Source of the DNA: Flavobacterium sp. CF136
GTDB lineage: Bacteria; Bacteroidota; Bacteroidia; Flavobacteriales; Flavobacteriaceae
NCBI RefSeq assembly: GCF_000282055.1
Contig: NZ_AKJZ01000040.1
Span: forward strand, 62,001-126,000
Reading direction: 5' to 3'
Length of the DNA: 64,000 nt
A program made the translations under genes and the position numbers. Under the pieces are notes generated by a model. It saw only the letters and a program-made list of their open reading frames with translations. It did not search any database and was not told the origin of the DNA. This document shows positions 1 to 64,000 of this stretch, one piece after another. Numbering within the stretch: the first letter of the stretch is position 1; every line of letters starts with the position of its first letter.

Positions 1-1083
1 ATGGTTGTCGTTGGACCTGAAGATCCGTTGGTAAAAGGTATTTATGATTATTTCAAAAATGATGAAAGTTTAAAGCATATTCCGGTTATTGGGCCATCAA
101 AATTAGGGGCACAATTGGAAGGAAGCAAAGAATTTGCAAAGGAATTTTTGATGAAACACAACATTCCGACCGCTGCTTATGACAGTTTTACTGCCGAAAC
201 AGTTGAAGAAGGATGTTCATTTTTGGAAACTTTACAGCCTCCATACGTTTTAAAGGCAGACGGATTAGCAGCAGGAAAAGGGGTTTTGATTATTCAGGAC
301 CTTGAAGAAGCTAAAACGGAGTTAAGAAACATGCTGGTTCATGAAAAATTTGGAGCTGCAAGCTCAAAAGTCGTAATTGAAGAATTTTTGGACGGAATTG
401 AACTAAGCTGTTTTGTTTTGACAGACGGGAAAAGCTATAAAATTCTTCCAACAGCAAAAGATTATAAACGAATAGGTGAAGGAGATACAGGATTGAATAC
501 AGGTGGAATGGGAGCAGTTTCTCCGGTTCCTTATGTTGATGCTGTTTTGATGGAAAAAATTGAAACCCGTATTGTAAAACCAACAATTGAAGGTTTCCAG
601 AAAGACGGGATCGAATATAAAGGATTTGTATTTATTGGTTTGATTAATGTAAAAAACGAACCAATTGTTATTGAATACAATGTGAGAATGGGTGATCCGG
701 AAACTGAAGTTGTGGTGCCAAGATTAAAATCGGATTTAGTTGAATTGTTTTTGTCTGTGGCAGATCAAAAATTAGATACTTTCGAATTAGAAGTTGATCC
801 GAGAAGCGCTACAACAATTATGGTGGTTTCGGGTGGATATCCGGAAGATTTTGAAAAAGGAAAAGTAATCACAGGTTTAGAAACGATTACAGATTCTATT
901 GTTTTTCACGCTGGAACAAAATTGGAAGACGGAAATGTTTTAAGTAACGGAGGTCGTGTATTAACGGTAACTTCGTATGGAGATGATTTTCAGCAGGCCA
1001 TAAAAAAATCTTACCAAAATATAGATAAACTAAATTTTGATAAGATGTATTTTAGAAAAGATATTGGCTTCGACTTACTTTAA
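1..1083 (+). CDS. purD: Phosphoribosylamine--glycine ligase (GAR synthetase), 5' end cut by window edge
   Basis: Cytosolic enzyme of de novo purine synthesis that joins glycine to 5-phosphoribosylamine using ATP. The reading frame is open at the left edge. The ATG at base 1 is internal, since PurD proteins are about 420 residues and begin roughly 60 residues earlier with a small N-terminal domain. The visible 360 residues hold the ATP-grasp core: VLKADGLAAGKGV near residue 83, EEFLDGIELSCF, GGMGAVSPVP, and EYNVRMGDPETE, which carries metal-binding acidic residues. A typical C-terminal domain follows. The 3' end overlaps the convergent gene on the other strand by 9 bases. Identification is firm; only the true start is missing. 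Confidence 0.97.
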   Translation: MVVVGPEDPLVKGIYDYFKNDESLKHIPVIGPSKLGAQLEGSKEFAKEFLMKHNIPTAAYDSFTAETVEEGCSFLETLQPPYVLKADGLAAGKGVLIIQDLEEAKTELRNMLVHEKFGAASSKVVIEEFLDGIELSCFVLTDGKSYKILPTAKDYKRIGEGDTGLNTGGMGAVSPVPYVDAVLMEKIETRIVKPTIEGFQKDGIEYKGFVFIGLINVKNEPIVIEYNVRMGDPETEVVVPRLKSDLVELFLSVADQKLDTFELEVDPRSATTIMVVSGGYPEDFEKGKVITGLETITDSIVFHAGTKLEDGNVLSNGGRVLTVTSYGDDFQQAIKKSYQNIDKLNFDKMYFRKDIGFDLL

Positions 1084-1305
1084 AAAAGAGTGAGCGGTAG
1101 TATCTTGGTTTTCTGTTCCCTGAGCATCAAAAATGCGTAATTGTTTAATCCAATAAACGATTGCGCATGTACAAATAATCATAAAAATCCAGTTAATTGT
1201 GTTTGCACCAAACCAGCTAACAGGTTCTAAGCGACGCAAAAAGTCAAGTGGAGCAAACAAAATGTTAACGAATAAGTATTGTATTCCTTCAAAAAAAGCT
1301 GTCAT
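1075..1305 (-). CDS. Small membrane protein, DUF6341-like
   Basis: A 76-residue protein with one clear hydrophobic segment (about residues 33-52, INWIFMIICTCAIVYWIKQL), preceded by an amphipathic stretch rich in Phe and Leu. It resembles the short Flavobacteriia family I recall as DUF6341, which sits next to purD; function unknown. Its stop codon lies inside the 3' end of purD, so the two are convergent and overlap. Upstream it is divergent from the multi-pass membrane protein gene at 1445, with a 139-base AT-rich gap that must hold both promoters. The family name is from memory and not certain. Confidence 0.7.
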   Translation of the reverse strand: MTAFFEGIQYLFVNILFAPLDFLRRLEPVSWFGANTINWIFMIICTCAIVYWIKQLRIFDAQGTENQDTTAHSFLK

Positions 1306-1444
1306 AATTTATAAAATTATATGTTATTTATTGTTTTGTAACGCATTGAAGATAAATTCAAATAATAGAATCTTTTTTCAACTTGTTGGTTTTCCTTTTT
1401 AAACAAGTATTATATTTACATTCACAAAAGTATAAAATATCCTT

Positions 1445-2374
1445 ATGATAACAAGTGTTTTTAAAAAATCTACACCATTAAATTATTCTTTGGTTGTAAT
1501 TTTAATACTGGTTTTCTTTTTTCTTTTTCAAATTCAGGAACCTTCATGGATGAGTTCTTCATTTTTGGCGTTTCAAAAAGTGAGTCTTTTGTGTTTTATT
1601 TTAGCTTCTTTTTTCCTGATAAATTTCATTGTTAAAAAAAACGGACTCAGTAAAGACAACGGTTATGCAATATTTTTCTATTTGTTACTGCTGCTGTTTT
1701 TTCCCGCAATATTTAATAATCCGAACGTATTATACGCTAATTTTTTCATCTTATTAGCGGTTCGCAGATTAATTTCCCTACAATCATTAAAGGCTTCTAA
1801 AGAAAAAATATTTGACGCATCATTTTGGATTTTGATAGCATCCTTATTTCAATTTTGGTGTGTTCTTTTTTTGATATTGGTTTTTATATCAATAATTTTT
1901 CACGCTTCCAGAGATTATAGAAATTGGATTCTGCCATTTATTGCTCTCTTGGGAGTTGCTTTATTATTTTTAATGGTATCCTTTATTTTTAATTTTGACG
2001 CTGTAACATTTATTGAAAACAGAGCAATTATCGATTTAAGGATGGACTATTTTAAGAACAATTACGAAAACGGTTCATTTTCTATATATGTTGCTGTAGC
2101 GCTGTTTTTTATTGTTTCTGTTTTAACTACACTATCAAACAGACCACAGATTGTCCATACATCCTATAAAAAAATAGTTGCTTATTTTTTTATAGCAGTT
2201 GCGGTTTATATCATTTCACCTGATAAAAGCAATGATTTGTTGTTGTTCAGTATTGCTCCTTTAGCAATGATGGCAACAAGTCATGTCGAATATGTTAAGC
2301 AAAAATTAAATAACGAAATTGTATTTTATATACTTACTTTATGTAGTTTATTTACTTTTTTTTCTCAATTATAA
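1445..2374 (+). CDS. Multi-pass inner membrane protein, DUF6427-like
   Basis: A 309-residue, very hydrophobic protein with about eight predicted membrane segments, extending almost from the N-terminus (YSLVVILILVFFFLF near residue 16) to the C-terminus. Short charged loops such as KKNGLSKDN separate them. No enzymatic motif is visible. It matches what I remember as the Flavobacteriia family DUF6427, found beside purD and upp, with no assigned role. It is convergent with upp and overlaps its stop region by 6 bases. A cell-envelope role is only a guess from the topology. Confidence 0.75.
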   Translation: MITSVFKKSTPLNYSLVVILILVFFFLFQIQEPSWMSSSFLAFQKVSLLCFILASFFLINFIVKKNGLSKDNGYAIFFYLLLLLFFPAIFNNPNVLYANFFILLAVRRLISLQSLKASKEKIFDASFWILIASLFQFWCVLFLILVFISIIFHASRDYRNWILPFIALLGVALLFLMVSFIFNFDAVTFIENRAIIDLRMDYFKNNYENGSFSIYVAVALFFIVSVLTTLSNRPQIVHTSYKKIVAYFFIAVAVYIISPDKSNDLLLFSIAPLAMMATSHVEYVKQKLNNEIVFYILTLCSLFTFFSQL

Positions 2375-3022
2375 CTTATTCCCATAAGCAAGATCACCTG
2401 CATCTCCCAATCCTGGGATAATGTAGTTTTTATCATTTAATCTTTCATCTAATGCCGCTACCCATAAATGGCAATTCTCCGGAAGATTTTTTTCCAGATG
2501 AGCAATTCCTTCCGGTGCAGCAATAACGACTACGATATGAATTTCGTTTGGAGTTGCATTCTGAACCAATTTTTCATGTACAGCAACTATCGATTGACCT
2601 GTTGCCAACATTGGATCAAGTAATAAAACGGTTTTGTTATTTATGTTTGAAAGTGCTTGATATTCGACTAAAATTTCAAACTCAGCATCATTATTCGGAT
2701 GATATCTGCAAGCCGAAACAAAGCTGTTTTCTGCATGATCAAAATAATTCAAAAAGCCATTATGAAGTGGTAGCCCGGCTCGTAAAATTGAACATAAAAC
2801 TAAATTATCATTAATTTCAGTTGTTTTTTTAATGCCAAGAGGAGTCTGAATTTCTACGTTTTTATACGTTAATTTTTTACTCAGTTCATAGGCCATTATT
2901 TCGCCAATACGTTCTATATTTCTTCGAAAACGCATGCTGTCGTTCTGAATGTTTATATTTCTGATCTGACTTAAAAAATGATTTAGGATACTGTTATTTT
3001 CAGAGATGTAATGAATTTTCAT
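2369..3022 (-). CDS. upp: Uracil phosphoribosyltransferase
   Basis: Pyrimidine salvage enzyme that makes UMP from uracil and PRPP in the cytosol. The 217 residues fit the family length. The PRPP-binding loop is clear (LLLDPMLATGQSIVAV near residue 132), as are LCSILRAGLPLHNGF near residue 78 and the uracil-binding end PGLGDAGDLAYG near the C-terminus. The gene stands alone on the minus strand between two plus-strand genes. On its own strand a near-consensus -7 box TACCTTTT (3050-3057) lies about 30 bases upstream of the ATG. Start chosen at the only ATG giving the normal N-terminus. Confidence 0.96.
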   Translation of the reverse strand: MKIHYISENNSILNHFLSQIRNINIQNDSMRFRRNIERIGEIMAYELSKKLTYKNVEIQTPLGIKKTTEINDNLVLCSILRAGLPLHNGFLNYFDHAENSFVSACRYHPNNDAEFEILVEYQALSNINNKTVLLLDPMLATGQSIVAVHEKLVQNATPNEIHIVVVIAAPEGIAHLEKNLPENCHLWVAALDERLNDKNYIIPGLGDAGDLAYGNKL

Positions 3023-3106
3023 AATGTGTTTTTAGAATTATTAATCGTAAAAAGGTACGAAAACGAAAATTTAAAGGTTTTTTTCGCACTATAAAAGTAT
3101 AAAAAG

Positions 3107-3114
3107 TATCTTTG
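3107..3114 (+). promoter_or_regulatory. Bacteroidetes -7 promoter element for the DUF4254/glycosyltransferase pair
   Basis: TATCTTTG matches the Bacteroidetes consensus TAnnTTTG and lies 21 bases before the ATG at 3135. The -33 TTG is not obvious at the ideal distance. Seen in sequence; function inferred. Confidence 0.6.
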
Positions 3115-3134
3115 TATCTCTAAAAAATAAAGAC

Positions 3135-3740
3135 ATGTTTTCAAAACTAGCATATTCTGTTTTCGAACAAAGCATCAAAGATTATCATCAATTTGATAGT
3201 GTTGATCAACCTGTAAACAATCCATTTCCAAAAGATAAATTCGAACATTTATTATATTTAAAAAACTGGATAGATACAGTTCAATGGCATTATGAAGATA
3301 TTATTCGTGACCCACAAATTGATCCTGTTGCAGCGTTAACCCTAAAAAGAAAAATTGATGCATCTAATCAGGAACGTACTGATATGGTGGAATATATTGA
3401 TAGTTATTTTCTACAAAAATACAGCAATGTAAAGGTAAAAGATGGTGCAAAAATCAATTCTGAAAGTCCTGCATGGGCTTTTGACAGACTATCAATTTTG
3501 GCATTAAAAATTTATCACATGCATGAAGAAGCTACCCGCGCAGAGGCTTCGCAGGAACACAGAAATAAATGCCAGGAAAAATTAAATATTCTTTTAGAAC
3601 AAAGAAGTGACTTGTCTACAGCAATTGAAGATTTGCTTACAGATATCGAAAATGGAGATAAATTCATGAAAGTATACAAACAAATGAAAATGTATAATGA
3701 TGATGAATTAAATCCGGTTTTATACCAAAATAAAAAATAG
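3135..3740 (+). CDS. DUF4254 domain-containing protein
   Basis: A 201-residue, largely helical soluble protein. Its opening half has FEHLLYLKNWIDTVQWHYED and a following DPVAALTLKRKIDASNQERTD, which I recognise as DUF4254, a Bacteroidetes family of unknown function. There is no signal peptide or membrane segment. The stop codon TAG at 3738-3740 directly abuts the TTG start of the family-9 glycosyltransferase gene, so the two are almost certainly co-translated. DUF4254 next to heptosyltransferase-like enzymes suggests a role in lipopolysaccharide or other surface glycan assembly; that is inference from context only. Confidence 0.85.
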   Translation: MFSKLAYSVFEQSIKDYHQFDSVDQPVNNPFPKDKFEHLLYLKNWIDTVQWHYEDIIRDPQIDPVAALTLKRKIDASNQERTDMVEYIDSYFLQKYSNVKVKDGAKINSESPAWAFDRLSILALKIYHMHEEATRAEASQEHRNKCQEKLNILLEQRSDLSTAIEDLLTDIENGDKFMKVYKQMKMYNDDELNPVLYQNKK

Positions 3741-4778
3741 TTGGCCACAAAATTGCCCAAAACTATTCAACATATAGCCGTCATGCGACTCTCTGCAATG
3801 GGAGATGTTGCCATGACGGTTCCTGTTTTACGTGCTTTTGCAAAACAGTATCCCGAGGTCAAATTAACGGTAATTTCCCGTCCGTTTTTTAAACCATTTT
3901 TTGAAGGAATCCCGAATCTTGATTTTTTTGCTTTTGATGAAAAACAACGTCATAAAGGATTTTTGGGCCTTTTAAGACTATTTCAGGATGTGAAAAAATT
4001 AAAAATAGATGCTTTTGCCGATTTGCATAATGTTTTAAGGTCTAAAGTTGTGAGCCTTCTTTTCGCTTTAAGCGGAAAAAAAAGAGCAACTGTAGATAAA
4101 GGCAGACAAGGTAAAAAAGAATTAACTCATGCCGAAAATAAAACTTTCAAACAATTGCCAACGATGTTCGAAAGACATGCAAAAGTGTTTGAAGAATTGG
4201 GTTTTACATTAGATTTATCGAATCCGGAATTTCCTGAAAAGGCAAATTTGAGTGCAGATATTTTGGAAATTGTCGGAAACCAAAATCAAAAATTAATTGG
4301 AATTGCACCTTTTGCCCAATATGATTCTAAGGTTTATCCGTTGGATTTAATGAACGAAGTTATTTCTACATTGGCACAAAATCCAAACAATAAAATATTG
4401 CTTTTTGGAGGAGGTAAAAAAGAAATTGAAATTCTGGATTCACTTTCACAGCCGTTCGAAAATGTAATAAACATGGCTGGAAAAATAAAATTCCAACAGG
4501 AATTACAATTAATAAGCAATCTTGACGTGATGCTTTCTATGGATTCCGGAAATGCCCATATTGCTGCTATGCTGGGTATAAAAGTAATTACACTTTGGGG
4601 CGCTACACATCCATACGCAGGATTTTTGCCATTTAATCAAAGTTTGGAAAATGCCTTAACTTCAGATAGAAATCAATATCCAAAACTGCCAACATCCATT
4701 TATGGAAATAAAATTGTTGAAGGGTATGAGGATGCGATGAGAACAATTTCTCCTGAGAACATTATTGAAAAAATGTAG
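3741..4778 (+). CDS. Glycosyltransferase family 9 (heptosyltransferase-like)
   Basis: A 345-residue GT-B fold enzyme of the ADP-heptose:LPS heptosyltransferase family, acting at the cytoplasmic face on lipopolysaccharide or a similar glycan. Visible motifs are VMRLSAMGDVAMTVPVL (residues 14-30), the central IGIAPFA, and the sugar-nucleotide binding region SMDSGNAHIAAMLGIKVITLWG (a 22-residue run starting near residue 265, with the family Asp-Ser-Gly). The start is a TTG touching the previous stop. The ATG at 3783 would remove 14 residues and begin inside the first beta strand, so TTG is preferred. The acceptor cannot be told from sequence. Confidence 0.9.
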   Translation: MATKLPKTIQHIAVMRLSAMGDVAMTVPVLRAFAKQYPEVKLTVISRPFFKPFFEGIPNLDFFAFDEKQRHKGFLGLLRLFQDVKKLKIDAFADLHNVLRSKVVSLLFALSGKKRATVDKGRQGKKELTHAENKTFKQLPTMFERHAKVFEELGFTLDLSNPEFPEKANLSADILEIVGNQNQKLIGIAPFAQYDSKVYPLDLMNEVISTLAQNPNNKILLFGGGKKEIEILDSLSQPFENVINMAGKIKFQQELQLISNLDVMLSMDSGNAHIAAMLGIKVITLWGATHPYAGFLPFNQSLENALTSDRNQYPKLPTSIYGNKIVEGYEDAMRTISPENIIEKM

Positions 4779-4789
4779 TTAATCATTTC

Positions 4790-5188
4790 TCATAAATCAA
4801 AGAAAAGATACCCCATTGCTTTCTTTTTGTTTCTATCAACGACAATTTTTACAAAATGATTTTCTTTTTCAGTAGCGAGTAAAATGTGTTCAAAATCTTC
4901 AGTTGAATTTCTATAAACTTTATGTATCAATTCTGATTCTTTAATTTTATTCGATAAAATTTTAGCTGCTTTTAATTCACTTACATAAGGCCAAATATTA
5001 AAAAAACTATCATTAGAGACTGATATTTCTGCCATTCCCTCAGTCATTGATGAATTGTACTTTTCTTCAGAAAGTAGTTTAGGGCCTTTTTTGTTTCTTG
5101 CTTTTTTAATTATAAAGTATACACAAATAAAAGATGTTATTACAAAAAGTAATATAAAAGATAAACGAAGGTAGTGATGCATTGCCAT
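4790..5188 (-). CDS. Hypothetical single-pass membrane protein
   Basis: A 132-residue protein I do not recognise. Residues 8-27 form one membrane segment (RLSFILLFVITSFICVYFII), followed by a basic stretch KKARNKKGPK, so the rest is probably cytosolic. The C-terminal half (FEHILLATEKENHFVKIVVDRNKKKAMGYLFFDL) looks like an alternating beta-strand domain. It ends 12 bases after the convergent glycosyltransferase stop. Upstream lies a long gene-poor stretch. A second in-frame ATG two codons in is an equally possible start. Confidence 0.6.
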   Translation of the reverse strand: MAMHHYLRLSFILLFVITSFICVYFIIKKARNKKGPKLLSEEKYNSSMTEGMAEISVSNDSFFNIWPYVSELKAAKILSNKIKESELIHKVYRNSTEDFEHILLATEKENHFVKIVVDRNKKKAMGYLFFDL

Positions 5189-5675
5189 AATATTTAATGT
5201 TTTAAAAGTGTTGACAATTAGATTAGCTTTATAAATCCATCTTAAGATAAAGAAGGGTTAACAGCTTTAATTACAGTACTAATATAGTAAATTTTCAGCA
5301 TGTTTTTTAAAAAATATCTAAAAATCCACATGTTTTTTTGTTTATTATTCAGAAGGGTTTTTAAACTGAAAATTACACTTTCGAAGAGAAAAGAAAGTGG
5401 CATTTTTAATCTTGTAAAAGTTTTAAATTAGTATTGCAGATGAATAAAATAAAATTCATAACCAGACTAATTGTTTTTTCAGATTTTTTTGGAGGAATAA
5501 TTTTACCAATTGTTTAACAAATGAGTTTGAAATTATTAACGTTAAAATACTACTTTGGCTCGCTGTGAATTTAGGTCTTACAATCTAAAGCTGAATTAGT
5601 AGAAGAAAGAGAAGCATTTTTGTAAGTGGCTTTTTAAAATCTTGAAATGTTAATATAATAAAACAGAAACTATTT
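5189..5675. other. Gene-poor intergenic stretch
   Basis: 487 bases with no convincing gene, RNA or repeat. It must carry the promoter of the minus-strand gene ending at 5188 and that of the outer membrane protein at 5676. A 25-codon frame at 5440-5517 has no support. No clear TAnnTTTG box is placed near the downstream gene. Confidence 0.5.
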
Positions 5676-8456
5676 ATGCCAAAAATTACAATAACAATTG
5701 CAATTTTGCTTTTATTCTCTTTTTCAGCTTTTTCTCAAAAAGTAAATCTTTCGGGTGTTTTAACTGATGGTAACGAAAAGACACCCGTTTACAATTCGGT
5801 GGTTGCTTTATTAACTCCCATAGACTCTATTTTATATAAGTTTACCCGATCGGATAAAGAGGGAAAATTTAATATCAAAAATGTAAAAGCAGGAAACTAT
5901 ATCCTGATGACAGCTCATAGCCAATATGCCGATTATGTAGACTCCATAACCGTTAAAGAAAATGAAAAAAACGTGGGAACAATTGCTTTGATAAGCAAAA
6001 TGAAACTGCTGAAAGAGATAATAATAAAGACGGGTTCTATTAGAGTTAAAGGAGATACCACCAGTTACAGGGCAAGTGATTTTAAAGTTGACGCTAATGC
6101 AAATGTAGAAGAATTACTAAAAAAACTTCCAGGGATACAAGTAGACAAGAATGGTACAATAAAAGCCATGGGGGAAAAAGTAGAAAAGGTATTGGTAGAT
6201 GGTGAAGAATTTTTTGGAGATGACCCTGGCATGGCGGTAAAAAACTTACGGGCAGATGCAGTAAAAGAAGTACAGGTTTTTAATAAAAAAAGTGATCAGG
6301 CCGAGTTTACAGGAATAGATGATGGCGAAACAAAAAAAACCATTAACCTGAAATTAAAGGAAGATAAAAAGAAAGGTTATTTTGGTAAAATAGATGCAGC
6401 AAATCAACCATTTACAGATGCTGATTCCAGATACAATACCAATTCGATGTTTAGCAGTTTTAAAGGTAAAAGAAAATTATCCGCTTTTTTATTAAACGGG
6501 AACACGGGGCAAGATGGACTTAGCTGGCAAGATAGTGATAAATTTGGCGGACGTGATGATATAAGCATGAACATGGATGACGATGGAAATGTAAGTTATG
6601 AATGGACAGGTGGCAATAATGATGAAGAACCTTATATTGACACTCAAAATGGTTTTATCAAAAACACCAACGCAGGATTGCAGTACAGCAATAAGTGGAA
6701 TGATAAACAAACATTGAATCTATCGCCAAAATTTAATAAGCAAATTTACACCAATAATAACAACAGAATCACTCAAACACAAGTAGGAGAAACTCAGTTA
6801 AATGAAAAAACATCGACGTTAAGCAATGTAAACAGAAGTAACTTTAAATTAAATGCTACTTACGATGTAAAATTAGATTCTGTAAATTCCATAAAAATTA
6901 CAGCCAAAACCAATTTTTACAATACAGAAAGTGATGAATTTACAAACGGAACTACTACGGGAAATGATGGATTGTTAAAAAATAAACAGGAAAAAACATT
7001 TATTACAAAATCAGATAAAGAATCTTTGCTTGCTAGTATTTTGTTTAAACATAAATTCGCCAAAGAGCGTCGTACATTTTCTGTAAATAGTAGTTGGAAC
7101 ACGTTGAATACGAATTCAAATAATTTTTTAAAATCTTCTAACGAAAGTTATGATGAAGGTGTTTTTTCTTCCAGGAATGATGTGGATCAAAACAAAATAG
7201 GAGAGAAAACGAATCAAAATTTAGCAGTAAATGTCAGTTATACGGAACCTCTTAGTAAAAGATTTGCATTACAATTTGGCTATCAAATTACTCATAACAC
7301 TGGCAAAAGCAATTATTTAACCTATGATTATTCTGATGTTACAGGTAATTATGATTTGGTTGTAGATTCTTTATCAAACCAATTCAAACAGACAATAACA
7401 ACTCAGAGACCCAATATAAAATTGAGCTACAATGCTAAAAAAATAAATTATAGTTTTGGAAGCGGCTTCGGTTTTACTTCATTTGACCTGCAAGATCAAA
7501 CTTTAAATAAAGAATACAAACGCCATTACATTAACTTTTTCCCAACGGCAAGTTTTTCTTATAAGTACAAAAGCAACGGTAATTTGCGTTTCAACTATCA
7601 AGGGGCAACTCAACAGCCTACTATTGATCAATTACAGCCATTGAGAAACAATCAGGATTTCTTTAATCAAATTGTAGGTAATCCAAATCTAAAACAATCC
7701 TTCACCAATAGTATAAGCATATCACACAATAGTTATAGTATTTTGACAGAATCGCAATTTTACCAAAACATTTCTTTAAGAATGACTTCCAATTTAATTT
7801 CGTACAACAAAGATATAGATCCGGAAAGTGCTAAAACAATTACCACACCCATAAACACGAACGGGAATTTCTCCGGGAATTTTTATTTTGGATATGGATT
7901 TAAGATAAAAAAAATAGATTTATACGTTAATCTTAATCCATCTCTTAATTACAATAAATCAGTACTTAGTATTAATAACAAAATCAACAATTCCAATACT
8001 TTAAATTCAGGGTTTTCGATTTATTTAAGTAAATTTAAAGAAAAGAAATACGAATTTAGTTTAAATAATAATTTTTCAAATAATAGAAACAGTACATCTC
8101 AAAACAATGAAATAAAATCATTTAATACTAACAATTTGGGTTTGGATATTGGGGTTTATTTCAGAGAAAAATGGAAAATATCCACAGACTACAATTTATA
8201 TTCCCGTCAAAAAACAGTTGATTTTCAAACCAATCTCACGAATCAATTATGGAATGCAAGGCTGCAGCGCACCTTTAAAAATGATGAGTTCACGGCTTAT
8301 ATCCTTGTAAGAGATATTTTGAATCAAAATATAGGTATAAGAAGATATGTTTTTGAAAATATAATAGGAGAGGAACAAAACGACAGGCTGAAAAGATATG
8401 CGATGGTAGGCTTTACCTGGAATTTTAAAAACAGAGGCGAAACTGCAAAAAAATAA
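5676..8456 (+). CDS. Outer membrane beta-barrel protein with carboxypeptidase-regulatory-like N-terminal domain
   Basis: A 926-residue outer membrane protein of the TonB-receptor-like class. A signal peptide is clear (hydrophobic run ending FSAFSQ at residue 21). Residues 22-105 form a carboxypeptidase-regulatory-like beta-sandwich. Residues 110-220 are plug-like (VEELLKKLPGIQVDKNGTI, VLVDGEEFFGDD, ADAVKEVQVF). From about 230 to the end are amphipathic strands rich in Asn, Thr and aromatic residues, typical of the OMP_b-brl_3 family. No TonB box was recognised. The next gene encodes a GLPGLI protein, a pairing common in Flavobacteriia. The transported substrate is unknown. Confidence 0.88.
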   Translation: MPKITITIAILLLFSFSAFSQKVNLSGVLTDGNEKTPVYNSVVALLTPIDSILYKFTRSDKEGKFNIKNVKAGNYILMTAHSQYADYVDSITVKENEKNVGTIALISKMKLLKEIIIKTGSIRVKGDTTSYRASDFKVDANANVEELLKKLPGIQVDKNGTIKAMGEKVEKVLVDGEEFFGDDPGMAVKNLRADAVKEVQVFNKKSDQAEFTGIDDGETKKTINLKLKEDKKKGYFGKIDAANQPFTDADSRYNTNSMFSSFKGKRKLSAFLLNGNTGQDGLSWQDSDKFGGRDDISMNMDDDGNVSYEWTGGNNDEEPYIDTQNGFIKNTNAGLQYSNKWNDKQTLNLSPKFNKQIYTNNNNRITQTQVGETQLNEKTSTLSNVNRSNFKLNATYDVKLDSVNSIKITAKTNFYNTESDEFTNGTTTGNDGLLKNKQEKTFITKSDKESLLASILFKHKFAKERRTFSVNSSWNTLNTNSNNFLKSSNESYDEGVFSSRNDVDQNKIGEKTNQNLAVNVSYTEPLSKRFALQFGYQITHNTGKSNYLTYDYSDVTGNYDLVVDSLSNQFKQTITTQRPNIKLSYNAKKINYSFGSGFGFTSFDLQDQTLNKEYKRHYINFFPTASFSYKYKSNGNLRFNYQGATQQPTIDQLQPLRNNQDFFNQIVGNPNLKQSFTNSISISHNSYSILTESQFYQNISLRMTSNLISYNKDIDPESAKTITTPINTNGNFSGNFYFGYGFKIKKIDLYVNLNPSLNYNKSVLSINNKINNSNTLNSGFSIYLSKFKEKKYEFSLNNNFSNNRNSTSQNNEIKSFNTNNLGLDIGVYFREKWKISTDYNLYSRQKTVDFQTNLTNQLWNARLQRTFKNDEFTAYILVRDILNQNIGIRRYVFENIIGEEQNDRLKRYAMVGFTWNFKNRGETAKK

Positions 8457-8567
8457 TTCAGAAACTGTTCAGAAAAAAAGTTTACGAACAGCAATAAAAG
8501 CATTCAAAAAATCAATTTTATTGATCATTAATTACATATGACCAATAAAACAATAAATAGCAAGATT

Positions 8568-9329
8568 ATGAAATCACTACTTTTTTTTATTGCAGGACTA
8601 ATTTTTACAACCACATCAAAAGCACAGCAATTTATAGATAAAGCTGTAATTGAATATGAAGTAAATACCAATCTCAAAAAAACAATGAGTAATGACAGTT
8701 GGGACGAGATGATGAAAGAGAACTTGTCGGACTTAAAAATATCCTATTTCACCTATACTTTTGCAGACAACAAAAGCATTTATAAATTTAATAGATGGAG
8801 TCCAAAAACAAGAATACCAAAACACGAGAAAGACGCAGATGAAGAAAACACTTGGTATCTTGATTTTACAGCAAGAAAAATGAACATGCAAAAACAAATA
8901 GTTGGTACTAATTTTCTAATAGCAGATAGTATACCAAACATAGAATGGAAAATCACAAATGAACATAGAGAAATAGCTGGTTATAATTGCCGAAAAGCTG
9001 TAGGCAAAATCATGGATGACGTATATATATTTGCTTTTTACGCAGACGACATTACCATTTCTGGCGGTCCATGTTCAATAAATGGTTTGCCGGGTATGAT
9101 TTTAGGCCTTACAATACCAAGATTATACACATCATTTATAGCTACTAAAATAGATTTGGAGATCAATAATACATTCGAGATAAAGCCCATTACAGCAAAA
9201 AAAACCTATGACTTAATTGAGCTAAAATCTTTGATAGAAGAAAAAACAAAAGATTGGTTTACCTATGGCGAGGACAAAGAAGAAAACAAAAGACAAAAGA
9301 ATATGTTTTTGTGGAATGCTTTTTTATAA
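8568..9329 (+). CDS. GLPGLI family protein
   Basis: Secreted protein of the GLPGLI family, named for a motif seen here as INGLPGMILGL near residue 174. The start is placed at the ATG at 8568, ten codons after the first in-frame ATG, because it gives a clean signal peptide (MKSLLFFIAGLIFTTTSKAQ). The mature protein of about 233 residues also has YNCRKAVGKI and FYADDITISGGP, typical of the family. Function is unknown; the genes often neighbour outer membrane TonB-like proteins, as here, 111 bases after the barrel gene. Followed by a terminator. Confidence 0.88.
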   Translation: MKSLLFFIAGLIFTTTSKAQQFIDKAVIEYEVNTNLKKTMSNDSWDEMMKENLSDLKISYFTYTFADNKSIYKFNRWSPKTRIPKHEKDADEENTWYLDFTARKMNMQKQIVGTNFLIADSIPNIEWKITNEHREIAGYNCRKAVGKIMDDVYIFAFYADDITISGGPCSINGLPGMILGLTIPRLYTSFIATKIDLEINNTFEIKPITAKKTYDLIELKSLIEEKTKDWFTYGEDKEENKRQKNMFLWNAFL

Positions 9330-9339
9330 TTATATAAAA

Positions 9340-9390
9340 AAATCCCAAAGTCCAATTTTTAGAGTTGGAGTTTGGGATTTTATATTTTTT
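9340..9390. terminator. Hairpin terminator, probably bidirectional
   Basis: Arms 9340-9355 and 9365-9380 pair with one mismatch in 16 (AAATCCCAAA... with ...TTTGGGATTT), around a 9-base loop. A T-rich run follows on the plus strand and an A-rich run precedes it. It sits between two convergent genes, so it can end transcription from both sides. Confidence 0.88.
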
Positions 9391-9402
9391 GGAATTTAAC
9401 TT

Positions 9403-10455
9403 CTAAACATCATCATAATCAATATAAATAGATTCTGAAGTTGGATGCGCCTGACATGTTAAAATTAAACCGGAAGCAATTTCTTTATCGGTTAAAATAG
9501 AATTTTTAGTCATTTCGGCACTTCCTGAAGTTACACGTGCTAAACAGCTGCTGCAAATTCCGCCCTGACAAGAATAAGGAGCATCGATTCCTTGTTTTAG
9601 AGCGGCATCCAATATGGTTTGTTTTTGAGACATTTCAAAAGAAACTTCATCATCATCAACCAAAACAGTAATTTTTGTATGCCCTTCTAGTGAAGTTTTT
9701 ATTTCATGTTCCTGAGAAGAAGAAGTAAAAAGCTCAAATTTAATAGCTGATTCTTTTACATTTTTCTCTTTTAGAATCCCGGAAACGGTATTGATCATTT
9801 CTTCCGGACCACACAAATAAAATTTATCAAATTGCAATTCTTTGTGTTTGTTGTTCAATACAAAATTTACTGCTGATTTGTCGATTCTGCCAAACAAAGC
9901 ATTTTCGGCTTTAGCCTGACTATACACATAATGCACGAAAAAACGGCCAACATATTTCAATTGTAGGTCGTGTAATTCCTGATGAAAAATAGTTCCTTCC
10001 GGAGTTTTATTTCCGTAAACCAATACAAATGAACTTTTTGGTTCGCTTTTTAAAACTGACTTTAGGATTGAAAGTACAGGAGTAATTCCGCTTCCTGCTA
10101 CAAATGCAGCATAATTTCTTTGTCTTTCAGCTTCAGGTTCAAAAGTAAACTTTCCTTCAGGATGACCAACTTCAAGAACATCTCCGGCTTTTAGTTTTGT
10201 ATTGGCAAATTGAGAAAATAAACCATTTTTAACTGCTTTTACAGCAATTCGTAATTCTCCGCTTTCTGGTGCAGAGCAAATAGAATACGCACGACGAATT
10301 TCCTGATTATCAAGGGTTAATTTTAAATTTATGTATTGTCCTGCTATAAATTTATAATCTGATTTTAGTTCTTCGGGAACATTAAAAAGGACAGAAACAG
10401 CCTCGGTAGTTTCACGTTTTACCTCTTTAATTATGAGTTTTAAGAATGAAGGCAT
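9403..10455 (-). CDS. paaE: PaaE-like flavin/2Fe-2S NAD(P)H oxidoreductase (ferredoxin--NADP reductase type)
   Basis: A 350-residue electron transfer protein built like PaaE/PaaK, the reductase of phenylacetyl-CoA epoxidase. Residues 1-105 are the FAD-binding barrel (RRAYSICSAPESGEL). Residues 110-230 are the NAD(P)-binding domain (AAFVAGSGITPVLSIL, YLCGPEEM). The C-terminal 90 residues are a plant-type 2Fe-2S ferredoxin (YSCQGGICSSCLARV and a last Cys in LTCQAHP). No other paa genes are in the window, so the physiological partner is unknown and the symbol reflects similarity only. It is divergent from the DUF5687 gene. Confidence 0.85.
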   Translation of the reverse strand: MPSFLKLIIKEVKRETTEAVSVLFNVPEELKSDYKFIAGQYINLKLTLDNQEIRRAYSICSAPESGELRIAVKAVKNGLFSQFANTKLKAGDVLEVGHPEGKFTFEPEAERQRNYAAFVAGSGITPVLSILKSVLKSEPKSSFVLVYGNKTPEGTIFHQELHDLQLKYVGRFFVHYVYSQAKAENALFGRIDKSAVNFVLNNKHKELQFDKFYLCGPEEMINTVSGILKEKNVKESAIKFELFTSSSQEHEIKTSLEGHTKITVLVDDDEVSFEMSQKQTILDAALKQGIDAPYSCQGGICSSCLARVTSGSAEMTKNSILTDKEIASGLILTCQAHPTSESIYIDYDDV

Positions 10456-10543
10456 GATATTAATATTTTATGCAAAAGTAGCAAACGGCAATTAAACCAC
10501 AGGTACTAAATTATTTTTTTTAACTTTTTTTGTAACGTTTACT

Positions 10544-10551
10544 TACATTTG
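10544..10551 (+). promoter_or_regulatory. -7 promoter element that fixes the start of the DUF5687 gene
   Basis: TACATTTG matches TAnnTTTG. Transcription would begin a few bases downstream, beyond an in-frame alternative start at 10549. The ATG at 10585 is therefore the real start. The -33 element is poorly spaced: the nearest TTG is at 10530-10532. Confidence 0.55.
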
Positions 10552-10584
10552 ATCTCTTACTACAAAACTGAAAACCAAATAACC

Positions 10585-12045
10585 ATGATTAAAAAGTTTA
10601 TTTATCTCGAATGGAAAGCCTTTACAAGATCGGCATCGTTTGGTGCAAACCTGGCGATGAAAATTTTGATAGGTTTTTTAATGGTGTACTTTTCTCTTAT
10701 TTTTATTGGAATGGGGGTGGGAGCATTTTATGTACTTAAAAAAATGAACCTTGAGCCGTTAGTAACTGTCAATAAATTTTTGATTTATTATTTTTTATTT
10801 GATTTAATAATTCGATTATTAATGCAGGCAATTCCGGTTCTGAATATAAAACCGTTATTGGTTTTACCTTTCAGGAAACCAACAATTGTTCATTTTTCTT
10901 TGGGTAAAACGGCTTTGTCTTTTTTCAATTGGGCCCACGCTCTTTTCTTTCTGCCTTTTTCGGTTGTATTGGCAATAGAAGGATATGATATTATTGGAAT
11001 TATTTTTTGGCATTTGGCTATTTTATGTTTAGTGTATATCAACAATTTTTTAAATATTATTTTGAGTAATATTGATAAATTATTTGTTGTTTTCATCGGA
11101 TTAATTTTGGCTTTAGGAGCAGCACAATATTATAAGTTATTTGATATTACAACCTTTACGACACCAATTTTTCAGGGATTTTATGCTATAAAAGGGATAT
11201 TTTTAATTCCAATTTTGGTATTGATCGGGTTGTACGGATTTACATTTAAATACTTCAAAAACAATTTATTTTTAGATGCCGGACTTTCGAAAAAAGAAGA
11301 TATCGCTGCAACCGAAAATCTTTCATGGCTTAATCAGTTTGGAACTTTAGGGACATTTCTTAAAAATGATATCAAATTAATCAAAAGAAACAAAAGATCA
11401 AAAACAACTATTTTAATGAGTTTTCTCTTTTTGTTTTACGGGTTAATCTTTTTTGGAAATTCACATCAGCCTGCGGTAATGCATATTTTTGCAGGGATAT
11501 TTGTTTCGGGAGGATTTTTATTTGTCTTCGGACAGTTTGTTCCAAGTTGGGATAGTTCCTATTATCAACTGATGATGACACAAAACATTCCCTATCGTGG
11601 ATATATTACTTCAAAATGGTGGCTGGTTGTTATTGCCACTTTTATTTCGACAATATTAGCATCATTTTATCTTTTTTATGGGTGGGAAGTTTATCTCACT
11701 ATTGTAGTAGGAGCCATTTATAATATTGGAGTTAACTCACACTTGGTGCTTTTGGGAGGAGCATATACCAAAACACCAATTGATTTAAGTAATGCCAGTG
11801 GTGCTTTTGGAGATAAAAAAGCCTTCAATATAAATGCCATGTTGCTGACTTTGCCAAAATTATTATTGCCTTTGGGGCTATATGGTCTCGGACTTTATTT
11901 AGGAAATAAAACCCTTGGATTATTGTTGGTTGCAGGAGCTGGAGTTTTAGGTTTTATCTTTAGAAATACGGTTTTTTCCTTAATCGAAAAAAGATATAAA
12001 ATCGAGAAGTACAGCACAATTCAGGCCTACAAACAAAAGAGTTAA
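10585..12045 (+). CDS. DUF5687 membrane protein, predicted ABC transporter permease subunit
   Basis: A polytopic inner membrane protein of 486 residues with about ten to twelve membrane segments, beginning MIKKFIYLEWKAFTRSASFG. An amphipathic region resembling ABC-2 type permeases lies near residue 260 (FLKNDIKLIKRNKRSKTTIL). The family is DUF5687, Bacteroidetes-specific. The ATPase gene follows 84 bases later on the same strand, so the two probably form one transporter. Substrate unknown. The start at 10585 is chosen over 10549 because of the promoter position and because the extra residues are polar and unlike the family. Confidence 0.82.
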   Translation: MIKKFIYLEWKAFTRSASFGANLAMKILIGFLMVYFSLIFIGMGVGAFYVLKKMNLEPLVTVNKFLIYYFLFDLIIRLLMQAIPVLNIKPLLVLPFRKPTIVHFSLGKTALSFFNWAHALFFLPFSVVLAIEGYDIIGIIFWHLAILCLVYINNFLNIILSNIDKLFVVFIGLILALGAAQYYKLFDITTFTTPIFQGFYAIKGIFLIPILVLIGLYGFTFKYFKNNLFLDAGLSKKEDIAATENLSWLNQFGTLGTFLKNDIKLIKRNKRSKTTILMSFLFLFYGLIFFGNSHQPAVMHIFAGIFVSGGFLFVFGQFVPSWDSSYYQLMMTQNIPYRGYITSKWWLVVIATFISTILASFYLFYGWEVYLTIVVGAIYNIGVNSHLVLLGGAYTKTPIDLSNASGAFGDKKAFNINAMLLTLPKLLLPLGLYGLGLYLGNKTLGLLLVAGAGVLGFIFRNTVFSLIEKRYKIEKYSTIQAYKQKS

Positions 12046-12129
12046 TCAGTCATTTTGAAAATGTGTCAATTAGGGAATTAGCTTCAATTGACTTAATCTA
12101 AAATCTAAATTCAAAAATCTAAAATTACC

Positions 12130-12825
12130 ATGATACAAGTAAATCAGCTTTCAAAAATATATAACGGAACAACAGTTTTAAACATTAACAATCTTGAAAT
12201 TCCAAAAGGACAAAGTTTTGGATTGGTGGGAAATAACGGAGCAGGAAAAACTACTTTTTTCAGTTTATTATTAGATTTGATTCAGCCTTCAACAGGAAGT
12301 ATTAAAAACAATGATATTCAGGTAAACGTAAATGAAAACTGGAAATCTTTTACAGGTTCATTTTTAGATGAAAGTTTCCTGATTGGATATTTAACTCCTG
12401 AAGAATATTTTTATTTTATTGGAGATTTGCGTCATCAAAACAAAGCAGATATTGATGCTTTATTGGTACAACACGAAGAGTTTTTTAATGGAGAAATTCT
12501 GAACAACAAAAAATATTTGCGTGATTTATCTAAAGGAAATCAAAAGAAAGTAGGTATAATTGCGACACTTATTGGCAATCCGGAAGTGATTATTTTAGAT
12601 GAGCCTTTTGCTAATTTAGATCCAACAACTGTAAGCCGATTGAAAAAAATAATTAAAGAATTAGCTGAAAATCCAAATGTTACGGTTTTGGTTTCCAGTC
12701 ATGATTTGCAGCATACTGTTGAAGTTTGTGATCGAATTGTAGCTTTAAATAAAGGAGAAGTGGTAAAGGATATTCAAACTTCTGCAGAAACCTTACAAGA
12801 GCTGGAATTGTTTTTTGCAGTATAA
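12130..12825 (+). CDS. ABC transporter ATP-binding protein
   Basis: A 231-residue cytosolic ATPase subunit. The Walker A motif is GNNGAGKTT (residues 35-43), the signature is LSKGNQKK (a variant of LSGGQ with Lys in place of the first Gly), Walker B is VIILDEPFANLDP, and the switch His is in SSHDLQHTVEVCD. The overall pattern is that of ABC-2 type drug, lipid or antibiotic exporters. It directly follows the DUF5687 membrane gene, its likely partner. The spacer before it contains repeated AATCTAAA words, also found elsewhere in this window. Confidence 0.93.
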   Translation: MIQVNQLSKIYNGTTVLNINNLEIPKGQSFGLVGNNGAGKTTFFSLLLDLIQPSTGSIKNNDIQVNVNENWKSFTGSFLDESFLIGYLTPEEYFYFIGDLRHQNKADIDALLVQHEEFFNGEILNNKKYLRDLSKGNQKKVGIIATLIGNPEVIILDEPFANLDPTTVSRLKKIIKELAENPNVTVLVSSHDLQHTVEVCDRIVALNKGEVVKDIQTSAETLQELELFFAV

Positions 12826-12913
12826 GTTTCTATATTTCAAAAAGAAGCGTATTTTTACCAGTCATTATACTAAAAATCCTTTTTAGAAGTTAATTGATTT
12901 AAACTCTTTTCTA

Positions 12914-15538
12914 TTGAAAAAGAATACTCTAAAATATAGTTTTCCACTTCTGTTTTTATTTTTTTTGATAGCCTGCTCTACCAAAAGAGATACTTTTTTA
13001 GCTAGAAATTCACATGCTTTAAGTACAAAGTATAACATTTTGTATAATGGAGGAATCGGTTTAGACAAAGGTCTGAAGGCGATTAAAGCCAACGATCAGG
13101 ATAATTTTTGGGAAATACTGCCAATTGAAAAAATGCAGGTAAATGAAAATTTCGCAGAGCAGGAGAAAACCAAAAACCCGGATTTTGAACTGGCAGAAAC
13201 CAAAGCGACAAAAGCGATTCAGAAACATTCCATGAATATCGGAGGAAGAGAGAAAAACTCTCAAATGGATGAAGCCTATTTAATGCTTGGAAAAGCGCGG
13301 TATTATGGCCAGCGTTTTATTCCGGCACTTGAAGCCTTCAATTATATTTTATACAAATACCCAAATAGCAGTAATATTTACACTGCTAAAATTTGGCGTG
13401 AAAAAACAAATATGCGTTTAGGAAATGACGCAATTGTTATAAAAAACATCAAACTTTTATTAAAAAATACTGATTTAGATAAGCAAACATTTTCGGATGC
13501 AAATGCATTGTTGGCAGAAGCATTTTTAAATTTAGAAGAAAAAGACAGTGCAGTTACCAAACTAAAAATTGCTGAAAAATTTTCCAGAATAAATGAAGAT
13601 AAAGCAAGGTATCGCTTCATTTTAGGACAAATGTATCAGAAGGCCGAAAAAAAAGACAGCGCAATTTATTTTTATGATGGTGTAATCGATATGAATCGAA
13701 AAGCCGACAGAAAATATATGATGCAGGCATATGCAAAAAAGGCACAAATGTTTGATTATGAAAATGGTAATGATACACTATTTTTAAAGACGTATAATAA
13801 ACTGGTTAAAGATCGTGAAAACAGGCCTTATTACGATGTTTTGCTTTATGAAATGGGTGTCTTTTATGATAAAAAGAAAGAACGGGAAAATGCTTTAAAA
13901 TTTTACAACAAATCTTTAGCAAGAAAATCTAAAGATTCTTATTTGGTTGCTTCGACTTATCGAAATATAGGAAATATGTATTTTAAGGATACGGATTATA
14001 CTATGGCTGCCAAATATTACGACAGCACCCTGACAAAATTAAATCCTAAAACCAGAGAGTTTGTTTTTATTGAGAAAAACAGAAAAAACTTAGACAATGT
14101 CATAAAATACGAAGGAATAGCAAAACGTAACGACAGTATAATTAAAGTGAAGGGTTTACCGGAATCTGAAAGAAAAACATATTTTGAAAATTATATTGCG
14201 GAATTAAAAAAGAAAGACGAAGCTAAACGAATATTAGAAGAAAAAGAAAAGGAAAGATTAGCCAATATCGAGCAAAATACAAACTCAAATAGTGGACCGG
14301 TAGCTGTAAATCCTCAGTCACAAGGAAATAATCCTCCAATGAATCCTACCGGAAATTTTAATCCTCCAACAGGAAATGATGTTGCAAGCGCTTTCTATTT
14401 TTATAATCCATCGACAGTTGCATACGGAAAATTACAGTTTAAGAAAATGTGGGGAAACAGACCGTTAACAGGAAACTGGAGATTATCGTCTGCAAGGTCA
14501 AATGCAGATTCGGTATTGACAGATTCAATTAACAAGCAACAAGATTCAATAAATACACTGAAGGATTCGATTGTTATCGAAAAGTATACAACAGCATTTT
14601 ACGAAAAACAACTTCCAACCACTCAAACGGCAATGGATAGTATTGGTAAAGAACGAAATTTTGCGTACTATCAATTAGGATTGATTTACAAAGAGAAATT
14701 TAAAGAATACGATCTGGCCAGTAGTAAATTTGAACAATTGCTCCGTAATAATCCTGAAGAAAAATGGATTTTGCCATCGAAGTATAATTTGTATAAAATA
14801 TATCAGATTACGAACCCTTCAAAAGCTGAAGCTATAAAAGCAGATATTTCGTCAACATATCCAAATTCACGATATGCCCAGATTTTAAACAATACAAATC
14901 CTGAAAATGGTTCCAATTTATCGCCCGAAGAGGAATATAAAAAATGGTATAAATTATATAAGGAAGAACAGTATGACGTTGTTTTAGAAAATATTGATAA
15001 TTTAATAAATCAATATTCCGGCGAGGATATAGTTTCTAAATTTGAATTGCTAAAAGCAAATACTTTGGCAAAAGTAAACGGTTTGGAAGCTTATAAGAAA
15101 GGTCTGGAAAACGTGGCAGATAATTACCCAAATAGCGAGGAGGGTAAAAATGCCCGTGAAATTTTAGAAAAACAAATTCCGAGCTTAGAAAAACTTGATT
15201 TTACTACAGTTGATGGGAAAAGCTGGAAAATTTTATATTCAGTTCCTAATGATGATACTAAAACAGCCAAAAAAATTGAAGAAGCAATTAAGGTTTTTTT
15301 GTTAGTTGAAAATTTTGAAAGATTAACAACTTCGTTTGATAAATACAATAAGACTGAAAGTTTTTTTGTAATTCACGGTATAAAATCAGAAGCTTATGCC
15401 AGAGATCTTGCAGGTGTTTTTAGAGATGATAAAAAGTATAAAATTACTCACCCTGCTATTATTATATCCAGTGAAAATTATAAGATAGTTCAAATGAAGA
15501 AAAATCTTCAAACGTATTTAGCCCCCAAAAACCCATAA
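12914..15538 (+). CDS. sprE: SprE/PorW-type gliding motility and type IX secretion lipoprotein
   Basis: An 874-residue tetratricopeptide lipoprotein resembling SprE of F. johnsoniae and PorW of Porphyromonas, needed for gliding and type IX protein secretion and located in the periplasm, anchored to membrane. The TTG start gives an ideal lipoprotein signal (MKKNTLKYSFPLLFLFFLIAC, lipid-modified Cys at 21); no ATG lies nearby. TPR-like helices fill residues 110-400 (AYLMLGKARYYGQRFIPALEAF). A low-complexity Pro/Asn linker lies near 460-485. More TPRs follow, and a C-terminal domain ends at VQMKKNLQTYLAPKNP. The bactofilin gene begins 5 bases after its stop. Confidence 0.85.
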   Translation: MKKNTLKYSFPLLFLFFLIACSTKRDTFLARNSHALSTKYNILYNGGIGLDKGLKAIKANDQDNFWEILPIEKMQVNENFAEQEKTKNPDFELAETKATKAIQKHSMNIGGREKNSQMDEAYLMLGKARYYGQRFIPALEAFNYILYKYPNSSNIYTAKIWREKTNMRLGNDAIVIKNIKLLLKNTDLDKQTFSDANALLAEAFLNLEEKDSAVTKLKIAEKFSRINEDKARYRFILGQMYQKAEKKDSAIYFYDGVIDMNRKADRKYMMQAYAKKAQMFDYENGNDTLFLKTYNKLVKDRENRPYYDVLLYEMGVFYDKKKERENALKFYNKSLARKSKDSYLVASTYRNIGNMYFKDTDYTMAAKYYDSTLTKLNPKTREFVFIEKNRKNLDNVIKYEGIAKRNDSIIKVKGLPESERKTYFENYIAELKKKDEAKRILEEKEKERLANIEQNTNSNSGPVAVNPQSQGNNPPMNPTGNFNPPTGNDVASAFYFYNPSTVAYGKLQFKKMWGNRPLTGNWRLSSARSNADSVLTDSINKQQDSINTLKDSIVIEKYTTAFYEKQLPTTQTAMDSIGKERNFAYYQLGLIYKEKFKEYDLASSKFEQLLRNNPEEKWILPSKYNLYKIYQITNPSKAEAIKADISSTYPNSRYAQILNNTNPENGSNLSPEEEYKKWYKLYKEEQYDVVLENIDNLINQYSGEDIVSKFELLKANTLAKVNGLEAYKKGLENVADNYPNSEEGKNAREILEKQIPSLEKLDFTTVDGKSWKILYSVPNDDTKTAKKIEEAIKVFLLVENFERLTTSFDKYNKTESFFVIHGIKSEAYARDLAGVFRDDKKYKITHPAIIISSENYKIVQMKKNLQTYLAPKNP

Positions 15539-15543
15539 TAATC

Positions 15544-15954
15544 ATGTTTGATAAAGTTAAAAAAAATGGCACAGAGCTTTTAGGTAAAACAAATAGAATC
15601 GTAGAAGGCACCTCAATTATTGGAGATATTGTTTCTAAAGCCGATTTTAGGCTGGACGGAGAATTGATAGGAAATTTTACCTCCCAGGGAAAACTTGTTA
15701 TAGGTGCTTCAGGCGTTATAAAAGGAGAAATTGTGTGTAATAATGCTGATATTGAAGGAGAGTTTCAAGGAAAAATAAAAGTTTTAGAAGTCCTTAACAT
15801 AAAAGCTACAGCACAAATTCACGGTGAAGTGCTGGTTGGTAAACTTTCTATAGAACCCGGAGCTGATTTTACAGCTACTTGTACCATGTTAACAAATGCT
15901 AAAGAAGTAACAATTAAAGATGGAAAAGGAACCGAACAGAAATCAGAGAAATAA
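15544..15954 (+). CDS. Bactofilin (polymer-forming cytoskeletal protein)
   Basis: A 136-residue bactofilin that should self-assemble into non-polar cytoskeletal filaments. Residues 20-115 show the repetitive right-handed beta-helix pattern with hydrophobic residues every other position (GTSIIGDIVSKADFRLDGELIG, ending in repeats such as IEGEFQGKI and IHGEVLVGKLSIEPG). The tails are polar, as usual. It lies 5 bases after sprE and its 3' end overlaps the next gene by 35 bases in another frame, so the three are co-transcribed. A link between the filament and the motility gene is possible but only from context. Confidence 0.92.
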   Translation: MFDKVKKNGTELLGKTNRIVEGTSIIGDIVSKADFRLDGELIGNFTSQGKLVIGASGVIKGEIVCNNADIEGEFQGKIKVLEVLNIKATAQIHGEVLVGKLSIEPGADFTATCTMLTNAKEVTIKDGKGTEQKSEK

Positions 15955-16147
15955 ATGGATTGCTCTCATTAATATTCCGATACAAATGGGAGTCATTATT
16001 TTTTTGTTTTCCTATGCCGGGAATTGGTTAGATGAAAACCATCCTAGTCCCAAAGTGTATTACAATAAGATTTTGGTTATGGTTGGTGTCGTGATTGCAT
16101 TATATAATGTAATTCGCCAGGTAAACGAAATTAACAAATCAAAGTAA
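15920..16147 (+). CDS. AtpZ/AtpI-family small membrane protein
   Basis: A 75-residue protein with two membrane segments (about 17-33 and 50-66), matching the AtpZ/AtpI family that accompanies F0F1 ATP synthase operons and is linked to magnesium supply or c-ring assembly. The motif IQMGVIIFLFSYAGNWLDE near the N-terminus is typical. It begins inside the bactofilin gene (35-base overlap) and precedes the atp genes by about 570 bases. The overlap gives it translational coupling to the bactofilin rather than to atpB. Confidence 0.82.
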   Translation: MEKEPNRNQRNKWIALINIPIQMGVIIFLFSYAGNWLDENHPSPKVYYNKILVMVGVVIALYNVIRQVNEINKSK

Positions 16148-16203
16148 TTTAATAATAACACCACCAATAAATAATGTTGCACCTTTGTGGCGAATAACTA
16201 TTT

Positions 16204-16599
16204 ATGATGAATTTAAAAAATTACAAACCATTACGCAATTTATTTATTTTGTCGGCTGTTTTTTATGCACTCCATAAACTCGTGTTTTATGTTTTTAAAA
16301 TAAACGATAAGGGTTTTCATTACAATTTGGAGACTTTATATTTGTTATTTGTTGCGATAGCGAGTATGCTTTTTATTGTTTTAATAATAGTTAAGCAAAA
16401 AAGTTTTGATAATATAGGGATGGCATTTCTTTTTGGAACAAGTTTTCAAATGTTACTTTGTTATTTAGTTTTGAGACCAATCCTGCAGGATAAACTGCAA
16501 AACACACAAATAGAGAAAACGAATTTTTTTGTAACATTTATTTTATTTTTGTTGTTTGAAACGCTTTTAACTGCCCGATTATTAAATGAAAAGCGTTAA
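16204..16599 (+). CDS. Small four-helix membrane protein upstream of atpB (DUF6168-like)
   Basis: A 131-residue protein with four hydrophobic segments (about residues 12-30, 46-62, 77-92 and 108-124) and short polar loops. It occupies the position taken by AtpI/UncI in other phyla, just upstream of atpB, but shows no recognised AtpI motif. I recall this Flavobacteriia family as DUF6168, function unknown. A box resembling -7 (CACCTTTG, 16180-16187) precedes it. The start could be either of two consecutive ATG codons. Confidence 0.72.
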   Translation: MMNLKNYKPLRNLFILSAVFYALHKLVFYVFKINDKGFHYNLETLYLLFVAIASMLFIVLIIVKQKSFDNIGMAFLFGTSFQMLLCYLVLRPILQDKLQNTQIEKTNFFVTFILFLLFETLLTARLLNEKR

Positions 16600-16647
16600 A
16601 ATAAAGATTCTGTAAAACAAGGTTCAAAAATAATTTTTCATATCCTT

Positions 16648-16675
16648 TTGAATATTAATAAAAAATGTACCTTTG
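16648..16675 (+). promoter_or_regulatory. Promoter of the atpBEFHAG operon
   Basis: TTG at 16648-16650 and TACCTTTG at 16668-16675 with a 17-base spacer, an excellent match to the Bacteroidetes primary sigma factor consensus. The atpB start lies 43 bases downstream. This suggests the synthase genes have their own promoter, apart from the sprE-bactofilin transcript. Confidence 0.78.
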
Positions 16676-16718
16676 CACCAAAATTTAGAAACGTAAAAAA
16701 TTAAGATATTTAACAGAT

Positions 16719-17879
16719 ATGGTGATTTCAAACAAACCACTTAGATTTATATTAGCAACTTTTGTAGCGTGTCTTCCTATAACTAGTTTTGCAAATCCGG
16801 AAACGGATTCAACAAAGGTACAAACAGAAGTAACACATGAAGCAGTTGCGGAAGGACATCACGAAGGGGCACATGCCGAACCAACAGATGTGAAATCTAA
16901 AATAAAAGGATTTATTAATCATCACGTTTTAGATTCACATGATTTTACTTTTACACAAGATGATGTAACAGGAAAGCATTATGGTTTTTCATTACCGGTT
17001 ATTCTTTGGGACAATGGGTTGCACATTTTTTCTTCTGCAAAATTCGAACACGGTCATGCTGTGGCAGAATCTGATGGAAGTTACTATAAGATCAATCACC
17101 ACGATGGTAAAATATACAGAACAGATGCTTCAGGAACAATTACTGAAGATGAAAAAACAGGTCATCCGACAAATGTTCGTCCATTAGATTTTTCAATTAC
17201 AAAAACAGTAGTTTCTATCCTTGCAGCTGCATTATTAATGTTTTTGTTGTTTAGCAGTTTAGCAAGATCATATGCGAAAAATGGTGGAATTGCTTCAGGA
17301 GCAGGAAGAATTTTTGAGCCAATTGTAATTTATGTACGTGATGAAATTGCGATTCCTAACATCGGAGTGAAGCATTACAAAAAATACATGAGTTATTTAT
17401 TGACAATCTTTTTCTTTATTTTGTTTTTAAATCTCTTCGGATTAACACCACTGGGAATTAATGCTACCGGTAACTTAACAATTACATTTTCTTTGGCAAT
17501 ATTAACTTTCTTAGTAACTAATTTTACAGCTAACAAAGATTATTGGGGACACATTTTTTGGATGCCGGGAGTGCCTAAATTAATGAGAATTGTTTTGGCT
17601 CCAATTGAATTGTTAGGAATTTTTATCAAGCCTTTTTCATTAATGATTCGTTTGTATGCAAATATTTTTGCAGGACACATTGTATTGATGAGTATCATTG
17701 GTTTGATGTTTATTTTCAAAAGCTGGATCGGAAGCAGTTTGTCTTTCGGATTGTCTTTTGTGCTTTCTATTCTTGAAATATTAGTGGCATTTTTACAAGC
17801 CTATATTTTTACGATGTTGTCAGCTCTTTATTTTGGTTCTGCGGTGCAGGAACACGGGCATGAAGAAGCGCACGTTTAA
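16719..17879 (+). CDS. atpB: F0F1 ATP synthase subunit a
   Basis: Proton channel subunit of ATP synthase in the inner membrane. The C-terminal part (from about residue 160) has the conserved helices and the essential Arg region (KPFSLMIRLYANIFAGHIVL). The N-terminal 150 residues are an extension common in Bacteroidetes: a signal-peptide-like segment (residues 8-26, ending SFAN) and a His/Glu-rich stretch near residues 40-56, then a periplasmic domain (VILWDNGLHIFSSAKFEHG). 386 residues is much longer than the E. coli protein of about 270. First gene of the operon; the His-rich end HGHEEAHV is also notable. Confidence 0.96.
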   Translation: MVISNKPLRFILATFVACLPITSFANPETDSTKVQTEVTHEAVAEGHHEGAHAEPTDVKSKIKGFINHHVLDSHDFTFTQDDVTGKHYGFSLPVILWDNGLHIFSSAKFEHGHAVAESDGSYYKINHHDGKIYRTDASGTITEDEKTGHPTNVRPLDFSITKTVVSILAAALLMFLLFSSLARSYAKNGGIASGAGRIFEPIVIYVRDEIAIPNIGVKHYKKYMSYLLTIFFFILFLNLFGLTPLGINATGNLTITFSLAILTFLVTNFTANKDYWGHIFWMPGVPKLMRIVLAPIELLGIFIKPFSLMIRLYANIFAGHIVLMSIIGLMFIFKSWIGSSLSFGLSFVLSILEILVAFLQAYIFTMLSALYFGSAVQEHGHEEAHV

Positions 17880-17912
17880 TTTGAATTTTTTAATTTTTAA
17901 TACATATTTATT

Positions 17913-18107
17913 ATGACAACTATTCCAAACATTATTGGTGCAGGTTTAATCGTTATCGGAGCAGGTTTAGGTATTGGTAGAATTGGTGGTTCAGCAATGG
18001 ACGCTATTGCTCGTCAACCAGAAGCTTCAGGAAAAATCCAAACGGCTATGCTTATTGCTGCTGCACTTATTGAAGGTATTGGTTTCGCTGCGTTATTCGC
18101 ATCTTAA
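17913..18107 (+). CDS. atpE: F0F1 ATP synthase subunit c
   Basis: A 64-residue hairpin of two membrane helices that forms the rotor ring. The polar loop ARQPE (residues 33-37) contacts subunits gamma and epsilon. The ion-carrying carboxylate is Glu54 in LIEGIGFAAL. The residues around Glu54 lack the Ser-Thr pair of sodium-binding rings, so proton use is likely. It is 33 bases after atpB and followed by a hairpin that may help give the higher c-subunit output. Confidence 0.97.
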   Translation: MTTIPNIIGAGLIVIGAGLGIGRIGGSAMDAIARQPEASGKIQTAMLIAAALIEGIGFAALFAS

Positions 18108-18122
18108 TTAAAACACAAAAAC

Positions 18123-18149
18123 ATAGTTACAACGGTTGGTTGTAACTAT
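18123..18149 (+). other. Hairpin just after atpE
   Basis: Arms ATAGTTACAAC (18123-18133) and GTTGTAACTAT (18139-18149) pair perfectly over 11 bases with a 5-base loop, followed by a short T-rich stretch. It lies 16 bases after the atpE stop and about 80 bases before atpF. It may be a partial terminator or a 3' stabiliser of the atpE message. Confidence 0.75.
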
Positions 18150-18231
18150 TGTTTTAAAATTAAAACATTAAAAATTGCATTTTTATAAGCAATTTTAAAA
18201 AAGCATAATTTAAAATTTATAATTATATATA

Positions 18232-18732
18232 ATGGATAAGTTAATAAATCAGTTTGAATTCGGATTGTTCTTTTGGCAAATATTAATATTTGTTGGATTA
18301 ATATTTTTATTAAAAAAATTCGCTTGGAAACCTATTCTTGATGCAGTAAATGAGAGAGAAGAAGGAATTAAAAATGCTTTGCTTTCTGCTGAAAATGCAA
18401 GACAGGAAATGCAAAATTTACAAGCAGACAATCAAAGAATTCTGAATGAAGCACGTGCTGAGCGTGACGCGATGCTAAAAGAAGCACGTGAGATGAAAGA
18501 GAAAATGATTACTGATTCTAAAAACGAAGCACAAGCACAAGGTCAAAAAATGATCGAGCAAGCTAAAGCGGCTATCGAAAGTGAAAAAAATGCAGCTATG
18601 GCTGAATTGAAATCACAAGTTTCTACTTTATCATTAAGCATTGCAGAGAAATTATTGAAAGAGGAATTATCTAACAAAGAAGCTCAAACTAAATTGGTTG
18701 AGAAAATGTTAGGTGACGTAAAGTTAAATTAA
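18232..18732 (+). CDS. atpF: F0F1 ATP synthase subunit b
   Basis: Peripheral stalk subunit of 166 residues. An N-terminal membrane helix (about residues 9-27, FGLFFWQILIFVGLIFLLK) is followed by a long charged helix rich in Ala, Glu, Lys and Arg that forms the dimeric coiled coil. The FAWKPILDAVNEREEGI region is typical of the family. It ends 4 bases before atpH. The length equals the usual value. Confidence 0.96.
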   Translation: MDKLINQFEFGLFFWQILIFVGLIFLLKKFAWKPILDAVNEREEGIKNALLSAENARQEMQNLQADNQRILNEARAERDAMLKEAREMKEKMITDSKNEAQAQGQKMIEQAKAAIESEKNAAMAELKSQVSTLSLSIAEKLLKEELSNKEAQTKLVEKMLGDVKLN

Positions 18733-18736
18733 AATT

Positions 18737-19270
18737 ATGGCAAGTACAAGAGCAGCAATTCGTTATGCAAAAGCAATTCTGGACTTAGCAAACTCTAAAG
18801 GTGTTGCCGAAGCAGTAAATAACGATATGAAATCGATTGCTTCAACAATCAGTGCAAATGCAGAATTAAGTGCTTTTATTCAAAATCCAACTACAAAAGT
18901 TGAGGTTAAAGAAAGTGCTCTTTTAGAAGTTTTTGCAAATATAAATGGTGTAACCAAAGGTTTATTTCATTTATTATTCGAAAACAAAAGATTCGAAATT
19001 CTAGATGCAATTGCAGTAGAATACAGTAAAGTATTTGATGAAGGTAATGGAATTGAAGTAGCAAAAGTTACGACAGCAATCCCAATGGATGCTGCTTTAG
19101 AGGCTAAAGTTTTGGCTAAAATTGCGACTTTGTCAGATAAGAAAATAACGATAGAGAATATAGTAGACGCTTCAATTATTGGAGGGTTTATTTTGAGAAT
19201 AGGCGATAAGCAATACAATGCTTCTGTTGCAAACAGATTACAAATATTAAAAAGAGAGTTAAGTAATTAG
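18737..19270 (+). CDS. atpH: F0F1 ATP synthase subunit delta
   Basis: Stator subunit of 177 residues that joins the top of the alpha/beta head to the b stalk. It has the helical N-terminal domain (RAAIRYAKAILDLANSKG) and the C-terminal conserved block VDASIIGGFILRIGDKQYNASV. Located directly after atpF and 38 bases before atpA. Confidence 0.95.
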   Translation: MASTRAAIRYAKAILDLANSKGVAEAVNNDMKSIASTISANAELSAFIQNPTTKVEVKESALLEVFANINGVTKGLFHLLFENKRFEILDAIAVEYSKVFDEGNGIEVAKVTTAIPMDAALEAKVLAKIATLSDKKITIENIVDASIIGGFILRIGDKQYNASVANRLQILKRELSN

Positions 19271-19308
19271 TTTTATCACACATAAAAGTGTCTAAATTAT
19301 AAATTAAG

Positions 19309-20886
19309 ATGGCGGAAATCAAACCTGCTGAAATTTCAGCAATATTAAGAAAGCAAGTAGAAGGTTTTGAATCTGGTGCTACGCTAGAAGAAGTAGGAAC
19401 AGTACTTCAAGTTGGAGATGGTATTGCTCGTGTTTATGGGCTATCTAACGTACAATATGGAGAGTTAGTTGAATTTGATAACGGACTTGAAGCGATTGTA
19501 TTAAACCTTGAAGAAGATAATGTTGGTGTAGTACTTTTAGGACCATCAACAGGAATCAAAGAAGGATCAACAGCAAAAAGAACACAACGTATCGCTTCTC
19601 TTAAAGTAGGTGAGCAAATGGTAGGACGTGTAGTAAACACTCTTGGTTTTCCAATTGATGGAAAAGGCCCAATAGGAGGAGACTTATACGAAATGCCTTT
19701 AGAAAGAAAAGCACCTGGTGTTATCTTCCGTCAGCCAGTAACTGAGCCATTACAAACAGGAGTAAAAGCAGTTGATGCTATGATCCCGGTTGGTCGTGGA
19801 CAACGTGAGCTTGTAATTGGTGACCGTCAAACAGGTAAATCAACTGTTTGTATCGATACAATCTTAAATCAAAAAGAATTTTATGATGCAGGAAAACCTG
19901 TATTCTGTATATATGTTGCAATTGGGCAAAAAGCTTCAACTGTAGCAGGAATCGCTAAAATGTTAGAAGAAAAAGGTGCAATGGCTTATACAGTTATTGT
20001 TGCCGCTAATGCTTCTGACCCGGCTCCAATGCAAGTTTATGCTCCTTTCGCAGGTGCTGCAATTGGAGAATACTTTAGAGATTCTGGCCGTCCGGCACTT
20101 ATTGTTTATGATGATTTATCTAAACAAGCTGTTGCTTACCGTGAGGTTTCTCTTTTATTAAGAAGACCACCGGGACGTGAGGCATATCCTGGAGACGTTT
20201 TCTACTTACACTCTCGTTTACTAGAGCGTGCTTGTAAAGTAATTGCTGATGATGGAATTGCTAAAAACATGAATGATTTACCAGATTCTATCAAGTCTAT
20301 CGTAAAAGGTGGCGGTTCATTAACTGCATTGCCAATTATCGAAACTCAGGCAGGAGACGTTTCTGCATATATCCCAACAAACGTAATTTCGATTACAGAT
20401 GGTCAGATTTTCCTTGATGGAGATTTGTTTAACTCTGGAGTTCGTCCTGCTATCAACGTAGGTATATCTGTATCTCGTGTTGGAGGTAATGCTCAAATTA
20501 AATCAATGAAAAAAGTTTCCGGAACTTTAAAATTAGATCAGGCTCAATTCCGTGAATTAGAAGCTTTCGCTAAATTTGGTTCTGACCTGGATTCTGTTAC
20601 TTTAAACGTAATTGAAAAAGGAAAAAGAAACGTTGAAATCTTGAAACAAGGTTTGAATGATCCTTATACAGTAGAAAATCAAGTAGCTATTATTTATGCA
20701 GGTTCTAAAAACTTATTAAAAAACGTTCCTGTAAATAAAGTAAAAGAATTCGAAGCAGATTTCTTGGCATACTTAAACAGCAAGCATAAAGATACACTTA
20801 ATGCATTGAAAATTGGCAAGTTAGATGATAACATTACTGATGTTATCGAAAAAGCAGCAAAAGAAATTTCAGCAAAATATAACTAA
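19309..20886 (+). CDS. atpA: F0F1 ATP synthase subunit alpha
   Basis: The 525-residue non-catalytic nucleotide-binding head subunit. The Walker A motif GDRQTGKST begins at residue 171. Walker B is in the [17 protein letters not shown] region, and the family signature [14 protein letters not shown] is near residue 383. Codon use is more biased than in neighbouring genes, as expected for a highly expressed protein. The partner beta subunit gene atpD is not in this operon. Confidence 0.98.
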
Positions 20887-20892
20887 TAAGAC

Positions 20893-20976
20893 AATTAGAT
20901 AATTAGGTAATTGAAGATATCTTAAGATTTTTTCAATTATCTAATTGACTAATTATCAAATTTTCTAATTAGAAAA
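20893..20976 (+). other. Inverted repeats in the atpA-atpG spacer
   Basis: Two elements built from TAATTAG words. An imperfect long hairpin pairs about 20893-20914 with 20932-20954. A perfect 16-base palindrome TTTTCTAATTAGAAAA (20961-20976) then ends one base before the atpG ATG and covers its ribosome-binding region. Either could tune atpG translation. Seen in sequence; role inferred. Confidence 0.6.
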
Positions 20977-20977
20977 G

Positions 20978-21838
20978 ATGGCAAATTTAAAGGAAATCCG
21001 TAATAGAATTACTTCCGTTTCATCGACGATGCAGATTACATCGGCTATGAAAATGGTTTCTGCTGCAAAGCTTAAGAAAGCACAAGATGCAATCACTGCA
21101 ATGCGTCCTTATGCCGAGAAATTAACGGAGTTGTTACAAAATCTTTCTGCTACACTTGAAGGTGAAGTAGGTGGTGATTACACAACACAACGTGAAGTAA
21201 AAAAAGTATTGCTTGTTGCTATAACTTCGAACAGAGGTTTATGTGGTGCATTCAATTCAAATGTTATTAAAGAAATTAAAAACCGTACTCAGTTTTACGC
21301 TGGAAAACAAGTTGATGTTTTTCCAATTGGGAAAAAAGGAAATGATGTTTTAGCCAAAACGCATAAAGTTCACGGTCATCATAATTCAATTTTTGATCAT
21401 TTGACTTTTGAAAATGTTGCAGGAATTGCGGATAATTTGACTGAAAAATTCTTATCAGGCGAATACGACAGAATTGAATTGATTTACAATCAGTTTAAAA
21501 ACGCAGCTACTCAAATCGTTCAAACAGAACAATTTTTACCTTTGGCTCCAATTAAATCTGATACGCCGGTTTCTACTGGTGATTATATTTTTGAACCTTC
21601 TAAAGAAGAAATTGTGTTGACATTGATTCCTAAATCATTAAAAACTCAATTATACAAAGGTATTCGTGACTCATTTGCTTCAGAACATGGAGCGCGTATG
21701 ACAGCAATGCATAAAGCAACTGACAACGCTACTGAATTGAGAAACCAATTAAAATTGACTTACAATAAAGCACGTCAGGCAGCTATTACTAACGAAATCT
21801 TAGAGATTGTTGGTGGAGCAGAAGCTTTGAACGGATAA
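20978..21838 (+). CDS. atpG: F0F1 ATP synthase subunit gamma
   Basis: Central rotor shaft of 286 residues. The N-terminal helix IRNRITSVSSTMQITSAMKM and the C-terminal helix NATELRNQLKLTYNKARQAA (residues 250-269, where the family always has this coiled coil) are both present. The middle domain has AITSNRGLCGAFNSN. Last gene of the operon; a strong terminator begins 17 bases after its stop. No epsilon or beta gene follows. Confidence 0.97.
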   Translation: MANLKEIRNRITSVSSTMQITSAMKMVSAAKLKKAQDAITAMRPYAEKLTELLQNLSATLEGEVGGDYTTQREVKKVLLVAITSNRGLCGAFNSNVIKEIKNRTQFYAGKQVDVFPIGKKGNDVLAKTHKVHGHHNSIFDHLTFENVAGIADNLTEKFLSGEYDRIELIYNQFKNAATQIVQTEQFLPLAPIKSDTPVSTGDYIFEPSKEEIVLTLIPKSLKTQLYKGIRDSFASEHGARMTAMHKATDNATELRNQLKLTYNKARQAAITNEILEIVGGAEALNG

Positions 21839-21855
21839 TATTTGAGATAAAGACA

Positions 21856-21888
21856 AAAAGAGCCGACATAATTTATGTCGGCTCTTTT
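21856..21888 (+). terminator. Terminator of the ATP synthase operon
   Basis: A perfect 15-base stem (AAAAGAGCCGACATA with TATGTCGGCTCTTTT) and a 3-base loop, followed by TATTTTAT. It lies 17 bases after the atpG stop. Classical intrinsic terminator. Confidence 0.95.
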
Positions 21889-22030
21889 ATTTTATATAAA
21901 TTTCAGTTATAATATTGGATTTAATGTTAAAATGGTGATTCCTGAGAAATTGTTTTCCCAAGAATCAATTCCATTTTACACATTCGTTTTAACGGATATT
22001 ATTTCTAATTCCGTTTTGCTTTGTTTTTAT

Positions 22031-22504
22031 GGGAACAAATTAGCTTTATAATCCCAATGCTCTTTTTATTTATAAGGGTTGCTACAGCTCGATCACTCCC
22101 TTGCTTTGTTTTAGGGTACAAATAGCTAAATTTTCCCGGCTCTGTTTTTTTGAGGGTTACTGCAGCTGAATCAATCCCTTTGCTTTGTTTTTTATGGGAA
22201 CAAACTAGCTTTATTAGTCCCAGTGCTCTGTTTTTTTGAGGGTTACTACAGCTGAATCACTCCCTTGCTTTGTTTTATGGTACAATTAGCTAAATTTTCC
22301 TTGCTCTGTTTTTTGAGGGTTACTACAGCTTGTTAATCCCTTGCTTTGTTTTATGGTACACCTAGCTAAATTTTCCTTGCTCTGTTTTTTAAGGGTTACC
22401 TACAGCTGATCAATCCCTTGCTTTGTTTTTTATGGGAACAAACTAGCTTTATCAGTCCCAGTGCTTTGTTTTTTTAAGGGTTACTTTTTAGCTGAATCAA
22501 TCCC
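22031..22504. repeat. Array of twelve alternating hairpin units, period 38-45 bases
   Basis: Each unit starts with GG or GGG, has AGCT near the middle and ends with CC or CCC. Units are joined by a T-rich linker of the form GCTYTGTTTT. GG(G) positions: 22031, 22076, 22114, 22154, 22196, 22240, 22279, 22317, 22355, 22393, 22434 and 22478. Odd units are ACAA-type (subtypes with GGGAACAAA and with TTAGCTAAA); even units contain GGGTTACTACAGCTG or close variants. The linker TTTGTT can pair with AACAAA of odd units, and CTGT with ACAG of even units. No reading frame spans it. The 120 bases before it (from 21889) hold no gene. Confidence 0.85.
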
Positions 22505-22505
22505 T

Positions 22506-22741
22506 GAATTTATTACAATTTTTTTATAAAAGAAATTATCCATTTATATATTACAAATATTCGATTATATTATGAAAGCCACAATACCCACATTTAGTGA
22601 TTTTTAATTTATTTTTCAAAAAAAGGTTTTGTTTTGTAAAAGCTTGTATTACAAATATATAATAGATAAATTTTTAAAAAGTTATATAATTTTTATTATT
22701 TATTACACAATTATAATGTTATAGTTTGATTGAAATAGTGC
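22506..22741. other. AT-rich gap before the acetyltransferase gene
   Basis: About 235 bases of very AT-rich DNA with no frame, no hairpin of note and no repeat unit. It ends in the promoter of the GNAT gene. Confidence 0.5.
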
Positions 22742-22768
22742 TTGAAAATTAAAAGATAAGTATTTTTG
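22742..22768 (+). promoter_or_regulatory. Promoter of the GNAT gene
   Basis: TTG at 22742-22744 and TATTTTTG at 22761-22768 with a 16-base spacer; the ATG follows 23 bases later. Good Bacteroidetes consensus match. Confidence 0.65.
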
Positions 22769-22791
22769 ACTAAATTATTGCTTTAGACAAA

Positions 22792-23238
22792 ATGGACTTA
22801 AAAATAACAGAATTGACAACTATTAAAGAAATGCTGATTGAAATTGATACAATAAGATTTCTTTATCCCAATCTTTCGGCTGAAAAATATGAAAATTATT
22901 TATCAGAAATGATTCCTCATAATTATACTCAGATAGCTGTTTTTGAAAATGATGTTTGTTTAGGAATTACCGGTTGTTGGTCAGCAACCAAATTATGGAC
23001 AGGTAAATATCTTGAAATTGATAATTTTGTTGTACACCCGGAACATCGGTCTAAAGGAATAGGAAAGATGCTGACAGAATATATCGAACAAAAAGCATTA
23101 GATCTGGATTGCAGCAGTATTGTTTTAGATGCTTATACAGAGAATTTTGCAGCACATCGTTTTTATTATAATCAGGGTTATGGACCGCGAGGATTTCATT
23201 TTGTGAAAATTTTGGATGAAAAAAAGTTAACACACTAA
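22792..23238 (+). CDS. GNAT family N-acetyltransferase
   Basis: A 148-residue acetyl-CoA-dependent acyltransferase. The acetyl-CoA binding motif is VHPEHRSKGIGKMLTEYIE (residues 82-100), with RxxGxG as RSKGIG. It is followed by VLDAYTENFAAHRFYYNQGY, which is typical of the fold's last strands. The substrate cannot be inferred. It stands alone with its own promoter, downstream of the hairpin array. Confidence 0.9.
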   Translation: MDLKITELTTIKEMLIEIDTIRFLYPNLSAEKYENYLSEMIPHNYTQIAVFENDVCLGITGCWSATKLWTGKYLEIDNFVVHPEHRSKGIGKMLTEYIEQKALDLDCSSIVLDAYTENFAAHRFYYNQGYGPRGFHFVKILDEKKLTH

Positions 23239-23335
23239 AATTAGATAAAGTTTCTTTTTATTGAATTAATAAAAACGATAATAAACCAAAGAATTGGTTA
23301 TTTTTGTTTTTTGAAAACTTTATTACTAAATTATT

Positions 23336-24796
23336 TTGGGATTATATAAAAATCTATTCAAACAGACAGCCATTTACGGATTAGCAACAGTATTACCCCG
23401 AATGCTAAGTTTTTTATTGGTTAGATTATACACAGGTATTTTACCAACTGCAGAATATGGTGAAGTTTCGATCGTTTTGTCATGGATGGTTTTCTTTAAC
23501 GTAATACTTTCTTACGGAATGGAAACTGCTTTTTTTAGATTTTACAGTGCCGAAGATGACAAGAAAAATGTAATTGCCACATCTACAATATCTATATTTT
23601 GGTCGTCTATAGGATTTTTGTTTGCAGCATTACTTTTTAGGAACACATTGGCCAATTGGGCCGAAGTTGATGTACAGTATATAACTTATTCGATTTGGAT
23701 ATTAGTTTTGGATGCATTGGTTTTAGTCCCTTTTTCTAAATTAAGAGCCAATCAGAGACCAATGGTTTATGCGGCAATAAAAATTGGAAATGTTATAATA
23801 AATCTTCTTCTTAATATTTTCTTTTTAATCTTTTTGCCAAAAATTGCAGCGGCAAACCCTAATTCTGTTTGGGATAATTTATACGTTGAGAATTTTCAGA
23901 TTGCTTATATTTTCATTGCTAATTTATTGGCAAGTTTAGCCACGTTTGTTGTTCTTTCCCCAAATTATCTTTCGCTTGGAAGAAAGTTTGACCCTGTACT
24001 TTGGAAAAAGATGATGAAATATGGTCTGCCAATTTTGGTTGCCGGAATTGCATTTGCCGTTAACGAACATTTTGATAAAATTTTACTGGGATACTTATTG
24101 CCTGAAAATATCGCAAAATCAGAAGTGGGAGCTTATTCTGCTTGTTACAAATTAGGGTTGTTTATGGTTTTGTTTGCAACAGCTTTCAGACTTGGAATTG
24201 AACCTTTCTTTTTCAGTCATGCAAAAAATGAAAATGCACCACAAACGTATGCTGTTATTACTAAATATTTTGTGATTTTAGGATCACTTATTTTATTAGG
24301 CGTGATTGTTTTTGCTGATATTTTAAAATTACTTCTGCTTGAGAATAGATCATATTGGGAAGCTATGAAAGTAGTACCGTTAATTATTTTGGCTAATTTC
24401 TTTTTAGGGATCTACAATAATTTATCGGTTTGGTATAAATTGACAGATAAAACAAAAATAGGAGCTTACATCTCTATTGTTGGTGCTATTGTAACTTTGG
24501 TTTTAAATTATTTATTAATTCCAAAATACAGTTATTACGGATCAGCAATTGCTACTATTTCAGCTTATGGAAGCATGATGTTAATCTCGTATACTTTAGG
24601 AAATAAATACTATCCAATACCTTATGATATGAATAAAATTGGCGCTTATTTAGGAATTTCAATTATATTTTCGGCTATCTCTTTTTATGGATTCAGAGAA
24701 AATTATTTTGTTGGAATTCCGTTATTTTTAGCTTTCGTTTATTTTGTTTATCATAACGAAAAAGACACAATCAAAGGAATTATGAATAGAAAGTAA
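23336..24796 (+). CDS. Polysaccharide/lipid-linked oligosaccharide flippase (MOP superfamily)
   Basis: An inner membrane transporter of 486 residues with about 14 hydrophobic segments, of the Wzx/RfbX type that flips lipid-linked sugars. The N-terminus GLYKNLFKQTAIYGLATVLPRMLSF (a 25-residue stretch) is characteristic of the Bacteroidetes family. A TTG start is used; the next ATG is 22 codons in and would lose the first conserved block. A -7 box TATTTTTG at 23299-23306 lies 29 bases upstream. dut and a sugar nucleotidyltransferase follow on the same strand, consistent with surface glycan synthesis. Confidence 0.88.
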   Translation: MGLYKNLFKQTAIYGLATVLPRMLSFLLVRLYTGILPTAEYGEVSIVLSWMVFFNVILSYGMETAFFRFYSAEDDKKNVIATSTISIFWSSIGFLFAALLFRNTLANWAEVDVQYITYSIWILVLDALVLVPFSKLRANQRPMVYAAIKIGNVIINLLLNIFFLIFLPKIAAANPNSVWDNLYVENFQIAYIFIANLLASLATFVVLSPNYLSLGRKFDPVLWKKMMKYGLPILVAGIAFAVNEHFDKILLGYLLPENIAKSEVGAYSACYKLGLFMVLFATAFRLGIEPFFFSHAKNENAPQTYAVITKYFVILGSLILLGVIVFADILKLLLLENRSYWEAMKVVPLIILANFFLGIYNNLSVWYKLTDKTKIGAYISIVGAIVTLVLNYLLIPKYSYYGSAIATISAYGSMMLISYTLGNKYYPIPYDMNKIGAYLGISIIFSAISFYGFRENYFVGIPLFLAFVYFVYHNEKDTIKGIMNRK

Positions 24797-24835
24797 TCTA
24801 AATTCAATTTTACTTTTTTATCTTTTTAAATTAAA

Positions 24836-25270
24836 ATGAAAATACAAATTATCAATAAATCTCAGCACGATTTACCAAACTACGAAACAATTGCTTCGGC
24901 AGGAATGGATTTACGTGCAAATTTAACCGAATCAATAACCCTAAAACCATTAGAAAGAATCATTGTAAAAACGGGACTTTTTATTGAATTACCAATTGGT
25001 TTCGAAGCACAGGTTCGGCCGAGAAGCGGTTTAGCTGCTAAAAAAGGAATTACGGTTTTAAATTCTCCAGGAACTGTTGATGCCGATTATAGAGGAGAAA
25101 TAGGTGTAATTTTAGTAAATTTATCAAATGAAGCCTTTGTTATTGAAAACGGAGAACGAATTGCACAATTAATTATTGCCAAACACGAAAGAGCCGAATG
25201 GATAGAAGTATCAGCACTTTCTGAAACAACCAGAGGTGAAGGCGGTTTTGGAAGCACAGGAGTAAAATAA
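24836..25270 (+). CDS. dut: dUTP diphosphatase
   Basis: Trimeric cytosolic enzyme that hydrolyses dUTP to dUMP, keeping uracil out of DNA. The 144 residues contain all five family motifs: [45 protein letters not shown] and GEGGFGSTG at the C-terminus. It sits between the flippase and the nucleotidyltransferase genes and is followed by a hairpin spacer. Confidence 0.97.
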
Positions 25271-25283
25271 AAAATTTAATAAT

Positions 25284-25338
25284 TTTAAAGATTGATAATT
25301 ACAAAGATTCCATAATCTTGTAATTATCAATCTTTAAA
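25284..25338. other. Long hairpin between dut and the nucleotidyltransferase gene
   Basis: TTTAAAGATTGATAATTACA (from 25284) pairs with the complementary sequence ending at 25338, giving a stem of about 24 base pairs with one bulged base and a small loop near 25310-25313. No T-run follows, so it is not a standard terminator; it may be a transcript processing or stability element. It lies just before the next start codon. Confidence 0.75.
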
Positions 25339-25353
25339 TCTTTCAATAAAAAC

Positions 25354-26370
25354 ATGAAAATAATCGTTCCAATGGCAGGTCGCGGTTCAAGACTTAGGCC
25401 ACATACTTTAACCATCCCTAAACCATTAATTCCAGTTGCAGGAAAATCAATTGTACATCGTTTAGTCGAAGACATTGCTAAAATATTAAAAGAACCTGTT
25501 GAAGAAGTTGCATTTATATTAGGAGATGAAGCTTTTTTTGGAGAAGATCTTGTGGTAAGCTTACAAGAACTGGCACAAAGTTTAGGTGCAAAAGCATCTA
25601 TTTATCGTCAGGATTTACCTTTGGGCACCGGTCATGCGATTATGTGTGCAAAAGATTCTTTATCAGGTCCGGCAGTAATTGCATATGCTGATACTTTAAT
25701 CAGAGCTGATTTTGAATTAGATCCAGCGGCAGATGCGGTAATTTGGGTAAAACAGGTTGACGAACCGGAAGCTTTTGGTGTAGTAAAGTTAAACACAAAT
25801 AATGAAATCGTAGAATTGGTAGAAAAACCAAAAGAATTTGTGAGTGATTTAGCCGTTATCGGAATATATTATTTTAAGGAAGTTGGTGATCTGAAAAAAG
25901 AACTTCAAAATGTTTTGGACAATAATATTCAAAACGGTGGAGAATATCAGATTAATGACGGAATTAAGGCAATGATGGCCAACGGAAAAGTTTTTAAAAC
26001 CGGAAGCGTTGATGAATGGATGGATTGCGGAAACAAAAATGTTACTGTTGAAACCAATTCAAGAATGCTGGGATTTTTGCATAATGACGGAGAACATTTA
26101 GTTGATTATGATGTGAAATTAGAAAACGCAACCATTATTCCTCCTTGTTATATTGGAGAAAATGTAGTGTTGAAAAATGCAACAATTGGTCCAAATGTTT
26201 CTTTAGGAAAAGGATGTCATGTTACCGACAGTACTATTAAAAACAGCTTGGTACAAACTTATTCACAAATTAAAAATGCTAATTTAGACAATGCAATGAT
26301 TGGAAATCATGTGAGTTACGATGGTAAATTTACAAGCATCAGCATTGGTGATTATTCAGTTTTAGAATAA
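25354..26370 (+). CDS. Sugar-1-phosphate nucleotidyltransferase
   Basis: A 338-residue enzyme that forms NDP-sugars from a sugar-1-phosphate and an NTP. The N-terminal Rossmann-like domain begins IVPMAGRGSRLRPHTLTIPK (residues 3-22, the NTP-binding signature), with DLPLGTGHAIMCAKD and the catalytic-site YADTLIRADF. The C-terminal third has hexapeptide-like repeats of a left-handed beta helix (ATIIPPCYIGENVVLKNATI). It resembles glucose-1-phosphate thymidylyl/uridylyltransferases; which base and sugar are used cannot be told. Neighbours suggest glycan precursor supply. Confidence 0.9.
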   Translation: MKIIVPMAGRGSRLRPHTLTIPKPLIPVAGKSIVHRLVEDIAKILKEPVEEVAFILGDEAFFGEDLVVSLQELAQSLGAKASIYRQDLPLGTGHAIMCAKDSLSGPAVIAYADTLIRADFELDPAADAVIWVKQVDEPEAFGVVKLNTNNEIVELVEKPKEFVSDLAVIGIYYFKEVGDLKKELQNVLDNNIQNGGEYQINDGIKAMMANGKVFKTGSVDEWMDCGNKNVTVETNSRMLGFLHNDGEHLVDYDVKLENATIIPPCYIGENVVLKNATIGPNVSLGKGCHVTDSTIKNSLVQTYSQIKNANLDNAMIGNHVSYDGKFTSISIGDYSVLE

Positions 26371-26419
26371 AAAATTCAGTTTAAGCAGATTCTGGGGATA
26401 AAATAAAATTATAAAGGGA

Positions 26420-27769
26420 ATGAAAAAAAGAGTTTTAGTAATTTTATTTTTTGCGTTACTTGGCAATACGGTTTCGGTTTTGGCTCAGACAGAACCAGAA
26501 GATATTGCTATGACTACCGATGAATATAAAGACTCTTTTTATGAATCTTTAAAGCAAAAAGGAATTGAAAATTATGATAAAGCAATCGTTTCCTTAGAAA
26601 AATGTATAAAGCTTAAACCAAATGATGCTGTAGCATATTTTGAATTGGGGAAAAATTATTTTGCTTTAAAAGAATATCAAAACGCACAAAGCTCATTCGA
26701 AAAAGCAACTCAATTAGATCCGAAGAATAAATGGTTTTGGCTTGGGATTTATGATGTTAGCTATGAAACCAAAAATTATCCATTGGCGATTGAAACGATT
26801 CAAAAAATTATTCCATTCGACGAAGAGTATAAAGATGATTTGATTTCGTTATACATGATTACCAATCAGTATGATAAGGCACTTTCCCTTATTACCGAAA
26901 TGAATGATAAATTCGGGAAATCAGAAGATCGCGAAAGATATAAATTACAGATTCTGTCACAGGGAAAATATCAAAATGCAGAGATTTCCAATTTGATTGA
27001 TCAGATCAAAAAAAATCCGAAAGAAGAATCAAATTATGTAAACCTGATTTTTTTGTATTCAAAATCCGAAGAAACAGACAAAGCTTTAGAAGTTATAAAA
27101 CAATTGGCAAAAGAAGTTCCAAATTCAGAATGGGGTCAGGTAAGTTTGTTTAAAGTATACTTGGATGCAAACCAGGCAGACAAAGCTATTAAATCGATGA
27201 ATGTAATTTTGTCAAGTTCAAAAATTGATTCAAAAATAAAACATCGTACTCTAAATGAGTTTTTGATTTATGTGAATAAAAATCCGCAATACGCTCCTGA
27301 TCTGGAAAAAGCGATTGCTTATTTTGATAATGATAAAGAGGTAGATGTCGCAAAAGAAATTGGAAAATTTTACCATAGTAAAAACCAATTTGAAAATGCG
27401 ATTAAATATTATGAGAAAGACTTAAAATCAAATTCGGATACAGATCGCGAGACCAATTTGCTTTTACTTGAAGTTTATATGAAAGCGAAGCAATTTGAAC
27501 CAATGACAAAAAGGGCTATGAATATGATTGAAGTTTATCCGAGTCAGCCACAATTTTATTATTATGCCGGTTTGGGAAATAATCAGCTACAACAATTTAA
27601 AAATGCAAAAACCGTTTTAGAAATGGGCCTTGATTATGTTGTTGACGATATAAAACTGGAAGCGAATTTTAATATTCAGTTAGGAGAGGCTTATAATGGA
27701 TTAGGGGATGCCAAGAAAAAAGAGGAATACTTTTTGAAAGCAAATGAATTATTAAAGAATAAAAAATAA
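26420..27769 (+). CDS. Secreted tetratricopeptide repeat protein
   Basis: A 449-residue protein with a signal peptide (MKKRVLVILFFALLGNTVSVLAQ) and TPR helices through nearly the whole length, for example AVAYFELGKNYFALKEYQNA near residue 70 and QFENAIKYYEKDLKSN near residue 325. TPR proteins of this kind act as periplasmic scaffolds. It is followed 15 bases later by the DUF4292 lipoprotein gene and then the EnvC-like gene, so it probably belongs to an envelope operon. The partner is unknown. Confidence 0.88.
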   Translation: MKKRVLVILFFALLGNTVSVLAQTEPEDIAMTTDEYKDSFYESLKQKGIENYDKAIVSLEKCIKLKPNDAVAYFELGKNYFALKEYQNAQSSFEKATQLDPKNKWFWLGIYDVSYETKNYPLAIETIQKIIPFDEEYKDDLISLYMITNQYDKALSLITEMNDKFGKSEDRERYKLQILSQGKYQNAEISNLIDQIKKNPKEESNYVNLIFLYSKSEETDKALEVIKQLAKEVPNSEWGQVSLFKVYLDANQADKAIKSMNVILSSSKIDSKIKHRTLNEFLIYVNKNPQYAPDLEKAIAYFDNDKEVDVAKEIGKFYHSKNQFENAIKYYEKDLKSNSDTDRETNLLLLEVYMKAKQFEPMTKRAMNMIEVYPSQPQFYYYAGLGNNQLQQFKNAKTVLEMGLDYVVDDIKLEANFNIQLGEAYNGLGDAKKKEEYFLKANELLKNKK

Positions 27770-27784
27770 AAAGATTAAATTCAG

Positions 27785-28561
27785 ATGAAAAAATATATAG
27801 CGGTAGTATTGATGGCAATCTTTATGATTTCCTGTAAGTCTAAAGCAGTTGCAGTACAAAATAGCAACAGTGAAGTTGTAGCAAAAACAGATAATAAGGT
27901 TATAGAAAAACATTATGATAATAAATTAAATTTCTCAACACTATACATAAAAGCGAATGCCAGATATGTGGATGAAAAACAGAGTCAGAATGTTACTGCC
28001 GAAATAAAAATTAAAAAAGATGAGCAAATTTTGGTAAGTGTTCGTTTTCTGGGAATCACAATGGCAAAAGCTTTGATTACACCAACGGCAGTAAGTTATT
28101 ATGAGAAAATAAACGGAACTTATTATGAAGGGGATTTTACCAGTTTAAGTAAATGGTTAGGGACTGAACTTGATTACAGTAAAGTACAAAATTTATTGGT
28201 TGGGGAAGCTTTAGATGATTTGAGAAAAGGAAAATATACACAAACAATTGTAGAAAACCTTATTCGTCTGGAAGATGGAAAAGATAATAATCTGAAAAAA
28301 GCATTCTTTTTGGACGCTGAAAAATATTTGCTTCAAAAAGAAGAAATATCTCAAACAGAAGAAAATAGAATGTTAGAGATTAAATATTCTGATAATAAAG
28401 TTTTCGATCAGGGAATACTTCCGGCAAGTATCGAAATTAATGCGATTCAGCCAAAAGGAAGAACAGATATTAATTTAAATTACAATACAATATCGTTCAA
28501 CGAGGAACTTTCTTTCCCATATAGTGTTCCAAGTGGCTATAAAAAAATTATAATTAAGTAA
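27785..28561 (+). CDS. DUF4292 lipoprotein
   Basis: A 258-residue lipoprotein with signal MKKYIAVVLMAIFMISC (lipid Cys at 17). The mature protein is beta-rich, with alternating strands such as VTAEIKIKKDEQILVSVRFL and a C-terminal SIEINAIQPKGRTDINLNY. The fold pattern is like LolA/LolB-type lipid-binding half barrels, and I recall the family as DUF4292. It lies between the TPR protein and the EnvC-like protein with gaps of 15 and 2 bases, so it is co-translated with them. A lipid or lipoprotein carrier role is inference. Confidence 0.83.
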   Translation: MKKYIAVVLMAIFMISCKSKAVAVQNSNSEVVAKTDNKVIEKHYDNKLNFSTLYIKANARYVDEKQSQNVTAEIKIKKDEQILVSVRFLGITMAKALITPTAVSYYEKINGTYYEGDFTSLSKWLGTELDYSKVQNLLVGEALDDLRKGKYTQTIVENLIRLEDGKDNNLKKAFFLDAEKYLLQKEEISQTEENRMLEIKYSDNKVFDQGILPASIEINAIQPKGRTDINLNYNTISFNEELSFPYSVPSGYKKIIIK

Positions 28562-28584
28562 ATTTGCAAAAAGATAATAGAAAA

Positions 28585-29859
28585 ATGCCAAAATTTCTCC
28601 TAAGCCTAATTTTTATATGTGCCACAACTTTTGTGTGGGCACAAGATTCGCAACAAGAAAAACTTGAACAGCGAAAAGCTCAGATTCAGCAGGAAATCAG
28701 GGACAACGAAAAAATGCTTCAATCTGTAAAGAAAAAAGAGAAATCTGCTGTTAACGTTTTTCTTATTCAGGCCAATAAAATAAAATTAAAAGAAAAATTG
28801 ATAAACACTACCGCAAAGCAAGAAAAGCTTCTAAGCAATGATATGTATATTAATCAATTAAAAGTAAATAAGTTAAAAAGGGAATTGGCAGTATTGAAAG
28901 AAGATTATGCCAAAATGATCCTGAAATCATACAAAAGCCGTTCTGAACAAAGCAGGGCAATGTTTATTTTGTCTTCAGAAAGTTTTTTACAGGCTTATAA
29001 AAGAGCTCAATATTTAAAACAATATACCAATTTCAGAAAAAATCAAGGTTTAGAAATTCAGTCTAAAACAGCAGAATTAGTTGACTATAATGCTAAATTA
29101 GATGGACAAAGAAAGGTGAAGAAAAAAATCATTGCCGAAAATCAAAAAGAAAAACAAAGCTTAGAAGTCGAAAAGAAAGAGCAGCAAAAGTTAGTTAATT
29201 CGATTAAAAAAGACAAAAATAAAATTATTGCCGATACAAGAGCGAAACAGAAGGAATCAAAAGCAATTGATGCGAAAATTAAACAATTGATTCGTGCTGC
29301 TATTGCTGAAGCAAATAGAAAAGCAGAAGAAGAAAGACGAAAACGAATAGCAGAAGGCAAAAGCACTGAAAGTAGTGAACCGGCACCAGCTAAAAGTTTT
29401 TCATCTGATAGGATTGCGTTAACGCCAGAAGGTAAAATATTAGCAGCTGATTTTAAGGCAAACAGAGGAAAATTACCATGGCCGGTAGAAAAAGGATTTA
29501 TTTCATTAGGCTATGGAGATCAGCCGCACCCACTATATCCATCACTGACCGTTCATAATTCCGGAGTAGAGATTACAACAGAACAAGGAGCAAATGCGCG
29601 GGCCGTATTTGAAGGAGTAGTGTCAAAAGTTATAGCATTGTCTCCTGTAAACAGAGCTGTTTTTATTCAGCATGGAGATTACTTTACCGTATATCAAAAC
29701 CTAAGTTCGGTATCTGTTGAACAAGGTGACAAAGTAAAAGTTAAGCAAAGTATTGGAAAAGTAAGAACCAGTGGCGACACAGGAAAAACAATCATTAAGT
29801 TTTTGATTCTTCAAAACACATCAAATAATAATCCGGAAGGATGGTTACAAAACAGATAA
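28585..29859 (+). CDS. EnvC-like murein hydrolase activator with degenerate LytM (M23) domain
   Basis: A periplasmic protein of 424 residues with a signal peptide (MPKFLLSLIFICATTFVWA), a long coiled coil (about residues 20-270, Lys/Glu/Gln-rich) and a C-terminal M23/LytM domain. The zinc ligands of active M23 peptidases are lost: the first motif reads VHNSGVEI (Glu for Asp), the second reads TVYQNL (Asn where His is expected) and the last reads KFLIL in place of HF. E. coli EnvC is also a non-catalytic activator of amidases, so that role is likely. The ATG at 28585 is preferred over the TTG at 28564 because it gives the signal peptide directly. Confidence 0.87.
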   Translation: MPKFLLSLIFICATTFVWAQDSQQEKLEQRKAQIQQEIRDNEKMLQSVKKKEKSAVNVFLIQANKIKLKEKLINTTAKQEKLLSNDMYINQLKVNKLKRELAVLKEDYAKMILKSYKSRSEQSRAMFILSSESFLQAYKRAQYLKQYTNFRKNQGLEIQSKTAELVDYNAKLDGQRKVKKKIIAENQKEKQSLEVEKKEQQKLVNSIKKDKNKIIADTRAKQKESKAIDAKIKQLIRAAIAEANRKAEEERRKRIAEGKSTESSEPAPAKSFSSDRIALTPEGKILAADFKANRGKLPWPVEKGFISLGYGDQPHPLYPSLTVHNSGVEITTEQGANARAVFEGVVSKVIALSPVNRAVFIQHGDYFTVYQNLSSVSVEQGDKVKVKQSIGKVRTSGDTGKTIIKFLILQNTSNNNPEGWLQNR

Positions 29860-29863
29860 ATAT

Positions 29864-29895
29864 AAAGGGAGCTAAATTGGCTCCCTTTTTTATTA
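29864..29895. terminator. Terminator after the EnvC-like gene
   Basis: AAAGGGAGC (29864-29872) pairs with GCTCCCTTT (29880-29888), followed by a T-run. It lies between convergent genes and is directly followed by the stop codon of the transglutaminase gene, so it probably serves both. Confidence 0.9.
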
Positions 29896-30849
29896 TTATT
29901 GCTGTTGCTGCTGTTGCTGCAAACGATCCATATAATCCAGCTGCTCCTGAATACGTGATGAAACTTCCTGAAGTTTAACATCATTGATTTCCTCAAATTG
30001 TCGTCCATCTTCATAACCAATCGAAACACAAACAGAAAGTGTTTGCCTTGCTAATCCTTTAAAAGTTCCTTTTATCGGTGTACAATCGCTAAAATTTCTT
30101 CCTACAGAAAGGCGAACATGATTATCCATTGTCCAGATATTATTGGTTGGATCCAGACCTAACCACCCTTGTGTTGGCGTATAAATTTCTACCCAGGCAT
30201 GTGTGGCGCCTTCTCCGCGAAAACCACTTTCATTAGGGCAAATATAGCCGCTCACATATCGGGACGGAATTCCGGCAGTACGCAAAAGTTGTAATAGTAT
30301 ATGAGCAAAATCCTGACAAACCCCTTTTTTGAGTGTCAAAATTTCATCAACCGTAGTTTCGATATTGGTAATTCCTTTGGTGTAAGTGAAATTCTCGAAA
30401 ACATATGCATTGCATTGCTGTGCGATTTCAATAATTGACTTATTTTCGATATTAATTTCTTTCAGAATGTTTTCAATTTCGTTCTGTTTTTCAATATTAT
30501 CGATATAGCAAAGGCGTAATAATAAAATGCTTTTTTCTTTGTCTTCCCGAATATCATCCACGGAAGTGGCATCAATCTCCGGAATTTTAAGAGAGTGATT
30601 AACGCGAACGAGCATTCTGGATTCAATCGTCATTTCGGTATGAGCATCCAAAACATTGAAATTGCCCATACGATTTCCGTAATAATCTGCAGAAATATCA
30701 ACGTCGGGATTATGAGTAATTAATAGCTGATATTGCAATACTTCCTGATTTTCAAAATGATGTGGAAACAATCTGATTTCGTTAATGCTTTCTTTTATCG
30801 GCCAATTGTATTGATATTTTGTAATGTGAACTATTTTGAAAACCGCCAT
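29896..30849 (-). CDS. Transglutaminase-like (papain-fold) protein with poly-Gln tail
   Basis: A 317-residue protein with a bacterial transglutaminase-like N-terminal domain (residues 1-90) and a transglutaminase core: the Cys in KKGVCQDFAHILLQLLR (near residue 175), the His in GATHAWVEIY and the Asp in LGLDPTNN form the triad. Such enzymes are usually cysteine proteases or amidases in bacteria. There is no signal peptide. The C-terminus ends in seven consecutive Gln codons (29899-29919). Third gene of an operon with alpha-E and circularly permuted ATP-grasp genes. Confidence 0.9.
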   Translation of the reverse strand: MAVFKIVHITKYQYNWPIKESINEIRLFPHHFENQEVLQYQLLITHNPDVDISADYYGNRMGNFNVLDAHTEMTIESRMLVRVNHSLKIPEIDATSVDDIREDKEKSILLLRLCYIDNIEKQNEIENILKEINIENKSIIEIAQQCNAYVFENFTYTKGITNIETTVDEILTLKKGVCQDFAHILLQLLRTAGIPSRYVSGYICPNESGFRGEGATHAWVEIYTPTQGWLGLDPTNNIWTMDNHVRLSVGRNFSDCTPIKGTFKGLARQTLSVCVSIGYEDGRQFEEINDVKLQEVSSRIQEQLDYMDRLQQQQQQQ

Positions 30850-30852
30850 ATT

Positions 30853-31806
30853 TTAAGTATAAGAAAAGAATAATTTTGAGAAATCTGTTGAAAATTGAAT
30901 AAGCTGATTTTTTGTATTTTTTAATACATCTTCTAATTCCTGATTCGTTAAATGCTGATAATCGGTGTAAGCAACATAGCTTTTCAAACGTCCAAACTGA
31001 TTTAATAAAGTACGGGTTTCACTCAAATCGTTGTCTTTGATCAGACTATCCAAATAAGTATTTATCAAATCCAGAGTATAAATCACTGAGTGTGCAAAAT
31101 CCTTATTAAAAATCATTTGCTGGACTACTTTTCGATTGTGCGGAATATTGCTGTAGCTTTTTAAATAGAGTTCATAGCCTGAAAGAGAAAATAATAATCT
31201 TCGCCAATATATTAAATCTTCTTCACCTTCGAGGTTGTAGTTTATAGGTGCAAAATACGCCTGGGTCATAGATATGGTCTGCAGGCATCTTTCGATATGT
31301 TTGCCTATGCTCGAAAAAGACCAGCCTAAACCTCGTGGCATTGTAACCTGCAGGATTCCGTTATAAAGCAATAAATCTTTATTGAGTTTGGTGATTACAT
31401 TTAAGGCATCAGATGTTTCCAGTTTTTTTGGTAAGTCCGGAGAATTCATATAATGATACATGGAGTTAATGTGCTCCCACAATTCTTTGGTAATTTTATC
31501 TTGAGAACCTCTCGCATTTTCACGGGCTTTTACCACCAAATTTTTTACAGAATTATCGTTTTGATTATCACAAATAATGTACTTCAAAACATAAGTCGTA
31601 TCATATTGTATGGCATGAATTTTATCCTGAGATAAATTGGTATAATATTCTAAAAGTGGTTTGTACCCTTGAAAATCATTAATTTCTTTATCAAAAGATA
31701 AAATATAAGATGTGTTTAAGGTAAGCAGCATCCCAGCTGTTCTTTCCATGTATCGGTTTAACCAAAACATTCCATCTGCAACTCTACTAAGCATATTTAC
31801 GTTCAT
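30853..31806 (-). CDS. Alpha-E domain protein
   Basis: A 317-residue all-helical protein of the alpha-E family, with the N-terminal motif MLSRVADGMFWLNRYMERTAGML (residues 5-27) that defines it. These proteins are found only with circularly permuted ATP-grasp and transglutaminase genes; their function is unproven. It starts 19 bases after the ATP-grasp stop and ends 3 bases before the transglutaminase start. It has no signal peptide. Confidence 0.92.
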   Translation of the reverse strand: MNVNMLSRVADGMFWLNRYMERTAGMLLTLNTSYILSFDKEINDFQGYKPLLEYYTNLSQDKIHAIQYDTTYVLKYIICDNQNDNSVKNLVVKARENARGSQDKITKELWEHINSMYHYMNSPDLPKKLETSDALNVITKLNKDLLLYNGILQVTMPRGLGWSFSSIGKHIERCLQTISMTQAYFAPINYNLEGEEDLIYWRRLLFSLSGYELYLKSYSNIPHNRKVVQQMIFNKDFAHSVIYTLDLINTYLDSLIKDNDLSETRTLLNQFGRLKSYVAYTDYQHLTNQELEDVLKNTKNQLIQFSTDFSKLFFSYT

Positions 31807-31825
31807 TTTTGAATATTATTACTAT

Positions 31826-33262
31826 TTATTTTATTATCCAGGTGTCTTTACTTCCGCCGCCCTGTGATGAATTTACCACCAAAGATCCTTCGGTTAAAGC
31901 AACCCGCGTCAATCCGCCAGGAACAATTTGAATTCCTTTTGGCCCGCATAAAGCATAAGGACGCAAATCTACGTGGCGTAACTTAAGTTGTCCATCAATT
32001 AAACACGGAACCGTGCTGAGCTGGATAATAGGCTGCGCTATAAAATTCCGAGGTGTTTTGGTGATCGCAATTTTAGCATTGTCTATTTCCTCCTGAGTTG
32101 CTTTGTTGCCCATAATCATTCCGTAGCCACCACTTTGATTCGTCTCTTTTATTACCATATTTTCCATATTGGCAAAAACCATTTCACGTTCGTCTAAATT
32201 TTCCATTCGGTAAGTAGGAACATTTTTCAGAATAGGTTCTTCGTTCAAATAATATTTAATCATATCCGGAACGTATGCATAAATAGCTTTGTCATCGGCA
32301 ACTCCATTCCCAACCGCATTAACCAATGCGACATTTCCTTGTCGGTAAGCGCTGATTAAACCCGGAACACCAAGCGCACTGTCAGGTTTAAAGACTAAAG
32401 GATCCAGATATTCATCATCTAAACGACGGTAAATCACATCAACTTGTTGTAAACCGGAAGTTGTTTTCATATAAACACGACTGTTATTTACTACTAAATC
32501 CCGTCCTTCAACAAGTGGAATTCCCATTTGACGAGCCAGATAAGTATGCTCATAATAAGCTGAATTGTAAACTCCCGGAGTAAGTAAAACAACATTTGGA
32601 TTTGAAATATTTCTGGGGGATAATGAAATCAAAATGCTATGAAATATCATTGGATAATTGCTTACCATACTCACATGGTTTGAGGATAACATATCGGGGA
32701 AAATACGCTTTGTAATTTCGCGATTCTCCAACATATAACTTACACCGCTTGGACATCGCAAATTATCTTCAAGCACATAAAATTCGCCTTTAGCACCTCG
32801 AATTAAATCAATTCCGGCAATATGGACATGAATATTATGAGGCACTTTTATTCCTTGGACTTCCTGAATATAATGTGGACATGAAGCAATTAACCCAGCC
32901 GGAATAATACCATCTTTTATAATATTCTGATCATTATAAACATCTTCCAAAAATAAATTCAGAGCCAGCAAACGTTGTTTGATTCCTGATTCTACTTCTA
33001 ACCAATCTTTTTGTGTAATAATTCTCGGAATAATATCAAATGGAAATATTCGTTCAATTCCTTTATCATCATCACTGTAAACAGTAAATGTTATACCCTG
33101 ATTCATGAATAAATCCGAAGCTTGCTTTTGTTTATTGGTAAGGGTTTTATGATTCAGACTTTGCAAGGTTTGAAAAACCTGACGATAGGAATCTCGTACT
33201 CCCTGATTCGAAAACATTTCATCCCAACCACTATGATTTATACTTGGTGCTAATTTTGCCAT
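31826..33262 (-). CDS. Circularly permuted type 2 ATP-grasp protein
   Basis: A 478-residue ATP-grasp ligase with the circular permutation seen in this family: GEFYVLEDNLRCPSGVSYML near residue 175 and NQSGGYGMIMG near residue 370 mark the split nucleotide-binding domain. Near the end HVDLRPYALCG and GGLTRVALTEGSLVVNSSQGGGSKDTW are diagnostic. It is predicted to make peptide or amide bonds, and is the first gene of the three-gene minus-strand operon. The substrate is unknown. The start is the first good ATG and gives the usual family length. Confidence 0.92.
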   Translation of the reverse strand: MAKLAPSINHSGWDEMFSNQGVRDSYRQVFQTLQSLNHKTLTNKQKQASDLFMNQGITFTVYSDDDKGIERIFPFDIIPRIITQKDWLEVESGIKQRLLALNLFLEDVYNDQNIIKDGIIPAGLIASCPHYIQEVQGIKVPHNIHVHIAGIDLIRGAKGEFYVLEDNLRCPSGVSYMLENREITKRIFPDMLSSNHVSMVSNYPMIFHSILISLSPRNISNPNVVLLTPGVYNSAYYEHTYLARQMGIPLVEGRDLVVNNSRVYMKTTSGLQQVDVIYRRLDDEYLDPLVFKPDSALGVPGLISAYRQGNVALVNAVGNGVADDKAIYAYVPDMIKYYLNEEPILKNVPTYRMENLDEREMVFANMENMVIKETNQSGGYGMIMGNKATQEEIDNAKIAITKTPRNFIAQPIIQLSTVPCLIDGQLKLRHVDLRPYALCGPKGIQIVPGGLTRVALTEGSLVVNSSQGGGSKDTWIIK

Positions 33263-33580
33263 ATTTTAATTATTAAATAAACTAAATTTTATATATTTTA
33301 ATATAAAATATTTGCTTTTTAATCCAAAATACAAATTTTAAATCTTGTTATTTGTGTTTTTTGTGTGAATTTTATAATTTATATAAAATTCATTTTTTGA
33401 GATTTCTATTTTGAAAAAAACATTTTTTAAGGCTATGTTTTTTTCTAATTTGATATTCCGTAAAATATTTTTCTAAATGGTTTGAATATAGAAAAGAATT
33501 TAATTTAGAATCAAATAAATATAAATTGAAAGGCAACAGTATTTAATCCTATAAAAATCATTTGATTGTTGAATATGAAA
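33263..33580. other. AT-rich divergent intergenic region
   Basis: About 320 bases between the minus-strand ATP-grasp operon and plus-strand rbfA. Very AT-rich, no frame, no clear repeat. It must hold the minus-strand operon promoter; I did not find a convincing one. Confidence 0.5.
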
Positions 33581-33613
33581 TTGCAACGATTGAATTTAAA
33601 AATAGTATTTTTG
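33581..33613 (+). promoter_or_regulatory. Promoter of rbfA, possibly giving a leaderless transcript
   Basis: TTG at 33581-33583 and TATTTTTG at 33606-33613 (22-base spacer). The rbfA ATG begins only 5 bases after the -7 box, about where transcription should start. Confidence 0.6.
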
Positions 33614-33617
33614 CATT

Positions 33618-34010
33618 ATGGAAACAAATAGACAGAAAAAAATAGGCGGTGTCATCCAGAAAGATCTGGTTGATATTTTGCAAGGTGAAGTGAGAAAAAA
33701 CGGAATTAATAATTTAGTGATTTCGGTATCCAAAGTAAGTGTTACTTCAGATTTATCTGTGGCAACAGTATATTTAAGCATTTTTCCACAAGAAAAAGCT
33801 AAAGAAACTTTAGAAGGAATAAAATCTAATACAACATTAATTAAACACGACTTGTCTCAACGTGTACGTTTGCAATTGCGTCGTGTACCAAATCTGGTAT
33901 TTTTTATTGATGACTCATTAGATTATATTGAGAAGATTGATAACGCTTTATCAAACAGAGAAAACCCGATTGAGAATCGTGATCTTTTAGAAAAAAGAAG
34001 AAAATCATAA
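33618..34010 (+). CDS. rbfA: 30S ribosome-binding factor A
   Basis: A 130-residue KH-like protein that helps mature the 16S rRNA 5' end and the 30S subunit, important in the cold. The N-terminus RQKKIGGVIQKDLVDILQGE and the C-terminal VRLQLRRVPNLVFFIDDSLDYI are typical. Its stop codon is one base before the start of the permease gene. The ATG at 33618 is very close to the promoter box. Confidence 0.95.
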   Translation: METNRQKKIGGVIQKDLVDILQGEVRKNGINNLVISVSKVSVTSDLSVATVYLSIFPQEKAKETLEGIKSNTTLIKHDLSQRVRLQLRRVPNLVFFIDDSLDYIEKIDNALSNRENPIENRDLLEKRRKS

Positions 34011-34011
34011 A

Positions 34012-35211
34012 TTGAATTTCCCCCTTTACATAGCCAAACGTTATATTTTTAGCAAAAGTAAAAACAATGCGATAAATATTATCAATCTCATTGCCAGCAT
34101 GGGAATCATTGTTGGTACAATGGCTTTGTTTGTGGTTTTGTCTGTTTTTAGCGGGCTAAAAGTCTTCAGTCTCTCCTTTACAAATGAAATTGATCCGGAT
34201 TTAAAACTTACAAGTACCTACGGAAAATCATTTTTGATTACACCGGATCAGGAAAATCAAATTAAAAAAATTGACGGAGTTGCTTCATATACCAAAATTA
34301 TTGAAGAACGTGTTTTGTTTTTGTTTAAAGACAAACAGCAGGTAACTTATTTAAAAGGGGTCGACAGCCTTTATCCGGTTGTAAACGATATCAAGAAAAA
34401 ACTTTTTAACGGTCAATGGCTTAAGCCGGAAAGTTACCAAGTTGTTATCGGTTACGGAATTGCACAGGATTTCTCAATGGGAATAATGGATTTTGAAAAT
34501 CCTTTGCAAATATTTGCTCCAAAACCTGGAAAAGGGGCTATTGAAAATCCTGAGGAAGCATTTAATAAAACTGAAGTCCTGCCTGTCGGGATTTATTCTG
34601 TCAGTGAAGATTTAGATTCAAAATATGTGTTTGCCGATTTGGGTTTAACACAGGAATTATTGATGTATAAATCCAATCAGATTTCAGGAATTGAATTTAA
34701 GCTAAAAGAAAATGCAGATGAAAATTTAATTAAATCTAAACTCGAAACGATTTTCAAAAATAAAATTACTTTAAAAAACAGGGCACAGCTTAATGCATCT
34801 TTGTATAAAATGCTTAATACTGAAAACATTGCCGTTTATCTGATTTTTACTTTAGTGATTATCGTGGCCCTTTTTAATTTGATTGGTGCTTTGATTATGA
34901 TGATTTTGGAAAAGAAAGGAAATCTAAAAACCCTTTTTAACCTTGGAACTGAAATCAAACATCTGCGAAAAATATTCTTGCTTCAGGGAACTCTGCTAAG
35001 TTTTTTTGGTGGTGTAGCTGGTCTTGTTCTGGGTATAATTTTGGTTCTTTTGCAACAGCGATATGAGCTGATTATGATTACACCGACTTTAGCATATCCG
35101 GTTGTTTTTACCTTAGAAAATGTTCTGATTGTTTTAGGAACAATTATTTCACTTGGCTTTATAGCTTCTTTAATTGCCAGCAGCAGAGTGAGTAAAAAGC
35201 TGTTAAATTAA
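34012..35211 (+). CDS. FtsX-family ABC transporter permease (LolC/LolE-like)
   Basis: A 399-residue inner membrane protein with four membrane segments (about 26-46, 280-302, 323-345 and 362-385) and a large periplasmic domain between the first two, the architecture of LolC/LolE lipoprotein-release permeases. The N-terminus NFPLYIAKRYIFSKSKNNAI is typical of the family in Flavobacteriia. A TTG start follows the rbfA stop by one base; no ATG lies nearby. No cognate ATPase gene is next to it. A lipoprotein-release role is inferred from similarity. Confidence 0.85.
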   Translation: MNFPLYIAKRYIFSKSKNNAINIINLIASMGIIVGTMALFVVLSVFSGLKVFSLSFTNEIDPDLKLTSTYGKSFLITPDQENQIKKIDGVASYTKIIEERVLFLFKDKQQVTYLKGVDSLYPVVNDIKKKLFNGQWLKPESYQVVIGYGIAQDFSMGIMDFENPLQIFAPKPGKGAIENPEEAFNKTEVLPVGIYSVSEDLDSKYVFADLGLTQELLMYKSNQISGIEFKLKENADENLIKSKLETIFKNKITLKNRAQLNASLYKMLNTENIAVYLIFTLVIIVALFNLIGALIMMILEKKGNLKTLFNLGTEIKHLRKIFLLQGTLLSFFGGVAGLVLGIILVLLQQRYELIMITPTLAYPVVFTLENVLIVLGTIISLGFIASLIASSRVSKKLLN

Positions 35212-35282
35212 TTATTTCTTCGTAAAAAAAATATTCCTATATTTACCATCTTAAATTTTAAGAATATGATTGTTTCTGCCTA

Positions 35283-35328
35283 ATCCTAATTTTATTTCTC
35301 AAATAATTTAGGATACTTACGTTTTTTC
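35283..35328 (+). terminator. Terminator after the permease gene
   Basis: ATCCTAATTTTATTT (35283-35297) pairs with AAATAATTTAGGAT (35301-35314), one unpaired base, followed within 8 bases by a six-T run. A second weaker hairpin follows (about 35332-35358). Confidence 0.75.
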
Positions 35329-35383
35329 TTCAGTTCAGATTATTTGTATCTGGACTAATCTTTTCATTTATCCTAAATATATC

Positions 35384-36811
35384 ATGACAGAAACAACAAT
35401 AAAAAAGAGTTTATTCTCTAAAATTTTCACCACTTTAAAATTAGCAATCAAAGGAGACGAATCTTTTGATTACACTGCCGGAAGTATTAAAAAAGCAGTC
35501 ATTCTATTAGCCATTCCAATGGTTTTAGAAATGATGATGGAGTCCGTTTTCGCACTTGTCGATTTATATTTCGTCGGACATTTAGAACACAGTAGTTTCG
35601 CAATACAAACCGTTGGTTTAACCGAATCTGTACTTACAATTATATATTCAATTGCAATTGGGATGAGTATGGCAGCTACAGCCGTAGTGGCGCGACGCAT
35701 TGGGGAAAAAGATCCAATCGCTGCCGCCAAAGCCGGAATGCAGGCCATCATTATTGCTTTTGCAGTTAATAGTTTGATGAGTATTTTGGGCGTAATTTAT
35801 GCGAAAGATATTCTGATTTTGATGGGAGCATCTCTTGAAGCTGCCGAACACGGTTACCGATTTACACAAATTATGATTGGCGGAAGCTTATGTATTATGC
35901 TTTTATTCCTAATCAACGGAATTTTTCGTGGAGCAGGAAATGCTGCCATTGCCATGAAGAGTCTTTGGTTAGCCAATATTTGCAATATTATTTTATGTCC
36001 GGTTTTAATTAATGGTTTTGGCCCAATTCCCGCTTTCGGATTAACGGGTGCGGCAATGGCAACTACTTTAGGAAGAAGCATTGGAGTTCTTTATCAATTG
36101 TATCATTTATTCTTCGGAAAAGGCGTTTTAAAAATCATTCCATCTTATTTCATACCTGATTTTAAACAAATAAAAGCATTGGTAAAAATTGCCGCTCCAG
36201 GAGTTTTACAATTTGTAATTGCATCCTGCAGCTGGATTTTCCTGGCACAATTGGTAGCAACAACAGGAGGAGATCATGGCTCTGCCGGTTATCAAACAGC
36301 GCTGAGAATTATGATGTTTTTTATTCTTCCGGCTTGGGGATTAAGCAATGCTGCCGCAACTTTGGTTGGACAGAATTTAGGTGCCAAGCGAATTGATCGT
36401 GCCGAAAAATCAGTTTTTACAACTGCAAAATACAATGTAATTTTTATGCTAACAATCATGATAGTTACGTTATGTTTTGGTCAATACATTATTTCGTTTT
36501 TTACCAATGATGAAATGGTGAAAACAATTGCGGTTGAAGCTTTGCAAATTATGAGTATCGGATTTGTTTTCTACGGAATCGGTATGGTATTGATTAACAC
36601 ATTCAATGGAGCAGGAGATACCTGGACTCCAACTGGAATTAATTTTTTTGGGTTTTGGTTGTTCCAGATACCTTTAGCCTTTATACTGGCAAAACATTTT
36701 GAGATGGGACCAACAGGGGTTTTTATTGCAATTCCAGTTGCCGAAACTGCTATAACATTAGCCGGGATTTTCTTTTACAAAAGAGGAAAGTGGAAACGTA
36801 TTCAGGTATAA
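35384..36811 (+). CDS. MATE family efflux transporter
   Basis: A 475-residue inner membrane transporter with 12 hydrophobic segments in two similar halves, exporting cationic drugs or metabolites in exchange for sodium or protons. Half one begins AVILLAIPMVLEMMMESVFALVDLYFVGH (a 29-residue stretch from about residue 40), and half two has APGVLQFVIASCSWIFLAQLVATTGG. A cytosolic tail of about 25 residues precedes the first helix. The substrate is unknown. Confidence 0.93.
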   Translation: MTETTIKKSLFSKIFTTLKLAIKGDESFDYTAGSIKKAVILLAIPMVLEMMMESVFALVDLYFVGHLEHSSFAIQTVGLTESVLTIIYSIAIGMSMAATAVVARRIGEKDPIAAAKAGMQAIIIAFAVNSLMSILGVIYAKDILILMGASLEAAEHGYRFTQIMIGGSLCIMLLFLINGIFRGAGNAAIAMKSLWLANICNIILCPVLINGFGPIPAFGLTGAAMATTLGRSIGVLYQLYHLFFGKGVLKIIPSYFIPDFKQIKALVKIAAPGVLQFVIASCSWIFLAQLVATTGGDHGSAGYQTALRIMMFFILPAWGLSNAAATLVGQNLGAKRIDRAEKSVFTTAKYNVIFMLTIMIVTLCFGQYIISFFTNDEMVKTIAVEALQIMSIGFVFYGIGMVLINTFNGAGDTWTPTGINFFGFWLFQIPLAFILAKHFEMGPTGVFIAIPVAETAITLAGIFFYKRGKWKRIQV

Positions 36812-36864
36812 TTAATAATAAAACCGTAATATTGTCTCTAAAAAAGAATGTAATGTTTGTTCAA

Positions 36865-38157
36865 ATGAAAAATAAATTAAAAAGAATCCTGTTTACAATT
36901 GCGGGAGTGTTATTTACAATTGCAATACAATCTCAACAAATAGGAGATGGATTCGCTAGTGAAATTAATAATTTTACAGTGCCACTTAGTTCAGGCTGTT
37001 ATAATGGACTTAACCCAATTGGAACATTGCCAGAAAATGGTTGGCAGCACTTGTTAGTAGTTAGACATCCAAATGGGACTAATAATTATCAATTACAGAT
37101 AGCTTCATCATTAACAACAAATGATAAATTATATTTCAGAAAATTAGCATCTGGAGCAGCAACTTCGATAAATCCAAATTGGTATGAACTAGCAACTCGA
37201 GGAACAAATAATTTTATTGGAAATCAAACCATTAGTGGAAACATTGGTATTGGTACAACTGCTCCAAATTCCAAATTAACGATTAGATCAGGCAATACAG
37301 GTGTAAGCATTCATCCAGGAAACAGTCCATATTTTGGAACTTTAGCTTTTAATAGAGAAGCGGCTACAGGTGAGATATTTGATCCCACCGGTCAAGCTTT
37401 TCAAATAAATAATGGAGGCGCAGATAAAAATCTTCATTTTCAAGTTTATAATAATAATGGAGCACAAATCACAGACAATGCGTTAGTAATTAGCGGAACC
37501 AATGGTAATATTGGTATTGGTACACCTTCTCCAAATTCCAAATTAACTATTAAATCAGGTAATACAGGTACAGGTGTAAGTATTCATCCTAGAGTCGATT
37601 CATCATATTTTGGAACTTTAGCTTTTAATAGAGAAGCGGCTACAGGTGAGATATTTGACTCTACCGGTCAAGCTTTTCAAATAAATAATGGAGGTGCAGA
37701 TAAAAATCTTCATTTTCAAGTTTATAATAATAATGGAGCACAAATCACAGATAATGCGTTAGTAATTAGCGGAACCAATGGTAATATTGGTATAGGAATT
37801 TCAAATCCAACCAATAAATTAGATGTAAATGGTACAATTCATTCCAGAGAAGTAAAAGTTGATCTGACGGGTTGGTCTGATTTTGTTTTCAAAAAAGAAT
37901 ATGAGTTGCCAACACTTGAAGAAGTTGAAAAACATATTGCTGAAAAGGGCCATTTAGAAAATATTCCAAGTGAGGAAGATGTTTTAAAGAATGGAATTAA
38001 TTTGGGAGAAATGAATACTAAACTTCTACAAAAAATAGAGGAGTTGACGCTTTATACTATTGAACAAAATAAGAAAATCCAAAAGCTTCAAGAGGAGAAT
38101 AAAAAATTTCTGGATATAGAAAAAAGACTGGAAAAAATTGAAAAAGAGTCAAAATAA
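36865..38157 (+). CDS. Secreted protein with tandem duplicated beta domain and intramolecular-chaperone-like tail
   Basis: A 430-residue protein with a signal peptide (MKNKLKRILFTIAGVLFTIAIQS). Residues about 25-115 resemble a phage-type knob domain. Then come two nearly identical units of about 90 residues (GIGTTAPNSKLTI... and GIGTPSPNSKLTI...) that match closely at DNA level (37243-37509 and 37510-37785). The C-terminus (KEYELPTLEEVEKHIAEKGH, then a coiled coil) resembles the S74-type tail fibre ends common in Bacteroidetes surface proteins, without an obvious catalytic motif. The start at 36865 is chosen because the longer frame overlaps the MATE gene. Confidence 0.72.
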   Translation: MKNKLKRILFTIAGVLFTIAIQSQQIGDGFASEINNFTVPLSSGCYNGLNPIGTLPENGWQHLLVVRHPNGTNNYQLQIASSLTTNDKLYFRKLASGAATSINPNWYELATRGTNNFIGNQTISGNIGIGTTAPNSKLTIRSGNTGVSIHPGNSPYFGTLAFNREAATGEIFDPTGQAFQINNGGADKNLHFQVYNNNGAQITDNALVISGTNGNIGIGTPSPNSKLTIKSGNTGTGVSIHPRVDSSYFGTLAFNREAATGEIFDSTGQAFQINNGGADKNLHFQVYNNNGAQITDNALVISGTNGNIGIGISNPTNKLDVNGTIHSREVKVDLTGWSDFVFKKEYELPTLEEVEKHIAEKGHLENIPSEEDVLKNGINLGEMNTKLLQKIEELTLYTIEQNKKIQKLQEENKKFLDIEKRLEKIEKESK

Positions 38158-38162
38158 AAAAC

Positions 38163-38206
38163 AAATCATCTTTTGCAAAGTTATTAAACTTTGCAAAAGA
38201 TGATTT
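38163..38206. terminator. Bidirectional terminator with a 20-base perfect stem
   Basis: 38163-38182 pairs without mismatch with 38187-38206 around a 4-base loop. It sits between convergent genes and its right arm includes part of the dusB-like stop codon. The A/T-rich arm ends serve as T-runs in both directions. Confidence 0.9.
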
Positions 38207-39197
38207 AAACAAATTCATATCCCGCATAAACCTGTTCGATTTCTTTCATAACAGCGAAAAGATTTTCAGGTTCATCTGTAGTCACTAATTTTTGTTTGTA
38301 TTCTTTAAAAGAGTGAATTCCTTTGAAATAATTGGTATAATGACGGCGCATTTCTACAATTCCTAAACGCTCGCCTTTCCAGTCCATAGACCATTGCAAA
38401 TGATTTCTCGCTGCTTCAACACGATCAGCAACGGTTGGAGACGGTAAGTGCTCACCCGTTTTAAAGAAATGTTTGATTTCGTTAAAAATCCATGGATAAC
38501 CAATTGCAGCACGACCAATCATGATTCCGTCAATACCATATTCATTTTTATATTTTAATGCTTTTTCCGGACTGTCGATATCGCCATTTCCAAAAATAGG
38601 CATTGTAATTCTTGGGTTGTTTTTTACACGTGCAATATGTGACCAATCGGCGTGGCCTTTATACATTTGTGCACGGGTCCTGGCGTGAATTGTCAAAGCC
38701 TGAACACCAATATCCTGAAGTCTTTCGGCAACTTCATCAATATTGATTGAGTTGTCATCCCAGCCTAAACGAGTTTTTACAGTTACTGGTAAATCAGTAC
38801 TGCGAATGACGGCTTTGGTTAAACGTACCATCAAATCAACATCTTTCAAAACTCCGGCTCCGGCACCTTTGCAAACTACTTTTTTAACGGGACACCCAAA
38901 ATTAATATCAACTAAATCCGGTTTTACTGTAGAAACAATTTTAGACGAAAGTGCCATTGCTTCCTCATCACCACCAAAAATCTGAATTCCAACAGGACGT
39001 TCGTAATCAAAAATATCCAGCTTCATTCTACTTTTGATAGCATCACGAATCAATCCTTCCGATGAAATAAATTCAGAATACATTAAATCGGCACCGTGCG
39101 TTTTGCATAATCTGCGAAACGGCGGATCGCTCACGTCTTCCATCGGTGCGAGTAATAAAGGAAATTCGGGTAATTCTATGTTGCCAATCTTGACCAT
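38205..39197 (-). CDS. dusB: tRNA-dihydrouridine synthase, DusB-like
   Basis: A flavoenzyme of 330 residues that reduces uridines in tRNA. The TIM barrel begins LLLAPMEDVSDPPFRRLCKT, with the catalytic Cys in DINFGCPVKK (about residue 94 from the chosen start), HARTRAQMYKGHADW, and the FMN-binding IMIGRAAIGYPWIF. The start is set at the ATG at 39197, six codons inside a longer frame, as the family begins MVKIGNIELP. It stands alone downstream of the flexirubin cluster on the same strand. Confidence 0.93.
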   Translation of the reverse strand: MVKIGNIELPEFPLLLAPMEDVSDPPFRRLCKTHGADLMYSEFISSEGLIRDAIKSRMKLDIFDYERPVGIQIFGGDEEAMALSSKIVSTVKPDLVDINFGCPVKKVVCKGAGAGVLKDVDLMVRLTKAVIRSTDLPVTVKTRLGWDDNSINIDEVAERLQDIGVQALTIHARTRAQMYKGHADWSHIARVKNNPRITMPIFGNGDIDSPEKALKYKNEYGIDGIMIGRAAIGYPWIFNEIKHFFKTGEHLPSPTVADRVEAARNHLQWSMDWKGERLGIVEMRRHYTNYFKGIHSFKEYKQKLVTTDEPENLFAVMKEIEQVYAGYEFV

Positions 39198-39245
39198 CTT
39201 CAATATTTTGTGCAAAATTACAACTTTTTAGCCGAATTGACACAA

Positions 39246-39342
39246 TTAGAGGTTCAAAGGGTCAGAGTAGCTAAGACTCAAAGGTTTTAGATACAGAGTT
39301 AAACCTCTGTTACTCTGAATCTTTGTAGCTTTGAACCTCTAA
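39246..39342. terminator. Long imperfect inverted repeat at the end of the flexirubin cluster
   Basis: TTAGAGGTTCAAAG (39246-39259) pairs perfectly with CTTTGAACCTCTAA (39329-39342). Inner words CAGAGTA and TACTCTG, and AAAGG/CTTTG, extend the pairing, giving a hairpin close to 97 bases with internal mismatches. The right arm overlaps the stop codon of the last pigment gene. Likely the cluster terminator on the minus strand, although it is longer than needed. Confidence 0.7.
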
Positions 39343-40637
39343 ATGGTAGTTTTTCTGTAGTCGAAAAAGCGAATTGGTTTTCTACTCATTGGATTAAAAA
39401 CCAAAGGATTTAAAATTTCTTTTGAGGCAAATTCAATTTTTGGAGTTACTCTTAATTTGGCCCTGAAATGATCTTTTATTTCCTGTAAAAATTCCGGAGT
39501 TTGATTTTTTACGGCAATTTTTATCAGGATTTCATCTGTACCTAAATCATTGGTAGAAATCTCAATAATATGGTTTTCAATATTATCGAAATCGCTTAAA
39601 ACATCGTTCATCGCAGGCGGATAAAGCGTTGTACCTTTATATTTGATCATTTGTTTTTTACGGCCAATTACCGGTCCAACTCTGAAAGTATTTCTTCCGC
39701 AGGCACATGGCTCATCATATAACTGAACAATATCTCCGGTTTTAAAACGCAATAAAGGCATGGCCTCAATTCCTAAAGTGGTAAAGGTTAATTCGCCGGC
39801 TTCACCATTTTTTACCGGATTATTATTTTCATCCAGAACTTCAGTGATAATCAATTCCGGATGATGATGACCGCCAATTCCATGTTCACATTCTGTAAAC
39901 GCGGTACTCATTTCTGTTGAAGCATAAGTTGAAAATAACTTAATGTCCCATTTTTCAGCGATTTTTTTGGATAAAGTATTCATCGAAAAATCCTGGTTTC
40001 TTAAAGATTCTCCAATGCAGATTGCACCTTTTATACTTGAATTATTATAATCGATTCCATGAATTTCGGCATATTCAACTAACTTCAATAAAAAAGAAGG
40101 AACCGTTATTAAATAGGAAGGTTTGTATTTTAAAATCGAATCCCATTGCAATTCCGGGATTCCTGCGCCTACGCGAATGACACCCACTTTTAGTTTTCGC
40201 AATCCTAAAAAATAAGCCAGACCAGCCATAAATTTACGGTCGATTGTGGTCATTAATTGCACAACATCACCTTCTGCAATTCCGGCACAGGCAAACGAAA
40301 TAGCTTCATTATAAGCCAGTCGGTCTAAGTCAGAATCGGTTAAACCAAAAGTAACCGGATCACCCAAAGTCCCTGAAGTCGACGCATAATCGATAATTTT
40401 ATGCTGCGGAACACACAAAAAATCATCGTTGTATTGTTGTAAATCTTCTTTTGTTGTTATTGGTAAATGTTGTAAATCTTCGAGGGTTTTAATTTTCGAA
40501 ATATCAATATTTTGTCCTGCAAAAAGGCGTTTGTAAAAAGGGGAATTTTTGCTGATATAGTTTAAAAGTTCTGCTAATTTTTGCTCTTGAAAATTTTTAA
40601 TTTCTTCTAAAGAATCTTTTTCTATTGCTGGAATCAT
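39339..40637 (-). CDS. Phenylacetate-CoA ligase-like adenylate-forming enzyme (flexirubin cluster)
   Basis: A 432-residue member of the AMP-forming ligase family, PaaK branch. The P-loop is STSGTLGDPVTF (near residue 85), with STYASTEMSTAF and RFKTGDIVQLYDEPCACGRN later; the last region carries Cys residues that may bind zinc. It should activate an aromatic or polyene acid as AMP ester for CoA or carrier loading, perhaps the cinnamate-type starter. Its start overlaps the preceding C45 gene by 4 bases (ATGA). Last gene of the pigment cluster. Confidence 0.85.
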   Translation of the reverse strand: MIPAIEKDSLEEIKNFQEQKLAELLNYISKNSPFYKRLFAGQNIDISKIKTLEDLQHLPITTKEDLQQYNDDFLCVPQHKIIDYASTSGTLGDPVTFGLTDSDLDRLAYNEAISFACAGIAEGDVVQLMTTIDRKFMAGLAYFLGLRKLKVGVIRVGAGIPELQWDSILKYKPSYLITVPSFLLKLVEYAEIHGIDYNNSSIKGAICIGESLRNQDFSMNTLSKKIAEKWDIKLFSTYASTEMSTAFTECEHGIGGHHHPELIITEVLDENNNPVKNGEAGELTFTTLGIEAMPLLRFKTGDIVQLYDEPCACGRNTFRVGPVIGRKKQMIKYKGTTLYPPAMNDVLSDFDNIENHIIEISTNDLGTDEILIKIAVKNQTPEFLQEIKDHFRAKLRVTPKIEFASKEILNPLVFNPMSRKPIRFFDYRKTTI

Positions 40638-42301
40638 CGTAATTTTCTTTTGAGTTTTTTTAAATATTTTTCAATTGCTTCTTTATCAGGAACAGTTGTA
40701 ATTTCTTTGGTTAATGCTTTTTTAAAATTTTCCTGAGCAAGGAGGAAGTATTTCTTTTGGTAAAAATACAACCCTGCTTTATAATACACAACCCAATAAT
40801 TAGGGTTCAAAGATTGGTAATTCTGAATAAAATCTAAAGAAATTTCAGTTTTATTTTTTAAGTATAAATCTATTTTGTGATCTTCGATCCTGAATTTTTT
40901 ATAGTTTTTAAATGCCGTAGTTTCTAAAAATGGATCTTTGGCAATATTCAGGTTTTTTTCTTGAAATGAAATAACAGGTTCCTGTTTTCTTTCTTTAAAA
41001 ACAGAATCTAAATTATAGCATACAAATTCGCCTAACTGATATGGATTTGCAGAAACCCAGACTAATTTTTCTTTCGGTTTAAAAATAACTCCATGATGTG
41101 CAATCAATTGATTGAGTGCTTTTTCGTTGCCGTAACCCAATGCTATATTTTGTAAACCTTCCTTATTTCTTAAAATTTCTGAAGCAATTTGAGGATTAAT
41201 TTTTGGATTTTCAACAAACAATTCCTGCATTCTCTCAAAGCGATATTTCGAATGACTATTGATAATTTGTGATTCATTTCGTTTGTCATTTTTATATGCG
41301 TCACTCTGAAAATGATTTGAACAAATCAATTGATTGCTGTTTGGAACATCGTAAACACCCATTTTTTCCGGTGAAATCTCAATCAGAATTGCTTTGTTAT
41401 CCTGAGCGCTTCCGACCATAATTGATTCAGAAACAAATACTTTTCTTTTTTTTGCAATTGAAATCGCTTCACCAATATTTTTGGCATATTGTAAAATCTC
41501 ACGTGTCAGAATCGAAATTGGTGTTTTGGCAGTCAAAGGAATTTCCGATTTCCCCGCATTTATGGTTACTGTCAGACCTTCTTTATTCATTCCGGAAACA
41601 GCGCCAACCATACCCGGCCAGGTAACCATCATGAACGGATGTCCTTCTTTTGGATTTAAAAACGCCACTATTTTATTTTCCGCGAAAGCATCATTCACAT
41701 AAAAATCAAAATTGCGGCCCAGAATTAAATTACCATCTTCAGATTTTTCACCCCAGGCGGCAAAAGAAGAACAGCCTACCAAAGCCAAATCCTGCAAAGC
41801 ATGACCAATATCGTGTGCGGCGTGCAAATACAAACTTAACTGATATTGTTTGGCTAAGTTGTCAAAGTTATGCGAAGTGTATTTTGAAACTCCATAAATT
41901 TCGGCTTGATATTCATTCGGAACATTCTGATATAATTTTCTATTGTACCATTTTAGAAAATTCCGAAGCAAATTTTGCTGAAATTTTGAAGGAACAATAT
42001 TTTCAATTCGGGAGAAAAAAATCTCTTCCTGTTTTTTTAGAAGTGAATCTGATAAAGCTCCGGTTGTCAGACCAATTTCCAGCGGATCACCTTCTGCATA
42101 TAATTCCCAAAGACCTTGTTTGTTTTTTGAAAGAGAATTTTTACCGGAAGTAAAAACTGTATCTGACTGTTTTATTACAATAGGTTTTGTGGTATTATAA
42201 TTTGAAATATCAGGCTCATGACGCATGGATTTTGAAGTACCGCACGAAACCAGTATCAACAAAAAAAGGAAAAATAAATGGATTATGATTCGATTCTTCA
42301 T
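40634..42301 (-). CDS. C45-family autoproteolytic acyltransferase lipoprotein with TPR tail
   Basis: A 555-residue lipoprotein. The ATG at 42301 gives a lipobox (FLFLLILVSC, Cys20). The core is an Ntn-hydrolase like acyl-CoA:6-aminopenicillanate acyltransferase. The predicted nucleophile after self-cleavage is Cys177 in LVGCSSFAAWG, and GNLILGRNFDFYVNDAF, typical of the family, follows. The C-terminus has TPR-like helices (YQKKYFLLAQENFKKALTK). It should act in the periplasm or at the outer membrane and could form or cut an ester or amide. Its 3' end overlaps the ligase gene by 4 bases. Confidence 0.8.
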   Translation of the reverse strand: MKNRIIIHLFFLFLLILVSCGTSKSMRHEPDISNYNTTKPIVIKQSDTVFTSGKNSLSKNKQGLWELYAEGDPLEIGLTTGALSDSLLKKQEEIFFSRIENIVPSKFQQNLLRNFLKWYNRKLYQNVPNEYQAEIYGVSKYTSHNFDNLAKQYQLSLYLHAAHDIGHALQDLALVGCSSFAAWGEKSEDGNLILGRNFDFYVNDAFAENKIVAFLNPKEGHPFMMVTWPGMVGAVSGMNKEGLTVTINAGKSEIPLTAKTPISILTREILQYAKNIGEAISIAKKRKVFVSESIMVGSAQDNKAILIEISPEKMGVYDVPNSNQLICSNHFQSDAYKNDKRNESQIINSHSKYRFERMQELFVENPKINPQIASEILRNKEGLQNIALGYGNEKALNQLIAHHGVIFKPKEKLVWVSANPYQLGEFVCYNLDSVFKERKQEPVISFQEKNLNIAKDPFLETTAFKNYKKFRIEDHKIDLYLKNKTEISLDFIQNYQSLNPNYWVVYYKAGLYFYQKKYFLLAQENFKKALTKEITTVPDKEAIEKYLKKLKRKLR

Positions 42302-42311
42302 ACCGCTCTTT

Positions 42312-43829
42312 TTATTCAGATGCCTGATTGATTTTATTAACCAGATACTCTTTTCCAACAATTTCAGAACAGGTCACAACTGCTCCGATAGTCACACCTA
42401 AAACACCATGCATGTTGATACCCTGACCAGTTAAATATAAATTATCCAATTTGGTTTTTGGTGCAATAAAAGTTTTCATAGGATTATTAGAGTCTTTTAC
42501 ATAACCATACATATTGCCATTATGACCTCCGATATAGTCACGATATGAAAGAGGTGTTGAGGTATGTACAGATTTGATACAATCCTTAATTCCGGGAAAT
42601 TTTATTTCGATTTCTTCTAAAAAACGAGCTGCTTTTCTGGATTTAAACTCTTCATAACTTTCGCCACGATCGTTTTCTTCTGCAGTCGTATTAAAAGTAT
42701 TTACCCAAGGCAGTAAATCATCATATTTCATATAAGTGATAAAAGTCATTCCGTCTGCCCATTCTTCCAGATTTTTAGAGGCATTCATTGAAGCCATATA
42801 CGCTTTTGGCCATGAATTTTCATCATAATCGTGCGCATTCCAAACGTCAGTACTATTCTTAAAATGATAATAATTGTGATTGATATATTTGAAGGTTTCA
42901 GGTTTAAAAACTACATATAGGCTAAAAGCAGAAATAACACCTTCAAGGCTCTGAATCCTGCTGTAAAAAGATTTTCTAAAGTTTTGTTCCCCCACCATTT
43001 TCAAGGTAGTTTTGGGTTCAATATTTGAAATAAAATAAGTTCCTGAAACCTCAGTTCCGTCTTTCATTTTTGCAGAAGTTACCTTATTGTTTTCTACACT
43101 AAAATTGATGACTTCTTTGTATTTAAAAAATTCTCCATTATACTTTTTAAGCTGTTTTAAAAGCTGCTTTGTTATTTGACTTCCTCCGTTTATACAGCGC
43201 CAGGAACTCTGGATATAAGAGTTTACAGAAAGTGCATGAACATAAAAAGGTGATTTATCAGCAATTCCGGCATATAAAAAATTCGATCCGGCCAGAACGG
43301 CTTTTAATTTTTCATTTTGGGTAAATTGATCAATAGTTTCTTTAGCGTTTAATGTCAGGATTTCACTGTCATATTTTCCTTCCCATTGCAAGTTGTATAG
43401 CGGGAATGAGTCGCAGGTTGATTTTACTTTTGCACAATAATTTTCAATTGAGGTTTGCTCTTCGGGGAAATGTTTTACTAATTGGTTCACAAAATTTTCA
43501 TATCCCTGAGCATGTGGATATTCTTTATTTTCATCTTCAAATGAAATAATATCAAAAGCATCTTCATCCATTTTTTTTAAATTCAAATGATCGATAATGC
43601 CAATATACTTAAAATATTTGTACAAATTTTGTCCTTCACTTAATCCTCCGATATAATGGATTCCGGTATCAAAAATGGTTTTATCACGCACAAAAGTCTG
43701 AAGATTTCCGCCGTATTGATTGTTTTTTTCGAGCACACATACGCTGTAGCCTTCTTTTGCTAAAATAATTGCCGACACTAATCCGCCCAAACCACTGCCA
43801 ACAATAACTACATCATAATGCTTTTTCAT
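42312..43829 (-). CDS. FAD-dependent oxidoreductase of the phytoene desaturase family
   Basis: A 505-residue flavoprotein. The ATG at 43829 lies in an ATGA overlap with the previous gene's stop and gives MKKHYDVVIVGSGLGGLVSA, the dinucleotide-binding GxGxxG loop. The next motif, KNNQYGGNLQTFVRDKTIFD, and the C-terminal NLYLTGQGINMHGVLGVTIGA are typical of carotenoid desaturase and isomerase-like enzymes. In flexirubin synthesis it may modify the polyene or resorcinol; the exact step is unknown. Confidence 0.83.
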   Translation of the reverse strand: MKKHYDVVIVGSGLGGLVSAIILAKEGYSVCVLEKNNQYGGNLQTFVRDKTIFDTGIHYIGGLSEGQNLYKYFKYIGIIDHLNLKKMDEDAFDIISFEDENKEYPHAQGYENFVNQLVKHFPEEQTSIENYCAKVKSTCDSFPLYNLQWEGKYDSEILTLNAKETIDQFTQNEKLKAVLAGSNFLYAGIADKSPFYVHALSVNSYIQSSWRCINGGSQITKQLLKQLKKYNGEFFKYKEVINFSVENNKVTSAKMKDGTEVSGTYFISNIEPKTTLKMVGEQNFRKSFYSRIQSLEGVISAFSLYVVFKPETFKYINHNYYHFKNSTDVWNAHDYDENSWPKAYMASMNASKNLEEWADGMTFITYMKYDDLLPWVNTFNTTAEENDRGESYEEFKSRKAARFLEEIEIKFPGIKDCIKSVHTSTPLSYRDYIGGHNGNMYGYVKDSNNPMKTFIAPKTKLDNLYLTGQGINMHGVLGVTIGAVVTCSEIVGKEYLVNKINQASE

Positions 43830-46800
43830 TCTAATTTTTTCTTTAATACGACGATTGAATTTTCTTCCAAAACACATTCAAAACCAAAGTTAATCAAAGT
43901 GGTTTTTAAACTTTGACAATTCACTAAAATTACGCAGGAAGATGTGGAAATAATTTTTTCAATATCATTATTATAATTTTCTTCCGAAATTAAAACAACA
44001 TCATATTGATTTTGAGCAGCTGTTTCAAGATTTTCCGGATAAGAGATTTTTCTTTTTGTAGCGATATAATTGTTTTTTGCAACTGACAGTTTTTCTTCGT
44101 CCGGATTATAGGAATATATTTTTCGTTGTGGTTGCTGCAAAGTCAATAATACATCTAATTGCCCATAATCATTCGATAAATGTAATATTTTGGCTTTTGC
44201 CGAAATATGCTTGTTTAACTGATAATAGGTTTCCAGATGCGTTTTTAAATTGCTTTTTACACTATTTATAATTTCTGCTTCTTTGTAATCATAACTGTTC
44301 ACAAGCATTTTTTTGAAATATCCCGGGCCTTCTAATTCCTGACGGATTTTTTGATATTCGGCTTTAAAAAACGAACTTAATTGTTTGGTTCTTTCGGCAT
44401 AATTTTTTCCGAACGAAAGATTATCAGGTGCAATTCTTTCCAAAATAGAAACGGTAAGACTGGTATCGTGAATTACAAAATCACCTTTCGGAATTGCTTC
44501 TGAAGCACCATGAATGACCACAGGAAGAATGTCTAAATTAAACTCTTCGGCAAGATAAAAAGCACCTTTGTGAAAACGCTTAATTTCATTGCTTTCTGAA
44601 CGGGTTCCTTCAGGAAAAATCATCAATGAATAGCCTTCGTTTATTTTTTGACGTAAATGTTCAACGCCGCCTTCAAGACCTTCAGAGACAGGATAAAATC
44701 CGGCTTTTCTAACCGTAGCACCAAAAATAGGGGAGTTGTAAACCCAATCATTTACTAAAAAAATAATATTTGGACTCAGCATTCCGCATATCAAAATATC
44801 TAAAAACGAAGAATGATTCGCAATTATAATAGCCGGTTTTTCAAAATTTTCATTAAAGGTATTAATGACTTTTTTATGAAGAAACGGATTTGAATATAAT
44901 ACTGATTTCATGAATTTTGAAATCGCATATCGAAACCCTTTCATTTTTGTTTTTTCCTTAATGGGAAGAATCGGCATAATGATCAAACTAAAAAGAGACA
45001 TTAAAACACCACCAAGGCCATAATAGAAAAAAGATAGTATGCCGTGAAGGAAGGTTCTTAACTGAAATGGGGCATTTCCGTTTTTTGGACGGTTTGAAAT
45101 GAATAATTTAAAAAGAATCGGATAGAAAATAAAAGTGATAATGAGTGCGGCAAAGACTCCAATTAATGATACTGATGAAATAGATTTTAATGCAGGATGT
45201 CCTGCAAAAATCATTGCGCCAATTCCTAAAATTGTAGTAATTACAGCTAGAATTATAGATGTCCTGTAAATTGCAATTTCGTTTTTTCCGGTTGTATATT
45301 CTTTTTGGAGTGCACTTGTCATGAAAATACTAAAATCGACCCCGTGACCAAAAATAAGTGTACAGACAATCATGCTGAAAATATTCATCTGGATACCAAA
45401 AATGCCCATGATTCCTGCTGTTACAATTCCTGTTAAGGCAATCGGAATACAGCTTACAATAACTAATTCTATTCTTCGGAAAAAGAAAAACAAAATCAGG
45501 ATTACGGCAACAAACGAATAATTTACAAGAGAATTAAAATCGGTTTTTAAAGTACTGAAAAACGTTTCGTTCATTTGCTGACGATCTATGGCAATCAGGT
45601 TTTTTTTAGTTTCAGCCATTTTTACAAAAGCGTCACGTTGTTTTGGAGCTACTTTTACTAAAGTTGAAATCGTGAAAAACCCATTTTTTTCAGTTACAAA
45701 TTCATGCAGCTGCAAAGCCTGAATTTTTAGATAATCTGCTGCAGAAATCGGTTTGAAATTAAAATCCAGATGATCAAAAAAGATTGTGTAAGTTGTAGGT
45801 TTAAAACCTAATTTTGAACCTTCGGTAATTAAATTGGATTTTAAAAGCTGTTTTTTATTGGCATCCCAAAAAGAATTCCATTTTTCAATTTTCTGCTGCT
45901 GTTCTTTTTGTGAAAGCATAATTCCGCCAACCGAGCTGAAATTTAATATTTTTTTGTTTTGTTTTTCTTTAGATAAATCTGAAAAAAGACGGCTGTTATT
46001 TTGCAAAACTTCCTCCATACTTTTTCCGTACGAAGCAACATAAATTGTTTTTGAGGTTAAACTTGTACTTTCTTCCAGTTCTTTTTCGGCCGCTTTTATT
46101 TCTTTCGGAACAAAATTTAATTGCGACAAATCATTATTGAAGCCAACATTATTATAAGTAAAGCAACAAATAATTGTTATTAAAACGCAAAAGCCAATCA
46201 GGAATTTATTATTGTGAAACGAAAAGTGAGCCAATTTATCAATCACATTTTTCTTATGATCAAAATTATTTTCTTTCGGTTTATATAAATGCGGAACAAT
46301 TAAAAGTGAGAAAAATGCAGAAGCCATAACAATCACGGCAGCAAAAATCCCCAAGTCATTAAGCGCTTCCGATTTCACAAATAACAAACATAAAAATGCA
46401 ACAGCTGTAGTTGAACTGCTCATAATCAAAGGCATAGTAATGTCTTTGTACAGCGTTTTCACATCACTGTTGTGTTTGTAATGTGTAAGGATATGAATAG
46501 AATAATCAATCGTAATTCCCAATAGAATAGAACCAATTCCTAATGAAATAGCTGAAATTTGTTCTTTCACAAAATATAAAAAAGCTACAGCAAACAGAGC
46601 TCCAAAAACTGTTGGAAGAAAAATGATCAGGGGAATCAATATTTTTCGGTAGAATAAAATCAAGATCAGCATCAAAGTTATCATTGCGATTGTTGTCGTT
46701 AAGATAATATCGCTTTTAATTTGATCGGCATTTGCAACAGCAATCAAAGCCGAACCAAAATAACTAATCGAAGTTTTGGTTTTGAATTTCTGATTCAGAT

Positions 46801-47512
46801 TGTCCTGAATCGATTTAAGCTTAGCTGCGAAAAGGGTGTTTTTTTCGGTTTCGCTTGACGGAAGATTTGACGTGATAAAAAGCAATAATTTCTTTTTGTC
46901 TTTGGTCATTACAAAACCATTGTCAAGTATAAAGTCGTCACCAACATTGAGCTGTTGTAATTTTTTTAGAGCGATAAAAGAAATCCCAAGCGGGTCCTGC
47001 AGAATAAAATCTTTGGTCACAAATCCGGAAGGGGAGATAATCGATTTATAATTTCCCTGAACGGTTGCCGCAATACTATCTTTTTGAAGTTTTTCCTGAA
47101 TAGCTGCATAATCTTTATTTTCAAGGAAAAGTGGGAGATTATTGTATACAAAATCAATCGTTTCCTGAATGTTTTCTTCATCAACTTTTCCCTGAATTCC
47201 GGTTATGTATGGCTTGCATGATTTTGAAACACTATCAGAAAAAACGGTTGCCATTTCTTTTAAATCTTCATCGGTTCCATTTTTTTCCAATTTGAAAATA
47301 ACGGTAATTTTATCAGCAAAATTAAGCTGTTTCAGCACTTTTGCCGTAACATCAGATTTGTCGTTTGTTGGAATAAGTTTGGTAATATCTTCTTCAAATT
47401 TAATTTGAGAAGCAAAAAATCCGAATACAAAAAGCATCGCGACAGCCAATAAAACCGACAGGGATTTTCTTCGGTTTACAAACAAATGAATGGCGTAAAA
47501 ATAGTGATGCAT
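43826..47512 (-). CDS. RND/MMPL exporter fused to a PlsC-type acyltransferase and a C-terminal Rossmann-like domain
   Basis: A 1228-residue protein with three parts. Residues 1-820 form an RND (MMPL) transporter with about 12 membrane helices and two periplasmic loops. Residues about 880-1060 are a glycerolphosphate acyltransferase domain with HX4D (NHSSFLDIL, His900) and FPEGTRS (Phe966). Residues 1070-1228 have alternating helices and strands (KAKILHLSNDYGQLDVLLTL, then YDVVLISEE) like a methyltransferase or NAD-type fold that has lost the usual GxGxG. The enzyme is at the inner membrane and probably exports an acylated pigment precursor. It follows the GT2 gene by 97 bases. Confidence 0.86.
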   Translation of the reverse strand: MHHYFYAIHLFVNRRKSLSVLLAVAMLFVFGFFASQIKFEEDITKLIPTNDKSDVTAKVLKQLNFADKITVIFKLEKNGTDEDLKEMATVFSDSVSKSCKPYITGIQGKVDEENIQETIDFVYNNLPLFLENKDYAAIQEKLQKDSIAATVQGNYKSIISPSGFVTKDFILQDPLGISFIALKKLQQLNVGDDFILDNGFVMTKDKKKLLLFITSNLPSSETEKNTLFAAKLKSIQDNLNQKFKTKTSISYFGSALIAVANADQIKSDIILTTTIAMITLMLILILFYRKILIPLIIFLPTVFGALFAVAFLYFVKEQISAISLGIGSILLGITIDYSIHILTHYKHNSDVKTLYKDITMPLIMSSSTTAVAFLCLLFVKSEALNDLGIFAAVIVMASAFFSLLIVPHLYKPKENNFDHKKNVIDKLAHFSFHNNKFLIGFCVLITIICCFTYNNVGFNNDLSQLNFVPKEIKAAEKELEESTSLTSKTIYVASYGKSMEEVLQNNSRLFSDLSKEKQNKKILNFSSVGGIMLSQKEQQQKIEKWNSFWDANKKQLLKSNLITEGSKLGFKPTTYTIFFDHLDFNFKPISAADYLKIQALQLHEFVTEKNGFFTISTLVKVAPKQRDAFVKMAETKKNLIAIDRQQMNETFFSTLKTDFNSLVNYSFVAVILILFFFFRRIELVIVSCIPIALTGIVTAGIMGIFGIQMNIFSMIVCTLIFGHGVDFSIFMTSALQKEYTTGKNEIAIYRTSIILAVITTILGIGAMIFAGHPALKSISSVSLIGVFAALIITFIFYPILFKLFISNRPKNGNAPFQLRTFLHGILSFFYYGLGGVLMSLFSLIIMPILPIKEKTKMKGFRYAISKFMKSVLYSNPFLHKKVINTFNENFEKPAIIIANHSSFLDILICGMLSPNIIFLVNDWVYNSPIFGATVRKAGFYPVSEGLEGGVEHLRQKINEGYSLMIFPEGTRSESNEIKRFHKGAFYLAEEFNLDILPVVIHGASEAIPKGDFVIHDTSLTVSILERIAPDNLSFGKNYAERTKQLSSFFKAEYQKIRQELEGPGYFKKMLVNSYDYKEAEIINSVKSNLKTHLETYYQLNKHISAKAKILHLSNDYGQLDVLLTLQQPQRKIYSYNPDEEKLSVAKNNYIATKRKISYPENLETAAQNQYDVVLISEENYNNDIEKIISTSSCVILVNCQSLKTTLINFGFECVLEENSIVVLKKKLE

Positions 47513-47609
47513 TTATATTTTTATTATTTATTGTTATTGTTTTTTATCACAGATTAAAAGATTAAAATGATTTATTTTGAAGTAATCTGAATCTGTGGCA
47601 AAAAACATT

Positions 47610-48800
47610 TTAATCAAGGTTAGTTTTGTTTTTATCAGAACTAAAAGCCATTAAAAGCAAATAACTGATAAGACCAAAAAACAGTGCTGAAACTGTTGCT
47701 AAAATAAGACTTCCAACGATATATTGTGTTGCATTTTTCTGAATATCGTCAAGCGTAAGTGAACTGTCTAAAACCAAAGAAGTTTCATTCGATACAAAAT
47801 AGCTTCCCATTTTTAAAGAGCCATAAATAATAAATGGAATAAAAGGTGGAAAACTCACATTTGAAGATAAATAAGCAATGACTTTATTGAGCCTGAGTAA
47901 AGTGGCAAAAGATAAAAGTAATATCGTTTGAAATCCCCAAAAAGGAGACAGACCAATAAAAATCCCCAATGCAATTGCAGCGGCTTTTTTAAAATTAGAA
48001 TCGTTGCTTTCTAAAATATCTTCAAGGAAAAACTTTTTAAAACCTTTTTTTTTTGCTTTTCGAAAAAAGTCTCTCGGTTTGATGTACAAAAGCGCATTTA
48101 CAACCAAAACAGTATTCAGAATACTGATTCGGGTAAAATCTTTAAACGGACGAAAATGCGAAACGCGCTCAGCAGGATCATATAAAATCTGAATCGGAAT
48201 GTTTTTAACCAAAATGCCTTTCCATGCAGAACGAACAATTACTTCAATTTCAAACTCAAATTTATTGGTGTAATATTGTTTAGGGATCAATTTCAATGGA
48301 TATAATCTAAAACCTGATTGTGTGTCATCAAGTTTAATTCCGGTTTCAAATTGAAACCAAAAATTGGAAAATTTATTCCCAAAACTGCTTTTTTTCGGCA
48401 CATTTTCCTGTGTCATATTTCGGCTTCCAATCAATAAAGAATTCGGTTCTTTTTGAATTTCAGTTATAAAATTTGGAATGTCAGCAGCAAAATGCTGTCC
48501 GTCAGAATCAATCGTAACGGCGTATTCAAAACCTTTTTCAATTGCTTTTCGGAAACCGTTTCTCAAAGCTCTTCCTTTTCCTAAGTTTTCAGGATGATGA
48601 ATTTGTAGCAGATGAGAATATGATTTTAAAATTTCACTCGTTTCATCAGTCGAACCATCATTAACAATTATGACGTTTGAAGTGTAATCTAAAACGGAAT
48701 CCAATACTTTTTTTAACGTTTTGTGATTGTTGTATGTTGGAACGATCACACAAAAATGCGTTAAACTTAGTAGTTCTTGCTGTAATAAAATAGGTTTCAT
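47610..48800 (-). CDS. Glycosyltransferase family 2 fused to a DUF2062 membrane domain
   Basis: A 396-residue protein. Residues 13-230 are a GT2 domain like dolichyl-phosphate sugar transferases (VIVNDGSTDETSEIL, and the acidic metal site TIDSDGQHF). Residues 265-390 are the DUF2062 membrane domain with about four hydrophobic segments (AIALGIFIGLSPFWGFQTIL). In aryl polyene clusters such proteins are common, and a sugar or lipid modification of the pigment or its carrier is suspected. It lies after a small secreted protein gene, 18 bases apart. Confidence 0.86.
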   Translation of the reverse strand: MKPILLQQELLSLTHFCVIVPTYNNHKTLKKVLDSVLDYTSNVIIVNDGSTDETSEILKSYSHLLQIHHPENLGKGRALRNGFRKAIEKGFEYAVTIDSDGQHFAADIPNFITEIQKEPNSLLIGSRNMTQENVPKKSSFGNKFSNFWFQFETGIKLDDTQSGFRLYPLKLIPKQYYTNKFEFEIEVIVRSAWKGILVKNIPIQILYDPAERVSHFRPFKDFTRISILNTVLVVNALLYIKPRDFFRKAKKKGFKKFFLEDILESNDSNFKKAAAIALGIFIGLSPFWGFQTILLLSFATLLRLNKVIAYLSSNVSFPPFIPFIIYGSLKMGSYFVSNETSLVLDSSLTLDDIQKNATQYIVGSLILATVSALFFGLISYLLLMAFSSDKNKTNLD

Positions 48801-48818
48801 TGGTTGTGTTTTCTTTAC

Positions 48819-49304
48819 CTACTTCACAAATTGCTTCTCTTTTTCAGAGAAACTTTTAGATTGTAATACAAAGTTTTTAAGGTATTCTTTTAAAGAGCTA
48901 TTTTGCTCATCATAATGCTCTGTTATGAATTTTTTGTCTCCTTTAATATTTTTTTTATAACCCGTAATACCAGGTACATTTTCCTGAATACTCAATCGGA
49001 TCATTCTGATTTCGATATTGTTGGGCTCACTTTTTACAGTTGATTCAAGTAGTTTGGCACCTTCTTTAAAACGTGCCATTTTTTCTCCTAACTTTTTTTC
49101 AAATTTTGAATCCAATAAAACAGAAGCTGCTTTATACGCTACTAAAACTTTATCATCATCATCAGAAATATTCGCAAGTTTGGCCGTAAATTCTTTGGCA
49201 TTAGTTTCAGATTTTGTAACCGTTGGATACATTTTTCGGATAGCAGCCAAATCAGGATTTCCAATAAATGTAATCCATAAAAACAATGAAAAAAGTAGTT
49301 TCAT
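48819..49304 (-). CDS. Small secreted protein of the flexirubin cluster, unknown function
   Basis: A 161-residue protein starting with a short hydrophobic signal (MKLLFSLFLWITFIGNPDLA), then a helical, charged mature part (EKMARFKEGAKLLESTVKSE). I recognise no domain. Two bases separate it from the ApeI-like dehydratase stop, so it is translated with the pigment genes. The helices could form a TPR-like bundle; that is speculative. Confidence 0.6.
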   Translation of the reverse strand: MKLLFSLFLWITFIGNPDLAAIRKMYPTVTKSETNAKEFTAKLANISDDDDKVLVAYKAASVLLDSKFEKKLGEKMARFKEGAKLLESTVKSEPNNIEIRMIRLSIQENVPGITGYKKNIKGDKKFITEHYDEQNSSLKEYLKNFVLQSKSFSEKEKQFVK

Positions 49305-49306
49305 AA

Positions 49307-49678
49307 TTATATTTTTTTATACACATTGCTTAGTTTCAAAGAAACGGTGTCGTTAAAATAAGTTGTGTTTTTTACTTTTACCAAATCATCTTCGGTAGTT
49401 ACGATATCAAGTTCCAAACGCAATTCCGGAGTAGCTTCAGGATTAATAAGCGCCATGAATTTTACATTCGCAAGCGTTTGAATTATCAAAGTACTTTTTG
49501 TAATAGCTTCGGTAAGTTCTTTAATAATCTGAATCATGCAAACTCCCGGCATAATTGGATTTCCCGGAAAATGACCTTTAAAAACCTCATGCTTTTCATT
49601 CACTAAAATAGTAACAATGTATTTTGAATCATTTATTTTTTCTTCTGAGAGAATTTTATAAAAGTCTTTTAAAACCAT
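49307..49678 (-). CDS. ApeI-like 3-hydroxyacyl-ACP dehydratase (hotdog fold)
   Basis: A 123-residue hotdog protein resembling FabZ and the aryl polyene dehydratase ApeI. The motif GHFPGNPIMPGV (His36) supplies the catalytic His. In FabZ a Glu follows four residues after the Val; here it is Gln50 (VCMIQ), so the acidic residue is missing. A partner may provide it. It would remove water from beta-hydroxyacyl-ACP during polyene extension. It lies 2 bases before the small secreted protein gene and 6 bases after the porin gene. Confidence 0.84.
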   Translation of the reverse strand: MVLKDFYKILSEEKINDSKYIVTILVNEKHEVFKGHFPGNPIMPGVCMIQIIKELTEAITKSTLIIQTLANVKFMALINPEATPELRLELDIVTTEDDLVKVKNTTYFNDTVSLKLSNVYKKI

Positions 49679-49684
49679 ATTTTT

Positions 49685-50293
49685 TTATTTACCAAAGGCG
49701 TAAGAAACACCCAATTGAAAGCTAATATTTGTATTATAATCCCCAAACAAATAATCGCTGTTATTGGCATTACTGTCATAATAATCACTGTCAATAACAT
49801 CGACTAAACCTTTTTTAACACGTGCTTCAATAGTTAATCCTGTCGAAGGCACTTTATAACCAAAACCGGCAACAAAAGTTAAATCAGCATCAGACTTTTC
49901 ATGGATCAAATTATCACTTGTTCTAAAATCTATAGTTGGACCAACCTGAACCTGAAAATCATTAAATGTAAATTTATTGATCATGGCAATCGAAACATAG
50001 TTAATTTCTAAATCATTATATTCAATAATATCATCACCATTTTCATCATAACCTATATAAGTCTTAACATTATTAGAACCTTGTCGGGTATAAGTGATTT
50101 CCGGTTGCAACGTGTAAATCTTAGTTAATTTGATTTCACCGAAACCACCAATATAAAAATCAGTTTTATAATCTGAACGGGTATTTGAAAAAGTAGAAAA
50201 AGCGGCTCCGACTCTTAAACCAGGTTTAAATGTTACCTGAGCATTCATTGAACTTATAAATAAAATAAAACTGATTGCAATTAATTTTTTCAT
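49685..50293 (-). CDS. Small outer membrane beta-barrel (porin family), copy 2
   Basis: A 202-residue outer membrane protein. The start at 50293 gives the signal MKKLIAISFILFISSMNAQ. The mature part has alternating strands (GLRVGAAFSTFSNTRSDY, TLQPEITYTRQG) and ends in an aromatic strand, FQLGVSYAFGK, typical of barrel C-termini. It is about half identical by eye to the preceding gene, a tandem duplication. The longer frame would overlap that gene and is less likely. Role in the pigment cluster unknown. Confidence 0.83.
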   Translation of the reverse strand: MKKLIAISFILFISSMNAQVTFKPGLRVGAAFSTFSNTRSDYKTDFYIGGFGEIKLTKIYTLQPEITYTRQGSNNVKTYIGYDENGDDIIEYNDLEINYVSIAMINKFTFNDFQVQVGPTIDFRTSDNLIHEKSDADLTFVAGFGYKVPSTGLTIEARVKKGLVDVIDSDYYDSNANNSDYLFGDYNTNISFQLGVSYAFGK

Positions 50294-50303
50294 ATATTTT
50301 TTA

Positions 50304-50903
50304 TTACATTTTAAAAGTATAACTGATACCAATCTGGAAAACCTGATTTAAGATAACTTCATCATAATTTCCATTATTATTATCATCATAAATGCCATCG
50401 TAACCATAAATATCAATTAATCCCTGTTTAATTCTTGCTTCAAATGTTAATCCGTTTGGTAAACTATAGCCAACGCCCCCAACTATCGCCAGGTCAAAAT
50501 CTTCAGGATTAGAATTGATATAATTATCATCGATTTTGAAGTCTAAAGATGGTCCTGCTAATATGTGAAATCCGCTTCCGTTAAAGTTAAATTTAGCAAC
50601 GGCTCCAACTGTTATATAATTTAACTCATAATTTACATAGCGATAATTGCCATTATCAAAATATTCTCTTCCTTTATCACCTTGTCTTGAATATGTTAAT
50701 TCAGGCTGCAATGAAAAATATTTATTGAATTTGATATTTACTAATCCTCCAAGATAAAAATCTGTTTTGGTATTATTGTCTTCAATATTGGTTAATGTAG
50801 AAAAGTTTAAACCGCCTCTGACTCCCGGACTTACTTTTACCTGTGCTTGTGCTGCTATTAGACCTATAAATAAAACAAATGCATGTATGATTGATTTTTT
50901 CAT
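50304..50903 (-). CDS. Small outer membrane beta-barrel (porin family), copy 1
   Basis: A 199-residue barrel with signal MKKSIIHAFVLFIGLIAAQAQ, repeated strands (GVRGGLNFSTLTNIEDNN, LQPELTYSRQGDKGREY) and a final strand ending FQIGISYTFKM. Paralogous to the next gene downstream. It follows the lipoprotein gene at 30 bases. Eight strands are likely from the length. It may bind or shelter the pigment in the outer membrane, which is inference only. Confidence 0.83.
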   Translation of the reverse strand: MKKSIIHAFVLFIGLIAAQAQVKVSPGVRGGLNFSTLTNIEDNNTKTDFYLGGLVNIKFNKYFSLQPELTYSRQGDKGREYFDNGNYRYVNYELNYITVGAVAKFNFNGSGFHILAGPSLDFKIDDNYINSNPEDFDLAIVGGVGYSLPNGLTFEARIKQGLIDIYGYDGIYDDNNNGNYDEVILNQVFQIGISYTFKM

Positions 50904-50933
50904 TTTTAATTGATTTAAAGTTTATGATTAGTT

Positions 50934-51572
50934 TTAATTTTCTGATTTAAAATAATTTAACTCGATTTTTAGCTTAATATTTTGATGAATAATCTGAATC
51001 TTTTCAGCAAAAATATTGTTTTCTGAATTAAAAAAGACAGTAAATTTTTCTTTTGTTTGAGATGAGTGAATTACTTTTTCTAACTTTTGATCTTTTTTGG
51101 TCAGAAACAGGTAATTATCACGCTTTCCATCTGCTGATTTGTAAATGTTAGAAAATTCATTTTCAAATTGCTCCTGAATTAAATAATCTTTTTTAAAAAG
51201 CAGGCGAAAATCTTCTTTTAAGGTATTTATTAGAATCTTTCGGTCTAATTCTGATACAATCGAATTAATTTTGAAAGTCGTTTCGGAAATTTCAAAATCA
51301 AACAATTTGTTGCCAAACTCTGTTGTAAAAACAATTCGATGTGTAGTGTCATTTATTTTTTTTGCAATGAAAATTCCGGACAATTCATTTCCGTAAACAG
51401 TGATATTGGTTTTGTAAACGTAATCTGTTTTTGAATCTGAAAAATAAGGAACTTCATAAGATGTTTTATCTAATTTTTTTGGTGTATAATTTTTTGTGAC
51501 TGAGCCACAAGAAAATAAAACAACCGCCAAAAGGCAATTAATTAGTAAATACTGAATCGTCGATTTTTGCAT
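50934..51572 (-). CDS. Lipoprotein of the pigment cluster, LolB/DUF3261-like
   Basis: A 212-residue lipoprotein with lipobox VLFSC (Cys22). The mature part is beta-rich, with long alternating strands (YVYKTNITVYGNELSGIFIA, THRIVFTTEFGNKLFDFEI), like the half barrels of LolB. It overlaps the LolA-like gene by 35 bases in another frame. Aryl polyene clusters often pair a LolA-like protein with a DUF3261 lipoprotein, so a dedicated lipid-carrier route to the outer membrane is plausible. Family assignment is by pattern and neighbours. Confidence 0.68.
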   Translation of the reverse strand: MQKSTIQYLLINCLLAVVLFSCGSVTKNYTPKKLDKTSYEVPYFSDSKTDYVYKTNITVYGNELSGIFIAKKINDTTHRIVFTTEFGNKLFDFEISETTFKINSIVSELDRKILINTLKEDFRLLFKKDYLIQEQFENEFSNIYKSADGKRDNYLFLTKKDQKLEKVIHSSQTKEKFTVFFNSENNIFAEKIQIIHQNIKLKIELNYFKSEN

Positions 51573-52173
51573 TGATCACTTTATTTTTAAGTACAATTCG
51601 GGTATAATCATCTGATGATTCCAACAGTTTTACCTGTACAACTGTAGCTTCTTCTTTATCAAAAGTCAGCTCAATTTGTTTGATGTATTTTTTCAGTGTT
51701 GCATCTTTCGGAATAAATTTAGCCAGATTCTGCCCTTTCAATTTGAAGTACGAAATCGTAAATTCTTTGTCGTCAAACATATTGCCGCTCACACTCCCAA
51801 CAATTAATTTATTGATTCTTCCAAAAATTTTGCTGTTTCCAGTATCAACAGCACTTTTTTTACCTTCATCGTTAATCAGGATTTTCCCGTTTTTGAAAAT
51901 GATACTGTAATTGTATGGTTTTTTATATTGCCATTGGAGTAAACTTGGTTCTTTAAAAATCATTTTCCCTGATGTTTCAATATCTTTAGATAAAAAATCC
52001 AAATGCTTGTATTGAATAAAATCGGTGCTTAAGGTTTTTATTTTCTTTGATACAACATTTACATCTTCTTTAAATGATGCGATTTCAGCAGCAGTCATTT
52101 TTTGTTCCTGAGCTGTCAAAGCTGTTTGACAAATGCTGAAAAATATAGTAAGTAAAAATAGTTTAGTCTTCAT
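51538..52173 (-). CDS. LolA-like outer membrane lipoprotein carrier
   Basis: A 211-residue periplasmic protein. The signal peptide is MKTKLFLLTIFFSICQTALTA. The mature protein matches LolA: IKTLSTDFIQYKHLDFLSKD, SGKMIFKEPSLLQWQYKKPY and a hydrophobic half-barrel pattern. It is not the general LolA by position but a cluster-borne copy as in other aryl polyene clusters (ApeG type). It overlaps the deacetylase gene by 11 bases and the lipoprotein gene by 35. Confidence 0.86.
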   Translation of the reverse strand: MKTKLFLLTIFFSICQTALTAQEQKMTAAEIASFKEDVNVVSKKIKTLSTDFIQYKHLDFLSKDIETSGKMIFKEPSLLQWQYKKPYNYSIIFKNGKILINDEGKKSAVDTGNSKIFGRINKLIVGSVSGNMFDDKEFTISYFKLKGQNLAKFIPKDATLKKYIKQIELTFDKEEATVVQVKLLESSDDYTRIVLKNKVINAKIDDSVFTN

Positions 52174-52939
52174 ATGCTTTAAGATTCAAAAGTTCTTCTA
52201 CCGAAACAACCTGATAGTTTTGATTTTGCAGAAATTGCAAAAACTGTTCCAATACCAAAACAGAGTGTGATGCCGTGTCGTGCAAAAGTACAATTCCGCC
52301 GGGAGAAATACGTTTAATAATCCGATTGAAAATTAAATTTTGATTTTTGGTACCCCCATCAAGCGACCGGATATTCCAGCCAATAACTTTGTGACCGGTT
52401 ATTTTTAATGCTCTTCTGATTGAAGGTGTTGTTACTCCGTAGGGAGGTCTGAAGAAGTTTATTTTTTTGGATGTGAATTTTTCTAATAATGTATCTGTTT
52501 GCTGAATTTCTTCCGTTATTTTTTTTGCATTATAAAAATCAAAAAAAGGAGAATGACTGTACGAATGATTGCCAACCAAATGACCTTCGGCGATAATTTG
52601 TTTTACAATCTCAGGATACACTTCAATGTTTTTTCCAATGCAGAAAAAAGTAGCTTTTGTGTTGTACTTTTTTAAAAGATCTAAAACTTCCAAAGTATAA
52701 GGGCTTGGTCCGTCATCAAAAGTAAGGGTTATTTTTTTTTCTGTTTCTGATGGATTATTACAAAAGGCCTTAACATGATAATTAGAAGATATTAGGGATG
52801 AACCAATAAGATTAAATACAAACCAAACCGAAACAATAATAGCAAACCACCAAAAATCAATTGCTATATACAGCTTCAGAAGAAGCAGTAAAAGCAATAA
52901 AAAGATAAAAAATAGTGAGATGTTTTTATGCGTTATCAT
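52163..52939 (-). CDS. Polysaccharide deacetylase-like protein
   Basis: A 258-residue carbohydrate esterase family 4 (NodB) protein. Two hydrophobic stretches at the N-terminus (residues 8-45) anchor it in the membrane. Catalytic motifs are all present: LTFDDGPSP, the metal-binding GNHSYSHS, RPPYG, and LHDTASHS near the end. The substrate in a pigment cluster is unclear; an O- or N-acyl group could be removed from an intermediate. It overlaps the next gene upstream by 4 bases (ATGA). Confidence 0.87.
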   Translation of the reverse strand: MITHKNISLFFIFLLLLLLLLKLYIAIDFWWFAIIVSVWFVFNLIGSSLISSNYHVKAFCNNPSETEKKITLTFDDGPSPYTLEVLDLLKKYNTKATFFCIGKNIEVYPEIVKQIIAEGHLVGNHSYSHSPFFDFYNAKKITEEIQQTDTLLEKFTSKKINFFRPPYGVTTPSIRRALKITGHKVIGWNIRSLDGGTKNQNLIFNRIIKRISPGGIVLLHDTASHSVLVLEQFLQFLQNQNYQVVSVEELLNLKAYED

Positions 52940-53994
52940 TTTGAGATTAACGTAAAACTATGATTTTTTCCGTTTAGCTGATTGTACAGTAAAATAGTTT
53001 TGTAATTTTGTTTTTCAACCGAATTTACTTTTACAATTTCAGGAACTTCTTGTGTTTTTAGTACTTTTGCGGCCATCCACAAAGCAAATGCTGAAGCGGT
53101 ATCATATTCACCACTCAAATGTTTATAATACAACTGAGGTATTTCTGCAAAAGCATTTTGTGCAAGATTCTTATAATAAATTTCAAAATCTACATTGCCG
53201 TCAAATCCTAAAACCAGAGCATCAATATCTAAAATTTCTAATTGATTTGATTTCAAAAAAGATTTTATTTCAGCTTCAATTTCGTTTTCTTCCAGTGTAT
53301 TAATAATTGTGATATCCAGAATTTCTCCATACGTATTGTCTTTTCGTTCATTTTCTAAAACAAAAAACCCGGCGCCTTCTCCATAAACTGCACCACTTGT
53401 ATTAGAGTCTAAAAGATTATAAGGTTGTTGGTTATCCGGTTTTATACGACCTGACAATTTAAAAAGTGCTGTGGTATAATCACCATTTTCGTCAACTCCG
53501 CCTACCAAAACCGATTGGACTTCACCTTCTTCGATTTGCATTTTAGCATCTAAAAGAGCAGATTCAAAAGAGACAGCTCCGTTTACATACGTAAAATTAT
53601 AACCTTTGCATTGTTGTAATAAAGCAATTTGAGCGCCAACGGTATTATGTGTTGATTGAATAAATGCGGTTGGTGTTAAAAACTCTTCATTATTATCAAG
53701 GATATTTTTCAGGAATTTTTCAGAATCTTCTATACATCCCAGACCTGTTCCGGTAATAATGGCGTCAACATTTTCAATCTGTGCATCTTTCATGGCAATT
53801 GCCGAAGCTACAATTCCGTTCTTTACACCTTTTGCCATTCTTCTGCTGGCTGCCGGTGAAATATAATCTTTGTAAACCGGTGGAACAATTGCAAATACAT
53901 TTTGATCATGATTGTGTACAGCTTCTTCTAAAAAAACAGTATCAAATGTTTTTTGAGTCGAAATGCAACCTATTCCATTTATATATGTTTTCAT
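52936..53994 (-). CDS. Catalytically dead ketosynthase (chain-length-factor-like, ApeC-type)
   Basis: A 352-residue protein with the thiolase fold of beta-ketoacyl-ACP synthases, recognisable by VDAIITGTGLGCIEDSEKFL and TPTAFIQSTHNTVGAQIALL. The active-site Cys is replaced by Val141 (NGAVSFESA), and the HGTxT motif is absent. This is how chain-length factors in type II polyketide synthases and ApeC in aryl polyene synthesis look. It should pair with the active ketosynthase encoded just upstream, whose stop overlaps its start by 4 bases. Confidence 0.85.
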   Translation of the reverse strand: MKTYINGIGCISTQKTFDTVFLEEAVHNHDQNVFAIVPPVYKDYISPAASRRMAKGVKNGIVASAIAMKDAQIENVDAIITGTGLGCIEDSEKFLKNILDNNEEFLTPTAFIQSTHNTVGAQIALLQQCKGYNFTYVNGAVSFESALLDAKMQIEEGEVQSVLVGGVDENGDYTTALFKLSGRIKPDNQQPYNLLDSNTSGAVYGEGAGFFVLENERKDNTYGEILDITIINTLEENEIEAEIKSFLKSNQLEILDIDALVLGFDGNVDFEIYYKNLAQNAFAEIPQLYYKHLSGEYDTASAFALWMAAKVLKTQEVPEIVKVNSVEKQNYKTILLYNQLNGKNHSFTLISK

Positions 53995-55190
53995 TCGCTT
54001 TTAGAAAATATAAGAGTAGAACAATTTCCTCCGAAACCGAAAGAATTAGACAAAACGTGTTCGATGTTTTTGTTTTTTAAAGAAATCTGAGGTTTCAAAA
54101 CAAATTCTTCCATTGGAGTTTCGAAATTCAAATTAGGATAAACCACACTATTCTGAATTGCCAAAACGCTGTAAACAGCTTCAATTGCCGCAGCTGCTGC
54201 CAATGTGTGTCCTGTGAAAGGTTTGGTCGAACTAAAATCAGGTACATTTTTATCTTCGTAAATTCGAAGTATAGCTCGTCCTTCAGATAAATCATTGTTT
54301 GGAGTTGCTGTTCCGTGTACGTTGATATAGTCTATTTGAGAAGGTTTTAAACCCGAAACATCAAAAGCTTTTTTCATCGCTAAATAAGCGCCATCTCCGT
54401 TTTCTGAAGAAGCAGTTTGATGAAAAGCATCGTTTGCATTTCCGTAACCCGAAACGCGAGCCAGGACTTTTTTATTTTGTTTTTTTACGATTTCATCTGA
54501 TTCTAAAACTAAAAAAGCGGCAGCTTCTCCTAAATTTAATCCCTTTCGATTGTTGTCAAAAGGTTTGTTATAATCGTCTGATAAAATCATTAAAGTCTTA
54601 AATCCGTTGATGGTAAATTTTGCCAAAGCATCAGTTCCGCCAACAATAACACGATCGAGTTTCCCGCTTTTAATTAATCGGGCCCCCAGCATAATTGAGT
54701 TCGCAGCAGATGAACAAGCGGTACTTATCGTTGTAACCATTCCTTTTAAACCTAATTCTTCTGCAATCTTATCTGCTACATCACCTCCATCATGACAAGT
54801 AATATATTTAACAAGTTCGGGATGTTTAAAATAATCGTAATAATGTTTTTCGGTCATGTCCATTCCACCCACACTTGTAGCTGAAATAAGCCCCGTTTTA
54901 AATTCGTTTATTGATGTGATTCCGGCATTTTCAACAGCTTGTTTTGCTGCAAAAGTGCCAATCATTGCTGTTCTCGAAAAGTTATTATCGGGTGTAAGAT
55001 TCAATTCATCAATTAATTCCTGATTGGTTTTCTTGATTTCGCCAACCTTATTAATATCGGCATGAATCGTGGTAATATTCTCGACACGAGTAATAGCACA
55101 TTTTTCATTTAATAATGAATTGAAATTTTCTTCGACTGAATTTCCAATCGAAGAGATAATTCCCATGCCTGTTATTGCAACACCTTTCAT
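53991..55190 (-). CDS. Beta-ketoacyl-ACP synthase, ApeO-like
   Basis: A 399-residue condensing enzyme with a complete triad: Cys159 (STACSSAANS), His292 (VHGTATPNND) and His328 (GHTLAAAAA). The last motif has Ala in place of the usual Gly-Ala-Gly, a small departure. It should extend the polyene chain with malonyl-ACP, forming a heterodimer with the chain-length-factor-like protein next to it. It lies 123 bases after the acyl carrier protein gene. Confidence 0.92.
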   Translation of the reverse strand: MKGVAITGMGIISSIGNSVEENFNSLLNEKCAITRVENITTIHADINKVGEIKKTNQELIDELNLTPDNNFSRTAMIGTFAAKQAVENAGITSINEFKTGLISATSVGGMDMTEKHYYDYFKHPELVKYITCHDGGDVADKIAEELGLKGMVTTISTACSSAANSIMLGARLIKSGKLDRVIVGGTDALAKFTINGFKTLMILSDDYNKPFDNNRKGLNLGEAAAFLVLESDEIVKKQNKKVLARVSGYGNANDAFHQTASSENGDGAYLAMKKAFDVSGLKPSQIDYINVHGTATPNNDLSEGRAILRIYEDKNVPDFSSTKPFTGHTLAAAAAIEAVYSVLAIQNSVVYPNLNFETPMEEFVLKPQISLKNKNIEHVLSNSFGFGGNCSTLIFSKSE

Positions 55191-55321
55191 CTAATTTTAG
55201 ATTTATGATTTTAGATTTTTAGACGATTCTTTAGGTTCTCAAAATTTTGAAAACCATTTTGAATTAGATTTAAATATTTCTATCTAAGAAATCTAAAATC
55301 TGAAGTCTATAATCTATTTAG
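55191..55321 (-). other. Imperfect inverted repeat in the ACP-ketosynthase spacer
   Basis: CTAATTTTAGATTTATGATT and following bases (55191-55224) are roughly complementary to 55283-55321, built of repeated AATCTAAA words. A central TCAAAATTTTGA palindrome (55239-55250) is also present. The right arm reaches the ACP stop codon. On the minus strand the hairpin directly follows the ACP gene. Similar words occur at 12090-12125. Confidence 0.6.
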
Positions 55322-55571
55322 TTCTGTTAGCGCTAATATAAGCAGCCATACTTTCGATTGATTGAAAAATGGTTTTTCCTTCTTTTGGATCAACCAGTTT
55401 AATTCCGTAATCTTTATCTAAAATCACGATTAATTCAAGTGCATCAATCGAGTCTAAACCTAGACCGTCTCCAAACAAAGCATCGTTATCAGCAATATCT
55501 TCAACTGCGATATCTTCCAGGTTTAAAGTTGTAATGATTTTATTTTTTAATTCTGTTTTTAATGCTTCCAT
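55314..55571 (-). CDS. Acyl carrier protein of the pigment pathway
   Basis: An 85-residue ACP with the phosphopantetheine site at Ser41 in GLGLDSIDALELI. The helices are of normal size. It carries the growing polyene. It begins 2 bases after the truncated ketosynthase gene ends, and precedes a possible stabilising hairpin. Only one ACP gene is in the window, while many aryl polyene clusters have two. Confidence 0.94.
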   Translation of the reverse strand: MEALKTELKNKIITTLNLEDIAVEDIADNDALFGDGLGLDSIDALELIVILDKDYGIKLVDPKEGKTIFQSIESMAAYISANRTK

Positions 55572-55573
55572 GA

Positions 55574-56215
55574 TTATTTATTGTATAAGGTATTGATCGT
55601 TTCGTTTGTATATTTTGTGTTTTCTTCTGTACTTATTGTACAAAGGAAAGCTTTGTAATTGTCATTAAAAAATTCAACCCAGCCACAAAGAACGATATCG
55701 GCTTTGTTTGAATTTAGAAGAATGTTCGAATAATTCGACATAAATTCAGTGTTGAAGGCATCAAATATAAAGAAAGAATTTTCACTTTTAAGCTGATGAC
55801 GGATACTTATTTCGCCTAAACATATATTTGGGAGCGTATAAACGAATACGGCCGGACTCGGATAGTAGTTTTCTTTATCTGAAATAGATTCCTGATATTT
55901 TACATCGGTGTCTAAACTTGACGATTTATTGGCCAAAACCAAAGCAATATTATTTTCTTTATCAGTTGAAGTTATCGGACTCAAAAGCAATTCAGAACCT
56001 AAAAAAGCCAATTTGCTTAAAGCATCCATTTTAAAAAACTTCGGATATTGCATTTCAAAATTACGATACGCTTGTTTGGAAAAATCTCCAAAATCGGTTG
56101 GTTCAATTTTGAATACAGAAGTTCCGTTCAAAACAATTTCGTTGTTTTGAATTATGCAATAGGATTGTATGTAGGTTTTGTTTGGAGTCATTATTTTCTT
56201 TAACACTAATTCCAC
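55574..56215 (-). CDS. Truncated ketosynthase-like protein, non-catalytic
   Basis: A 213-residue protein with only the N-terminal half of a thiolase-fold ketosynthase: NIALVLANKSSSLDTDVKY, PSPAVFVYTLPNICLGEISI and a strand SFFIFDAFNTEF where the catalytic Cys should be (Ala or Phe instead). No C-terminal half with the His motifs follows. It probably forms a complex with one of the full ketosynthases. It follows the ketosynthase gene at 56298 across an 82-base repeat-bearing spacer. Confidence 0.72.
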   Translation of the reverse strand: MELVLKKIMTPNKTYIQSYCIIQNNEIVLNGTSVFKIEPTDFGDFSKQAYRNFEMQYPKFFKMDALSKLAFLGSELLLSPITSTDKENNIALVLANKSSSLDTDVKYQESISDKENYYPSPAVFVYTLPNICLGEISIRHQLKSENSFFIFDAFNTEFMSNYSNILLNSNKADIVLCGWVEFFNDNYKAFLCTISTEENTKYTNETINTLYNK

Positions 56216-56304
56216 AAATTAGCACAGATTTGATTTTTAGTTTTAAATTTCACAAATTATATCTCAATTAATTCGTGAAAATTTGTGTAATTCGTGTTTA
56301 ATTC
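56216..56304 (-). repeat. Dispersed ATTCGTGAAAATT repeat, short form
   Basis: On the plus strand 56271-56304 reads ATTCGTGAAAATTTGTG then TAATTCGTGTTTAATTC. The rest of the spacer has related words (CACAAATTAGCACAGATTT, ATTTCACAAATT). The element abuts the ketosynthase stop codon. A longer form of the same element is at 57525-57580. Confidence 0.65.
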
Positions 56305-57443
56305 TTTTTCACTTTTTCAAAAATCACAGCCGTATTACAACCGCCAAATCCGGAAGCTGTTTTCAAGAAAAACTCAATATTCTTCTCTTCGTTTTTTTCA
56401 ATAATATTAATAGCTTCGCTTACACCGATTTCATCAAAACCTTTCGATTCAAAAAGCATATTTTGATTGGCCGATTCAATTGCGATTACTGTTTCTAATA
56501 ATCCCGAAGCGCCTAAGGTATGACCGTAAAATCCTTTTAAACTATTTATTGGAACATTTTGCAAACCTAATCGATTCAACGCAATGGCTTCCATTTCGTC
56601 ATTAAACGGAGTTGCGGTTCCGTGGGCTGAAATATAATCGATTTGATCCGAATTGATTTTCGCTTCTTTCATCGCATTCTGAATACTTCTAAACAAACCT
56701 TCACCTGTTCTTGACGGTCCCGAAATATGATTGGCATCGTTAATCGAACTGTCTCCAATTACTTTTATTTTAGCATTTCCGGCTTCCGCCGAAACTAAAA
56801 CAGCTGCTGTTGCTTCGCCCAAACTTACACCTGTTCTGTTTTTAGAATAGGGCTTACAAGGCAGATCACTCATCGCCTGAAAAGCATTAAAACCTGACAA
56901 AACAAACTCCGAAACTTCGTCGCCGGCAACGACAAATGCATTGTCGTAAAGCTCAGACTGAATCATTCTTTTAGCAACTGAAACAGCTAAAATTCCAGAA
57001 ACACAAGCATTAGAAACTACGATTGGCTGTGTTTTAAATCCAAAAAAAGCTGCTACGTTTTGCGCTAAAACATCTAAATGTGCATTATTGAAACTTTCTT
57101 CTGAATCATTTTTCAATGCCGTAACATTTCCTTTTGTTGTCGAAAGTATAAATGCTGTTTTTGAATTTAATTCAATTCCTGAATTTTTGATAATCGGCTC
57201 TAAAGCCAAAATCATCATTTTTTCTAAACGCGTATATTTTGTATCAGCGCTTATTTTTATAAAAGCATTATTTATTTTTTCGTCATTAATAATTGAAGCA
57301 TAAAATGTATTCGGCATCAAAGAAATATCTTCATGCAATTGAATACCGGAATCACCACGAACAATCGCTTCGATATTCGATTGAACATCAAATCCTAAAG
57401 GTGTGATACAATTGGTTTGCGTGATATATACTTCTTTTGACAT
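56298..57443 (-). CDS. Beta-ketoacyl-ACP synthase, ApeR-like
   Basis: A 381-residue condensing enzyme with the full triad: Cys147 (VSNACVSGIL), His274 (SAHGTATPFND) and His308 (FYGHTLGASG). In aryl polyene synthesis a second ketosynthase of this type acts alongside the ApeO-ApeC pair, perhaps in initiation. It lies 136 bases after the thioesterase gene across a spacer that carries a repeat. Confidence 0.9.
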   Translation of the reverse strand: MSKEVYITQTNCITPLGFDVQSNIEAIVRGDSGIQLHEDISLMPNTFYASIINDEKINNAFIKISADTKYTRLEKMMILALEPIIKNSGIELNSKTAFILSTTKGNVTALKNDSEESFNNAHLDVLAQNVAAFFGFKTQPIVVSNACVSGILAVSVAKRMIQSELYDNAFVVAGDEVSEFVLSGFNAFQAMSDLPCKPYSKNRTGVSLGEATAAVLVSAEAGNAKIKVIGDSSINDANHISGPSRTGEGLFRSIQNAMKEAKINSDQIDYISAHGTATPFNDEMEAIALNRLGLQNVPINSLKGFYGHTLGASGLLETVIAIESANQNMLFESKGFDEIGVSEAINIIEKNEEKNIEFFLKTASGFGGCNTAVIFEKVKKN

Positions 57444-57524
57444 TTATGATTTCAATTTTATTGCGTCGTTTAATGGCTCGCAGATTTGACCGATTAAGCT
57501 GATTAACATGTTTTTTATTTTCAA

Positions 57525-57580
57525 ATTCGTGAAAATTGGTGACTCGGGCAATAGCGAACTGGCGAAACAAATTCGTGTTT
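57525..57580 (-). repeat. Dispersed ATTCGTGAAAATT repeat, long form with inserted module
   Basis: ATTCGTGAAAATTGGTG (57525-57541) and ATTCGTGTTT (57571-57580) are separated by a 29-base module containing CTCGGGCAATAGCGAACTGG. The short form at 56271-56304 lacks the module. The element abuts the thioesterase stop codon. The module's GC content is higher than its surroundings. Confidence 0.65.
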
Positions 57581-58029
57581 TACTTCAATAATCCCACTTT
57601 TCGTTTCCACTCCTCATAAAAAGGAGGATTTGTCAACATTAAATTTCCTTCTTTATCTAAAAACACCTGAACGGTTTCACCTATGCAGGCTACTTCGCCT
57701 TGAGCGTCAATAATTTTAAAACGGTAAACCATTTTGGCAGCCGGTGTATCGACAACTGTTGTTTCTATCGTTACAACATCGCCGTAGCGAAGTGATAATT
57801 TATGTTCACATTTTGATTTTACAATTGGTGTTGTGTAACCAGTTGCAGCAATATCTAAATAAGTAAGTCCGTGTTGACGTCCAAAGGCTTCTCTTCCATC
57901 CTCAAAATAGGTGATATAATTGCCATGCCAAACAATCCCAAGCGGATCAGTTTCGTTAAAACGAATTCTGATTTCATGAGTCACGATCAGGTCAGTTGCC
58001 TCGTTAAACTGTTCTTTTCTTTTTGTCAT
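57580..58029 (-). CDS. Acyl-CoA/acyl-ACP thioesterase (4HBT hotdog)
   Basis: A 149-residue hotdog thioesterase with the 4-hydroxybenzoyl-CoA thioesterase motif RFNETDPLGIVWHGNYITYFEDGREAF (residues 23-49), where the Asp of DPLG is the usual catalytic acid. It could release a polyene or resorcinol precursor, or edit stalled chains. Its 5' end overlaps the ABC permease gene by 26 bases in another frame. Confidence 0.9.
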   Translation of the reverse strand: MTKRKEQFNEATDLIVTHEIRIRFNETDPLGIVWHGNYITYFEDGREAFGRQHGLTYLDIAATGYTTPIVKSKCEHKLSLRYGDVVTIETTVVDTPAAKMVYRFKIIDAQGEVACIGETVQVFLDKEGNLMLTNPPFYEEWKRKVGLLK

Positions 58030-59287
58030 AAAATAGTGCGATCGAAGTTGTGATTATAAAAAACAAAAACAATAAACTTATTTTTGGAATGATTTCTAAT
58101 AATGTTACGTTGCGTAATAAAACATCGTAAAAGGCTTCTAATCCCCAATTCATGGGAGATGATTTGGCAATGATCTGCATGATTTTTGGCATTACAAAAA
58201 CGGGTACCCAAACACCACCGATTGCAGCTAAAATAATAACACTCGTTGCACCAAAAGGAGCAGATTGTTCTTGTGTACTTGCAACGGTTCCTAATAAAAT
58301 TCCGAACCCGATGGCAGCAAAACCTGAAAATAAAGCGACAATACTCATTAAAAATAAATGCCCTTCGATATTTAACGAAGGTAAACCAATATGCGGAAAC
58401 AGAAAAATAGCAACAGCAACCATCATATAAAACTGAATCATGCAAATGGCAGAGTAGGTGATGGTTTTACCGATAATGACAATTAAATTAGAAACAGGAT
58501 TGGTTAACAAGCGCACGAATGTTCCTTGTGATTTTTCTTTTACGATATTGATTGATAATGGAATTACAATAAAAAATATTGCAAAAAGGGTCCATGCAGG
58601 AACATTGTGTTGTACCGAATTTGGAAGTATTTCTTTGTTGTTGATTTTAGGAATTATTTCTTTGAAAGTAATGAAACTCTTTTGTTCGAATTTTGTATTT
58701 TCTTCACCTAACTGATTCTGAAAAGTAGTATAAATTGATTTGGTTTCGATTTGCGAAATCATTTTATCAATCGAGCTCATCACAGCATTTTTGAAACTCA
58801 TCTGAACTGCAGGATCAAAGTACAATTTAACTTCTTTTTCCTTAATTATTTTTGAAGGCTTCACTATTGCTGTGCTGTCGGATAAACCCATTTTACTCAC
58901 AATGTTTTCTACATTCTGATCAATTTTGGTTTGTAAATCGGAACTTAAATTTTGCGGAATTATAATTGCCAATTGAAACTTTCCTTTGTAAACAGCTTCC
59001 TTTGCAACTTCTTCGGTAATCGGTTTATTGTCAATTTGAGTGACAACGCTAAACAAATTACTTTTTTCTAAATTATCAAAAACGGTTTTAGAAACAGAAC
59101 CTTTATCATTATCGATTAATAAAATCTGAATTTTAGTATTACTTACAGTTTTAAAAGTGCTGTCTTGTATTAAGGTTACTGTGATTACGAGCACCAATGG
59201 CATAATAAATAAAATAATCAAACCACCTAAATCTCGTTTAAGGAGCAAAAATTCTTTTACGACCGACATCCAAATTTTATATATCAT
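58004..59287 (-). CDS. ABC-2 type transporter permease
   Basis: A 427-residue inner membrane protein with one N-terminal helix (residues 18-38), a large periplasmic loop and five further helices after residue 230 (TLFAIFFIVIPLSINIVKEK onward). This is the ABC-2 exporter architecture. It overlaps the ATPase gene by 11 bases and the thioesterase gene by 26, so the three are co-expressed. Probably exports a pigment precursor or modifies the membrane for it. Confidence 0.92.
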   Translation of the reverse strand: MIYKIWMSVVKEFLLLKRDLGGLIILFIMPLVLVITVTLIQDSTFKTVSNTKIQILLIDNDKGSVSKTVFDNLEKSNLFSVVTQIDNKPITEEVAKEAVYKGKFQLAIIIPQNLSSDLQTKIDQNVENIVSKMGLSDSTAIVKPSKIIKEKEVKLYFDPAVQMSFKNAVMSSIDKMISQIETKSIYTTFQNQLGEENTKFEQKSFITFKEIIPKINNKEILPNSVQHNVPAWTLFAIFFIVIPLSINIVKEKSQGTFVRLLTNPVSNLIVIIGKTITYSAICMIQFYMMVAVAIFLFPHIGLPSLNIEGHLFLMSIVALFSGFAAIGFGILLGTVASTQEQSAPFGATSVIILAAIGGVWVPVFVMPKIMQIIAKSSPMNWGLEAFYDVLLRNVTLLEIIPKISLLFLFFIITTSIALFYDKKKRTV

Positions 59288-60029
59288 CTCTAAAGTCTTT
59301 ACCGGTTAATGAAATAAAAACTTCTTCAAGATTTCTCGCTTGAGGAGTTGAAAGAATTAAACCTGAAGGAGAGCCTTGCGCATAAATTCTGCCCCGGTCT
59401 AAAATAGCAATATTGCTGCAAAAATCTTCAGCTTCCGCTAAATGATGCGAAGTATAAATAATAGTAGTCCCGTTATGATTCAGGAATTTCAAATAATCTA
59501 TAATGGCATTTTTCGACTGAACGTCAACTCCAACAGTTGGTTCATCCAAAAACAAAACTTTAGGATTGTGCAGAATTCCCGCAATTAGATTAACTCTTCG
59601 TTTCATTCCCCCAGAAAAGGTTTCGATACGTTTATCTGCGAATTTTAAAAGACCCAGAAGATCTAAAGTTTCAATAACCTTGTCTTTCAGGTAAGTTCCT
59701 TTAAGGCCGTACATGCTTCCGAAATAATGCAGATTTTCTCTGGCGGTTAATGTTGGATATAAAGCATATTCCTGAGGGACAACGCCAATAATTTTTTTGA
59801 TTTTTAAGGAATGATTTGCATAGTTCAGATCATTAATTGTGAAGTGGCCCGAAGTTGGTTTTACCAATCCGCAAAGCATGGAAATTAAAGTTGTTTTTCC
59901 GGCTCCATTCGGACCTAATAATCCGAAAATCTGACCTTCGTATATATTCAGCGAAAAATCGTTCAAAGAATACATTTCTGCATTTTTGTACTTTTTCGAA
60001 AGGGATTCTATTTTTATAATGGGTTGCAA
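59277..60029 (-). CDS. ABC transporter ATP-binding protein (pigment cluster)
   Basis: A 250-residue ATPase with Walker A GPNGAGKTT (residues 38-46), signature TFSGGMKRRVNL, Walker B VLFLDEPTVGVDVQ and switch His in YTSHHLAEAEDFC. Typical of the DrrA/ABC-2 branch. It pairs with the permease downstream and lies 5 bases after the BtrH-like gene. Confidence 0.95.
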   Translation of the reverse strand: MQPIIKIESLSKKYKNAEMYSLNDFSLNIYEGQIFGLLGPNGAGKTTLISMLCGLVKPTSGHFTINDLNYANHSLKIKKIIGVVPQEYALYPTLTARENLHYFGSMYGLKGTYLKDKVIETLDLLGLLKFADKRIETFSGGMKRRVNLIAGILHNPKVLFLDEPTVGVDVQSKNAIIDYLKFLNHNGTTIIYTSHHLAEAEDFCSNIAILDRGRIYAQGSPSGLILSTPQARNLEEVFISLTGKDFRDDI

Positions 60030-60034
60030 AATAT

Positions 60035-61033
60035 TTAGCTGATTGCTTTTTTTAGTTTTTTGAAAAACACTTCTTCTCTGTTGGCAATATCCAAAAGTTC
60101 ATCAGCGATGGAATTGTAGGCATCTTCTTTGGCGCTTCTGTTTTTGTAAATTCGGGAAGCTTCTACAGCGAAATCACGCCATGAATCTCCAATTTGAGTC
60201 ATTTCTTTAGAAAGTACTTTTAATTCTTCATTATTTAAAATAACTGAAGCTTCCTGTAAAAAAGCAGCATAAATAAAACGAAAACCTCCGCCTCCGGTTC
60301 CAATTTCTTCCTGCATCCGAACCATTTGCGCCAGATAATGATTGGCTTTTTTGGTGCCATGTTTTACAGGCCATTTTCTAATTTGTTTCGATACAAATTT
60401 GATTCCGCGTACGCCAACAATTGGCACTGGCGCCAGCATATCGCGACACGTATTTTTGATTCCTTTAATGATGGCACTTTTCAAATCAACAGCTGCAGGG
60501 ATATTAATTGGATAATACATTTGTCCCCGGGGAGCAAATGCACCTTTGGCAAAACGCACTTTATTTAATTCGTCATGTGTTAAAGTTGTAACAGTTTCCA
60601 TTACCGGGTCGCTGATCAAATAATCGGTTTCGGTTTTTCCGTAAACGACTAAATTGTGTGCGTTAAAATGAAAGCGGTATTCATCAGGAAAATAACTTAA
60701 ATGGTAAACACCAACTTGCAATCCGGTTGGAATATTATTTTTTAAATTCGCATCCAATGCAGCATTTGCATTAGCAACGGATGAGAATTTTTGTCTTTTT
60801 ATTTTTAGGTTTAAACGACTTGCCAGTTTATTGAAAATCTGTCCCGGTAAAGTTCTGTAACTTATTGCCGGAGCATGGTTCACTTTTATAAAAGGCAGAT
60901 ACACGAAAAGAAGTCCGGATCCAATACCAAATACCATCGGTTCGCTGATGTTCAGTCCGTTGTTTTTTAACAAATTCGAAGCTACTCCATTTTCACAGTG
61001 AGCAGATTGATGATGTGTAAAATTAGTTTGCAT
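60035..61033 (-). CDS. BtrH-like acyltransferase (BtrH N-terminal plus DUF4872)
   Basis: A 332-residue protein with the N-terminal BtrH domain, a papain-like fold with Cys13 in SAHCENGVASNLLKNNG and a His in FHFNAHNLVVYGKT. BtrH of butirosin synthesis transfers an acyl group from an acyl carrier protein to an amine. The C-terminal part (from about 165) matches DUF4872. Here it may transfer the polyene from the carrier to an acceptor such as the resorcinol. It overlaps the small gene upstream by one base. Confidence 0.82.
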   Translation of the reverse strand: MQTNFTHHQSAHCENGVASNLLKNNGLNISEPMVFGIGSGLLFVYLPFIKVNHAPAISYRTLPGQIFNKLASRLNLKIKRQKFSSVANANAALDANLKNNIPTGLQVGVYHLSYFPDEYRFHFNAHNLVVYGKTETDYLISDPVMETVTTLTHDELNKVRFAKGAFAPRGQMYYPINIPAAVDLKSAIIKGIKNTCRDMLAPVPIVGVRGIKFVSKQIRKWPVKHGTKKANHYLAQMVRMQEEIGTGGGGFRFIYAAFLQEASVILNNEELKVLSKEMTQIGDSWRDFAVEASRIYKNRSAKEDAYNSIADELLDIANREEVFFKKLKKAIS

Positions 61034-61437
61034 TAGTCTGTTTTGATATTTTTTAATTCGGCTATTGAAATTTCAAAAGCATCTGCATATTTCTGCAAAA
61101 TTTTATCGCTTAATTTAGCAAAAATGGCAGGGTTAAAGTGTCTTTTTACACGCCATTTCCACATTTCGACATAGCCTGCAAGTATTGTAAGATCCATTTT
61201 GTTAAGTTCCATATAATAACAAATTGGACTTATTTCTCCAATTTGAACTCTTAATCTCGCTTCTTCTGCTCTTTCCTTTATCTCATCAATAGCATTAGAA
61301 AGTGCAATTGCTTTAGGCTCCCAGCCTGTGCTTAGTGCAGTAGTATAATTGCCATTTTCATCGGTGGCATATACCAGTTCTTTTAAGTTTTTCTTGCTTA
61401 AATTACTATCGTGCTGTGGTACATTTTCTTTTTCCAT
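61033..61437 (-). CDS. Small protein upstream of the BtrH-like gene, unknown function
   Basis: A 134-residue soluble protein I cannot assign. The middle has YYMELNKMDLTILAGYVEMW and WRVKRHFNPAIFAKLSDKIL. The last 25 residues (FAKLSDKILQKYADAFEISIAELKNI) read like the recognition part of a Cro/C1 helix-turn-helix, but half a domain is missing. It is locked by overlap to the BtrH-like gene and starts 23 bases after the hotdog gene ends, so it may be a dedicated partner of the acyltransferase. Confidence 0.6.
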   Translation of the reverse strand: MEKENVPQHDSNLSKKNLKELVYATDENGNYTTALSTGWEPKAIALSNAIDEIKERAEEARLRVQIGEISPICYYMELNKMDLTILAGYVEMWKWRVKRHFNPAIFAKLSDKILQKYADAFEISIAELKNIKTD

Positions 61438-61460
61438 GACAGTTTTATTTTCGATCAGAA

Positions 61461-61925
61461 TTATGTTATCGTCGAAATTGTTTTTTGAATGAACAAATTA
61501 ATTTCACATTCTAAAAGTATTTTGTCGTCGAGTAAACTTTCGCAGCTCATCGTACATAAAGTATAATCATCGCCAACAAATTTTGAAACCAAATTTGCTT
61601 TGGTTATAATAGTATCATTAACTTTTGGCAAGGAATGTATTTTCAGGTTTTTTAAAGCGCTGATAAAACCAATGACATTTATGTTTTCATTTTCTGTTCC
61701 ATTTTCGTCAAAAAAATATTTTTTACCAACAATCGAGGAACAGGTCTGTGCTGTATTTTCGATTAAACCAGCTTCAATAAAAATACCGTTATTAACAAAA
61801 ATATTGTCTTCTTTTATCAAAAATATCGTTTCTACAAAGTTGGCATCCAAATTCAAAATTAAGTCAACCATTAGCATTGGAGCCCGGTGCGGTAAGTAAT
61901 TCTGGATGTCTATTGCAGTTGTCAT
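61461..61925 (-). CDS. ApeP-like hotdog dehydratase subunit
   Basis: A 154-residue hotdog protein of the predicted 3-hydroxyacyl-ACP dehydratase branch (ApeP type), with LPHRAPMLMVD near the N-terminus and GIFIEAGLIENTAQ (Glu56). The His of the FabZ HFP motif is not present at the equivalent place (Ile42 or Asn41). It probably works with the ApeI-like protein, which has the His but no Glu. It starts 7 bases after the next hotdog gene ends. Confidence 0.82.
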   Translation of the reverse strand: MTTAIDIQNYLPHRAPMLMVDLILNLDANFVETIFLIKEDNIFVNNGIFIEAGLIENTAQTCSSIVGKKYFFDENGTENENINVIGFISALKNLKIHSLPKVNDTIITKANLVSKFVGDDYTLCTMSCESLLDDKILLECEINLFIQKTISTIT

Positions 61926-61932
61926 TCCTGTA

Positions 61933-62370
61933 TTATTTAGCCAAAACGGTTTTCATTTGTCCTTTCGCGATTTCCTCGTTATTCAGGGTAGTTACAATAT
62001 TTACTAAAGTGATTCCTGCAAATTCCTGTAAAATAGTTACCGTTGATTGAATATTATTGCTTACCTGTGGTAATTTTTTAATTTCAATTTCCTTGATAGA
62101 ACCAATATAACCTGTTGGTGCTTTTTCATTTTTTAAAAAAAACTGATATCCTGTATGTAATGCTACAGATTGCGCCATATGTTCAATTAAACCTGCTTCT
62201 AAAAAAATATTATTATCAATGAAAATATTATCTTTTTGAATATCTAAACCTGAGATTAATGAAGTTTCGGTAAACGAATACATTTTGTCTACCATTACAA
62301 AAGGAAATTTTTGTGGCAATAAATTCTCTACAGCAGTTTTTTCTAAAAGTAAAGTTGTTTTCATTAGCAA
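61933..62370 (-). CDS. Second ApeP-like hotdog protein
   Basis: A 145-residue paralogue of the next gene downstream. It keeps EAGLIEHMAQ (the Glu position) but its N-terminal motif is LLPQKFPFVMVD, with Gln-Lys in place of the His-Arg of LPHR. It also lacks the FabZ catalytic His. It may be a structural partner or serve the resorcinol branch. Its first codons overlap the darB stop by 7 bases. Confidence 0.78.
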   Translation of the reverse strand: MLMKTTLLLEKTAVENLLPQKFPFVMVDKMYSFTETSLISGLDIQKDNIFIDNNIFLEAGLIEHMAQSVALHTGYQFFLKNEKAPTGYIGSIKEIEIKKLPQVSNNIQSTVTILQEFAGITLVNIVTTLNNEEIAKGQMKTVLAK

Positions 62371-63500
62371 ACTGTTAAATACGCATAGGCAAACGAAAAC
62401 CTCCCGCTTTCCGGAACTGATAATAAAATATGTTCTCCTTTTTTTAATTTTCCCGAATTCATCAATTCTTCAAGAGCGATGTAAATGGAGGCTGAGCCAA
62501 CGTTACCAACTCTCAGAAGATTCATAAACCATTTTTCATCCGCAATTACAATCCCTTTTTCGTCCAGTCCTTTTTTTAGCCCTTCTACAAAGAAATTGGA
62601 TGAAACGTGCGGTAAAAAATAATCAACTTGTTCTGCTGTAATATTATTTTTTGCCATCGCATCGCTCATACTTTCAACACCTTTTGGCAAAATAAATTCG
62701 TCTAACAATTTTACATCCTGCTTAACAGCAAATACGGATTCGTTTAACCATTGTTCAGGAGTAAAGTCACTCCATGGTTTTATTTCTCCATTTTCTAATT
62801 TATCACCCCCGGCATACATACATGTTTCAAGTTCGAATGCGTACGAATAGGATTCCATCCATTCAATTTTCAATGAAACAGCGCCTTGTCCGGGTTTGTT
62901 TTCTAATAAAAAAGCACCGGCACCGTCAGATAACATCCAGCGTAAAAAATCTTTTTTGAAAGCAATAATAGGCTGTTCTTCAAGATTTTTTAAATTGATT
63001 ATTTCGTGATTGTATTTTTGGGCCGAAAGCCATGTTGAAACTTTTTCAGATCCTGTGCAGACAGCATTTTTTGAATTTCCAGACTTTATCGAAAGAAAGC
63101 CGTATTTTAATGCATTCATTCCGGAGCAGCAAATACCCGTAGAAGAATTTAATTCAACCGATTTGTTTTTAAGTAAGCCATGAACCATAGCAGCATGCGA
63201 AGGTGCCAGAACATCAGGCGATGAGGTGCCGCAAGAAAGGACTTCCAAATCCTGGGGCGTAAAATTTTCATCAAATAATTGTACAACAGCATTTCGGGTT
63301 AACTCCGTATTATTATGTGTACTCTTTCCATTTTTATCAATGGCATAGTGGCGACTCGCGATTTTATTATTGCGTAAAATAATACGTCTTGCTTTTGAAG
63401 CAGTATCATTTATCAATCCTAAATAGTTTTCCATTTCATCGTTCGAAACGGCTTCATTTGGCAAATACTTTGCAGCTTTGGTAATATATACTTCAAACAT
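62364..63500 (-). CDS. darB: DarB-like ketosynthase (FabH family), dialkylresorcinol synthesis
   Basis: A 378-residue beta-ketoacyl-ACP synthase III family enzyme. The catalytic Cys is Cys125 in GICCSGMNALKY, with the His in FLPHVSSNFFVEGL and the Asn in VGNVGSASIYIALEE. DarB joins two beta-keto acyl units into a cyclohexanedione that becomes a dialkylresorcinol, the second half of flexirubin. Assignment as DarB rests on the position next to a DarA-like gene in a flexirubin cluster. Its start overlaps the darA stop by 8 bases. Confidence 0.82.
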   Translation of the reverse strand: MFEVYITKAAKYLPNEAVSNDEMENYLGLINDTASKARRIILRNNKIASRHYAIDKNGKSTHNNTELTRNAVVQLFDENFTPQDLEVLSCGTSSPDVLAPSHAAMVHGLLKNKSVELNSSTGICCSGMNALKYGFLSIKSGNSKNAVCTGSEKVSTWLSAQKYNHEIINLKNLEEQPIIAFKKDFLRWMLSDGAGAFLLENKPGQGAVSLKIEWMESYSYAFELETCMYAGGDKLENGEIKPWSDFTPEQWLNESVFAVKQDVKLLDEFILPKGVESMSDAMAKNNITAEQVDYFLPHVSSNFFVEGLKKGLDEKGIVIADEKWFMNLLRVGNVGSASIYIALEELMNSGKLKKGEHILLSVPESGRFSFAYAYLTVC

Positions 63501-64000
63501 AATTTAAATTAGTATTCTGAACTCCTTGATAATATTGAGTTTCTCTTTTTATGGTTTTTAGTTTAAAAGGATAGGTAATAATGTGCAATATATATACTAT
63601 TGGTGAGATTAACCATATAGCTAAGAATAAATAAATATAAAATATTTTAAGAAGTGGTTTTCTGTTTTTTTGATTTTTATAAATGAATTTAGACCATTTA
63701 TTAAAAATTTTATTTGCAGTTTTATCAACCGTAATTAAATAAGGACTAATTCTGACACCATCCAGAGCTACCAATTTCGGCTGTAAATTAGTTAAATTAT
63801 TTTGATTGAATTCTGAAAGTATCGCTTCTCCAAATTTTGTTGACTCCTGAATATCCTTTTCAGAAACTCCGGGTAACGGAAAGAAGCCTAAATATTTTTT
63901 CTTTACACCGGAAAACATCCAGTCAACAATGGTAATTACACTAATTAAGTTTCCAACCCGATCTGTCAAAGCTACATTTCCCACTAACTGAGCATTTGCC
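63493..64000 (-). CDS. darA: DarA-like enzyme, 5' end beyond window edge
   Basis: The C-terminal 168 or so residues of a protein whose frame is open to the right edge. A GTG at 63984 is internal, since coding continues through the last bases (codons for Ala-Asn-Ala-Gln-Leu). Near the start is VGNVALTDRVGNLISVITIVD, then VALDGVRISPYLITVDKT and a C-terminal membrane-like segment (IFYIYLFLAIWLISPIVYIL). This fits DarA, which cooperates with DarB in resorcinol synthesis and contains a flavodoxin/NAD(P)H oxidoreductase-like part. Identity rests on context and partial similarity. Confidence 0.68.
   Translation of the reverse strand, partial: ANAQLVGNVALTDRVGNLISVITIVDWMFSGVKKKYLGFFPLPGVSEKDIQESTKFGEAILSEFNQNNLTNLQPKLVALDGVRISPYLITVDKTANKIFNKWSKFIYKNQKNRKPLLKIFYIYLFLAIWLISPIVYILHIITYPFKLKTIKRETQYYQGVQNTNLNYV

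Follow-up and report, generated by a model that had tools for sequence, protein, structure and literature searches.

A tandem array of two alternating pseudoknot-like units in Flavobacterium: a candidate structured RNA gene resembling ToxI and STAXI RNAs

The preQ1-I and SAM-II aptamers are small H-type pseudoknots in which an A-rich loop lies against the first stem. In CsrB the sites are GGA sequences in hairpin loops, and at the level of DNA the BIME units alternate in orientation and are scattered genome-wide. According to PMC8860590, ToxIN loci are composed of a promoter, a tandem pseudoknot array and a hairpin 3′ end, in that order, and PMC4627078 gives a repeat of 36 bases for ToxI and of 45 nt for CptI. 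The STAXI RNA (PMC2864571) is a pseudoknot occurring in tandem, in two or usually three copies, near genes for DNA-handling proteins and often with UUCG tetraloops. In the available parts of the literature, including PMC9723704, PMC4627078, PMC8860590 and PMC2864571, no array of the kind reported here is described, and an earlier report in print is possible. Judged from its sequence, the array is a variant of the known tandem pseudoknot RNAs (ToxI, STAXI) and, on the tests made, a member of neither.

The array lies in a stretch of 64,000 nucleotides from Flavobacterium sp. CF136 (the window). Twelve abutting units of two types, e and o, follow each other in strict alternation at 22018-22504. 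An earlier note on this DNA had recognised the twelve alternating units; the start that it gave, 22031, is to be corrected, as the array begins 13 bases earlier at 22018, and its unit size of 38-45 bases is replaced by a core of 34-42 nt and a start-to-start pitch of 36-45 nt. Read on the minus strand, the e units are located at 22463-22504 (unit 1, with a degenerate P2 helix as defined below), 22379-22417 (unit 3), 22303-22340 (unit 5), 22225-22264 (unit 7), 22139-22178 (unit 9) and 22059-22100 (unit 11, with a degenerate tail). The o units on the same strand are found at 22420-22459 (unit 2), 22343-22376 (unit 4), 22267-22300 (unit 6), 22182-22221 (unit 8), 22103-22137 (unit 10) and 22018-22055 (unit 12, the last). 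TRF scored the array at 565 for a 164-base period and at 443 for a 76-base period. No ORF of at least 60 aa overlaps it, in agreement with the earlier observation that no reading frame crosses the repeats, and a coding role was rejected on this ground. Its distinction from CRISPR arrays, which combine identical repeats with unique spacers, also stands: the linkers are 0-8 nt long in 1013 of 1064 unit-to-unit steps and the units vary along much of their length. Elsewhere in the window, at 37236-37793, a 276-base sequence is repeated in tandem (2.1 copies with 90% matches).

On the minus strand the units follow the pattern x-GGG-loop1-GCU-n-(U)GU-AA or U-CCC-x′-A-rich-AC(A)n-AGC, and it is quite likely that each unit folds as an H-type pseudoknot with helices P1 and P2 and an A-rich third loop. 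P1 would be formed by GG(G) with CC(C) plus one outer pair x-x′, and P2 by the loop (GCU..GU) with the unit's own tail (AC..AGC). The G and C runs of P1 are of equal length in 337 of 346 distinct units (315 GGG/CCC, 21 GG/CC and 1 GGGG/CCCC), and the outer pair is Watson-Crick in 300/337 where 170 were expected (A-T 203, T-A 92, C-G 5). In the window, the joint replacement of GGG/CCC by GG/CC was confirmed in both plus-strand units for which it had been reported, 22267-22300 and 22343-22376 (units 6 and 4). The array and the predicted P1 helix are strongly supported by these comparisons.

Other matched changes in the earlier note had to be relocated. The window does show the inner arm changing from ATTA/TAAT to ACTA/TAGT, but this arm is broken in the unit at 22420-22459 and is not kept in relatives, as in GGGAACAAACAAGCTTTATCAGTCCC (the reverse complement of a relative's unit). 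The linker pairing proposed for even units, CTGT with ACAG, is not a conserved register, the tail pairing in relatives with the (T)GT directly before AACCC. Covariation was examined in relatives and not in the window alone: the P1 outer pair, the length of the G and C runs and two pairs of P2 covary, and slid controls do not.

In 53 of the 54 e units whose loop base z is C, the tail carries a G at −7, −6 or −5, compared with only 6 of the 158 in which z is T (213 e units in all). In 66 e representatives the z-a pair of P2 is Watson-Crick in 60 (46.6 expected) and the y-b pair in 51 (39.4 expected), values reached in 0 of 2000 permutations, which ignore relatedness. Three slid controls remained at expectation, and the x-c pair showed no covariation in the same 66 representatives. 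All three pairs form in 39 of 73 distinct loop-tail combinations (500 shuffles gave a mean of 28.7 and a maximum of 36); in the other 34 they do not all form, some of the tails having been clipped by the parser. Two-sided changes were UGU/ACA, UGC/GCA, GGU/ACC and UAC/GUA, and we judge three to five changes in P2 to be independent. P2 is nearly invariant in o units, and the first e unit of many arrays is without a good P2. Units that have lost GCT or AG[CT] are absent from the counts, as the parser requires both, which leaves no fair test of GCU:AGC pairing within P2. These results support a P2 helix in e units, so that the tandem pseudoknots characteristic of ToxIN and CptIN loci would have their counterpart here in the covariation of P1 and, in e units, of P2.

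Alignment-based counting gave a weaker signal. When 43 of the 51 e representatives were aligned with MAFFT, 89.3% of cells were paired versus 87.3% after shuffling (1/500), 2 pairs had changed on both sides (235/500) with 4 such cells (70/500), and the inner helix of P2 was 64.6% paired; the weakness of this count is partly due to misplaced gaps in the tails. Nested folding, a method to which pseudoknots are invisible, gave the array no advantage over shuffled sequences, with z values of 0.29 and 1.11 for the two strands.

Bases flanking the AGCT covary as a palindrome in e units (CAGCTG, TAGCTA), for which the pseudoknot gives no account. The x-AGCU-x′ positions are Watson-Crick in 37 of 66 e units (23.4 expected) and in 8 of 36 o units (7.6 expected), the latter being no excess. 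This covariation could mean loop-loop contact between units.

The compact units, the short linkers and the presence of two distinct repeated unit types would suit a precursor of trans-acting small RNAs, cut into single units that pair with mRNAs through their loops. Against this, the most constant bases are those of the helices and the A-rich third loop, the rest of the loops being variable in both length and sequence. We regard such a precursor as unlikely.

TAnnTTTG occupies −12 to −5 of F. psychrophilum sigma-A promoters (PMC9723704). Of 94 flanks that differ within their last 80 nt, 82 carry the same box on the minus strand no more than 25 nt upstream of the array, and in 78 of these 82 it stands exactly 7 nt before the first G. 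Equal windows further upstream had it in only 10 of 470 cases, and beyond the far end of the array, on the complementary strand, it was seen in 1 of 92. With the box at −12 to −5, as that source places it, the predicted RNA start falls about 3 nt before the first GGG. A promoter before the repeats, as at ToxIN and CptIN loci, is thus indicated in these 82 flanks, the box of the window itself being imperfect and further away. Three promoter classes were distinguished, and all 82 boxes come from class 1 flanks plus four near-class-1 flanks; class 2 (4 flanks, including that of the window) and class 3 (6 flanks) have no TAnnTTTG in the last 25 nt. The bipartite class 1 motif, searched as an exact pattern that misses degenerate copies, occurs once per genome in 7 of 8 genomes, always beside the array, and a class 1 regulon was rejected on this result. 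The eighth genome (G138), which is without the motif, is also not among the array-bearing genomes.

In the window the class 2 motif ATCACTAAATGTGGGTATTG is located at 22582-22601 and the probable −7 box of the array promoter, the imperfect TAnnTTTG AATATTTG, at 22554-22561, both on the minus strand; the last base of this box (TATTTG) is 28 nt from the motif. Further upstream on the same strand, TATATTTG at 22652-22659 is an exact TAnnTTTG sigma-A −7 box; it belongs to a degenerate class 1 promoter that is not directly followed by an array. Four further matches to the class 2 motif occur in the same genome, two of them exact and the others with 1 and 2 mismatches; the exact ones and the one with 1 mismatch are oriented towards a gene start, and the site at 22582-22601 is a likely, putative binding site of a regulator. 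The motif ATCACYAAANGTGGGTATTG, mismatched in one copy, precedes three other genes of this genome (L177, L178 and L180).

Downstream, two 3′ hairpins are predicted on the minus strand in the fold of 21915-22016 (z −7.0 for the pair): hairpin 1 at 21991-22015 and hairpin 2, AAAATGG..GATTC paired with GAATCACCATTTT, at 21923-21984. Of 92 distinct 3′ flanks, 71 have the long hairpin (AAAATGG..GATTC/GAATC..CCATTTT). A perfect inverted repeat at 21856-21888, presumably the atpG terminator and able to act on both strands, lies outside the RNA gene.

A comparison of G-U with A-C mismatches leans against the minus strand at some pairs. The outer P1 pair has 1 G-U and 13 A-C and does not favour this strand, and in P2 of e units the counts are 0 versus 24 at z-a, 2 versus 17 at y-b and 16 versus 6 at x-c; part of the 24 A-C pairs at z-a become C-G if the tail is shifted by one base. 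The working strand is most likely minus, and in relatives the assignment of strand and promoter is strongly supported. The array very probably encodes a structured minus-strand RNA. Strand and pseudoknot topology are additions to the earlier reading of the locus.

The left neighbour of the array, at 20978-21838 on the plus strand and named from sequence alone, is atpG, antiparallel to the RNA; the right neighbour, at 22792-23238 on the plus strand, encodes a GNAT acetyltransferase (Pfam PF00583) and is divergent from it. A 19-base gapped pattern search of named genomes returned 97 stretches, 91 of them with a parsed array (at least two records gave two stretches each). atpG is present in 74 of these 91, and in 74/74 the A-rich strand of the array is antiparallel to it; in 68 of these 74 the GNAT gene is found as well. 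GNAT alone is present in fourteen of the 91 stretches and neither gene in three, and those stretches may end too soon. In 20 genomes without an array match the search for the GNAT gene gave twelve loci, six showing both atpG and GNAT and six with no atpG within about 1.5 kb on each side. The gap between the two genes is 85-134 bases in 5 of the 6 measurable cases, with apparently little beyond a terminator-like inverted repeat. Because the gaps of array-less relatives are short, the array is best seen as an inserted gene rather than a component of the atp operon. The sixth gap (L193) is 1083 bases long and holds other sequence; the atpG-GNAT gap may accept insertions repeatedly. In two genomes (L022/L051 and L023/L052) more than one array is present at the locus, a class 1 array being followed by a class 2 promoter with an array of its own.

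Position and orientation bear on a role at the level of DNA, where the repeats would be an operator array, a single-stranded DNA structure or a REP-like palindromic element. The units are GC-bounded with AGCT centres, their base-pair covariation would equally fit single-stranded DNA, and the x-AGCT-x′ palindrome covaries in e units, though not in o units. As in BIME/REP elements, two hairpin types alternate in intergenic DNA; unlike BIMEs, the units of the array share one orientation and occupy one locus in their own genome. In this genome (5.1 Mb) all eight matches at E < 1e-6 fall in this array, the next best has an E value of 0.10, and no second array or dispersed copy was found, so that the dispersion typical of REP/BIME elements is missing. 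Moreover, the 36-45 nt pitch has no helical phase, the promoter box stands at one end only, and the orientation to atpG is constant in the 74 stretches containing this gene. Both alternatives offered by the earlier note, an operator array and a palindromic element family, are disfavoured on these grounds and fit worse than its first option, and a DNA-level element of any of these kinds appears improbable. A repeated structured RNA under selection for folding is supported by the conservation at genus level, by the promoter and 3′ end fixed to most arrays and by the compensatory changes.

A sequence-only model was derived from 28 units, after 12 irregular or near-duplicate ones had been removed from the 40 distinct units parsed by script. 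With this model, arrays were detected in 112 of 398 sampled Flavobacterium genomes at E ≤ 0.001, and among good assemblies in 108 of 333. This search scored 15 candidates per genome under strict filters, so that unit counts are low and a diverged array may have been missed in some of the genomes counted as array-less. Across the family, 299 genomes representing 236 genera were sampled (E ≤ 1e-4), and matches came only from the genome of the window and from one other (G083), both Flavobacterium; the other 235 genera gave no array in this one sample at that threshold. Among the titles listed, which cover 80 of the 97 pattern stretches, those of array stretches name Flavobacterium, three Flavobacteriaceae and one [Flexibacter] sp. 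ATCC 35103; F. johnsoniae strain CI04 is among the many named species with an array. The six remaining pattern stretches, from other taxa, were dismissed as single chance matches without a unit by nhmmer at E ≤ 1, and five pattern matches in viral contigs likewise held no unit at this threshold. Phages and plasmids gave no array match at E ≤ 1e-5, and a mobile element of phages or plasmids was rejected accordingly. The structured RNA gene is apparently restricted to the genus Flavobacterium.

Alternation is the rule among the 159 parsed stretches, in which repeat fetches of the same arrays are counted: 131 are perfectly alternating, an e unit comes first in 158 and an o unit last in 149, and the commonest layout is three e-o pairs (77/159). 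Some breaks in alternation are units overlooked by the parser (gaps of 46-52 nt), and three stretches reading eeeeeeeo are either real exceptions or parsing faults. Up to 24 units were parsed in one stretch. Species differ in the number of pairs, from one to many, as neutral tandem duplication without function would produce, but the promoter, the 3′ hairpins, the unit types and the paired changes are kept across many species, which makes a functionless array very improbable. The functional element that is repeated appears to be the e-o pair rather than the individual unit.

ToxI and CptI are the closest in form. The array shares with them tandem repeats of about 36-45 nt, predicted H-type pseudoknots with single-stranded ends, a probable promoter before the repeats and a predicted hairpin 3′ end after them. 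Unlike ToxI and CptI, it alternates between two types of unit, which mostly come as whole pairs and number up to 24 as parsed in one stretch; it occupies a chromosomal site common to many species, and no toxin gene lies behind it, the place being taken by the antiparallel atpG. ToxN (PF13958) was over the cut-off in 0 of 398 Flavobacterium genomes, with two weak sub-threshold matches in broken frames, and CptN (NF047359) was found in 0 of 18 array-bearing genomes; 14 control genomes were also without a match for either, so absence is not proven. Membership in type III toxin-antitoxin systems was rejected with these searches empty or below cut-off, and the RNA is not filed as such because no cognate toxin was found. 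An orphan or trans-acting antitoxin, descended from a ToxI-, CptI- or TenpI-like locus and neutralising a toxin encoded elsewhere or borne by a phage, would account for the order of promoter, tandem pseudoknots and hairpin 3′ end as given for ToxIN in PMC8860590, and for a unit size near the 36-base ToxI and 45-nt CptI repeats of PMC4627078. The missing toxin ORF behind the array and the outcome of the ToxN and CptN searches, within the limit set by the controls, argue against such descent, which we consider unlikely.

The array resembles STAXI, as described in PMC2864571, in its tandemly repeated pseudoknot and differs in that UUCG is not regular, TTCG occurring in a few units only. The STAXI covariance model gave no row on 21500-23000 (E ≤ 1) or on seven loci (E ≤ 0.1). 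More generally, Rfam 15 returned nothing at gathering score for these same regions and thresholds, and the scan of 21500-23000 gave no row at all inside the array.

Arrays are also found near bacteriocin-like genes. At five loci in four genomes (L010, L016, L056, L067 and L068) paralogous units stand just before short genes on the same strand. The products of these genes start with MNLxxxNLVELNxQEVQExxGG (GG-leader, bacteriocin-like), and the promoter is a different one, AGTTTTG..AAGACGTT. The class 3 promoters belong to these arrays in bacteriocin-like clusters; at a sixth class 3 array (L040) no such peptide gene was found among ORFs of at least 40 aa in the available stretch. The arrays range from one parsed unit (L067, L068) up to seven or eight. 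Neighbouring genes encode an HlyD-family protein and an Rce1-like protease at L056 and an AraC-type regulator at L068. Four peptides were scanned, one of them the product of a second small gene at L056; three resemble BlpC or class IIb bacteriocin models, in every case with a score under the cut-off.

This arrangement, with one array group directly before peptide genes on the same strand, is what a tandem ligand-sensing leader of preQ1-I or SAM-II-like pseudoknots might show, and the array would have the topology and the A-rich third loop of those riboswitches. It is unlike them in its long tandem arrays, with two alternating types and up to 24 parsed units per stretch, and at the atpG locus the strand concerned carries no gene downstream of it; no Rfam match exceeded the gathering score in the window or at the seven loci. 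A ligand-sensing leader is thus highly improbable.

The best explanation as a whole, to which we give a probability of roughly 0.6, is a predicted stand-alone structured non-coding RNA gene acting as a multivalent binding platform. The gene would be transcribed from the minus strand at about 22550-21920, as an insertion between atpG and the GNAT gene, and its RNA would consist of six pairs of H-type pseudoknots (e, o) arranged head to tail, with short linkers between them and two 3′ hairpins at the end. By analogy with known systems, each e-o pair may serve as a binding site for an RNA-binding protein whose gene lies elsewhere, or be excised by it, and the copy number may set the amount of protein held, as with ToxI repeats or CsrB-type decoys. 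If the e-o pair is the repeating unit, a dimeric partner is suggested; no partner protein was found. The many repeated structural sites resemble those of CsrB/RsmZ decoy RNAs and are suited to protein titration, and unlike CsrB the array has its G run in a stem. The RNA is predicted to work most like the ToxI RNA of type III toxin-antitoxins. A decoy or processed-antitoxin mode of action is put forward tentatively, its main rivals being the trans-acting base-pairing RNA and the orphan antitoxin sensu stricto. It is a more speculative and rather doubtful step to read the array as a functional relative of type III antitoxins that is fixed in the chromosome and acts in trans. Processed pseudoknot heterodimers would then titrate an unlinked toxin or defence effector, the number of pairs would be the dose, and paralogous arrays under different promoters, one group of them in bacteriocin-like clusters, would couple the effector to other programmes.

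To our knowledge, few RNA-binding partners of small RNAs are known in the phylum of Flavobacterium, and the alternation of units in pairs gives a specific hint of a dimeric partner. If the proposed reading is true, more than a quarter of the sampled Flavobacterium genomes would carry an undescribed multi-pseudoknot RNA, mostly at one site, and tandem pseudoknot RNAs of the ToxI kind would exist outside toxin-antitoxin loci.
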